From Gemmatimonadota bacterium (GTDB lineage: Bacteria; GCA-2686955), in the NCBI GenBank assembly GCA_002686955.1, contig NYZA01000008.1, positions 1-38,524 of the forward strand: a stretch of 38,524 nucleotides of DNA, in the 5' to 3' direction. The position numbers and the translations under genes were made by a program. The notes beneath the pieces were generated by a model. The model was not told where the DNA came from and did not search any database. It worked only from the letters and a program-made list of their open reading frames with translations. The stretch's first letter is position 1. Each line of letters begins with the position of its first letter. This document shows, piece by piece, positions 1 through 38,524 of the stretch.

Positions 1-302
1 GCAGGCTTGACTGTTTATTTGACTAGGTCCCCACTCCATGCGGATAGGAGCTATTAGCTGCGTTTTGCCCTCTACCCCGTGGGAGCGGGACGAAGGCCGG
101 GCCTCGCTTGTGCGGCTTTTCGCGTCCGTGGGGGTCTCCCGATCTCCGAATCCGCTTTCGACGACCCGCAGGAGGGTCTGGCGACCCCCCGGAGCCCAAA
201 TTCGCTGCTTCGAGGGTAAACTCGTCCACGCGGCCAGGTCGGGGGCGTCTCCAACCGGTCGGGGCTCAGCGGGACTGGTGCGAGGAGCTCGGGCTCGGGC
301 GA
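1..302. other. Gene-free flank of a transposase remnant
   Basis: No convincing gene is seen here. The stretch around 45-110 resembles the stretch around 2045-2110 (shared AGCTGCGTTT, CCCGTGG and GGCCGGG blocks in the same order). Both lie beyond the 3' end of a transposase C-terminal remnant on the minus strand, so this is probably the decayed terminal part of the same insertion sequence. Confidence 0.4.
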
Positions 303-485
303 TCACGAGAACCCGAGCGACTCCCGCGGCGGCGGCCGTGCCGGGGCCGGGCGCGGAGGCTCGGTGGGCAGGTCAACGGCCTCGAGGATCTTTCGGATCG
401 TCTCGCCCTTCGTGATGAAGGACACGATCCGCATACGGCCGTCCTCGCATCGGGGGCATTTCAGTGGGTCGGCTCCAAACGTCCG
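303..485 (-). pseudogene. IS91-like transposase, C-terminal remnant (copy A)
   Basis: The minus strand reads a C-terminal peptide with a CPRC pair, the run MRIVSFITKGETIRKILEAV, and a Pro/Ala-rich tail ending APARPPP before a stop. This is the usual C-terminus of IS91/ISCR-type Y2 transposases. The catalytic part is missing: the frame stays open to about 623 but is not transposase-like upstream. A second copy lies at 2157-2350 and a shorter third at 7515-7560. The identification rests on motif memory, not a search. Confidence 0.6.
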
Positions 486-671
486 GGCTAGACCGGTTCT
501 GGGTTCCGTCGCCAATCCGGGAGAAGCCGGGGCCGCTTGGCGTTCTTCCGCGGGACATCGAGCCGGTGGAGGCACCCCAAGCATGATCCACAGGGACGGT
601 TCGGTGCCGGAATCTGCCCGCATGCGGCCGAGCTTGCGACGCCACAGCGGAAAGTTGGTGAGAAATGCGGG

Positions 672-1076
672 CTACAGCCCCGCGATGAGGGTGCGGGCCA
701 CGAAGGCGACCAGCACGCCCCACGCCAGGTTCACCAACGTACCGCCGAGATAGTATTGAGGATCGCGGCGCATCTCATCGCCTCGCACGATCGATTTGGC
801 ACCGATGATCAATGCGAGCCCGGTCTCTTGTCCCAGCAGGATGAACGTCACGGTGAGCAGGTTCTCGCACTTGCCGATGACACGCCCGGTGTCGCGGCGA
901 ATCGAGTCGCGACCGTCCGCCTCGTCGTCCGCCGCGGAGGTACGGGGACCCGCCAGTCGGCCCACCACCCGGCCACTGAGCAACAGAGTGACCAAGAAGG
1001 CGGCGCCGATCACCGCCATCTTCATCCACTGCTCGTGGACCACGGGATGAATGCCGAGAGTGGGGCCGGCCTTCAT
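672..1076 (-). CDS. Small membrane protein, like the C-terminal domain of DUF3307 proteins; SatD partner
   Basis: The product is 134 aa. It has a hydrophobic segment near residues 19-40, a middle helix with the pattern ENLLTVTFILLGQETGLALI followed by an AKSI-like block (residues about 75-105), and a last membrane span at 112-132. That middle pattern and the following YLGGTLVN segment match the C-terminal part of DUF3307 membrane proteins, which are often encoded next to SatD-family genes. Its ATG overlaps the stop of the upstream satD-like gene by four bases (ATGA), so translation is coupled. It is much shorter than full DUF3307 proteins (about 230 aa) because the N-terminal domain is absent. 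The function is unknown; a membrane role with SatD is inferred from the pairing. Confidence 0.65.
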   Translation of the reverse strand: MKAGPTLGIHPVVHEQWMKMAVIGAAFLVTLLLSGRVVGRLAGPRTSAADDEADGRDSIRRDTGRVIGKCENLLTVTFILLGQETGLALIIGAKSIVRGDEMRRDPQYYLGGTLVNLAWGVLVAFVARTLIAGL

Positions 1077-1750
1077 GGTCTGACCATCTTTGGCAGGGGG
1101 GAATCATCGTTTGGGAACAGCGCCGCAAGATGATCGCGGACGGCACTTTCGGCCCTCACCAGGAGTGTGTGGTGGGCTCGACGCAGCGCATCGCTCACGG
1201 CCTGCTGACTGACCCCGAGCTCCCCGGCTGCGCCCCTCTGGCTGCCGTGGCGGCGGTAGGCCCGCACGGCGTTCACCGCGCGCGGGGTCCACCGGCGCAT
1301 GAAGTGGTCGTGGAATGCGAGCAGGGCCTCGATGCTGCCGCGCGATGCGGAGCTGACGGCCGGAGCGACCAACACGAAGGGCAAGCCCTCCGAACGGGCC
1401 CGGGCGAGCCCGTCGGCGCCGCGATGGAACGCGGTACCGTCCATGGCCGGCGCCCTACGGGTTTCATAGGCCACGTCGATGCTCCCCTGGCCCAGCGCGA
1501 AGCGAAAGCGATGCGGCCACACGGCTAGGTTTATCCGCAGCGCCAGATCGAAGGCGCACGAGGGTTGCGCCAGCACTCCGGACAGTTCGTCGATCCCCTT
1601 CACCGGCACGAGGGGCGCGTACCAGGCCGCGCCGTCGCCGGCAAGCTCGACCAGAGCCCGCTCCAGCCGGTCGCGCAACGCCGCGCGATCCTCGACATCT
1701 CGAGAGGTCACCAGATCGGCGAGCAGAACGTAGACGGGGTCGGCAACCAA
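1073..1750 (-). CDS. SatD-family protein with C-terminal helix-turn-helix
   Basis: The product is 225 aa. The N-terminus (VYVLLADLVTSRDVEDR) is the hallmark of the SatD family (PF16264), which resembles the nucleotide cyclase/GGDEF fold and has no firmly known activity. A later segment (residues about 150-205) has a helix-turn-helix look, with a GAAGELGVSQQAVSDALRRA core, so DNA binding is plausible. No ATG is available upstream before an in-frame stop. The TTG at 1748-1750 is chosen because AAAGGA sits six bases before it. The gene is coupled by ATGA to the membrane protein at 672-1076. SatD was named in a streptococcal acid-tolerance locus; that role is not implied here. Confidence 0.75.
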   Translation of the reverse strand: MVADPVYVLLADLVTSRDVEDRAALRDRLERALVELAGDGAAWYAPLVPVKGIDELSGVLAQPSCAFDLALRINLAVWPHRFRFALGQGSIDVAYETRRAPAMDGTAFHRGADGLARARSEGLPFVLVAPAVSSASRGSIEALLAFHDHFMRRWTPRAVNAVRAYRRHGSQRGAAGELGVSQQAVSDALRRAHHTLLVRAESAVRDHLAALFPNDDSPLPKMVRP

Positions 1751-2156
1751 AACAAGTCCTTTGGCTTGTTGAGCTCAGAAACAATATCCCCAGCTTGTGC
1801 CGCTGTCCAGGAGCAACAACCTCTGGCACTTGTTTCACAGGACAACAAGGATGTTCGTGGACACTTCACTCATCCGGCTCTCATGCCCGCCGCAAGAGCG
1901 ATTCCGAGACGAATCGGTATCAGCCCACCGGCACCCACCAGTTCACTTTCAACGCGCTCGAATCCGACGTTCATCCGCTGAAAGGGACCAATCCGGTCGT
2001 TCTCTCGCCAGGTCAGGGTGTGCCAAATTTCGGTGTCGGCGCGTAAGAGATATGAGCTGCGTTTCACTATCTCCCCCGTGGCATCGTGGCCGGAGACGAG
2101 GCCGGGTCAGGGGCATGTCCGGCCGGTCGTCCGACCGTGAACCTCGGACTCGGGGC
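1751..2156. other. Gene-poor stretch
   Basis: Only short, mutually overlapping open frames are seen. A minus-strand frame at 1870-2067 (65 aa, with GFERVESELVGAGGLIPI) looks somewhat protein-like and could be an N-terminal piece of a decayed transposase, but an opposite-strand frame over the same bases is equally open. No call is made. Confidence 0.3.
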
Positions 2157-2350
2157 TCAAGGGAACTCGAGCGCGCCCTGCGGCGGCGGCCGTGCCGGCG
2201 CTGCGCGCGGCGGCTCGGGGGGCAGCTCCACCGCCTCGAGGATATTCCGGATCGTCTCGGTCTTCGTGATAAACGACACGATCCGCATACGCACGTCCTC
2301 ACATCGCGGACATTTCAGAACGTCGATGCCGTACGTCCTTCCGAGCAGCC
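2157..2350 (-). pseudogene. IS91-like transposase, C-terminal remnant (copy B)
   Basis: It encodes the same C-terminal peptide as the remnant at 303-485, with substitutions: CPRC, MRIVSFITKTETIRNILEAV and the APARPPPQ tail before the stop. The flanking peptides do not match a transposase, so only the last 60 or so codons remain. It shows that the 1-8 kb zone received at least two related insertions that later decayed. Confidence 0.6.
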
Positions 2351-2468
2351 CGGGGTGCCTTTCGCGCGAAACTTGAGTGTGAAGACGTCCGGCTCCCACT
2401 GTCTCGGGTAGATCGCTTCGGTCTGTTAGGTCGTGAGGGGGCAGGAATCGGCGGAGCGGCGATAGGTG

Positions 2469-2576
2469 AGGTAGTAGCCGAGGCTGTCCAGCGGTTGAGG
2501 TTCTCGAGAATGGATCACGACGTTTGTGTCGCTAGCGGCGACCCGCTCGAACTCGATCTGGCCGGCGCCGTTCTCA
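2469..2576. repeat. 108-bp direct repeat, copy 1
   Basis: It is nearly identical, without gaps, to 7836-7943; a handful of substitutions are visible by eye. On the minus strand both copies read the same peptide, including VVIH, REPQPLDSLGYYL and QIEFERVA. In this copy the peptide continues to a stop at about 2430 (TYRRSADSCPLTT), so it looks like the true C-terminus of a protein whose other parts are lost. The host protein is not recognised. Confidence 0.8.
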
Positions 2577-2679
2577 GAGAGACGCGCCCGGCACGGCGGC
2601 GCCTATACGCGCTCTTCGACCGACGCGGACCGCCCGGATGCCGGAGCACCAGACCGCCCACTAGTCCCAGGCCAGAGCA

Positions 2680-3780
2680 CTACTTGCTGCAGGTCATATG
2701 CGCCACCTCGTGGCAGACCTTGATGATCCTTCCCACCGGATTCGGCACACCACGTCGATGGAACACCTTATAGCAGGAGCTTCGATGTTCACGGACATTG
2801 AGCGTAGGGCAATCCCCCAACCCGGCGCATTCACCGAGCTCGGCCGGGGGTAGGCCTTGGTAAGGACAATCGGACACGAGTTCGTAGGGGCAACGGACAT
2901 CCTGCTCGACGGTTATCCATCCGACGCATCTGCAGATCGGCGTATATACGCATACTCCGTTCTCGCAGCTAACCTCGGTGCAATCGTTGCCGTCATCACA
3001 GTCGCCACATATCTTCGAAGACGACGGTGAGCTCCGGTCCTCTTCCGAGGACAAGCTGCGCGGTGCCGTACTTGGTGCTCGACAGCCAGCGAATCTCGTC
3101 CTCGAATCCGCTGGGGATTGTTCGCGCCAGGAACGTGACGGGCACGTCCTCCTCCCACGGATCCGGTGGAGTCACCTCGACATCGTATATCTCGAAGTCG
3201 ATCACCGCGGGAGCCTCCATGGGGCCGGTCTCTACCAAATGTGATCCCACCTCGTTGAATTGGAATGTGCCGCGAGGCCCGGCTCGATCGTGCGTAACGC
3301 CATCCATTCGCCACTCCAGCAGAGGCTCGAAACCGGCAGGGCTCGTGGCGAGACCAACGCGAATTGTCCGGTCCGTAGATGTAGCGTAGTGATCCGGGCC
3401 AAGATCGGTCAGCGGAGCGATCGATTCCTTTCCGAAGTAATAGCGCATGGTCTCTCCGTTCGAGGAGTTTTCGTCCAGCTCGACTGAATCCACCGACACA
3501 GACCCGATAAGGACTTCGATTTCGTCCGCGGCGAAATCGGTGATATCGAATGTGACCTTGTCGCGCCAGGCGAAGCTCTCCCCGGTCACGTTGACCCCCG
3601 CCTCGATCGTGCCGGGAGCCTCCGATTCCACTCGAGCGACGGCGACGAACGAGTCTCGATAGAGCTCTTCCGCTCCGCTCCATTCCACCTCCAGATCGGG
3701 CGGAACCTGCAAGACCAGAATCGGGTCCGAGTCGCCCGGGAAGGATGTTCTCGCCGGGACGGGACGAACGTACTCCGTCA
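2680..3780 (-). pseudogene. Secreted Cys-rich protein, truncated and frameshifted
   Basis: Two minus-strand frames join at about 3000-3015. The upstream frame (about 3780 to 2996) encodes a beta-rich, extracellular-looking sequence with Ig-like character (VTFDITDFAADEIEVLIGSV) and ends GPELTVVFEDMWRL. The downstream frame (to 2680) opens with KICGDCDDGNDCTEVSC and carries many cysteines, a pattern common in secreted proteins of Myxococcota and Planctomycetota. GAAGATATGTGGCGACTG is read in both frames at the join, so one base gained or lost would fuse them. The 5' end is also missing: beyond about 3781 the sequence belongs to a murB relic on the other strand. The function is unknown. Confidence 0.55.
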
Positions 3781-3783
3781 GTC

Positions 3784-3927
3784 TGGGGCAAGCACGCGAA
3801 CTACTTCGTGAACCACGGCGAAGGCACATCAAGGGAGTTCCTCGAGCTTATGGAAGAGGTGCAGATGCGTGTGGCGGCGGAGTTCCACGTCAAGCTGGAG
3901 CCCGAGGTCAAGATCTGGGGCGATTAG
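3784..3927 (+). pseudogene. murB 3'-end relic (UDP-N-acetylenolpyruvoylglucosamine reductase C-terminus)
   Basis: The last 47 codons read WGKHANYFVNHGEGTSREFL, then LELMEEVQMRV, and LEPEVKIWGD before the stop. The HAN-(F/Y)-x-VN-x-G block, the ALMEEVRxRV-like helix and the final LEPEV(R/K) strand are the standard C-terminus of MurB, the NADPH-dependent reductase that makes UDP-N-acetylmuramate. The rest of the roughly 300-residue enzyme, including the FAD-binding part, is absent. The sequence starts abruptly where an unrelated minus-strand gene is cut. A working murB must lie elsewhere in the genome. Confidence 0.7.
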
Positions 3928-4044
3928 GAGCCTGCGCACCGAGGGACCGTGCGGGTTCGTCGCGCGGTCGTTGCCTTGGGCGTGGCGGGGGACGTAACCT
4001 CGCGTGCCCTCTGTGCTCACGCCACGACTTCGATAGGACCTCCC

Positions 4045-5151
4045 ATGAAGATGCGCGCCGCAGTGCTCGAAGAGTTCGGCAAGCCCCTCGTCGTCCAAGA
4101 TCTCGATATCGCCGACCCGAAGGCCGGCGAAGTGCTCGTGCGTATCAAGGCGTGCGGCGTGTGCCACACGGACCTCTACACGGCGAGTGGAGCCGACCCG
4201 TCGGGGTATGCACCATGTGTGCTCGGTCACGAGGGTGCCGGCGTGGTCGAGAGGGTGGGGGAGGGCGTCACGAGTGTTGCATCCGGCGACCACGTGATCA
4301 CTTTGTTCTCGCCGGAGTGCGGCGAGTGCATCCACTGCAAGAGCGGCAAGACCAACATCTGTCTCGCGATCCGCGAACAGCAGGGCCGGGGCTACCTGCC
4401 GGACGGGACGCCACGTCTGTCCCGCGGCGGCGAGCCGATCCGCCACTTCATGGGTACGAGCACGTTTGCCGAGTTCACGGTGATGCCGGAGGTCGCGCTC
4501 GCAAAAGTCGACCCGAGCGCCTCGTTCGAGAGCATCTGCATGCTGGCTTGTGGCGCGACGACCGGAATTGCGGCAGCGCTGTGGAAGGCAGAGGTCGAGA
4601 AGGGATCGGCCGTGGCCGTGTTCGGTGCCGGCATGGTCGGCCTGGGCGCCGTGCTGGGAGCGCGGCTTCGCGGCGCCGAACGGATCATCTGCGTCGACAC
4701 CTCCGCGCCGCGGCTGGAGCTGGCGAAGCAGGCCGGTGCCACAGACGTGGTGTCCGCGGGTGACGATGCGGTGCAGCAGGTCCTCGACATGACGGGGGGG
4801 TACGGCGCGGATTACACGTTCGAAGCGACCGGGCTGGTCGATGTCATGGGTCAGGCCGTCGAGGCGGCGCGCATGGGCTGGGGCCTGTGCACGATTCTCG
4901 GCGTCGCCGGGAAGGGCGAGAAGCTCGAGATCATTCCGAGGTTCCTGATCACCGGACGGACGGTCCAAGGGGGTAGCTTCGGCGGAGCCAAGGGACGCAC
5001 GCACGTTCCGCAGCTCGTCGACATGTACGTGCGCGGCGAGCTCGAGCTCGATCCGTTCGTGTCCCACCGATTGAAGTTGGATGATGTGAACGAGGGATTC
5101 GATCTGATGCATGCTCAGGACGGCATCCGCTCCGTCATCACGTTCGATTGA
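4045..5151 (+). CDS. frmA: Zinc-dependent class III-type alcohol dehydrogenase / S-(hydroxymethyl)glutathione dehydrogenase
   Basis: The product is 368 aa, a medium-chain dehydrogenase of full length. Catalytic zinc ligands are seen at C40 and H62-E63 (GHEGAG), with a third Cys in LACGATTG. The structural zinc is held by C92, C95, C98 and C106. The cofactor fold carries GAGMVGLGAV. The stretch AIREQQGRGYLPDGTPRLS is characteristic of class III enzymes, which oxidise the glutathione adduct of formaldehyde, or related thiol adducts, with NAD+. ATG 4045 follows AGGACC by five bases; the second ATG at 4051 is less likely. The stop overlaps the region of the following hydrolase gene, so they are probably co-transcribed. 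The exact thiol cofactor cannot be told from sequence, so the symbol is tentative. Confidence 0.8.
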   Translation: MKMRAAVLEEFGKPLVVQDLDIADPKAGEVLVRIKACGVCHTDLYTASGADPSGYAPCVLGHEGAGVVERVGEGVTSVASGDHVITLFSPECGECIHCKSGKTNICLAIREQQGRGYLPDGTPRLSRGGEPIRHFMGTSTFAEFTVMPEVALAKVDPSASFESICMLACGATTGIAAALWKAEVEKGSAVAVFGAGMVGLGAVLGARLRGAERIICVDTSAPRLELAKQAGATDVVSAGDDAVQQVLDMTGGYGADYTFEATGLVDVMGQAVEAARMGWGLCTILGVAGKGEKLEIIPRFLITGRTVQGGSFGGAKGRTHVPQLVDMYVRGELELDPFVSHRLKLDDVNEGFDLMHAQDGIRSVITFD

Positions 5152-5162
5152 GCAGCGTCAGG

Positions 5163-5891
5163 ATGATCGACGAGATCCGAAACGCGCAGGGCGAGCGTCT
5201 AGACTTCACGTGGAGCGGTGAGTACGACGCGCGCGATCTGGTCGTCATCGGTCACGGCGTCACCGCCAACAAGGACCGACCGTTCCTCGTCGCTCTGAGC
5301 GAGGGGATGCGAGCATCCGGCGTCGCGTCCCTGCGCGTGTCGTTTGCCGGCAACGGCGAATCGGAGGGCCGCTTCGAAGAAGCGACGATCACGAAGGAGG
5401 TCGAGGACCTCGGCGCGGTCCTCGATGCGCTCGAGGGGCGGCGAGTGATCTACGTCGGTCACAGCATGGGGGCTGCCGTCGGCGTGATCCGTGCGGCGCG
5501 CGATGCGAGGATCGCGGGCTTGGTGTCGCTCGCCGGCATGGTACACACCCGGGATTTCGCGGAACGCAAGTTCGGCACGCTCACACCGGGCCGGGACCGC
5601 ATGTGGGACAAGCCCGAGTGTCCCTTCTCGCAGAAGTACATGGACGACATGACGCGAATCGACTCGGTCGTCGAGCTCGCGGCGACGATCTCGATTCCTT
5701 GGCTTCTGGTGCACGGCACGGCGGATCAAGTCGTCCTGCCTCGCGATGCGACGGACATCCGGGCGGCTGCAGGTGGGCGGCAAGCGTTCGCCGAGCTCGA
5801 CGGAGCGGATCACGTCTTCGGCGGCGACGCTACCGCGGCCATGGTCCTAGTCGTCGTCCCATGGCTCGTCGAGACCCTGTCCCACTGCTAG
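5163..5891 (+). CDS. Alpha/beta hydrolase (serine esterase / S33-like)
   Basis: The product is 242 aa from ATG 5163, or 247 aa from the TTG at 5148 that overlaps the previous stop; neither start has a strong ribosome site. It has an oxyanion-type VIGHGVTANKDRP strand, the nucleophile elbow GHSMGA (Ser), an acid in HGTADQVV and the catalytic His in GADHVF. It follows the class III dehydrogenase directly, the place where formaldehyde operons usually have S-formylglutathione hydrolase. It is not of that esterase D family, because it lacks the expected GHSMGGHGAL motif. It may hydrolyse the ester or thioester made by its neighbour, but that is inference from position. Confidence 0.75.
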   Translation: MIDEIRNAQGERLDFTWSGEYDARDLVVIGHGVTANKDRPFLVALSEGMRASGVASLRVSFAGNGESEGRFEEATITKEVEDLGAVLDALEGRRVIYVGHSMGAAVGVIRAARDARIAGLVSLAGMVHTRDFAERKFGTLTPGRDRMWDKPECPFSQKYMDDMTRIDSVVELAATISIPWLLVHGTADQVVLPRDATDIRAAAGGRQAFAELDGADHVFGGDATAAMVLVVVPWLVETLSHC

Positions 5892-5960
5892 AACATCAAA
5901 GTGGTGCGGATCTGGGTGCCGAAACTGAACATCCACCGTAGTCTGACCGTAGTCCCCTTC

Positions 5961-6449
5961 ATGGGCATCCATAGCTCGCCCGGCTTCGTTGCGCTCGGGC
6001 CACTGCTGCTGACGCTTTCCGCCCCTTCGCCGGCGGCCGCGAATCCCTTCGTCATCGGGCCCGTGGAATCCGCCGGCGCTCTGATGGTCGAGCCCGTTGT
6101 GATCACTTTGGTGCTCGGCCTGCTGGGGTACCGCGCCCTTCGTCTCGCGCTGATCTGGTCACTCGTGACCCTCGTCACATTCCTTGGGATCGTCCTGCCG
6201 ACTGTCGGGCTCCTCTCTCTGGCGGAGTCGCTCGAGTTGGGCGCGCAGGGCACGTTGGTCGCGGCCGGGTTTCTCGGAGCGGAAGCCCTCGTCGTATGCG
6301 TGGAGGCATTCGCCCTCAAGGGCCTCTGCGCGAGGCCGTGGTTCCAGGGTCGTGCCCGGGGCGATTTGTCCTGGCCAAGCGTTTTCACCCTGGTCTTGGT
6401 GGCGAACCTGTGCTCGGTCGCAACGCCCTTTCTCCTGGCGCTCAGGTAG
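5961..6449 (+). CDS. Small membrane protein with signal peptide, unknown function
   Basis: The product is 162 aa from ATG 5961; an upstream GTG at 5901 would add 20 residues. The N-terminus is a signal-peptide-like stretch ending PAAA before NPF. It is followed by about four hydrophobic segments (MVEPVVITLVLGLLGY, LVTLVTFLGIVLPTVGLL, TLVAAGFLGAEALVVCVEA, VFTLVLVANLCSVATPFLL). No family is recognised. The gene lies 69 bases after the alpha/beta hydrolase on the same strand and may share its transcript. The coding assignment rests on hydrophobic periodicity and the absence of a better frame. Confidence 0.55.
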   Translation: MGIHSSPGFVALGPLLLTLSAPSPAAANPFVIGPVESAGALMVEPVVITLVLGLLGYRALRLALIWSLVTLVTFLGIVLPTVGLLSLAESLELGAQGTLVAAGFLGAEALVVCVEAFALKGLCARPWFQGRARGDLSWPSVFTLVLVANLCSVATPFLLALR

Positions 6450-6591
6450 CGCCCGCGGAACGCCGCGGAGAGCTCCTCTGCGTCACGCACTCCTTCGGTC
6501 GTGCTCCCCAGCCACGATGGCCGCCGGCGCGCGGGGAAGCGGATCCTGGCCTCTCCGTGAGGTTTCGCTGGGCGGACGCGTGAGCCGATGC

Positions 6592-6758
6592 CTAGGAGCC
6601 TGTTGCGCATAGTCTTCGCTTCGCCCAGCATCCGTCTTCGTTTCGATCTCTGCGTCGCTAAGTCCTTGAAAGGCAACCAGCCTTCCCGCGGACCCAGCTC
6701 CTTGATCTCGAAACGAACCCGAACACTGGGCTCGAAAGCCTATGCGCAACAGGCTCCT
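6592..6758. repeat. MITE-like palindromic element
   Basis: The unit is bounded by perfect 18-bp inverted ends: aggagcctgttgcgcata at 6594-6611 and its complement at 6741-6758. The interior is imperfectly self-complementary (TTCGTTTCGA facing a complementary block near 6707-6719). It encodes nothing. The same sequence begins again at 38446 and runs off the window, with one visible substitution in 79 bases, so it is a dispersed, recently moved or gene-converted family. Its size and structure fit a miniature inverted-repeat element mobilised in trans. Confidence 0.75.
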
Positions 6759-6870
6759 CGCCCCGGCACACGCGTTCAAACGCAAGCGCTGTCCAGTGAC
6801 TTCGTGGATGGCGGCCGTGGGAGACTTGCGTGGCGATGGCGGGCGGTGGGTTGAATTCGCGTATCGCCTC
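6759..6870. repeat. Diverged dispersed repeat, copy 1
   Basis: It aligns with 8178-8286 with a few gaps. Shared blocks include CGCCCCGGC, ACGCGTTCAAA, CTTCGTGGATG and TATCGCCTC. The left edge coincides exactly with the right end of the palindromic element at 6592-6758. On the minus strand the two copies read related peptides (SPTAAIHE here, SPAVVIHE in the other), which suggests a decayed protein-coding ancestor. Confidence 0.5.
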
Positions 6871-7514
6871 CCAAGAAGGGTGTTTCGAAGGGTCGAAAGC
6901 GCCACCTTTTATCGGCCGACCTCGATCCTCTCATGCCACCCAACGATTGCGGATAGGCACTTCAAACCGGGTTTCCGCATTCCAGCATGCCCAACCCGCC
7001 CGCCATCATCCATCGCGACCAAATCGGAATGCCTCGATCGCATGATCCCGCTGGGAGAACAACGCCTCCGAAGGGTGGTCCGCGGATACGCGGATCATCA
7101 TCACTTGGAGCGACATCACCAGGGAATCGGCGGAAGGCCGATCTCGCCGAGCCCATCTGAGGTCAATGGCACGGGTGAGATACGGCGCCGGGAGCGCCTG
7201 GGTGGGATGCTGAACTTCTACTATCGCGAGGCTGCGTAGGTCACGGTCCAGGCCTCTTCGTTTTCCCCCCCTTTCCTGGCGCTAACCTGCAGCGGGGCGA
7301 TACCGTTCCGCACGCATCTGAGATGACGCATGCCGTTACCTCCTGACCGCGCCAGATCCGGCCATGAAGCCCCACCCGCCTCTCAGTTTCGGCTCCCCGA
7401 GGACGCCAGTTCCAAGCCGTTTCAACGTCAGCCGAGTTTTGGTAAACGACGCGATCCACAACTTTTGACAATGTCTCCTTCTGGTCGTGTCTCAGTGGAC
7501 TTCGGACTCAGAGC

Positions 7515-7560
7515 TCACGCGAACTCGAGGGCCTCCTGCGGCGGCGGCCGTGCCGGGGCC
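7515..7560 (-). pseudogene. IS91-like transposase tail, third remnant (copy C)
   Basis: The minus strand reads APARPPPQEALEFA and a stop, which matches the ends of the remnants at 303-485 and 2157-2350. Only about 15 codons remain. The sequence then passes directly into an unrelated frame, so this is a breakpoint. Confidence 0.5.
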
Positions 7561-8103
7561 GGGATAGAGGAGCCCGAATCCGTAGTGGTGCATCGCCTTG
7601 CTCCAGCACCAGCGGGCGATCATCGGAGCGGTCTCGTACGGCTCGTCGCTGTGCGTCCGGATCGGGTAGCGGTTCGGCATCACGATATGGGCCGCGTTGA
7701 AGAGCTCGCCAAGGCAGCCGGAGGGTGTGCCGCAGTCGTCGAGCCACCTGACGAGCGTATTCGCGACGGCAACTACCCGGACCCTCTGTCCTGGGTTTCC
7801 AAGCCGATCGCGGATGGAAAGTGTGGGGCAAGAGCAGGTAGTAGCCGAGGCTGTCCAGCGGTTGAGGTTCTCGAAAATGGATCACGACGTTTGTGTCGCT
7901 ACCGGCGACCCGCTCGAACTCGATCTGGCCGGCGCCGTTCTCAACGATCGGGTAGTAGTCGAACCCGCCGTCGGAGAAGCCCTTGTTCCCCCACCACTGA
8001 ACGACATGCTCGAGTGTGTCGGCGCAGGTCCCGAAAACCGTTGTGATCCCTCTCCGGGATCTTCTTCCTCGCGGATCGGGGTTCGGGTCCTTCAGGCGGA
8101 ATC
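7561..8103 (-). pseudogene. Patchwork of decayed ORF fragments, unknown protein
   Basis: Two minus-strand fragments are visible. Upstream (about 8103-7840) reads FGTCADTLEHVVQWWGNKGF, then DYYPIVENGAGQIEFERVA and REPQPLDSLGYYL, in one frame. Further down (about 7740-7565) a second frame reads MPNRYPIRTHSDEPYETAP and WCWSKAMHHYGFGLLYP. The end of the first fragment is the 108-bp repeat shared with 2469-2576, where the peptide reaches a natural stop. Here it runs instead into unrelated sequence, so the two fragments were joined by rearrangement. No family is recognised. Confidence 0.4.
7836..7943. repeat. 108-bp direct repeat, copy 2
   Basis: This is the partner of 2469-2576, in the same orientation, without gaps and with only a few substitutions. 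Both copies sit a few hundred bases from an IS91-like transposase tail, which suggests that a larger segment was once duplicated and later eroded. Confidence 0.8.
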
Positions 8104-8177
8104 ATAACATGAGGAGCTGAGAGGTTGGCCCAACAGGATCCACCACCTCGTACGCGATCGCTCGCGACCACACAACC

Positions 8178-8286
8178 GCCCCGGCCCACGCGTTCAAAAG
8201 CGCCGGCACCTTGCCTCTTCGTGGATGACAACCGCCGGAGATTGCGTCGCAAGCGCGGGCGGGGTCGCGAAATCGCATATCGCCTC
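8178..8286. repeat. Diverged dispersed repeat, copy 2
   Basis: It is the partner of 6759-6870. Similarity ends at TATCGCCTC, just before the end of the MFS transporter gene. On the minus strand this copy has an in-frame stop in the peptide that the other copy keeps open. Confidence 0.5.
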
Positions 8287-8325
8287 ATATTTTATCCGGA
8301 CCACGAGCGGCCGGCGGTTCCCTGT

Positions 8326-9525
8326 CTATAGCGACGAATCGGTCACCCGCTCCGGAATTCGGATCCTCAGACAAACAAAGAAACCCGCGACCGCGATCGC
8401 GCCGGCGAGCAGAAATACCCAGCGAAAACCGTAGCTTTGCCAGATGTAGCCCGAGAGTACCGGCAACGACATTGCGACGAGATGATCGACCGTGATCCCC
8501 ATAGAGATGGTGGGAGTGATGTCGTCGGGGGTGTCGGCGATCTTTCGCAGGTAGGTGGTGCGGGCGACACGCAGGGCGAAGAGGACCGAGTCGAATATGT
8601 ACGCAACGTAGAGGGCATAGAGGCCGACCTCCGGACCGAGCAGATCGGTGGCGAAGGCGTAGACCAGGCAGACACCGAGAAGGAGCAGCTCGTCGGCGGC
8701 GAGCACGGTTCGTTCGCCCAGGCGGTCGATGACCTCGCCGAGCAGAGGACGCATCACTACTCCCAGGGCGGAAGCGACAAAATAGAGCAGAGCGATGGTG
8801 CTCACCGGCACGCCGTTCAGCTCCACCAACACCCACCCGCCGAAAACAAGAAAAATCTGTTTGCGGATCCCGAAGAGGGCGCTCACGGCGTAGAAGAGCG
8901 AGTATTTCCGCTTCAGGACGATGCGTCGAGATCGGCCGTCGCCGCGCCCGACGTGCAGGCTCGCGTAAAATATGCACGCAAGCCCCGCGCTTGCCGCCGC
9001 CACCGCGTAGAAGAGGTCGAAACGGTCGCCGAGTAGCTTGGCCAGGGCGTAGATCAGCCCGACGCCGAGAATGGTGCCGAGGTTGCGGGCGCCGCCGAAT
9101 TGGCCGAGTCGCCGCCCTTCGCGCCCGTCGCGGGCCAGCTTGAGCCCGATCGGTCCCTCGACGGCGAAGATGACGTGGTCGCCCAGAGACCAGATGACGA
9201 TGAAGACGACCACGGCGGAGGTGGAGGGGGAGAGATAGCCGAGTCCGAGCGAGCCGATCGCGACGAAGAGCATCGCCAACGCGGCCATCTGGGTCTCGCG
9301 CAGCACCAGGAGCAGCAGGCCGACCACCGCGATCATCAAGAAGCCCGGCAGCTCCCTCGGAAACTCCAGCGCCCCTCGCGCCAGCGCGTCCAGGCCGTGG
9401 ACATTGGCGAGGTAGTTGTTCAGGGTGGCCATGAAGATGCCGGTCGCCGCCCCGAAAAAGAGGGTGGCGATCAGCGCGCGCTCGAGCTCGCGCCGGTGGC
9501 GGGGCGGCGGGGGAGGGGCATCCAT
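8326..9525 (-). CDS. Major facilitator superfamily transporter
   Basis: The product is 399 aa with about twelve hydrophobic segments. Residues 18-195 form the first bundle, from FFGAATGIFMATLNNYLANV to FDLFYAVAAASAGLACIFYA. A basic cytoplasmic loop follows (GRGDGRSRRIVLKRKY), then the second bundle. The loop RLGERTV after GEVIDRL resembles the MFS motif A position in the second half. The substrate is unknown. The first residues are Pro- and Arg-rich and cytoplasmic, as expected. ATG 9525 is used; a longer frame starting at 9544 is out of phase. The gene stands alone, between decayed sequence and an 850-bp gene-free stretch. Confidence 0.85.
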   Translation of the reverse strand: MDAPPPPPRHRRELERALIATLFFGAATGIFMATLNNYLANVHGLDALARGALEFPRELPGFLMIAVVGLLLLVLRETQMAALAMLFVAIGSLGLGYLSPSTSAVVVFIVIWSLGDHVIFAVEGPIGLKLARDGREGRRLGQFGGARNLGTILGVGLIYALAKLLGDRFDLFYAVAAASAGLACIFYASLHVGRGDGRSRRIVLKRKYSLFYAVSALFGIRKQIFLVFGGWVLVELNGVPVSTIALLYFVASALGVVMRPLLGEVIDRLGERTVLAADELLLLGVCLVYAFATDLLGPEVGLYALYVAYIFDSVLFALRVARTTYLRKIADTPDDITPTISMGITVDHLVAMSLPVLSGYIWQSYGFRWVFLLAGAIAVAGFFVCLRIRIPERVTDSSL

Positions 9526-9847
9526 GAGCGGCGGATGCTATCACGGTGCTTCTGGGTCACGGGATCGGCCCGATCGCGTTGCGGACGGGATGCGTGCCCG
9601 CGAGTTATTGCTCCGCCGAAGCTCGACGAGCATCGATCATGGCCTTTTTGTCGCGCGCGCGTTGAAGCTGCGCGCTGCCGCGGCGTTCAAACCGTCCTGA
9701 CGCCCCGGCGGGGTCGAATTGCACCAGTTTTTCCTGGCGCGGATATTGCGCCGGGATCCGGTTGCCTGTTGGCGGAACGGAACGGAGGCCACGAAGCTCC
9801 CAGAGAGCGAGGAGCTTCGCTCAGGTGGAACCGTCGAGGACGACTCG

Positions 9848-9876
9848 GCCCGGGCCCGTGTTGGGCGGACCCGGGC
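9848..9876 (+). terminator. Possible rho-independent terminator
   Basis: GCCCGGGCCCG pairs with CGGACCCGGGC across a seven-base loop, with one mismatch in eleven. It is followed on the plus strand by TCCGTTCGTTTT. No plus-strand gene is seen just upstream, so it would end an unseen transcript or be fortuitous. Confidence 0.35.
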
Positions 9877-10201
9877 TCCGTTCGTTTTGGGCGCCGGGTG
9901 GGGACAGGTTCACGATTCCAGGAGGCGGCGAAGAGGAGGGGGAGGACGGAGTATTGACCTGCCGGTCGCCGCCATTTCTATGCCAGGCAAACCCAGCGGC
10001 TCCGCTCCACCGAACGCGGCGCTCTGAATGCCCGCGAAGCTGGTCGGCCAGGCGCGCCCCACCACACGCTGATTGCGCGTCGTGTTCGCTTGGTCAGCAA
10101 CGCTTTGGCGGATGGACCCAACTTGCGGAGCGAATCTCAGCCTTGCTATCCAGAATGCGCGATCGAGCGACAGTACACGCAGGTCATCGAATTGGGTTGG
10201 T

Positions 10202-10227
10202 GTGCCGGCCTTCGCCGTGGCCGGCAC
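10202..10227. repeat. Perfect 9-bp inverted repeat
   Basis: GTGCCGGCC and GGCCGGCAC are separated by TTCGCCGT. There is no T-tract on either strand. It could be a hairpin in an untranslated region downstream of the minus-strand gene ending at 10374, or of no consequence. Confidence 0.4.
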
Positions 10228-10373
10228 GGGGACATTGTGGGTCGGATCGGTTGATTCGGAACTAGATGCACAGACCATCACGCATCTCAGTGGGAGAATT
10301 GTGCTGCTCGTACCATGTCCTCGGTGTTTTTTCGGTCATCCAACGGCGGGAGCAAAGCGCGGCGATACGAGTA

Positions 10374-11120
10374 TCAGTACTCGTGCCCTTCCTTTCGCGC
10401 ACGATCTCCGGCCTCCCAGAGCAGCGCCCCCTCGAGAAAAGCCGCGAAGCCGCGCCGCCGCGCCGCGTGAATCCCGGCCCCCGCGAGAAGCCCCCTGATC
10501 AGCTCCGCGATTGGATGCGACACCAGTGCCCGGAATCCGGCTCTCTTCCCTTGCGCCAGATCCGCCGCGGCGCGCTCCCTCGCCTTTGCGAGCAGCCGCT
10601 CCACGTCGAAGAGGGGCGCCGGCTCCGATCGGCCCGGCTCCGGCGTCGGAGTCCGCCGCCACAGATCGATCCACTCAGTGGCCGCCGACCTAGGCCCCGC
10701 AGAAGAGGCTCGGAGCATCGGAAGACAGGTCGGCGCGGGCTGGGGAGGATCGAGCGCCAGCAGGAAGCGCCAGGGTGAAGGGAGGCGAAGCGCGGTCCGG
10801 AGCAGGTGTCCGCCGGCGCGGGCGCCCCGGGTTGCCAGCTCGATCGTCTCTCGGGCGATTAGTCGTGGCCGTTCAGCCGTCGAGGGCGGCTCGGAATAAA
10901 CGACGACGTCCCATTCCACGCGGAGGAGATCGGAATCGGCTTCGAGAGGAAGAGCCTCGATTCGATCGATGATCGGAAAAGAGGCGAGGGCCTGCTCCCA
11001 CTCCCGCGCGGTGAGAAAAGAGATCGACGCCGAGGGGAAACGCACACCGAGCGACGCCGCGACCGGCAAGAGGTCGCGGATCGCATCGGGGTCGGTGGTG
11101 GCGACGAGGAGGATCCGCAT
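10374..11120 (-). CDS. Glycosyltransferase-like protein, unassigned
   Basis: The product is 248 aa. The N-terminus (MRILLVATTDPDAIRDLLPV, then SISFLTAREW and a WDVVVYSEPPS strand) resembles the Rossmann-like first domain of glycosyltransferase family 9 or related LPS enzymes. The C-terminus (LIRGLLAGAGIHAARRRGFAAFLEGALLWEAGDRA) looks like the amphipathic tail found at the end of bacterial family 2 glycosyltransferases. The middle is Pro- and Arg-rich and matches neither. At 248 aa it is shorter than typical family 9 enzymes (about 340), so it may be degenerate or a distinct family. It begins 21 bases after the stop of the lipoprotein gene and is likely in the same transcript. Confidence 0.5.
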   Translation of the reverse strand: MRILLVATTDPDAIRDLLPVAASLGVRFPSASISFLTAREWEQALASFPIIDRIEALPLEADSDLLRVEWDVVVYSEPPSTAERPRLIARETIELATRGARAGGHLLRTALRLPSPWRFLLALDPPQPAPTCLPMLRASSAGPRSAATEWIDLWRRTPTPEPGRSEPAPLFDVERLLAKARERAAADLAQGKRAGFRALVSHPIAELIRGLLAGAGIHAARRRGFAAFLEGALLWEAGDRARKEGHEY

Positions 11121-11141
11121 CGCCGGGATGTTACATCGATC

Positions 11142-11978
11142 TCAGTTCGAGTTTCCGTTGACCTTGTACGGCATGCCCCAGGAGGCGGCGGAGTAGTCGG
11201 CAAGGTCATCGAGCTCGTCGAAGTCGTCTACGTTGTCGAAGACGCTCAAGAGGAAGACATCGATATAGGTGAAGTACTGGCCCGGGTTACTGGGGGCAAT
11301 GTAGGAAGAGCGGAGTACCATCACATCTTCGGTCTCGTCTAAGACTTTCTGCTCCATGATCTGAACATCGGAATCGAGAAGGTGAAGCAGCCCGAGCACA
11401 TCCTGTGTGTTGACCACGACCGTGATCGTGATCTCATCGTTCGGGAAGAAGTCGAGCACATCGATGTCGTAGAACTCGTCGGTATCTTCGAACATCACGT
11501 TTTTGTCGGCCCACGATACGAAGACTCTCTTGATCTTCGTGAGCAGATCGTCCGATTGACCGTCATGAACCGTGATGCGATCGACATTCCAAGCGTCGGA
11601 GTCGCCGCCCTCGAGATCGACCAGACGGGAGCTTGTGTGCGTGACGAAGGAGCGATTGTCGCTGGTATCGTCATCGCGGTCGATGACCAGCACTCCCGAC
11701 GCGCTTCGGATCACTCTCACCGAGGCACCGTCGTCATCTTCGCTCACTTCGTACGTCACGCTGGAGCGATCGAAGGTTCGGCCGAAGGAACGAATTCCAA
11801 GATTGGGGAGGGAGATGCCGGAGGACCACTCGACGACATGGCCCTGGTATCCGCTGCGGCTGACGGCATCTCTGAGCTCATCTTCGATATTGTCACCGAA
11901 TACGCTGTCGCCACAGCCGGTCGAGAAGGCGACCAGAGAGACGAGGATCAAAGGAGGGAGGGGATTTCGCGGGTTCAT
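11142..11978 (-). CDS. Lipoprotein, acidic, unknown function
   Basis: The product is 278 aa. It starts with a lipoprotein signal peptide: basic MNPRNPLPP, a hydrophobic LILVSLVAF core and the lipobox STGC, so the mature protein would be acylated at C22. The mature part is rich in Asp, Val and Thr (EVSEDDDGASVRVIR, FFPNDEITITVVVN), predicted mostly beta, and ends DFDELDDLADYSAASWGMPY. The Asp at position +2 after the Cys (GCGD has Gly at +2) does not apply, so outer-membrane sorting would be expected by the E. coli rule. No family is recognised. It is co-directional with hemL, 274 bases downstream. Confidence 0.75.
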   Translation of the reverse strand: MNPRNPLPPLILVSLVAFSTGCGDSVFGDNIEDELRDAVSRSGYQGHVVEWSSGISLPNLGIRSFGRTFDRSSVTYEVSEDDDGASVRVIRSASGVLVIDRDDDTSDNRSFVTHTSSRLVDLEGGDSDAWNVDRITVHDGQSDDLLTKIKRVFVSWADKNVMFEDTDEFYDIDVLDFFPNDEITITVVVNTQDVLGLLHLLDSDVQIMEQKVLDETEDVMVLRSSYIAPSNPGQYFTYIDVFLLSVFDNVDDFDELDDLADYSAASWGMPYKVNGNSN

Positions 11979-12177
11979 GGGATCACCTCATGTGCTTATG
12001 TGAATCCCACGGGGGACTCGTGAGGGGAGAGAGATGGGGGACTGGCACGCTGCATCGCACATGCCAAGATGGTCGCTTCGCTCGGCGGACGCTCGGTTCC
12101 TCCAGGCTCAACTCGCCGCCTCACAAGTGTTTGAGGGGCACTGCGCAAACGATGCACTGCCCGCCGGCGGCCTTGAG

Positions 12178-12196
12178 CTGTTCAACGATTGAACAG
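12178..12196. promoter_or_regulatory. Perfect palindrome CTGTTCAA-CGA-TTGAACAG
   Basis: An 8-bp perfect inverted repeat with a 3-base spacer lies in the 274-bp gap between the hemL stop and the lipoprotein start. Its size and spacing fit an operator for a dimeric repressor acting on the lipoprotein gene. It could also form a small hairpin after hemL. No T-tract follows, so a terminator is unlikely. Confidence 0.4.
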
Positions 12197-12252
12197 AAAC
12201 CGGCCCCTATCCTGGCCTCTCCCCGCTCAGCGCTGCTCAATCACGGGGCAGC

Positions 12253-13545
12253 TCAAGTCTGGTCCAGTGCTTTCCGGTGGGCCTCCACGATGCGGTCGAC
12301 ATCGGCCTCGCCATGCGCCGCAGACAGGAACCATGCCTCGTACCCCGAGGGCGGAAGGTAGATCCCCGCCTGGAGCATCGCGGCATGGTAGCGGCCGAAG
12401 CGCTCGTGGTCGGCCGCGGTCGCCGACTCTAGATTGTTCACCTCGTCTTCGGTGAAGAAGAGCGTCAGCATCGACCCGACCCGCTGGACACGAAGCCCCG
12501 CGCCGGCACTCGCGGTGGTCTTCAGCCCATCCTCCAGCCTAGACCCGAGGAGCTCCAAGCGCTCGAAGATCTCCCCGTCGGCCAGAAGGGAAAGTGTCAC
12601 CGCTCCAGCGGCCATGGCGAGCGGATTACCCGCCAATGTACCCGCCTGGTAGACCGGTCCGCTTGGAGCAACCTGATCCATCAGCGCTGCCGGTCCTCCA
12701 TACGCGCCCACCGGCAGCCCTCCACCGATAACCTTTCCCATCGTCGTCAAATCGGGAACGACATCGTAGCGCTCCTGGGCTCCCCCGGGGCCGACGCGGA
12801 ATCCTGTCATCACCTCGTCGAATATCAACACAGCCCCGGCGGCCAGAGTTGCACCACGCAAACGTTGCAAGTATCCCGGAGCCGGCGGCACGACGCCCAT
12901 ATTGCCCGCGATCGGTTCGAGAATCACGCAGGCGATTTCGTGCTCCCGCAACACCTGCTCCACCGCGGCGGCATCGTTGAAGGGCACGACTATCGTCTCG
13001 GCCGCCAATCCCGGCGGCACCCCGGGCGAGTCGGGCGTGCCGAGGGTCAGCGCTCCCGATCCGGCCGACACAAGAAAAGAATCACCGTGGCCGTGATAGT
13101 GCCCGGCCATCTTGACGATCTTCGTGCGCCCCGTCGCCGCCCGCGCCAACCGCAGCGCGCTCATTGTCGCCTCAGTGCCGCTGCAGACGAAACGCACCTT
13201 TTCCACCGAAGGCACGAGCGATACTACCATTCGTGCCAGCTCCAGCTCTTGCCGGCAGGGAGCGCCGAAGCTTGTTCCCCGACCGGCCGTTTTCACGATC
13301 GTCTCGACCACGGCGGGGTGAGCGTGTCCGAGGATCAGAGGTCCCCAAGACCCCACCAGATCGATATACTCGTTTCCGTCGACATCGAAGACGCGCGAAC
13401 CTTCTCCGCGATCGATGAACGGAGGAGAGCCGCCCACTGAGCGGAAGGCGCGCACGGGGCTATTGACGCCACCGACCAGACACTTCTCGGCTTCGGCGAG
13501 CAGCCCGCGCGATGAATCGTGGATCATGGGATCGTAGGATGTCAT
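12253..13545 (-). CDS. hemL: Glutamate-1-semialdehyde 2,1-aminomutase
   Basis: The product is 430 aa, full length. This cytosolic PLP enzyme converts glutamate-1-semialdehyde to 5-aminolevulinate in the C5 heme pathway. Family signatures are clear: GGVNSPVRAFRSVGG at the N-terminus, GSWGPLILGHAHP, GTEATMSALRLARAATGR, the IFDEVMTGFRVGPGGAQ aspartate motif and the PLP lysine in TMGKVIGGGLPVGAYGG (K271). A C-terminal YEAWFLSAAH segment is also as expected. The gene begins nine bases after the guaB stop, so the two are probably co-transcribed; the pairing is not metabolic. The hemA partner is not in the window. Confidence 0.97.
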   Translation of the reverse strand: MTSYDPMIHDSSRGLLAEAEKCLVGGVNSPVRAFRSVGGSPPFIDRGEGSRVFDVDGNEYIDLVGSWGPLILGHAHPAVVETIVKTAGRGTSFGAPCRQELELARMVVSLVPSVEKVRFVCSGTEATMSALRLARAATGRTKIVKMAGHYHGHGDSFLVSAGSGALTLGTPDSPGVPPGLAAETIVVPFNDAAAVEQVLREHEIACVILEPIAGNMGVVPPAPGYLQRLRGATLAAGAVLIFDEVMTGFRVGPGGAQERYDVVPDLTTMGKVIGGGLPVGAYGGPAALMDQVAPSGPVYQAGTLAGNPLAMAAGAVTLSLLADGEIFERLELLGSRLEDGLKTTASAGAGLRVQRVGSMLTLFFTEDEVNNLESATAADHERFGRYHAAMLQAGIYLPPSGYEAWFLSAAHGEADVDRIVEAHRKALDQT

Positions 13546-13554
13546 GAAATCGTC

Positions 13555-15704
<2,150 letters not shown>

Positions 15705-15755
15705 GTCACCTCCGAAATCTTCTTGCGTACGCCCGCAAGGGCCGGCGGTTCCAGA

Positions 15756-16826
15756 TCACTGCCGTCGCCGCGACCGTGCTCGAGCCGCGCGCGTCCTCCG
15801 CGCCCAGAGTTTTCGCCGTGCGCGTGTGGCGAGGGCATCCTGCTTGGTCGCCTGGCGTTTGATCTCCCTTTCCAGCTTGCGGCGATTGTTGTAGGAGTCG
15901 GCGTCGAGCTCTCCATTGTCGATCGCCGCCAGAACGGCGCAACCGGGCTCGTGCTCGTGGCGGCAGTTTCGGTAGCGACACTGTTCCGCGAGTGCGTCGA
16001 TGTCATCCATCTCCACGGTGGTCTCCTCGCCGGAGACCCACAGCTGAAGCTCTCGCATGCCGGGCGTGTCGATCACGGCTCCACCTTCCGGCAGCAGGAT
16101 CAGCTCACGCCGCGTCGTCGTGTGGCGCCCCCGAGCATCATCAGCCCGGATCTTGCGCACCAACTGTCGCTCCTCTCCGAGAAGAGCGTTGATGATCGTC
16201 GACTTGCCCACCCCGGAGGAGCCAACGAAGGCGACGCTCACCCCGAAGGGGACGAGCGCGCGTACGGCATCCAATCCGATACTCTGATGCGAGCTCACGA
16301 TGCACACTTCGTTCCGCGGGAGCCGCTCGATCACCAGGGCGACGAGGCCTTGCGGATCGGCGCAGAGGTCGGCCTTGCTGAGCACGACGACACATTCCGC
16401 ACCGCTGCTCTCGATGGCGACGGCGTAGCGCTCCAGGCGGCGCGGATTGAACTCCTCGTTCAGCGATGTAACGACAAAAACACGATCGAGGTTGGCCGCC
16501 AATACCTGCGCCTCGGTCTTGATTCCGGCGGCCTGGCGCACAAGGCAGGAAGAGCGATCGAGGCAGTGTTCGATGCGAGAGACGCCGGAGCTGGGATGCA
16601 CGGCAACCCAGTCCCCGACGGCCGGCAGATCCGACGCATTCGGAGTCAGGTGTCGCAGCCGCCCAGAGAGAGCTGCGTCGAGCTCACCCGCGGCTCCGGC
16701 GACACAATAACGATCGCGGTGCTGAACGACGACTCGCGCCGGGATCAGCTTCGGGTTGTGGAGTCTGTGGAAGGATGAATCGAAGAAGGGGTTGTACCCC
16801 AGTTTCCGCAGAGGGGAATTGGACAT
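15756..16826 (-). CDS. rsgA: Ribosome small subunit-dependent GTPase A
   Basis: The product is 356 aa. RsgA (YjeQ) is a circularly permuted GTPase that checks late 30S subunit assembly. An OB-fold domain (residues about 30-105, PAVGDWVAV) precedes the permuted GTPase. G4 comes first (LSKAD, 149-153, with Ser in place of the usual Asn), then G1 (GSSGVGKS, 202-209) and G3 (DTPG, 253-256). RGRHTTT is the switch-like loop. The zinc knuckle has C283, C288, H290 and C296. The tail is very basic (ARRKLWARRTRAARARSRRR), fitting contact with rRNA. No strong ribosome site precedes the ATG. An upstream 21-codon ORF with an excellent one lies 80 bases before it. Confidence 0.95.
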   Translation of the reverse strand: MSNSPLRKLGYNPFFDSSFHRLHNPKLIPARVVVQHRDRYCVAGAAGELDAALSGRLRHLTPNASDLPAVGDWVAVHPSSGVSRIEHCLDRSSCLVRQAAGIKTEAQVLAANLDRVFVVTSLNEEFNPRRLERYAVAIESSGAECVVVLSKADLCADPQGLVALVIERLPRNEVCIVSSHQSIGLDAVRALVPFGVSVAFVGSSGVGKSTIINALLGEERQLVRKIRADDARGRHTTTRRELILLPEGGAVIDTPGMRELQLWVSGEETTVEMDDIDALAEQCRYRNCRHEHEPGCAVLAAIDNGELDADSYNNRRKLEREIKRQATKQDALATRARRKLWARRTRAARARSRRRQ

Positions 16827-16906
16827 TTGAATCGGATCCGGTCGGAGCGCGTCACCAGTACTGAGGGCGAGCGCTGGGGACTTTATGCGTGAAGAGCGCG
16901 GTCGGG

Positions 16907-16972
16907 CTATGCCGACTCGGACCTTTCAGCAAAGGAGGCAGCGTCGTGCGCGTGGTCGCTCAGAACTTTCAT
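16907..16972 (-). CDS. 21-codon ORF with strong, sequesterable ribosome site; possible leader peptide of rsgA
   Basis: The peptide is MKVLSDHAHDAASFAERSES plus a final Ala. AAAGGAGG stands six bases before its ATG, the best Shine-Dalgarno in the window. The ten bases AAAGGAGGCA (16986-16977) are perfectly complementary to UGCCUCCUUU inside the ORF (16940-16931 on the minus strand, codons 11-14). The RNA can therefore fold the ribosome site into a stem with the start codon in the loop. It lies 80 bases upstream of rsgA on the same strand. A regulatory leader or thermometer is inferred; a true micro-protein gene is also possible. Confidence 0.45.
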   Translation of the reverse strand: MKVLSDHAHDAASFAERSESA

Positions 16973-16986
16973 CGAATGCCTCCTTT
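16931..16986 (-). promoter_or_regulatory. Anti-Shine-Dalgarno hairpin over the 21-codon ORF
   Basis: A perfect 10-bp inverted repeat, AAAGGAGGCA against TGCCTCCTTT, is separated by 36 bases that contain the ATG. In the minus-strand RNA it would block ribosome entry when folded. Translation, heat or a ligand could open it. Confidence 0.5.
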
Positions 16987-17059
16987 CCGGTCGCGGATAT
17001 CCGATTTCAAATGCTCCCATTACCTGCATGATGCCCCCGAGCCGAGTCGTTGTCAATGA

Positions 17060-17235
17060 CCAGGATCCGCCACCCAAGACGCGTTTCGCCATGCGCCTCT
17101 TGGCCCTGTCCTTCGTCACTCGCACCGATTTGATGCTCTACGTAGCTCCACTACGCCTGCGCTCAAATCGGTGCGGTTCCTCGACTAAGACCAAGATTCG
17201 CACGGCTCGGGCAAGCATTAGGTGGCGGATCCTGG
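17060..17235. repeat. 176-bp imperfect palindrome at the 3' end of hpnE
   Basis: The outer 15 bases are perfectly complementary (CCAGGATCCGCCACC, 17060-17074, against 17221-17235). Further inward, TCTTGG near 17097 pairs with CCAAGA near 17191, and CGCACCGATTTGA near 17120 pairs with TCAAATCGGTGCG at 17163-17175. The centre holds CTACGTAG. The right arm supplies the last 24 codons and the stop of hpnE. Its size resembles the other palindromic units in the window, but its sequence is different. Confidence 0.75.
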
Positions 17236-18587
17236 ATGATGGCTCGCGCCGCCCGCTCCCCCGAAACAACCGCCCCCTCCATGGTCGAGGGCCACCCCCC
17301 GGTGTCGGTCCAGGCTCCCGCGAGCGTTAGTCCGGGGATCTCCGTCGCTTGCGGCGGCCGTAGTTTTTCGGTCCTGGGGCTGGGGACGATCGTCGCGTGG
17401 GGCTCTCTGTGGACTTTCGCATCGACGAGCCGGGCGGAGCCGGCCTCGGGCAGGACGAGAGGGAGCGCTTCGCGCATGCAGGCGATGATCCTATCGGCCG
17501 TGAGAGGAAGCCACCGGCCGGCATCGGAGAGCACGATCGAAAGCTCCTGCTCCGCTTCGGTCTCCGCTTCGGCGCCGCGAATGCGGGTCGTGTTGAAGAT
17601 CCACTCCAGCGGAGAGTCGGGGGTGGCGAGGATCTCGGGAGCGCCGATCGGGCGGTCGAAGCGCAGATGTACTCCGACGATCGCGCTCGATTCGATCCGT
17701 CCCGCGGACGAGAATGGCGGACGCTTCGCCAATCGATCGGGCAGGATCGAGCGCAGGCGGTGGGGGGGAAGCGCCAGAACGATCCGTCCGGTCTCGATCG
17801 TTCCCTGTGGGCATTCGACACCGATCACGTGCTCGCCACCGAAGACGATCCGGTGGACCTTGTGCCGCAGCCGCACCTCGAGCCCGAGTGAGCTCAAGCT
17901 GCGAAGCGCGGCGCCGTGAATCCAGGCGCTCAGCGCCGATCGGGCCCATCCCACGCGGAGGGTATCCGGTCCTCCGAAGAGGGCCTTCCGCAACACGAAG
18001 GCAGCCGCCGCTGTCGACACCCGCTCCGGAGCTGCGTTCAGCGTCGGCGTCGTGAGGAGATCCCAAAAGTAGCGCCGCGCGCGAGGGCCCTGGCGGTGCT
18101 CTCGGAGCCAGTCGGAGAAGAGGCCGGTCCGAAAGGCACCGCCGCGCCCCTCGGTCTCGGCGGCGCGGGCCTCTCCGTCGAGCCGCGCCGCCGCCCAGAG
18201 AGCCGATGCCCGCTCCCAAGCGTTCAGATGCCGATACGAGGCCAGGGCGGCCAGCGGTCCGACCGCGTCCAGTGGCCCCCGAGATCCAAGCAGCCCGATC
18301 CGCCCGTGAATATCGACGACCGGCACCCGCGCCCTTTCCTGCAAGGTGGTCTCCGCGCCGAGTCCCAAGGTGTCGAGCAGGCGAATGAGCCGTTCGCAGC
18401 ACCCCAAGAAGACGTGTTGCCCATTGTCGCGCTCCGGATCACCGAAGGAGCGGACGCGACCACCGAGCACCTGCCTCGAATCGAGGAGCAGTGTCGGCAC
18501 CCCAGCCCGGCCGAGGGTAAGAGCGGCCGCGATCCCCGCCAATCCTCCACCCACCACGACGACGGGCCGAGCCGTTCGCATGCGCAC
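17163..18587 (-). CDS. hpnE: Hydroxysqualene dehydroxylase HpnE
   Basis: The product is 474 aa. HpnE is the FAD-dependent enzyme that reduces hydroxysqualene to squalene in the HpnC/D/E route from farnesyl diphosphate, the start of hopanoid or other squalene-derived lipid synthesis. The N-terminal dinucleotide fold is VVVVGGGLAGIAAALTLGRAG, with LLLDSRQVLGGRVRSF after it. NGQHVFLGCCERL is a signature of the HpnE family. A C-terminal LTLAGAWTDTGGWPSTMEGA segment closes the FAD site. It starts three bases after hpnD. The last 24 residues are encoded by one arm of a palindromic repeat and are probably not ancestral. Confidence 0.92.
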   Translation of the reverse strand: MRMRTARPVVVVGGGLAGIAAALTLGRAGVPTLLLDSRQVLGGRVRSFGDPERDNGQHVFLGCCERLIRLLDTLGLGAETTLQERARVPVVDIHGRIGLLGSRGPLDAVGPLAALASYRHLNAWERASALWAAARLDGEARAAETEGRGGAFRTGLFSDWLREHRQGPRARRYFWDLLTTPTLNAAPERVSTAAAAFVLRKALFGGPDTLRVGWARSALSAWIHGAALRSLSSLGLEVRLRHKVHRIVFGGEHVIGVECPQGTIETGRIVLALPPHRLRSILPDRLAKRPPFSSAGRIESSAIVGVHLRFDRPIGAPEILATPDSPLEWIFNTTRIRGAEAETEAEQELSIVLSDAGRWLPLTADRIIACMREALPLVLPEAGSARLVDAKVHREPHATIVPSPRTEKLRPPQATEIPGLTLAGAWTDTGGWPSTMEGAVVSGERAARAIIQDPPPNACPSRANLGLSRGTAPI

Positions 18588-18590
18588 CGG

Positions 18591-19475
18591 CTACCAAGAC
18601 GGAGCCGCGCCCAGCCACGCTCCGAGGGCGAGGCGAAGTTTGGCGGGGCTGGAGATCCGGACCCTCGACGAGAGAACGTCGTATTCGCGGGCCTCGATCA
18701 GATCGAGCAGGCGGATGTAGACGGCGCCGAGGGTTTGGACGCAGAGGCGCCCCGCCGGATCGACCAGAGGGAGCAGCTCGCGGCCCCGCCGGAAGTAGGT
18801 GCGGGCTCGCCCCACCTGGAAGGCCATCAGCCTGCGGAACTCCGGCGACGAGCGGCCGCCTCGCAGCTCCTCTTCGCTGACGCCGAAGCGGGCGAGATCC
18901 TCCGAGGGCAGGTAGATGCGACCGCGGGAAGCGTCTTCGGACACGTCGCGCAGAATATTTGTGAGCTGCATCGCGATGCCGAGATCGATCGCGTGCCGTC
19001 GCGCCTCTTCCGCCCCGCGGTAGCCGAAGATCTCGATGCAGATCAGGCCGACCAGCGAGGCGGCGCGGTAGCAGTATTGGAAAAGATCGTCGAAGCGGCT
19101 GTAGCGATTGACGCGCAAGTCCATCTCCATGCCGTCGATCAGACCGAGCAGGTACTCCGCCGGAATGCGGTGCCGGACCATCGCGTCGGCCAGTGCGACC
19201 GAGACCGGATCCCAGCGGCGGGCGCTCCCCTTCGCCGCCCTGTGCACGTCTTGACGGCAACGGTCCAGCAGAACCTGTTTGCGCGGAGGCGCGGCGGCAC
19301 CGTCGGCGATGTCGTCGACCCGCCGGCTGAAGGCGTAGGCCGCATAGATCGATCGCCGCATTTCGGCGGGCAGCAGGAGGAAGGCGAGGTAGAAGTTGCG
19401 CGCCGCTTTTCGGGTCAGGCCCCCACAGACCGAGTAGGCCGTCGAGATCGTGTGTCGTCGGATCGCCGGTGTCAT
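18591..19475 (-). CDS. hpnD: Presqualene diphosphate synthase HpnD
   Basis: The product is 294 aa, of the trans-isoprenyl diphosphate synthase (squalene/phytoene synthase) family. It condenses two farnesyl diphosphates to presqualene diphosphate. The first Asp-rich motif is in FSRRVDDIAD (residues about 49-58). The RYSRFDDLFQYCYRAASLVG block is typical of HpnD. The second metal motif is QLTNILRDVSED. The long KAARNFYLAFLLLP opening is also as expected. The gene lies between hpnC and hpnE with gaps of a few bases, a complete squalene operon. No squalene-hopene cyclase is in the window. Confidence 0.93.
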   Translation of the reverse strand: MTPAIRRHTISTAYSVCGGLTRKAARNFYLAFLLLPAEMRRSIYAAYAFSRRVDDIADGAAAPPRKQVLLDRCRQDVHRAAKGSARRWDPVSVALADAMVRHRIPAEYLLGLIDGMEMDLRVNRYSRFDDLFQYCYRAASLVGLICIEIFGYRGAEEARRHAIDLGIAMQLTNILRDVSEDASRGRIYLPSEDLARFGVSEEELRGGRSSPEFRRLMAFQVGRARTYFRRGRELLPLVDPAGRLCVQTLGAVYIRLLDLIEAREYDVLSSRVRISSPAKLRLALGAWLGAAPSW

Positions 19476-19479
19476 TGCG

Positions 19480-20424
19480 TCATCCCCCTCTTCGCGCGAG
19501 CCACCAGATCGCGCGGGTCAGCAGCCGCGCCTTGTCGATCGAGCTCGGAGCCGGGCGGTTCCGCCAGACATCGCCATCGACCGCTTCGAGCAGGTCGAGC
19601 GTCAGGAGCCCCGCCTGGGTGAATGTCCAGACCGATGCCGCGAGCCGACCCCGCAGCGAGTCGGTCAATGCGAGCCCCTCTTCGAGGAAGCCGCGGGCGC
19701 GGGCGCGCTCGAAGTCGAGCAGGGCGCGGAGTTGGGGCCAGCGTGGGCCCGAGGGGCCTTCATCCAGGTCCCCTTCGCGCACGCCGAAACGGTTCATCGC
19801 TTCGGCCGTCAAGTAGATGCGGTCGCGCTTGCTCCAGTCCTCGGCCACATCCTGAAGGAAGTTGACGAGCTGCAGTCCGGTGCAGATCCGGTCGGAGAGT
19901 CGATCGAGCGCCTCATCGCGAATCCCGTGCAGGGCGAGGTAGAGACGCCCCACGGGGTCGGCGCTCTTTCGGCAGTAGGCCTGAAGCGCGTCGAAATCGC
20001 TGAAGCGAACCCGCGCCTGATCGAGCCGATTCGCGTCGATCAGATCGAGATAGGGTCGCAGCGGCAGCGCCAGCACCGACGCGGATGCGGCCGTGGCGCG
20101 CAAGATCGGGTCGGTGGCCGGCAACCCCGACCACGCGCCGACCAGCTCGTTCCGCCGGCGCTCGAGCGCGGCGCTCCTGTCCCCCTCCGCCTCGTCCCCC
20201 AGGTCGTCCACCGATCTGCAGTAGGCATAGAGGACGACCACGTGTGACGCGAGTCGTCGAGGCACCAAGAAGGAGAGCACCGGGAAGTTCTCTCCGTGCC
20301 CCAGAACACGCCGGCAGGCGGCCGTCGCTACGCCATCAGGGGGCCATTCAGCACCTGCGTCATGACGCGTCATGGCTGCGTCATGGAGTTGCCCGGCTCT
20401 GTGCCGCGGGTGCGTCATGATCAT
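19480..20424 (-). CDS. hpnC: Hydroxysqualene synthase HpnC
   Basis: The product is 314 aa if it starts at ATG 20424. HpnC converts presqualene diphosphate to hydroxysqualene. Motifs: GHGENFPVLSFLVPRR, the first Asp motif CRSVDDLGDE, ADPVGRLYLALHG, and the second metal motif QLVNFLQDVAEDW. The start is uncertain. Family members need only about 15-20 residues before ENFP, which favours ATG 20373 (297 aa). The first 20 or so codons of the long form are made of a repeated CATGACGCR sequence. The gene leads the minus-strand operon and diverges from the rdgC-like gene at 20540. Confidence 0.92.
   Translation of the reverse strand: MIMTHPRHRAGQLHDAAMTRHDAGAEWPPDGVATAACRRVLGHGENFPVLSFLVPRRLASHVVVLYAYCRSVDDLGDEAEGDRSAALERRRNELVGAWSGLPATDPILRATAASASVLALPLRPYLDLIDANRLDQARVRFSDFDALQAYCRKSADPVGRLYLALHGIRDEALDRLSDRICTGLQLVNFLQDVAEDWSKRDRIYLTAEAMNRFGVREGDLDEGPSGPRWPQLRALLDFERARARGFLEEGLALTDSLRGRLAASVWTFTQAGLLTLDLLEAVDGDVWRNRPAPSSIDKARLLTRAIWWLARRGG
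20356..20419. promoter_or_regulatory. Four copies of CATGACGCR near the hpnC start
   Basis: On the minus strand the 9-mer CATGACGC(A/G) occurs at 20411-20419, 20377-20385, 20366-20374 and 20356-20364. The steps are 34, 11 and 10 bases, close to whole helical turns. They sit just beside the divergent hpnC / rdgC-like intergenic region and could bind a regulator. If hpnC starts at 20424 they are coding; if it starts at 20373, two lie wholly upstream. Confidence 0.35.
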
Positions 20425-20539
20425 GGCGGTTCCGGTCCTCGTGAAAGGGGAGCGCGGAAGCTATCACAGAGAGATCGGCGAGTGGTTATCATCTCGCTTC
20501 TCTCGAATCCCACATCTCGACCTGCTCTGGAGGTTCCTC

Positions 20540-21223
20540 TTGGCCCTGCTTCGTGGCGGCGCGTCGTTCCGCCGTTTCTCCGTTCCCACCCAGCTTCCCG
20601 ACGGGCTCGAGGGCTCGTTGTCGAAGCGGATTCAAAGGCACGCGTTTCGTGAGCTCACCCCGGAAGACGAGGACCGTCCCTCCGCCGGCTGGGCGGTTCT
20701 CGACAACCCGCTCGAAACCGATTTCACCGAGGCGAATTGCATCTTCGACAACCATATCGGGCTCGCCTACCGGGTCGAGAAGAGGACCGTTCAGCCACTG
20801 CGCCTGCAGGGGCGGATGCGCAGCGAGGAGGCGCGAATCCTCGATGAGGAGGGGCTCGAGGTCGTGCCGCGGGGACGCCTTCGCGAAATCAAGGAGAACG
20901 TGATGCTGGCGTTGCTGGCCGAGACGACGCCACGCATCGCCGTTCATGAGCTGATCTGGGCCAAGCGGAACGGGCTGCTTGTCGTGGGATCGACCTCGAC
21001 CAATCTGGTGGCGGAGATTCGAGATCTCTTCGAGCGCACCTTCGAAGTGCAGGCGACGCCGCTCTTTCCCTACGCACTGGCCGGCCATCTCGGTGTGACG
21101 GCGGGCAGCGGAGCGAGCCTCGATGCGATCGATCAGGCGATCCTGGTGCCCGATATGGCGAGGCGGATTCGGGCGGCGGAAGAGGCCCGAATCGCGGCGG
21201 CCTTCGAGGGAGGGGAAGAGTGA
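20540..21223 (+). CDS. RdgC-like recombination-associated protein
   Basis: The product is 227 aa. The opening MALLRGGASFRRFSVPTQLP, then FTEANCIFDNHIGLAYRVEK, the central GRLREIKENVMLALLAET and HELIWAKRNGLLVVGSTS fit proteins annotated as RdgC-like in delta-proteobacteria and relatives. RdgC proper is a ring-shaped DNA-binding protein that modulates RecA. TTG 20540 is chosen because GGAGG stands six bases before it and the family begins at this point; the longer open frame from 20372 is not conserved. It is coupled to the next gene through overlapping stop and start. DNA-related function is inferred from the family name only. Confidence 0.65.
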   Translation: MALLRGGASFRRFSVPTQLPDGLEGSLSKRIQRHAFRELTPEDEDRPSAGWAVLDNPLETDFTEANCIFDNHIGLAYRVEKRTVQPLRLQGRMRSEEARILDEEGLEVVPRGRLREIKENVMLALLAETTPRIAVHELIWAKRNGLLVVGSTSTNLVAEIRDLFERTFEVQATPLFPYALAGHLGVTAGSGASLDAIDQAILVPDMARRIRAAEEARIAAAFEGGEE

Positions 21224-21789
21224 TGGATCTGCTCAAGGTCAAGACAGCCAAGAGCTTTGTCGGGGCCGACTTTCTCACCTGGCTCTGGTTCGCCTCGGAA
21301 GAGGGCGATGGACGCTTCGAGGTCGAGGATGTCGGAGAGGTGACGGTGATCGTGGACGATCAGATCGTACTCTCGGCCGAGCACTCCGACGCGCGGGAAA
21401 ATGTGCTGCGCAAGGGGAATCCCGCTCTTTGCGCCGAGGCGGGCGCGGCGCTCGCCGTGGGGAAGAAGGTGGCGCGGATGAAGATCCGGATCGAGACCGA
21501 CGAGGCCGATCTGCTGCTCACCCTCGATTCCGACGATCTCGATGTGCGGGGGTTGCGGATTCCGAATTCGGCGGGGCCGACGACGGTCGAGAAGGTGATC
21601 GAACGAAGCGAATGGCTGCTCCTGGTGAGCGCGATCGTGGACGGGCTCTTCTCTCGATTCCTGGCCGTCCGGTTGGGGGGGGACTGGGAGAAAGGGACCC
21701 TGGCAAGAATGCGAGACTGGGTTCGCGTCAAAGATGGAGAGGCGGTTGCGTCTGGCGTGGAAGACCGATCGATGCGGATCCGGCCGTAG
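21223..21789 (+). CDS. Conserved partner of the RdgC-like protein, unknown function
   Basis: The product is 188 aa. The N-terminus KSFVGADFLTWLWFASEEGD and the pattern of alternating strands afterwards (VTVIVDDQIVLS, GKKVARMKIRIE, ADLLLTLDSDDLDVRGLRIP) match a protein that I have seen encoded directly after rdgC-like genes in other genomes. A final helix reads VSAIVDGLFSRFLAVRL. ATG 21223 overlaps the upstream stop by one base and is preceded by GGAGGGG. The last codons overlap a decayed gene on the other strand. The role is unknown, presumably shared with the RdgC-like protein. Confidence 0.7.
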   Translation: MDLLKVKTAKSFVGADFLTWLWFASEEGDGRFEVEDVGEVTVIVDDQIVLSAEHSDARENVLRKGNPALCAEAGAALAVGKKVARMKIRIETDEADLLLTLDSDDLDVRGLRIPNSAGPTTVEKVIERSEWLLLVSAIVDGLFSRFLAVRLGGDWEKGTLARMRDWVRVKDGEAVASGVEDRSMRIRP

Positions 21790-21799
21790 GGATGGAATG

Positions 21800-22001
21800 C
21801 GATCGCGTCGCCGCCGAGCGATTTGATCTCGTCGATCGCCGTGGCCATGCCGGGGGCAGCCCACTCGGCGCCCCAGCCCCAGCGACTGAAAGTGATTCCG
21901 TGGAGCGGCGCGGCGTTCGCGCTTGTCTCGAGCGCCGCGACGAGAACGAGGGGGGCTGAGAGGGCCCGGTAGATGCGGCGGTCGATGGCCGCATGGTAGG
22001 T
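21800..22001 (-). pseudogene. Remnant of a secreted (glycosidase-like) protein N-terminus
   Basis: The minus strand, in the frame of the methyltransferase and right after its stop, reads LSAPLVLVAALETSANAAPL, which is signal-peptide-like, then GITFSRWGWGAEWAAPGMA and SLGGDAIAFHPYGRIRI. The GITFSRW ... SLGGDAIAFHPY pattern resembles the first strands of TIM-barrel glycosidase-like proteins. No start codon is in frame; an ATG 1 base out of phase suggests a frameshift. The frame is lost in the 3' end of the convergent gene. It looks like a truncated pseudogene. Confidence 0.45.
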
Positions 22002-22745
22002 CTAGTGTGACGGCAGCGGGGCCGCCGCACCGAGATAGCGACCGGGGGGCAGGTCGAGGATTCCCGCTCGGCGTAGGCTCGATTTGAGGGTGGCGCGGCC
22101 GCGGGATCCGAGGGCGCGGAAGGGGAGGAGGGACTCCCAGCGGCGTGGGGGCTCGGGGCGGTGGATGGCCATGCGGCGCGGTGGGAGTCCGTGCGTGGAT
22201 AGAAGGTCGCGGAGGGTCGCCTCGGAGAAGGAGTGCAGGTGGCCGTCGATCGGGAAGTTACCGAGACAGTGTGGACAGATCACTTGCGGGATTTTCTGCT
22301 CGAAGGGGACCGTCACGATCAGCTCGCCGCCGCGGCCGATTCGCCGGATCCCTCGGAGGACCGTGGCGATGTCGGGCAGGTGCTCGAGGACTTCGACGAG
22401 GGTGATGAGATCGAAGCTGCCGGAGCGGAAGGGAAGATGCGAGGCGAAGGCGGAGAGGGCGGGGGCGCCGGAGAGGCGGCTGGAGCGCGCGGCACGGTCG
22501 GGAACGAGATCGAGGCAGACGACCCGGGTGCCGGGGCGTCGAGCGAGACGGCTCGCCAGGTGTCCGTCGCCCGAACCCAGCTCGAGCACGCGGCCGAGCG
22601 GACCGGCCGGCAGCAGCGATTCGGCGAAGGCGCAGCGCTCCGCTTCGGCCGGATCGAGCTCCGGGAGAAAGCGGCGCGTGCGGGCTTCGACGTCGTAGTA
22701 GCGGTTCCAGTCGAGCTCAGGGCTCGCGCAAGAATAACTTGTCAT
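22002..22745 (-). CDS. SAM-dependent methyltransferase (class I)
   Basis: The product is 247 aa from ATG 22745; an ATG at 22766 lies deeper in the palindrome. Motif I is LELGSGDGHLASRLA, motif II is VVCLDLVPDR, and FDLITLVEVLEHLPD is the post-II acidic segment typical of class I methyltransferases of the Methyltransf_11 type. A CPHC pair with a nearby DGHLHSF recalls sugar- or lipid-modifying members. The substrate is unknown. The first eleven codons (MTSYSCASPEL) are made by one arm of the 181-bp palindrome, so the element has donated the start of the gene. Confidence 0.8.
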   Translation of the reverse strand: MTSYSCASPELDWNRYYDVEARTRRFLPELDPAEAERCAFAESLLPAGPLGRVLELGSGDGHLASRLARRPGTRVVCLDLVPDRAARSSRLSGAPALSAFASHLPFRSGSFDLITLVEVLEHLPDIATVLRGIRRIGRGGELIVTVPFEQKIPQVICPHCLGNFPIDGHLHSFSEATLRDLLSTHGLPPRRMAIHRPEPPRRWESLLPFRALGSRGRATLKSSLRRAGILDLPPGRYLGAAAPLPSH

Positions 22746-22899
22746 CTTGGCGCCCATCTGCACCACATCTCCGGCCGATCGCCGACCTCCGACATCCTCG
22801 AAATAGCCCTGCTATTCCTGCGGTTTCGAAGGTCGGCGATCGCCCAGATCTGCCGCACATCTGGGCGCCAAGATGACAGGCTATTCTTGCGCGAACCCT
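22719..22899. repeat. 181-bp near-perfect palindromic element
   Basis: The outer 39 bases on each side (22719-22757 and 22861-22899) are complementary with about four mismatches. Complementarity continues inward (CGATCGCCGACCT near 22777-22789 against 22830-22842) to a centre AATAG-CCCTG-CTATT. The tips AGGGTTCGCGCAAGAATAG are the same as the arms of the 42-bp hairpin at 32785-32826. It lies between divergent genes and covers the start of the methyltransferase. Confidence 0.85.
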
Positions 22900-23040
22900 C
22901 AGGGGGTTCGGTGAGGACGTGCGTGGGCATGTGTGCTGGATCGACCCGCCGGCCGCGCCCTTGAACTTCCCCGGGGCTCCTCGTGCGGTAGACTCCGGCG
23001 CTCTTCGGTCTTCTTCCCACCCCAACCGATCGACCCGATC

Positions 23041-24606
23041 ATGATCCGCACACGATTTGCTCCGAGCCCCACCGGCTTTCTCCACATCGGCGGTGTTCGC
23101 ACCGCTCTCTTCAACTGGCTCTTTGCTCGACATCACGGAGGGCGTTTCGTTCTGCGCATCGACGATACCGATCAGGAGAGGAACGTTGCCGAGGCGCTCA
23201 GGCCGATTCTCGACGGTTTCCGGTGGCTCGGCATCGACTGGGACGAAGGGGAGGAGGTCGGCGGTGAGTACGGACCTTACCGCCAATCGGAACGGCTCGA
23301 CCGTTACCGGTCCGCCGTGGGGAGGCTGCTCGAGAGCGGAGCGGCGTATCGCGACTACGCCAGGCCGGAGGAGATCGGGGCCGAAAGAGATGCCGCCCGG
23401 GCGGAGAAGCGCCACTTTATCTACTCGCGCGCCTGGATGGCCGAGACCGAGGAGGAGTGCGCCCAATACGAGGCCCAAGAGCGCAGCAACGTGGTTCGGC
23501 TCAAGATGCCCAGAGATGGTGTTTGTGAGCTCAACGACCTCGTTCGCGGCGAGCTCGCTTTCTCGTGGGCGCAAGAGATGGACCATGTGATTCAGCGCTC
23601 CGATGGAACCTGTCTCTACCACCTCGCGAATGTGGTGGACGACCACGATATGAAGATCAGCCATGTGATACGAGCCGAGGAGCATCTCTCGAATACGCCG
23701 CGGCAGATCTTCATCGCGAGGAGCCTCGGCTATGAGCTTCCGGAGTATGCTCATCTGCCTTATGTCGCGGAGCCGGGAAGCAAGAATAAGCTGAGCAAGC
23801 GGAAGCTCGTGAAGTATCTCAAGAACCGGGATTTCTCGACGCTCAACGGTCACGGAGCCCGCGTCGCGGCCAGGATCGGGCTCAAGACGAGCGACGATAC
23901 ATTCAATCCGGTGCTCGTCGAATTCTATGAGCGGATCGGGTTTCTTCCCGACGCGATCATCAACTATCTGTTGCTTCTTGGTTGGTCTTTGGACGACCGT
24001 ACCGAGTATCTAGGCAGAGACGATATGGTGACACTGTTCTCATTGGAGAGAGTCAACAAGGCTCCGGCCAGTTTCGATCCGATGAAGTTGATGGCGTTTC
24101 AGGAACGCTACATGAAGGAGCTGTCCGCGGAGGCCATGGCGAAATTGGTGCTGCCCTATGTGCGATCCGCGGGATTGGCGAGTGACTTGGGCGATGATGC
24201 CTTGCTTTCGTTCCTGGCGCGCATCGTCGAAGCAGCCGGCGATCGCATCAAGATAGCGGGGGATATTCTGGACTACGACGATTTCTTCGTCGCTGACGAT
24301 GCCTTGGCCTACGATGAGAAGGCGTTTCGCAAGCGCTTGCGCAAGCCGAATGGGATGATCGATCTGCTGGGTGGACTGGCGGAGCGGTTGGAAACGCTGG
24401 AGGGCTTCGGCGTCGCGGCGCTCGAAGCGCTGATCCATCGGTTCACCGAAGACGAGGAGATCAAGATCGGGCAGATCGTTCATGCGCTTCGCGTGGCCCT
24501 GACGGGAAAGGCGGTGGGGTTCGGGCTTTTTGAGACGATGGAGATCCTGGGCAAAGATCGATGTCTAGCTAGGATCGAGCGGGCCGTGCGGCAGATCGAA
24601 GGTTGA
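23041..24606 (+). CDS. gltX: Glutamate--tRNA ligase
   Basis: The product is 521 aa. It charges tRNA-Glu with glutamate. The class I signature [13 protein letters not shown] gives the HIGH motif at H15. The KMSKS-like motif is KLSKR near residue 250. [25 protein letters not shown] and the [11 protein letters not shown] segment in the anticodon-binding half resemble Planctomycetota GltX. ATG 23041 is the family start; the frame is open upstream to 22933 without homology. At 521 aa it is longer than the E. coli enzyme (471). It converges on the hybrid kinase gene with a seven-base gap, and the GSKNK insertion before KLSKR is normal for this subgroup. Confidence 0.96.
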
Positions 24607-24613
24607 GGACGCG

Positions 24614-26215
24614 CTAATCGGCCCTTTTGTCGAGCTCTCGCCGAATCGTCCGAAGCAGCTCCATATTCGCGTACGGTTTCGAGAGGAAGGGGTACCCTTT
24701 CTCCTCGATAAGGCGTAGCTGAAGCTTGTCGTCCATGTAGCCGCTGGTCAGGAGCACGTAGAGCTCCGGATTGATCGCGCGGAGTCGCTCCGCCAGATCG
24801 AGACCGGTCGTATCGGCTAGAATCATGTCGCTAAATAGAAGATCGAAGGCATCGGCTTCTTTTTCGAAGAGCTCGACCGCATCGGCCGCATTCGCCGCCG
24901 ATTCGACATGGTAGTTGTTCTCGGTCAAAATGCGCTCGCTTATCTCGCGGATCTCGGAGTGATCTTCGACGAGCAAGATCCGCTCGCCTTTGCCACGGGG
25001 CTTCTCCAAGTTCAACTGCTCCTTCGACGGTTGCCGAGGCGCGGATTCGACGCTCGGAAGGTAGACGCGGAATAACGAGCCCCTTCCCGGTGTGCTGGAG
25101 ATCGATATCGAGCCCTCATGCTTCTTTACGATTCCATAGACGACCGAGAGCCCGAGGCCGGTCCCTTTCCCCAACTCCTTCGTGGTGAAATAGGGCTCGA
25201 GGACTCGATCGAGTGTCTCTTCGTCCATGCCCACTCCGGTGTCCTCGGTCGAAAGGCAGACGAAATTGCCGGGCTGGGCGTCGGGATCGAGGCGGCATTC
25301 CGCCTCGGTCAGAACTACGTTGCTGGTTATGATCGTAAGGCGACCGCCTCGAGGCATTGCGTCTCTCGCGTTGATCGCCAAGTTCATTACGACCTGTTCG
25401 ATCTGGCCTCGGTCGACCCGCACCGATCGCAGGTCCGGATCGTGGTTGTGAACGACCTCGATGTCTTCGCCGATGAGGCGGAGCAGGAGGCTCTCCATCT
25501 CGGCCAGAAGGGAGTTCAGATCGAGCAAGACGGGACTTACGATCTGTTTGCGACTGAACATCAGGAGCTGGCGGGTGAGATCGGCCGCGCTGTTGCTGGC
25601 CTTTCGGATCTCTTGCGTATCTTGGTGGAGGCGCGTGTTCTCTTCGAGCCCGTGCAGCAGAAGATCGCTGTAGCAAGAGATGACGGTCATCAAGTTGTTG
25701 AAATCGTGAGCCAACCCGCTCGCGAGCGTGCCCACGGCTTCGAGCCGCTGGGCATGTCGGAGCTGCTCTTCGCTCCGGTGCAGCGCCTCTTCAGCCTGCC
25801 TTCTCTTGGAGATATCGCGCACGTGCAGCAGGATCGCGGCCTTGCCGGCGTATTCGATCGGGCGGGTTCTGAGCTCGACGGGGATCGGCCCCCGGTCCGC
25901 CGCGAAACTGAATCCCTCGACTCCGTCCAGCTCACCCTTCGCGAGTCGGGGAAATTCACGGGAGACCTCGTCGCGGGCCTCTGGCGGCACCAGATCGAGC
26001 ACATGCTTGCCCACGAGCTGATCCCGCGTCATGCCATGGAGCCGGCACGCTTCGGTGTTGACATCGAGAACGTAGCCATCGGTGTCTTCGACGAAGATCG
26101 CGTCGGGAGAGCTGTCGAAGAGAAGACGAAAGCGTTGCTCGAGGGCGTCGATCTCGCTCCTCTTTTTGGGCGCTTCATTCGGGACATTCTCGATCGGCAT
26201 GATCGAGAACATCAT
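24614..26215 (-). CDS. Soluble hybrid histidine kinase (PAS, kinase, receiver)
   Basis: The product is 533 aa from ATG 26215. No membrane segment is seen. A PAS domain (about residues 24-135, SSPDAIFVEDTDGYVLDVN and HVRDISKRRQAEEAL) leads to the dimerisation helix with the phospho-acceptor H170 (LASGLAHDFNNLM). The ATPase has an N box (NLAINARDAMPRGG), G1 (DTGVGM) and G2 (GKGTGLGLSVVYGIV). A C-terminal receiver (about 409-533) has ILLVED, the phospho-acceptor Asp near 463 (SDM) and the FLSKPY lysine. It is the last gene of the minus-strand row that starts with the beta-helix gene, 22 bases after the 181-aa gene, so a shared signal is likely. No cognate DNA-binding regulator is adjacent. Confidence 0.93.
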   Translation of the reverse strand: MMFSIMPIENVPNEAPKKRSEIDALEQRFRLLFDSSPDAIFVEDTDGYVLDVNTEACRLHGMTRDQLVGKHVLDLVPPEARDEVSREFPRLAKGELDGVEGFSFAADRGPIPVELRTRPIEYAGKAAILLHVRDISKRRQAEEALHRSEEQLRHAQRLEAVGTLASGLAHDFNNLMTVISCYSDLLLHGLEENTRLHQDTQEIRKASNSAADLTRQLLMFSRKQIVSPVLLDLNSLLAEMESLLLRLIGEDIEVVHNHDPDLRSVRVDRGQIEQVVMNLAINARDAMPRGGRLTIITSNVVLTEAECRLDPDAQPGNFVCLSTEDTGVGMDEETLDRVLEPYFTTKELGKGTGLGLSVVYGIVKKHEGSISISSTPGRGSLFRVYLPSVESAPRQPSKEQLNLEKPRGKGERILLVEDHSEIREISERILTENNYHVESAANAADAVELFEKEADAFDLLFSDMILADTTGLDLAERLRAINPELYVLLTSGYMDDKLQLRLIEEKGYPFLSKPYANMELLRTIRRELDKRAD

Positions 26216-26237
26216 GACACAGCGTTCTACTCTCGGG

Positions 26238-26783
26238 CTAGTCAAGCTCCGTGAGGAGCTTGCGGGCGCGCGGCTCGAGATCGCCCCTGATCGCGCCCAG
26301 CAGCTCGCGAGCCCGCTCGTTTTCGTCGCGTCCCAACTCGGCATGGGCCAAGAGCCAGAGGTAGAGCTCCTGTTCGCCGTGCTCGGCGATCAGAGCGTCG
26401 AGCCTCTCCTTCGCCTCATCGTAGACGCCGTTTCCGAGGAGCGCGACGGCTTCTTCGAGGCGCGAATCGGCCTGTTGCGCCTGCCCCGATGCCCCACCGC
26501 GCAACACCGCGGCGGCTGGGACGGGCATGAGCCGGTCCCCGATTCCGTCGATCAGATCGTCGATCCAACCCTGGAGGCGGGCGCGGATCTCGGCGTTGCG
26601 GGCGCTCCTCTTCGCCCGGATGGCCACCCTTTTCATCCGCTCCGCGACCTCGTCCGGATCGAGTCCCACCGATCGCAGCTCCGCCGCGGCATCGAGCTCC
26701 TCATCCGGTTCAGTCTCGGCAAAAGCGCGTCCGAGTCGTTTCGCCAGCTCGAGGTCGTTCATCGAGGATCGGTTCTCGCTCAT
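26238..26783 (-). CDS. 181-aa cytosolic protein coupled to the sigma-like gene
   Basis: No family is recognised. The N-terminal half (ELAKRLGRAFAETEPDEELD, VGLDPDEVAERMKRVAIRAK) is helical and charged. Residues about 95-108 (AAAVLRGGASGQAQQADS) form a small-residue linker. The C-terminal half (LEEAVALLGNGVYDEAKERL, YLWLLAHAELGRDENERARELL) looks like TPR helices. The ATG overlaps the sigma gene stop by four bases (26780-26783), so the two are made together. A partner or inhibitor of the sigma-like protein, possibly a target of the TPR-CHAT protease, is a hypothesis based on gene order alone. Confidence 0.7.
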   Translation of the reverse strand: MSENRSSMNDLELAKRLGRAFAETEPDEELDAAAELRSVGLDPDEVAERMKRVAIRAKRSARNAEIRARLQGWIDDLIDGIGDRLMPVPAAAVLRGGASGQAQQADSRLEEAVALLGNGVYDEAKERLDALIAEHGEQELYLWLLAHAELGRDENERARELLGAIRGDLEPRARKLLTELD

Positions 26784-27397
26784 GATGCGCTCACTCCCGT
26801 TCCGACTCGCAGCGCGACCCTTCTCAGGCGTTTCAGGCGGTTGTTGATCTCCGATACGCTCACGCTCAGCTCGGCCGCCAGATGGCGGGGCCGTTCACCA
26901 CAACCTCGGCCGATTGCGTCGATGATCATCGCGAGCTCCGGCTTGTCGTGCACAGCGTCGCGCAGCTCTTGAATCCGTCGTGTCTCGTGGGCTCGCTCTT
27001 CGTTTCGAATGAGCTCGACCTCGGGGTCGGCGGATTCCGTCGTGTCCGCAGAGCGGATCGCCAGCCTCTCCTCCGACTCGGCGCCATCTGGCCCGGTTGG
27101 AGGCCGGATCTCGTGTTGAGCCGCTGAGCGCCGGTAGAGGTGGCCCATCTCACTTCTTACGACCCCTTTCAAAAAGAGGAGCAGGTCCGGCTGTCGTTCC
27201 GGAGCCCAGCATCGCTCTCCCGTCCAAACTTTGCGGATCGCGAGAGATGCTACGTCTTCGGCAGCCATACCGAGAGCGATCGTGTCGGTCGGACTCGCTC
27301 CCCAGCGATAACTTCTGGCGAGGTAGGCGGCGTAGCCCACGAGCTGCACGCCGACCCGAGCCCAGTCGGTTTTCTCAAGCCTCTCGGCCACTTCCAT
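26780..27397 (-). CDS. RNA polymerase sigma-70-like (ECF-type) factor
   Basis: The product is 205 aa from ATG 27397. The first half (YAAYLARSYRWGASPTDTIA, then MAAEDVASLAIRKVWTGERC and LLLFLKGVVRSEMGHLYR) has the helical pattern and polar/aromatic spacing of sigma region 2. The last 55 residues (MIIDAIGRGCGERPRHLAAE, LSVSVSEINNRLKRLRRVAL) are a helix-turn-helix like sigma region 4. The two are joined by an acidic linker. It is divergent from well-known ECF groups, so the call is moderate. It begins 14 bases after the beta-helix gene without a clear ribosome site, which suggests coupling, and overlaps the 181-aa gene. Confidence 0.65.
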   Translation of the reverse strand: MEVAERLEKTDWARVGVQLVGYAAYLARSYRWGASPTDTIALGMAAEDVASLAIRKVWTGERCWAPERQPDLLLFLKGVVRSEMGHLYRRSAAQHEIRPPTGPDGAESEERLAIRSADTTESADPEVELIRNEERAHETRRIQELRDAVHDKPELAMIIDAIGRGCGERPRHLAAELSVSVSEINNRLKRLRRVALRVGTGVSAS

Positions 27398-27411
27398 GCG
27401 GACCGCGGTTT

Positions 27412-29223
27412 CTAGTTCGGGTTGTTGAAGGAGATAGCCGGGAGCGGTTCTTTTCTTGCCGCCGATTCGGTGCCGACCTCGGGAGCGGCCGCGGTGCCGC
27501 AGGGGGGAAGGTGGAAGGCGGGAGTGCCGACCATCCACCAGTCACCGTCTTGACCACCGTATGCCCCCATGTCGGGCAGGCAGGTGTTGGTATCGGAAGG
27601 GGTGCACCAGAAGTCGATTCCGAGATTGGCCAGGCCGCACCAGTTGATGGCGTCTTCGGGATCGGTCGGGTCGGCCGAGTCGATGGTAGGCGAGAGTACG
27701 TCCGGAACGTACTCGTAATCGGGCAGGGCCGGGCTTTGCCAAACCGGAACGATATCGATATTTCCGGTGCCTGGGAATCCGCCCTCGATGTCGCTGTAGT
27801 CGGCGAGCGCTACTCCGGCCGCTACATCGATCTCGTTGCCGGTGTTGCTGTAGAGGATGCTGTTGTTGATCGTCGCGACCGACAACGTTCCATCGACGTA
27901 GAGAGCGCCGCCGGCGAATTGCGCCTGGTTCTCGACGATCGTGCAGTGTTGAATGGTCGGGGAAGAATTCTCGGCAAGTATGCCGCCGCCGGCACCCGCG
28001 GACTCGTCGAGAAAAGCGACCGAGTTCGAGTCGATGATGCAGCTCACCAGGGTGGGCGACGAGGAGGCCAAGGCCGCGATGCCACCGCCCGATTGGGCGG
28101 TGTTGTGCGCGATTCGTGTTGCGATCACCACGGGGTTTCCGCCGGAGCACTGGATCCCGCCACCATTCGCGACGAGATCCGACGTGACGTCGTTTCGCTC
28201 GACTTCGCAACGGAGGATAGTGGCGTCGGAAAGGCCGAGGTGGATCCCACCGCCCCCTTTTTCCGCTTCGTTGTTGACAACGGTCGAGAACCGCACCGTT
28301 CCGGGGGTGTTGAAGAAGTTGATTCCGCCGCCGGTATTACCCGCTTCGTTGCTGAAGATGTCGCACGCGGTGATGATGGTGTTCGGCGTGGAATGCACCC
28401 GAACGCCTCCCCCGAATCGATCCGCGACATTGTTCTTGATCTCCGTTCTCGTGACTCGGAGCTTCGTCAGATCGATGCCGATGATGCCGCCGCCGTCCTT
28501 GTCGGCATGGTTTCCGAGGATTCGCGATCTTGAGATGACCAGCGAGCTCGCGCTGTCGCCGTATGCCGCTCCCCCGCTCAGCTCGGCCGAGTTCCCCGCG
28601 AGGGTGCAATTGCGTAGAGTCAGCGAGGACGATTGAGAGACGTGGACCGCCCCTCCTCTACCGGTTCCGGAGGCTTCCGCCGTCGCCGAGTTTCCCGTCA
28701 GAAGACAGTCGACGAGGGTGGGGGCCGCGCCACCCCGGCTGGCGACCGCTCCACCGTCTTGGGTGTTGCTTGCCCCAATCCGGCAATTCTCGAGAACCGG
28801 CGCGGTGCCGACGCAGACCACCGCGCCTCCGAATGGGGCCCCTCCTGTTTGTCCCGGGCCTCCACCCCGTCTTAGCGAGAGACCTCGCATTTTCGCTCCC
28901 GGCCCCTCCCCCTCGTCGATGGCGGCGATCCGGGTGGTATCCGCGGCATCGATCACCGTCGCATTGCGCACGACCGGATTCAGAGGCTCGATGCTCTGAA
29001 CCACCACCTCCTTGCCGCGAAACGACAGATTCACGTTGCCCGGACCCATATAGGGTGAGGCCACGCTGTCGACCACCACGGTGTCGCCGACGATCGCGGC
29101 GGCGTCGATGGCTGCCTGAATGGTGTTATAGGGCGAGGGGACATTGAGCACGGCGGCGGGTGCGGAGGTGGCCGCCGTGAGGATCGAGATCGCCAGGGTC
29201 AGGCGTGTGCTGAACATCGACAA
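27412..29223 (-). CDS. Secreted right-handed parallel beta-helix protein
   Basis: The product is 603 aa. A signal peptide (FSTRLTLAISILTAATSAPAA) is followed by the typical start of such proteins, VPSPYNTIQAAIDAA. About fifteen beta-helix turns follow, each near 22-25 residues, with recurrent GGGI, NSA and CTIVENQA-like motifs (residues about 100-490). A C-terminal part with WCGLANLGIDFWC and CLPDMGAYGGQDG is common in exported proteins of Planctomycetota and FCB bacteria. The TTG at 29223 has GGAG seven bases before it; ATG 29217 is the alternative. It has no visible catalytic motif. It is the first gene of the sigma / 181-aa / kinase row. Confidence 0.88.
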   Translation of the reverse strand: MSMFSTRLTLAISILTAATSAPAAVLNVPSPYNTIQAAIDAAAIVGDTVVVDSVASPYMGPGNVNLSFRGKEVVVQSIEPLNPVVRNATVIDAADTTRIAAIDEGEGPGAKMRGLSLRRGGGPGQTGGAPFGGAVVCVGTAPVLENCRIGASNTQDGGAVASRGGAAPTLVDCLLTGNSATAEASGTGRGGAVHVSQSSSLTLRNCTLAGNSAELSGGAAYGDSASSLVISRSRILGNHADKDGGGIIGIDLTKLRVTRTEIKNNVADRFGGGVRVHSTPNTIITACDIFSNEAGNTGGGINFFNTPGTVRFSTVVNNEAEKGGGGIHLGLSDATILRCEVERNDVTSDLVANGGGIQCSGGNPVVIATRIAHNTAQSGGGIAALASSSPTLVSCIIDSNSVAFLDESAGAGGGILAENSSPTIQHCTIVENQAQFAGGALYVDGTLSVATINNSILYSNTGNEIDVAAGVALADYSDIEGGFPGTGNIDIVPVWQSPALPDYEYVPDVLSPTIDSADPTDPEDAINWCGLANLGIDFWCTPSDTNTCLPDMGAYGGQDGDWWMVGTPAFHLPPCGTAAAPEVGTESAARKEPLPAISFNNPN

Positions 29224-29382
29224 AGGGTTTCTCCAGCTATGGGACTGAACCCACCACTATAACGGATAGTCATGGCAGCTGACCCCTGGACCATCGACCG
29301 GAATGATGAGGGATGTAGCGACCCTCCTCGGCTGCGGCGTCGCGGCGCGGGGGAACGAGACGGAGATGGGGTATCGTTGACC
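29224..29382. promoter_or_regulatory. Divergent intergenic region, beta-helix operon / TPR-CHAT gene
   Basis: About 160 bases separate the two starts, so both promoters must lie here. ACTATAAC at 29256-29263 offers a -10-like box on either strand (TATAAC or TATAGT). No convincing -35 box is found at 17 bases, which would fit recognition by an alternative sigma factor. Confidence 0.3.
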
Positions 29383-32300
29383 ATGCGATTCGAGCAGCTG
29401 CTGGAACACGACGCCGCGGGAACGCTGGCGGACCGTGTGGGGCGAGAATGGACCGAAGCAGAGCCCGCTTTCTACGCCGAAGTCGCCGAGGCCTCCCTCC
29501 TGGCAGCGGAGAGTGTGCAACAGCTAGCGAGAGGGATCGGCGGGTGCTGGCCCGGCGTGCCCGAGCCGATTCGTGCGGTGATCGATTCCGATCCCGATCT
29601 GTCGTTTCCGGAGAACGATTCGCCGGCCGAGGGGGCGGAGCTGTACGACGCGATGATGCACTGGGAAGCATTGCAGCGGATCGAAGAGCTCCTCTTCGCC
29701 CATCTCGCGCGCTCGATCGCTCGAGCCTCGGACTGGCGATCGGAGCTGCTGGCTCGTGCCCTTCCCTCATTCGGAGGAGCGGACCCTCCCACCGCCGAGC
29801 TGGTCGCCGCGTTGGCGCTCGCCGATCCACTCGCGCGGCAGCACAGCGAGCGTCCTCTTGAGCTGGTCGAGTGGGTTCTTCGTTGCAAACCCAAGCCCTT
29901 CATTGCGCACAACGCCCGCTTGTTGTTCGCATATATCGGGCTGTTGCAGGGCCTTCCGGGTGATCTCGAGGAGATCCGTGCCTCGGTCGTGCGCCGTGCC
30001 CACCGCGGAAGGGAGCGAGCGCGGGCATACCTCGCATTCGGCCAACGGGTGATGTCGACGCGCGGCCCGGTCTACGCAATGCGCTTCGTTCGCCGGGCGA
30101 TTGTTGAAGCCTCGACCGTCAGGGACAGACGAACGGTCGGTCACGCCGCCCAGCTCCTGGCCCACCTGAGCGGCATCGCGGGGAACTACCCAGACGCGAT
30201 CGAGCTTTTCTCGGTCGCGCTCGCCCTTCATCGCGAGATCGGAGACCGTCGCATGGAGGGGATGACCCTCGGCGGGTTGGCGACCTTCACGGACGAGCAA
30301 GGCGATCCGAAAGGTACCCGAGAGAAGCTGGAGAGGGCACTCGCCATTCACCGCGAAGTCTTTAATCGGCGAAGCGAAGCCACCGCCTTGTGCAATCTGG
30401 CCATCATGAATCAGAGGATGGGCGACTCGACGCGAACTAGGGAGCTTCTCGAAGATGCCGTCGAAATATGTCGCGAGATCGGCGACAGGTGGACCGAGGG
30501 AACGACTCTGCTGAACCTGGCCGTGAATCTGCATCACGCCGGACGCTTTTCGCGGGCGCGAGAGCTCTTCGATTCGGCCCTGGCGATTCAACGAGAAGTG
30601 GGGCATCGCAGATTCGAAGGGGTCACGCTCCAGAACCTGGCGAAGCTACACCACCAGACCGGTGCTCCCGAGCGCGCAAGTTCCCTATTCGAAGATGCGC
30701 TCGCGATCTTCAGGGAGGTGGGCGATCGAACCAGTGAAGCCAAGACTCTGCACGAGCTTGCGGATCTGTTGCGTGACGAAGGCAAGAACGGACTTGCGCT
30801 CGAGCTGCTCGAACAAGCGCACGATATCCATCGTAGCGTGGGCAATGCCGTGGGAGAGGCACGCTCGCTGACATCTCTGGCGAAACTGAGGCAGGGGCTC
30901 GGAGATACCAGACGTGCCAGAGCGCTCTTTCGCCGGGCGCTTGGGATCTATAGGAAGATCGGCAATCCGAGAGGGGAGGGTACGGTTCTCGGAGACTGGT
31001 CGTCACTCGAGTTGGCGCTGGGGCGATCTCGGCGCGCGGCCGTGATGGCGCGCCGCGCCTGCGCGTGTCTGGAGCAGGTCGGCGACGCCGTGGCACTCGT
31101 CGATTCGCAACATATTTATGCTCGAGCGTCGCAAGAGATCGGCGATCTGGACGAGGCGGAGAGGCAGTACCGCCGAGCCGTGGACGGAGTCGAGGATTGG
31201 TTGCGGGATATCGGTGCCGATGCGCGCCGTTCTCGCGTTTTGGACCGATCCTTGCCGCTCTTTCGGGATGCCGTCACCTTTCTATTTGGGCACGCCGGCG
31301 ACCCTAGAGCAGCGTTCGAGATGGCGGAGCGGGCAAAGGCGCGATCGCTCCTCGAGTTGGTGCGCAACAAACAGAGGATCGAAGCCGTTCCAATCTCGGT
31401 TGCCGAGAAACGAACCGGGCTGGAGCTCCATCTGCGCACACTGCAAGATGCGTTGATCGAGGAGAGATCGTCTCCATCTCCTCGCGCGGGCATGGTCGTC
31501 TACCTGGAGGCGGAGCTGGAGAGGGTGCGTCGCGAACACGGCCGCCTTCTCGATGATTTGGCGCATTCCGATCCCGGATATGCGGTCGAAGAAGGCTTGG
31601 TGAAGCCGCTCGATCTGCCGCGAGTGCAGGAACGCGTCGTTGCCGCGGAGGACGTGGCCCTGCTGGAGTACTTCGTGGCCGGCGACGCGGTCCATCTCTG
31701 GATCGTGTTGAGGCGAGAGATGCATACGATAACACTCGATTGTGGCATCGACGAATTGCGGGAGCTACTTCAAAAGACGATAGATCCGATGGGCAACGAT
31801 CCGCCTCGGCTTCTGCGTCTCCTTCCCCGCGACCTGCGCCGCCTCGGCCGGTGGGTACTCGACCCCGCGCTCCCACATCTCCGAGCCGTGCGTCGACTTC
31901 TGATCGTCCCCTCGGGCCCTCTCCATAGGCTCCCTTTCGAAATGCTCGTGCTTCGTATGCCGGGCGAGGAGAACTGGAGCGAGGGCGCTGGGATCGACCG
32001 CTTCGCGGCGCCGGAGTACGCGGCCGACCGATTCGAGATCGCCTACGGTCCTTCGGCCACGCTGCTGGATCCCGCTCTGGGATCGGCGCCGAAAGAGGAG
32101 CGTAGAACTCCTGCCGTGCTGGCATTGGGAGACCCGCTGTACGAGCAGTTCGCCGGCACCGGATCGGAGGATTCGATGGTGCGTCTTCCAAGGCTGCCGG
32201 GAACAGCCGACGAGCTGCGCCATATACAGAAGAGCTTCCCCCAGAGCCGCGTCTTCCTTCGGGAGCAGGCCCGCGAATCGGTCTACCGGTGCCATGCGCC

Positions 32301-32775
32301 CGAGGCCGACATCATCCACCTGGGTTGTCACGGACTGGTCGACGGGGACGATCCCTCGTACGCGGGAGTCGTGCTTTCGGCAGGCGAAGGCAGTGCGGAA
32401 GACGCATGGCTACAGTCGTACGAAATCGCGGAGATCGGCTTGACGCGCGGCCCTCTGGTCGTGATCTCCGCGTGCCATGTCGCCGCCGGTCGCCTCTCGG
32501 GTGCCGAGGGACTTCTCGGCCTGAGCCGCGCCTTCATACAGGCCGGCGCGCGAATCGTCGTGGCATCGATTTGGTCGGTCGAAGATCGCGTGACCGTCCA
32601 CCTGATCGATCGTTTCTATCGTGCCCTCGCGACTGAGGGATGCGATGCCACCCGCGCCCTCGCCACCGCACGACGGGAGCATCTGGAAGCAGAGCGCCGC
32701 AATCCTCGCCTCGATCGAGCGGCACCCGGCTCGCATCCCTACTTCTGGGCGGGGTTTCGAGTGTTCGGGAGATAA
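29383..32775 (+). CDS. TPR-CHAT protease (caspase-like)
   Basis: The product is 1130 aa from ATG 29383; TTG 29377 is also possible. Residues 1-240 are a helical N-terminal part. Residues about 250-600 hold eight or more TPR units of 40 residues in a row, each with a G(D/N)RRxEG-L-NLA core (ALAIHREVFNRRSEATALCN, LFDSALAIQREVGHRRFEG). The C-terminal CHAT domain (about 745-1130) has the catalytic His in IIHLGCHG (H983) and Cys in VVISACHVAAG (C1031), plus GAEGLLGLSRAFIQAGARIV and the final YFWAGFRVFG. CHAT enzymes are cysteine proteases of the caspase/separase clan that cut after activation through their TPR part. No signal peptide is seen, so it is cytosolic. It diverges from the sigma-factor operon. 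Confidence 0.93.
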   Translation: MRFEQLLEHDAAGTLADRVGREWTEAEPAFYAEVAEASLLAAESVQQLARGIGGCWPGVPEPIRAVIDSDPDLSFPENDSPAEGAELYDAMMHWEALQRIEELLFAHLARSIARASDWRSELLARALPSFGGADPPTAELVAALALADPLARQHSERPLELVEWVLRCKPKPFIAHNARLLFAYIGLLQGLPGDLEEIRASVVRRAHRGRERARAYLAFGQRVMSTRGPVYAMRFVRRAIVEASTVRDRRTVGHAAQLLAHLSGIAGNYPDAIELFSVALALHREIGDRRMEGMTLGGLATFTDEQGDPKGTREKLERALAIHREVFNRRSEATALCNLAIMNQRMGDSTRTRELLEDAVEICREIGDRWTEGTTLLNLAVNLHHAGRFSRARELFDSALAIQREVGHRRFEGVTLQNLAKLHHQTGAPERASSLFEDALAIFREVGDRTSEAKTLHELADLLRDEGKNGLALELLEQAHDIHRSVGNAVGEARSLTSLAKLRQGLGDTRRARALFRRALGIYRKIGNPRGEGTVLGDWSSLELALGRSRRAAVMARRACACLEQVGDAVALVDSQHIYARASQEIGDLDEAERQYRRAVDGVEDWLRDIGADARRSRVLDRSLPLFRDAVTFLFGHAGDPRAAFEMAERAKARSLLELVRNKQRIEAVPISVAEKRTGLELHLRTLQDALIEERSSPSPRAGMVVYLEAELERVRREHGRLLDDLAHSDPGYAVEEGLVKPLDLPRVQERVVAAEDVALLEYFVAGDAVHLWIVLRREMHTITLDCGIDELRELLQKTIDPMGNDPPRLLRLLPRDLRRLGRWVLDPALPHLRAVRRLLIVPSGPLHRLPFEMLVLRMPGEENWSEGAGIDRFAAPEYAADRFEIAYGPSATLLDPALGSAPKEERRTPAVLALGDPLYEQFAGTGSEDSMVRLPRLPGTADELRHIQKSFPQSRVFLREQARESVYRCHAPEADIIHLGCHGLVDGDDPSYAGVVLSAGEGSAEDAWLQSYEIAEIGLTRGPLVVISACHVAAGRLSGAEGLLGLSRAFIQAGARIVVASIWSVEDRVTVHLIDRFYRALATEGCDATRALATARREHLEAERRNPRLDRAAPGSHPYFWAGFRVFGR

Positions 32776-33078
32776 CGCGCCCTAAGGGTTCGCGCAAGAA
32801 TAGAATGCTATTCTGGCGCGAACCCTAAGTCCGTTACCATGGCGCGTTCGTCCTCCCGATCATCTCAACCCGAATTATTCACCGAAACGCTACTACGCCG
32901 ACGCATATCCGCACGTGGCCGGCACTTCCCACCCTCGCCGCTTGTGCGACGTGGGTGCTACCACGCCTCCGCGCGGCAAGGGCACGAAGCACCTGCCACG
33001 TACGGATCTGCGCCGGCTCGCTACGCGTTTCGGTGAACAACGCGGGCTCAATCCTCATCCTCCGAGAGGAGCCAGGAC
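32776..33078. other. Intergenic region after the CHAT gene
   Basis: It holds the 42-bp hairpin at 32785-32826 and no convincing gene. A 65-codon frame at 32839-33036 is low in complexity. The promoter of the 33079 gene may be here. Confidence 0.4.
32785..32826. repeat. 42-bp hairpin, short form of the 22719-22899 palindrome family
   Basis: AGGGTTCGCGCAAGAATAG pairs with CTATTCTGGCGCGAACCCT in 18 of 19 positions around an AATG loop. It begins nine bases after the CHAT stop, so it may also end that transcript, although no T-tract follows. The arm is the same as the tips of the 181-bp element. Confidence 0.8.
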
Positions 33079-33861
33079 ATGAGCACAGAAAAAGATCCGA
33101 GCCAGGAGTTCCCCGAGGTCCACTGGAACGAGCTGCGCACGCGCATGGAGGGGTTCGGTGCCGGCGCGGTGATCGAGTTCATAAACGGCATGGATACGCT
33201 GGGGCAGCGGTTGAACCTCTACGGTTTCGCGCAGAGGGCGTTTGGAGGGCGCGACTGCCAGGGGAAGAACCTCGACGCGATCGCCGAAGTGGTACAGGCC
33301 GGAATCGCCGTGACGCTCGAAGCCGCCGCCGATGGGGACGACGCCGAGCGCGGGTCCCAGATCACCGATTTCGCGAATGTGCTTTCCTACAACCTCTCAG
33401 CGGACCTGGCGGAGTGCTGGCCCGGTGATCCTCTGCCGCATGAGCCGAGGCATTTCGAGGCGGGTCTACGGGCGGCCGAAGACTGTCTGCGTTGGCGGGA
33501 GGAGCTCGGAAAAGGGGACTACCCCTTTGCGAGCGCGCACTGGGCTCGCGGCATGCACCTGCTCTCGCTCGGGAGAGCCGACGAAGCGGTGACGAGTATG
33601 GAGGCGGCCGTGGAGAGGGCGGCCTCGCTCGCGAAATCGGAGGGCGCTCCGCCGGAGGTGGAGCCGGAAGGCAACTTCATGGTCAACCTGAACAGCGGTT
33701 ACCTCGGCATCGCTCGGGCGAGTGCCGGAGACGAGGCCGGTAGAGATCTCTTCCAGCGCGCCTGCGATGCATTCGAGAAGACGACCGGTGAGGGCGCCGA
33801 GGACGCGAAGTTCGGACTGGAGCAGCTTCGATACGTCGGAGGCAGATTCCTGGAGCAGTAG
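33079..33861 (+). CDS. 260-aa cytosolic protein, TPR-like C-terminus, unknown function
   Basis: AGGAGCCAGGAC precedes the ATG, a good ribosome site. No signal peptide or membrane span is seen. The N-terminal part (WNELRTRMEGFGAGAVIEFI, LYGFAQRAFGGRD) is helical. Residues about 125-235 form helix pairs (FEAGLRAAEDCLRWREELGK, ASAHWARGMHLLSLGRADEA) resembling TPR units. No family is recognised. It lies downstream of the TPR-CHAT gene on the same strand, but 303 bases away beyond a hairpin, and 52 bases before the membrane-TPR gene. Being a target or co-factor of the protease is speculation from position. Confidence 0.7.
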   Translation: MSTEKDPSQEFPEVHWNELRTRMEGFGAGAVIEFINGMDTLGQRLNLYGFAQRAFGGRDCQGKNLDAIAEVVQAGIAVTLEAAADGDDAERGSQITDFANVLSYNLSADLAECWPGDPLPHEPRHFEAGLRAAEDCLRWREELGKGDYPFASAHWARGMHLLSLGRADEAVTSMEAAVERAASLAKSEGAPPEVEPEGNFMVNLNSGYLGIARASAGDEAGRDLFQRACDAFEKTTGEGAEDAKFGLEQLRYVGGRFLEQ

Positions 33862-33913
33862 TGCCGGCGGTGTCGGCGCGCAACCAGGACGGCGAGCAGG
33901 AACCGGTTGAGAG

Positions 33914-36900
33914 ATGAAATCGATTCTCAAGTTGGCCCGTTGGGCATCGGAAGAGCTGGAGCAACTCCCGATCAGTGTCGGTGCGTGGTGTGCCCTCTTC
34001 GTCGGAATCGTGCTCGTGCGCGACCTCATCGAGGGCTTTTCCGGCGCTCTTCCCCTCGTGCACCCCGTCGACTTCTTCCTTCACTACCCCCTCGCGTTCA
34101 TCAATCCGCTGCTGACCCTGGCGATCCTGCTCAGCCTCGGTTCCGGTGTAGCGCTCGCCCGAGTCACCCGAATCATGCTCGTCATGTGGAGTCTGGTGCT
34201 GATCCCGCCGGTCGCCGATCTGGCCCTCGGAGCGGTGGGCGCGGTCGCCGACAAGGCACACATCGGCTTCGCCCCGGTGTTTCGCGGTGAATACCTCGAC
34301 CGTTTCGTACATTTTTTCAATCCCGGGCGCGAGTTTCAGGGAACAACGGCAGGTATCCGAATCGAGTGCTTCGTCGAAGTGTTGCTGGCATTTGCCTATG
34401 TGTTGCTCAAACGCGACCGTCTCTGGCGCGGAATCGTCTTCGGTATTCCCACCGCTCTCATTGTCTACATTGTTTCTCTGGCGTACTTCACCTGGCCCTT
34501 CCATCCCTACAACCTGATCACACCCGCGGCCGACGCTTCGCTCCACGATTTCCGCCTGTTCATCGTAGAATACGGTACGGTCGCGCGCGAACATTTCGAC
34601 CGTTTTTCACACGCATCGGGCGGCATGCACGCACTTCTGTTCGCTCTGCTCTGCGTTGTCTGGCTCGGCCTTCACCGCGTGGCGGCACTTGGCGCTCTTC
34701 TGCGTGTCGCGGGTCCTCCGGCTGCTCTCGGAGGAACACTCGCAGCCGGGGGGCTGCTTTTCGGCATTGGACGTTTCGTGATGACGCCGCTCGACGCGTT
34801 CGAGCCGACCTTCATCGATGGCGTTTTCATGGCCTGTGGGGTGGTCGCGGCCATGGCAGCCATGGTCCCCGCAGCGATTTTTTCGGGGGAAGCGGCCAAT
34901 GCGGGGCTTCGGCGGACGGAGCAGAGCGGTGTCTTGATCGCCTCGCTCGCGATCGCGATGATCAACGCCTGGCTGGTGTCGTACGCCGTCTTCACAGTGA
35001 TGATGGTCGCGCTGGCGATCTCGGTTTTGCGTACAGTTCCGCCATTCGTGACCGACCGACTTCCGGGTGTCGCACAGTGCTTGCGCGGGCTGCAATCGGT
35101 CTGCCTCGGTCTTGTCGGGCTCGCCGTCTTCGCGCGCGCGGACACCGTTCGGATCGTTCCGAGTCGCCTGATGCTCTGGACCCTCGCGGCGGCCACTCTC
35201 GCGGCTTGCCATCGCGCGGGAAGCGGGGCGGTGGCCCGTGGAATCGCCGAAGGGCGCTGGATCGATCATTGGGTCTCTGCTCTACCTGTGTGGCGGCGTG
35301 CTGCGCAGATTGTCCTGTGGAGCATCACATCTACCACCCGCGCGATCACGCCCGCGCTCCGCTGGCTGCCGCTCGCCGCCCCGTGGGTGCTCTGGTCGGC
35401 CTATCCCTCGTGGAACGCGATGCTCACGATCTCAATCGCGTCGACACTTCTCTACGCCGCATTCACCCTCGTGCCCATCACACGCGGGCTGCCCGCGGCG
35501 ACCGTTCTCGCCATATCCGGCTCTTTGCTTTTCGCCTTGCTGGGAAGCGATGCGCGGGTCGCCGCGGAGGTCGCCACCGAGTCGCCTCGAACTCGGGCCG
35601 AGCTCGCATTGGGCCACCGATTGCTCTGGAGCGATCATGTCGATCTCGCCATGAGCCAATACGAAAGGGTCATGGCGATGGCGCCGCGCACCTACGACGC
35701 CTATCGAAACGCCATCGGTGCCCGTTCTCAGAGCAAAGATTTCGACGGGGCGGTCGCCTACGCCGAACGAGCGGTGGAGAGTCTGCCCGGCAGTGCCACG
35801 GCATGGAAGAGCCTGGGCGATGTGCGGACGCAGGCTGGGGAGTTTAGGGAGGCGTTGAATGCGTATCACCGCGCCATCGATATCGAGGGTGCGGGCGACC
35901 TCGATTTCCTTCGCCGTGCCGCGGTCACCGCGGGGTTGGCGAAGGACGGGCGAGAGGCGCTTTTTTTCGCCCGCCAAGGGCTCGCCAAGGCGCCGGACGA
36001 TCCATTCTTTGGAACGAGCGAGCTCTCAGCCGGTCTATCGCTCTGGGCGACGGCCGCGGCCGAGAGCCTCGAGACATATCGGAATAGAGCGGCCGATGCA
36101 AACGCTTCTACTCTGCGAGAGCTTCGATACCTGGAGGCGGCGGCACTTGTGGCGAGTGGAGACGCCCAGGCCGCGGCCGGTCTCTATGCCAACCTCGCAT
36201 CCGCGGATCCTTCCGATCCACTCTGTTGCTACCTCGGCGGCCTCGCGGAGCTTCGGGCGGAGAACCCTGACAGGGCACTCGACCTACTCGATCGCGTCGT
36301 CGAAATGCGCCCCTCATTCGCGGCTGCATACTCCGTTCGCGCCCAAGCCCACGCCGCCCGACAGGACCGCAGCGAATACCGGCGTGATCTCGCCCGCTCG
36401 ATCGAGCTGGCCCCACGCAACGCCGATGTGCATCTCGATTTAGCACTCAGCTATTTGCGCGCGGGTGAAGGAGACGATGCATTCCGGGTCTTATCCGGCT
36501 TGCCGCGGGCCTGGGCGACGCGCCACCGTCATGCGGCTCTGGCTGGAGCGATCCGTGCCTTTGTCGATTCCACCGCGAACGCGAAAAGCGGAGCCGGACT
36601 CGACGAGATCCCTTCAAGCCTCCGTAGCGCGACTATCACAGATCCCCTGGTGCTTTTGGCGTTCACCCGCCCCTTGATCGAAGCCCGAGCAGTCGACGCC
36701 GCCGCCGCGGTTTTCGAGTTCGCGCAAGAGGTCGCCCCCGACGATCCGCGGCCATCGATGAAATACGGGGCTTTGCTGCTCCGAGCCGGACGGCACGAAG
36801 AGGCCGCGACAGCTTTGCGAAAGGCGATCGATGTCGGTGCGGGGGATCAGCCTCGGGTCTACCAGCTCCTGGCTTCGGCATATGAAGGCATGGGACGCGA

Positions 36901-37000
36901 CGACCTGGCCGACGCAGCGCGAGGCATGCAGGCGGAGCTGGAGCGTCAGGACATGGGCTCCGCGACGCCGCGCGGCCGATTGGAGAGTGGCGGAGGATGA
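33914..37000 (+). CDS. Large membrane protein with C-terminal TPR domain
   Basis: The product is 1028 aa. Residues about 20-545 carry roughly a dozen hydrophobic segments (VGAWCALFVGIVLVRDLI, LTLAILLSLGSGVALA, GIVFGIPTALIVYIVSLAYF, FTLVPITRGLPAATVLAISG). The C-terminal half (about 555-1010) holds TPR units (LAMSQYERVMAMAPRTYDAY, GAVAYAERAVESLPGSATAW, ALNAYHRAIDIEGAGDLDF, ALDLLDRVVEMRPSFAAAYS). The layout resembles O-antigen-ligase/TPR and other membrane-TPR fusions, but no catalytic motif is seen. Its stop overlaps the selA start by four bases (ATGA), so it is coupled to selA, an unusual neighbour. Confidence 0.8.
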   Translation: MKSILKLARWASEELEQLPISVGAWCALFVGIVLVRDLIEGFSGALPLVHPVDFFLHYPLAFINPLLTLAILLSLGSGVALARVTRIMLVMWSLVLIPPVADLALGAVGAVADKAHIGFAPVFRGEYLDRFVHFFNPGREFQGTTAGIRIECFVEVLLAFAYVLLKRDRLWRGIVFGIPTALIVYIVSLAYFTWPFHPYNLITPAADASLHDFRLFIVEYGTVAREHFDRFSHASGGMHALLFALLCVVWLGLHRVAALGALLRVAGPPAALGGTLAAGGLLFGIGRFVMTPLDAFEPTFIDGVFMACGVVAAMAAMVPAAIFSGEAANAGLRRTEQSGVLIASLAIAMINAWLVSYAVFTVMMVALAISVLRTVPPFVTDRLPGVAQCLRGLQSVCLGLVGLAVFARADTVRIVPSRLMLWTLAAATLAACHRAGSGAVARGIAEGRWIDHWVSALPVWRRAAQIVLWSITSTTRAITPALRWLPLAAPWVLWSAYPSWNAMLTISIASTLLYAAFTLVPITRGLPAATVLAISGSLLFALLGSDARVAAEVATESPRTRAELALGHRLLWSDHVDLAMSQYERVMAMAPRTYDAYRNAIGARSQSKDFDGAVAYAERAVESLPGSATAWKSLGDVRTQAGEFREALNAYHRAIDIEGAGDLDFLRRAAVTAGLAKDGREALFFARQGLAKAPDDPFFGTSELSAGLSLWATAAAESLETYRNRAADANASTLRELRYLEAAALVASGDAQAAAGLYANLASADPSDPLCCYLGGLAELRAENPDRALDLLDRVVEMRPSFAAAYSVRAQAHAARQDRSEYRRDLARSIELAPRNADVHLDLALSYLRAGEGDDAFRVLSGLPRAWATRHRHAALAGAIRAFVDSTANAKSGAGLDEIPSSLRSATITDPLVLLAFTRPLIEARAVDAAAAVFEFAQEVAPDDPRPSMKYGALLLRAGRHEEAATALRKAIDVGAGDQPRVYQLLASAYEGMGRDDLADAARGMQAELERQDMGSATPRGRLESGGG

Positions 37001-38421
37001 GCAACGATCCACGCGCAGCCGTGCCCTCGATCGCCCTGCTCCTCGGAGACCTTGAGGTAAGCGATGCCACCCGTGGGATCGGTCGAGAGGAATCGGCCGA
37101 GCTCCTGCGCGAGGTCGTCGAGGATCTTCGTGCTGCCATCCTCACCAGAGCCAATATCGATACGAGCGATATTGGACGACTGCGAGAGCAGTTGCTCGAC
37201 GAGGCCCGCGGCCGCATCGTCCTGGCCGCCGCCATCGCTCGTGGCGGAGTGTCGCGACGTGTGATCAACGCCACCGGTGTCGTTTTGCACACCAACCTGG
37301 GGCGCTCACCTCTGGGCGAAGACGCCCGCGGAGCGATCGCCGACGTGGCGGCGGGTTACTCGGCAACGGAGATCGATCTCGAGAGCGGACGCCGCGGACG
37401 GCGCGGAGAAGGTCTCGAGCGTTTGCTCCGTTTGGCGACCGGTGCCGAGGCCGCCCTGGTTGTCAATAACAATGCCGCGGCGGTCCTCCTGGTCGTCTCC
37501 GCATTCGCCAGAGGGGGCGAAGTGATCGTCAACAGAGGCGAACTGGTGGAAATCGGAGGCAGCTTCCGCATCCCCGACGTCATGGGTTGGGGGGGGGCGC
37601 GCCTGCGCGAAGTCGGCACCACGAACCGTACCCATCTCTCCGACTACGAGGCGACCATCGGACCCGAGACCGCCGCCATCATGGTCGTTCACCCCTCGAA
37701 CTATCGAATCTCCGGCTTCACTCGCTGCCCGGAGCTGCCCGAGCTCGCGGCCCTCGCTCGAAAGAACGACATTCTACTGATCGAGGACCAGGGTTCCGGC
37801 TATATCGTAGATCCGCGTGAGATTGGACTTCCCGAACGCCGTAGCGTACGCCAATCTCTCGAAGCCGGCGCTCATCTCGTCACATTTAGTGGCGACAAGA
37901 TTCTCGGTGGACCCCAGGCCGGCGTTCTCGTGGGAGACACGAAACGGATCGATGCTCTCCGCGGCGATCCTCTCGCCCGCGCAATCCGCATCGACCGCTT
38001 CACCATCGCCGCTCTCGAGGCAACCCTGCGCAGCTACGTCGAAGAAAGATGGCGCGACCTGCCCGTCCCCCGCATGCTCGCGAGCACTCCGATCGAGCTG
38101 GCCTCTCGCGCGCACGCACTGAGCGCTCGCATCGTCGATCGCCTCGGTGGCGATACACGCGAGCAGGTAGATACGATCGAAGGAGATTCACGCGTTGGCG
38201 GCGGCGCCTTCCCCGAAGCTCCGCTGCCCACGACCCTAGTGCGCATCCGCCCCGTCGGAATCGCCACGCACAAGCTGGCCCAATCGATGCGCTTGCGCCC
38301 CCTGCCGATCATCGCGCGAGTCTCCGATGACGCGGTCTTGCTGGATCCACGTACGATCGCTCGGAGTGAAGAAGGTGCGATTGTCGACGGGGTAGGAGAA
38401 TGTGTGGATCGATCCCGTTGA
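36997..38421 (+). CDS. selA: L-seryl-tRNA(Sec) selenium transferase
   Basis: The product is 474 aa, full length. SelA is a PLP enzyme that converts Ser-tRNA(Sec) to Sec-tRNA(Sec) with selenophosphate, in a large cytosolic ring. The family block RVINATGVVLHTNLGRSPL is present, then SGRRGRRGEGLERLL, VVNNNAAAVLLV, GELVEIGGSFRIPDVM and VGTTNRTHLSDYE. The PLP lysine is K301 in TFSGDKILGGPQAG. The C-terminal GGGAFPEAPLPT segment is also standard. The genome therefore most likely uses selenocysteine. selB, selD and tRNA-Sec are not in the window; selB may follow beyond the repeat at the end. Confidence 0.96.
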   Translation: MSNDPRAAVPSIALLLGDLEVSDATRGIGREESAELLREVVEDLRAAILTRANIDTSDIGRLREQLLDEARGRIVLAAAIARGGVSRRVINATGVVLHTNLGRSPLGEDARGAIADVAAGYSATEIDLESGRRGRRGEGLERLLRLATGAEAALVVNNNAAAVLLVVSAFARGGEVIVNRGELVEIGGSFRIPDVMGWGGARLREVGTTNRTHLSDYEATIGPETAAIMVVHPSNYRISGFTRCPELPELAALARKNDILLIEDQGSGYIVDPREIGLPERRSVRQSLEAGAHLVTFSGDKILGGPQAGVLVGDTKRIDALRGDPLARAIRIDRFTIAALEATLRSYVEERWRDLPVPRMLASTPIELASRAHALSARIVDRLGGDTREQVDTIEGDSRVGGGAFPEAPLPTTLVRIRPVGIATHKLAQSMRLRPLPIIARVSDDAVLLDPRTIARSEEGAIVDGVGECVDRSR

Positions 38422-38445
38422 CATCGGTTTGCCTCCGATCCTCCA

Positions 38446-38524
38446 CTAGGAGCCTGTTGCGCATAGTCTTCGCTTCGCCCAGCATCCGTCTTCGTTCCGA
38501 TCTCTGCGTCGCTAAGTCCTTGAA
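38446..38524. repeat. MITE-like palindromic element, second copy, cut by the window end
   Basis: It starts 25 bases after the selA stop and repeats 6592-6670 with one visible substitution, including the terminal aggagcctgttgcgcata. The other end lies outside the window. Confidence 0.85.

Follow-up and report, generated by a model that had tools for sequence, protein, structure and literature searches.

The DNA considered here (the window) is a stretch of 38,524 nucleotides, contig C8 of a MAG from a Gemmatimonadota bacterium (4.28 Mb in 270 contigs, 84.5% complete). On its plus strand, positions 29383 to 32775 encode a TPR-CHAT caspase-like protease of 1130 amino acids, which matches PF12770 at E=4e-56 and TPR_12 at E=2e-45. 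The His/Cys dyad that goes with the PF12770 CHAT domain is present, His983 lying in HLGCHG and Cys1031 in SACHVA; with the start at 29383, the numbering of this intact pair is exactly that of the original prediction. No signal peptide is seen.

Across a divergent intergenic region that measures 159 bases (29224 to 29382), an operon runs on the minus strand. It opens with a secreted beta-helix protein (27412 to 29223), which has a weak NosD match and a Sec-type N-terminus in its sequence. Then comes a divergent ECF-like sigma factor of 205 amino acids (26780 to 27397). A longer GTG frame is not its real start; the true start is the ATG at 27397, 14 bases past the beta-helix stop, and the sigma gene therefore does not overlap the beta-helix gene. 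Directly downstream is the partner, a 181-residue protein and proposed anti-sigma (26238 to 26783), which does overlap the sigma gene, by ATGA, as had been claimed. Last in line is a soluble PAS-HisKA-HATPase-REC hybrid kinase, assigned from domain matches (24614 to 26215, the latter being its likely start). These positions, domains and distances agree with those first given. Elsewhere in the window, a near-identical repeat of 79 bases occurs at 6592-6670 and 38446-38524; its second copy lies at the contig end, and the repeat may account for the assembly break. Direct repeats between 264 and 7943, some diverged and some near-identical, reach 187 nt and suggest duplicated genes.

Considered alone, the window sigma has no Pfam match, and its TIGR02937 score (E=0.0007) falls below the cut-off. 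The C245 paralogue described below lies just below the PF04542 cut-off, and a homolog in another genome (L052) lies above it. When a profile of the family is compared with the PDB, sigma-H, SigL and SigH are matched over region 2 or most of their length, and the best match is 2lvs, an HTH-region. One profile scan of genome contigs with the sigma alignment gave no match, and no relatives were found on plasmids or viral contigs.

The partner combines a conserved N-terminal helical domain (GLDP at residues 40-43) with TPR-like helices at the C-terminus. Between them is a linker rich in Gly, Ala, Ser and Gln, at about residues 84-107 (26463 to 26534, minus strand), which on its sequence is a candidate cleavage region. 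A low-confidence stretch at 81-101 in the single-sequence AlphaFold2 model falls at this linker; these models (pLDDT 43 for the sigma, 54.7 for the partner) are not good enough to search for folds. The partners showed no resemblance to any known anti-sigma domain.

Both genes occur three times in the MAG, each time side by side (on C8, C166 and C245). On C166 they are on the minus strand, the sigma at 9584-10192 and the partner at 8983-9573, with a CHAT gene at 13931-15124. On C245 they are on the plus strand, at 2715-3413 and 3410-3940, and a CHAT gene on the same strand runs up to 1680. All three pairs have a CHAT gene no more than ~5 kb away, in 4.28 Mb that hold only four CHATs. The fourth, on C187 (L013, 2785-9176), is a TPR-CHAT that keeps company with an S8 peptidase, an ordinary ECF sigma and a putative anti-sigma. 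The CHATs of C8 and C166 are 52% identical; for that of C245 the identity is 39-40%, and for that of C187 27%. Placed in a tree together with 79 relatives, the three linked CHATs group as a clade of their own (100/99), within which C8 and C166 are sisters (90/53), and C187 falls elsewhere. The sigma tree likewise makes C8 and C166 sisters (95/83) and does not resolve C245.

Is this arrangement chance? About 17 sigma genes are present in the MAG (15 PF04542 matches plus two of the special sigmas, which Pfam misses). Assuming independent placement and neighbourhoods of ~14 kb, a rough estimate gives a probability of about 1e-5 or less that all three pairs would lie near three of the four CHATs. 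A sigma would lie within 5 kb of any one CHAT with a probability of ~6%, and within 5 kb of all four with ~1e-5, again roughly and assuming independence. Duplication of the whole module would, of course, breach the independence in these estimates; the copies of sigma and partner are, however, just 28-37% identical. The linkage of CHAT to the sigma/partner pair is not chance, and the view that unrelated genes merely sit side by side, which might appeal to the CHAT-linked form being confined to one genome, is close to refuted already by these numbers and by the monophyly of the linked CHATs.

The hybrid kinase, originally proposed as the sensor, was not found at the C166 and C245 loci, and probably lies outside the core module. 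On C166, as in the window, CHAT and the secreted beta-helix gene point away from each other, and the two beta-helix proteins have only their first 100 residues in common (35%, E=4e-7). On C245 an LTD protein replaces the beta-helix protein, and a single strand carries CHAT, the secreted LTD protein, the sigma and the partner, in that order. Since so little of the beta-helix protein persists, a role as an exported, variable companion fits better than one as a target. The CHAT of C166 lacks its TPR part, which counts against the protease-release model, as does the finding that no promoter motif common to the paralogous intergenic regions rises above a shuffled control. Around the C166 copy (L004, 10819-16285) are degenerate duplicated CHAT fragments and repeats.

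Profile searches spanning 1181 genomes in all returned nine further loci, from other phyla, where a sigma has directly downstream of it a partner with the same N-terminal domain. A sigma profile built without the sequences of this MAG ranks its three sigmas at the top of 6797 ORFs (E=8e-23, 8e-22 and 2e-13). The corresponding profile of the partner N-terminus gives E=2e-6, 0.009 and 2.2 for the three partners, two of which are its best matches outside the training set. The C245 partner (E=2.2) is tied to the wider family only marginally, and this too counts against the protease-release model. The 12 sigmas, three from this MAG and nine from other genomes, form a clade apart from the ordinary ECFs sampled (99/95). 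The sigmas, and likewise the partners, are shown to have a common ancestry across both of the protease types that accompany them. Other sigma matches, including L121 and L123-L130, were set aside as ordinary sigmas or as having no partner match, and the family was not found in one other genome of the phylum.

Here, the second type of protease enters. At six of the nine loci (L052, L053, L030, L118, L119 and L122), the third gene is an M78 peptidase, and all six match PADLOC capP over their full length (4e-51 to 5e-58); one matches the solved CapP structure 7t5t at 1e-14. No CapP is present at the window locus, where CHAT stands instead. The partner family is modular, with a constant N-terminal helical region carrying L-x(2-3)-G-[LIV] and a variable C-terminal part that is, by eye, TPR-like, CapH-like or beta-rich. 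In two of the M78-linked partners the C-terminal half weakly matches CapH; the window partner has no capH match in PADLOC. At L053 (8573-12249, genome G471), genes for a BilC-like JAB protein and a BilD-like E1 protein lie directly upstream of the sigma, partner and CapP peptidase, so that the locus is apparently a Bil/Bub-like operon with a sigma-based CapP regulator.

At the remaining three loci (L054, L039 and L120), the third gene encodes a large protein. What these proteins have in common is an N-terminal domain (L039:8276-8924, L054:10995-11906, L120:11018-13723) that is uncharacterised and in which a G-x-S and a K-L motif are conserved; it is fused to nSTAND-WD40, to a membrane segment or to TIR. 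A Lon-like reading of this domain was not supported by a PDB profile or Pfam search. In L039, the presence of a broken TPR-CHAT ~3 kb away from the sigma may be chance. In L120, a 68-residue ORF (10258-10464) consisting of the partner N-terminal domain alone sits between the sigma and the full partner.

The original prediction called for a search for homologous neighbourhoods. For the sigma/partner pair they were found, at nine loci from other genomes; none of the loci of the 79 CHAT relatives, however, carries the family. The proposed unit of protease, partner and sigma is repeated and co-diverging three times in this genome, but its CHAT-linked form was found in this one genome only, which counts against the protease-release model. 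Sigma genes of other kinds are nevertheless frequent near CHATs. They occur at 39 of the 79 loci within the DNA fetched, and within 5 kb at 34; the loci come from named genomes, many of them Bacteroidota, and are hence not independent. Per 100 kb, sigma density is 17 within 1 kb of the CHAT, 6 at 1-2 kb, and ~1 beyond. They belong to the ordinary ECFs, and in several cases (L131, L143, L184 and L137) an anti-sigma-like gene comes next. CHAT beside ECF sigmas is thus common and partly described already. For ECF54, a review has proposed proteolytic control on the grounds of a conserved neighbourhood with CHAT and subtilase genes (PMC8999054), and there are published caspase systems that include an ECF sigma and TPR proteins (PMC8195603).

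How might the cassette work? Gene order, co-retention in three diverged copies, the common ancestry of sigma and partner, and intact catalytic residues are what we observe; binding, inhibition, cleavage, trigger and target genes are what we infer. In the cytoplasm, the 181-residue partner would use its conserved N-terminal domain to keep the sigma inactive. When a trigger reaches the TPR sensor of the TPR-CHAT protease, the protease would cut the partner, perhaps at the linker ahead of the TPR-like C-terminal part. The freed sigma would then direct transcription of its targets, among them probably the genes for the neighbouring secreted protein and for the protease. At the homologous loci from other phyla, CHAT's part would fall to a CapP-type M78 metallopeptidase. 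We give this scheme an even chance of being right. It is favoured because all three pairs lie beside CHATs that are monophyletic, with C8 and C166 sisters in both trees; because six of nine homologous pairs are followed by a CapP peptidase, and CapP cuts CapH (PMC13373217); because protease/anti-sigma/sigma triads are already known; and because sigma genes are enriched beside CHAT genes generally. Since one sigma/partner core stands beside either of two unrelated proteases, control of the sigma by a protease gains support; in our analysis, the swap of protease class is the strongest argument that the protease acts on the core.

Other readings use the same genes differently. The sigma and partner might regulate the cassette, with CHAT and the secreted protein as its outputs and the protease directed at some other target, with no control over the sigma. 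This is unlikely, if well worth weighing. In its favour are the 159-base divergent promoter region between CHAT and the operon, and the CHATs elsewhere that adjoin ordinary ECF/anti-sigma pairs. The genes of C245, however, are co-directional rather than divergent, and the same family lies beside CapP, whose known substrate elsewhere is an adjacent transcription regulator (PMC13373217). We consider it distinctly improbable that the partner helps the sigma, as a positive co-factor or a stabiliser, and that the protease ends the response by destroying this partner. The lack of resemblance between the partners and known anti-sigma domains would suit such a role, but Csx30, CalpT and CapH are all inhibitors that proteolysis removes (PMC10028731, PMC12751052, PMC13373217).

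It is less probable still that the sigma-like protein has ceased to be a sigma, and serves as a DNA-binding or adaptor protein in a conflict system. The window copy is indeed very divergent, with no Pfam match, and the HTH-region 2lvs is the top PDB profile match; against this stand the matches of the family to sigma-H, SigL and SigH, and the score of L052 above the PF04542 cut-off. The proteolytic release of a sigma from its partner remains our preferred reading. A broader version of it, to which we give somewhat less than even credence, is that a widespread core exists, undescribed as far as open papers show (a sigma-CapP description may have come earlier). This core would pair a divergent sigma with a partner having a constant, sigma-binding N-terminal domain and a variable C-terminal domain. 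It would be run by interchangeable proteases (a CapP-type metallopeptidase, a CHAT cysteine protease, possibly others), and would match, independently of CRISPR, the transcription switches built on Craspase and Calp. If true, release of a sigma by caspase-like or CapP-like proteolysis would be a general device, not a CRISPR speciality, and for the CHAT proteases, few of whose substrates are known, there would be predicted ones.

CapH and CapP are regulators that respond to DNA damage in CBASS, Bub and other immune operons; ssDNA is known to trigger CapP. The homologous loci resemble them in the CapP peptidase as third gene (six of nine) and in the two partners with weak CapH matches. They differ in that a sigma, and a partner with another N-terminal domain, replace the DNA-binding repressor; in the window, the protease itself is CHAT and not CapP. 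With ECF54-type ECFs, found beside CHAT or subtilase genes, the window shares the genetic linkage of CHAT to a sigma, and the C187 set appears to be of just that kind; the window sigma, unlike them, lies outside the ordinary ECFs sampled, and its partner is of another kind.

The resemblance to the type III-E Craspase is the one from which the original prediction started. There, Csx29 cuts Csx30, freeing CASP-sigma (PMC10028731). Here, likewise, a TPR-CHAT protease, a small regulator and an ECF-like sigma are adjacent. As had been noted for the window, however, no CRISPR part is visible: no array occurs in the C8, C166 or C245 contigs, and no Cas protein among the annotated neighbouring genes. 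Kinship to the type III-E parts did not emerge at the sequence level, where a PDB sequence search found no Csx29 and a profile made from 12 partners, run against PDB chains, did not retrieve Csx30; the window partner, moreover, has 181 residues versus 565. In the Lon protease system of type III CRISPR, CalpL cuts CalpT, freeing CalpS (PMC12751052). Its logic, release of a sigma by a protease that cuts the anti-sigma, is what we propose here, although the Lon-SAVED protease and cyclic-nucleotide trigger of that system are not seen. With a sigma/partner core that stands beside CHAT here and beside CapP elsewhere, the locus would add a variant to a known theme of protease, anti-sigma and sigma.
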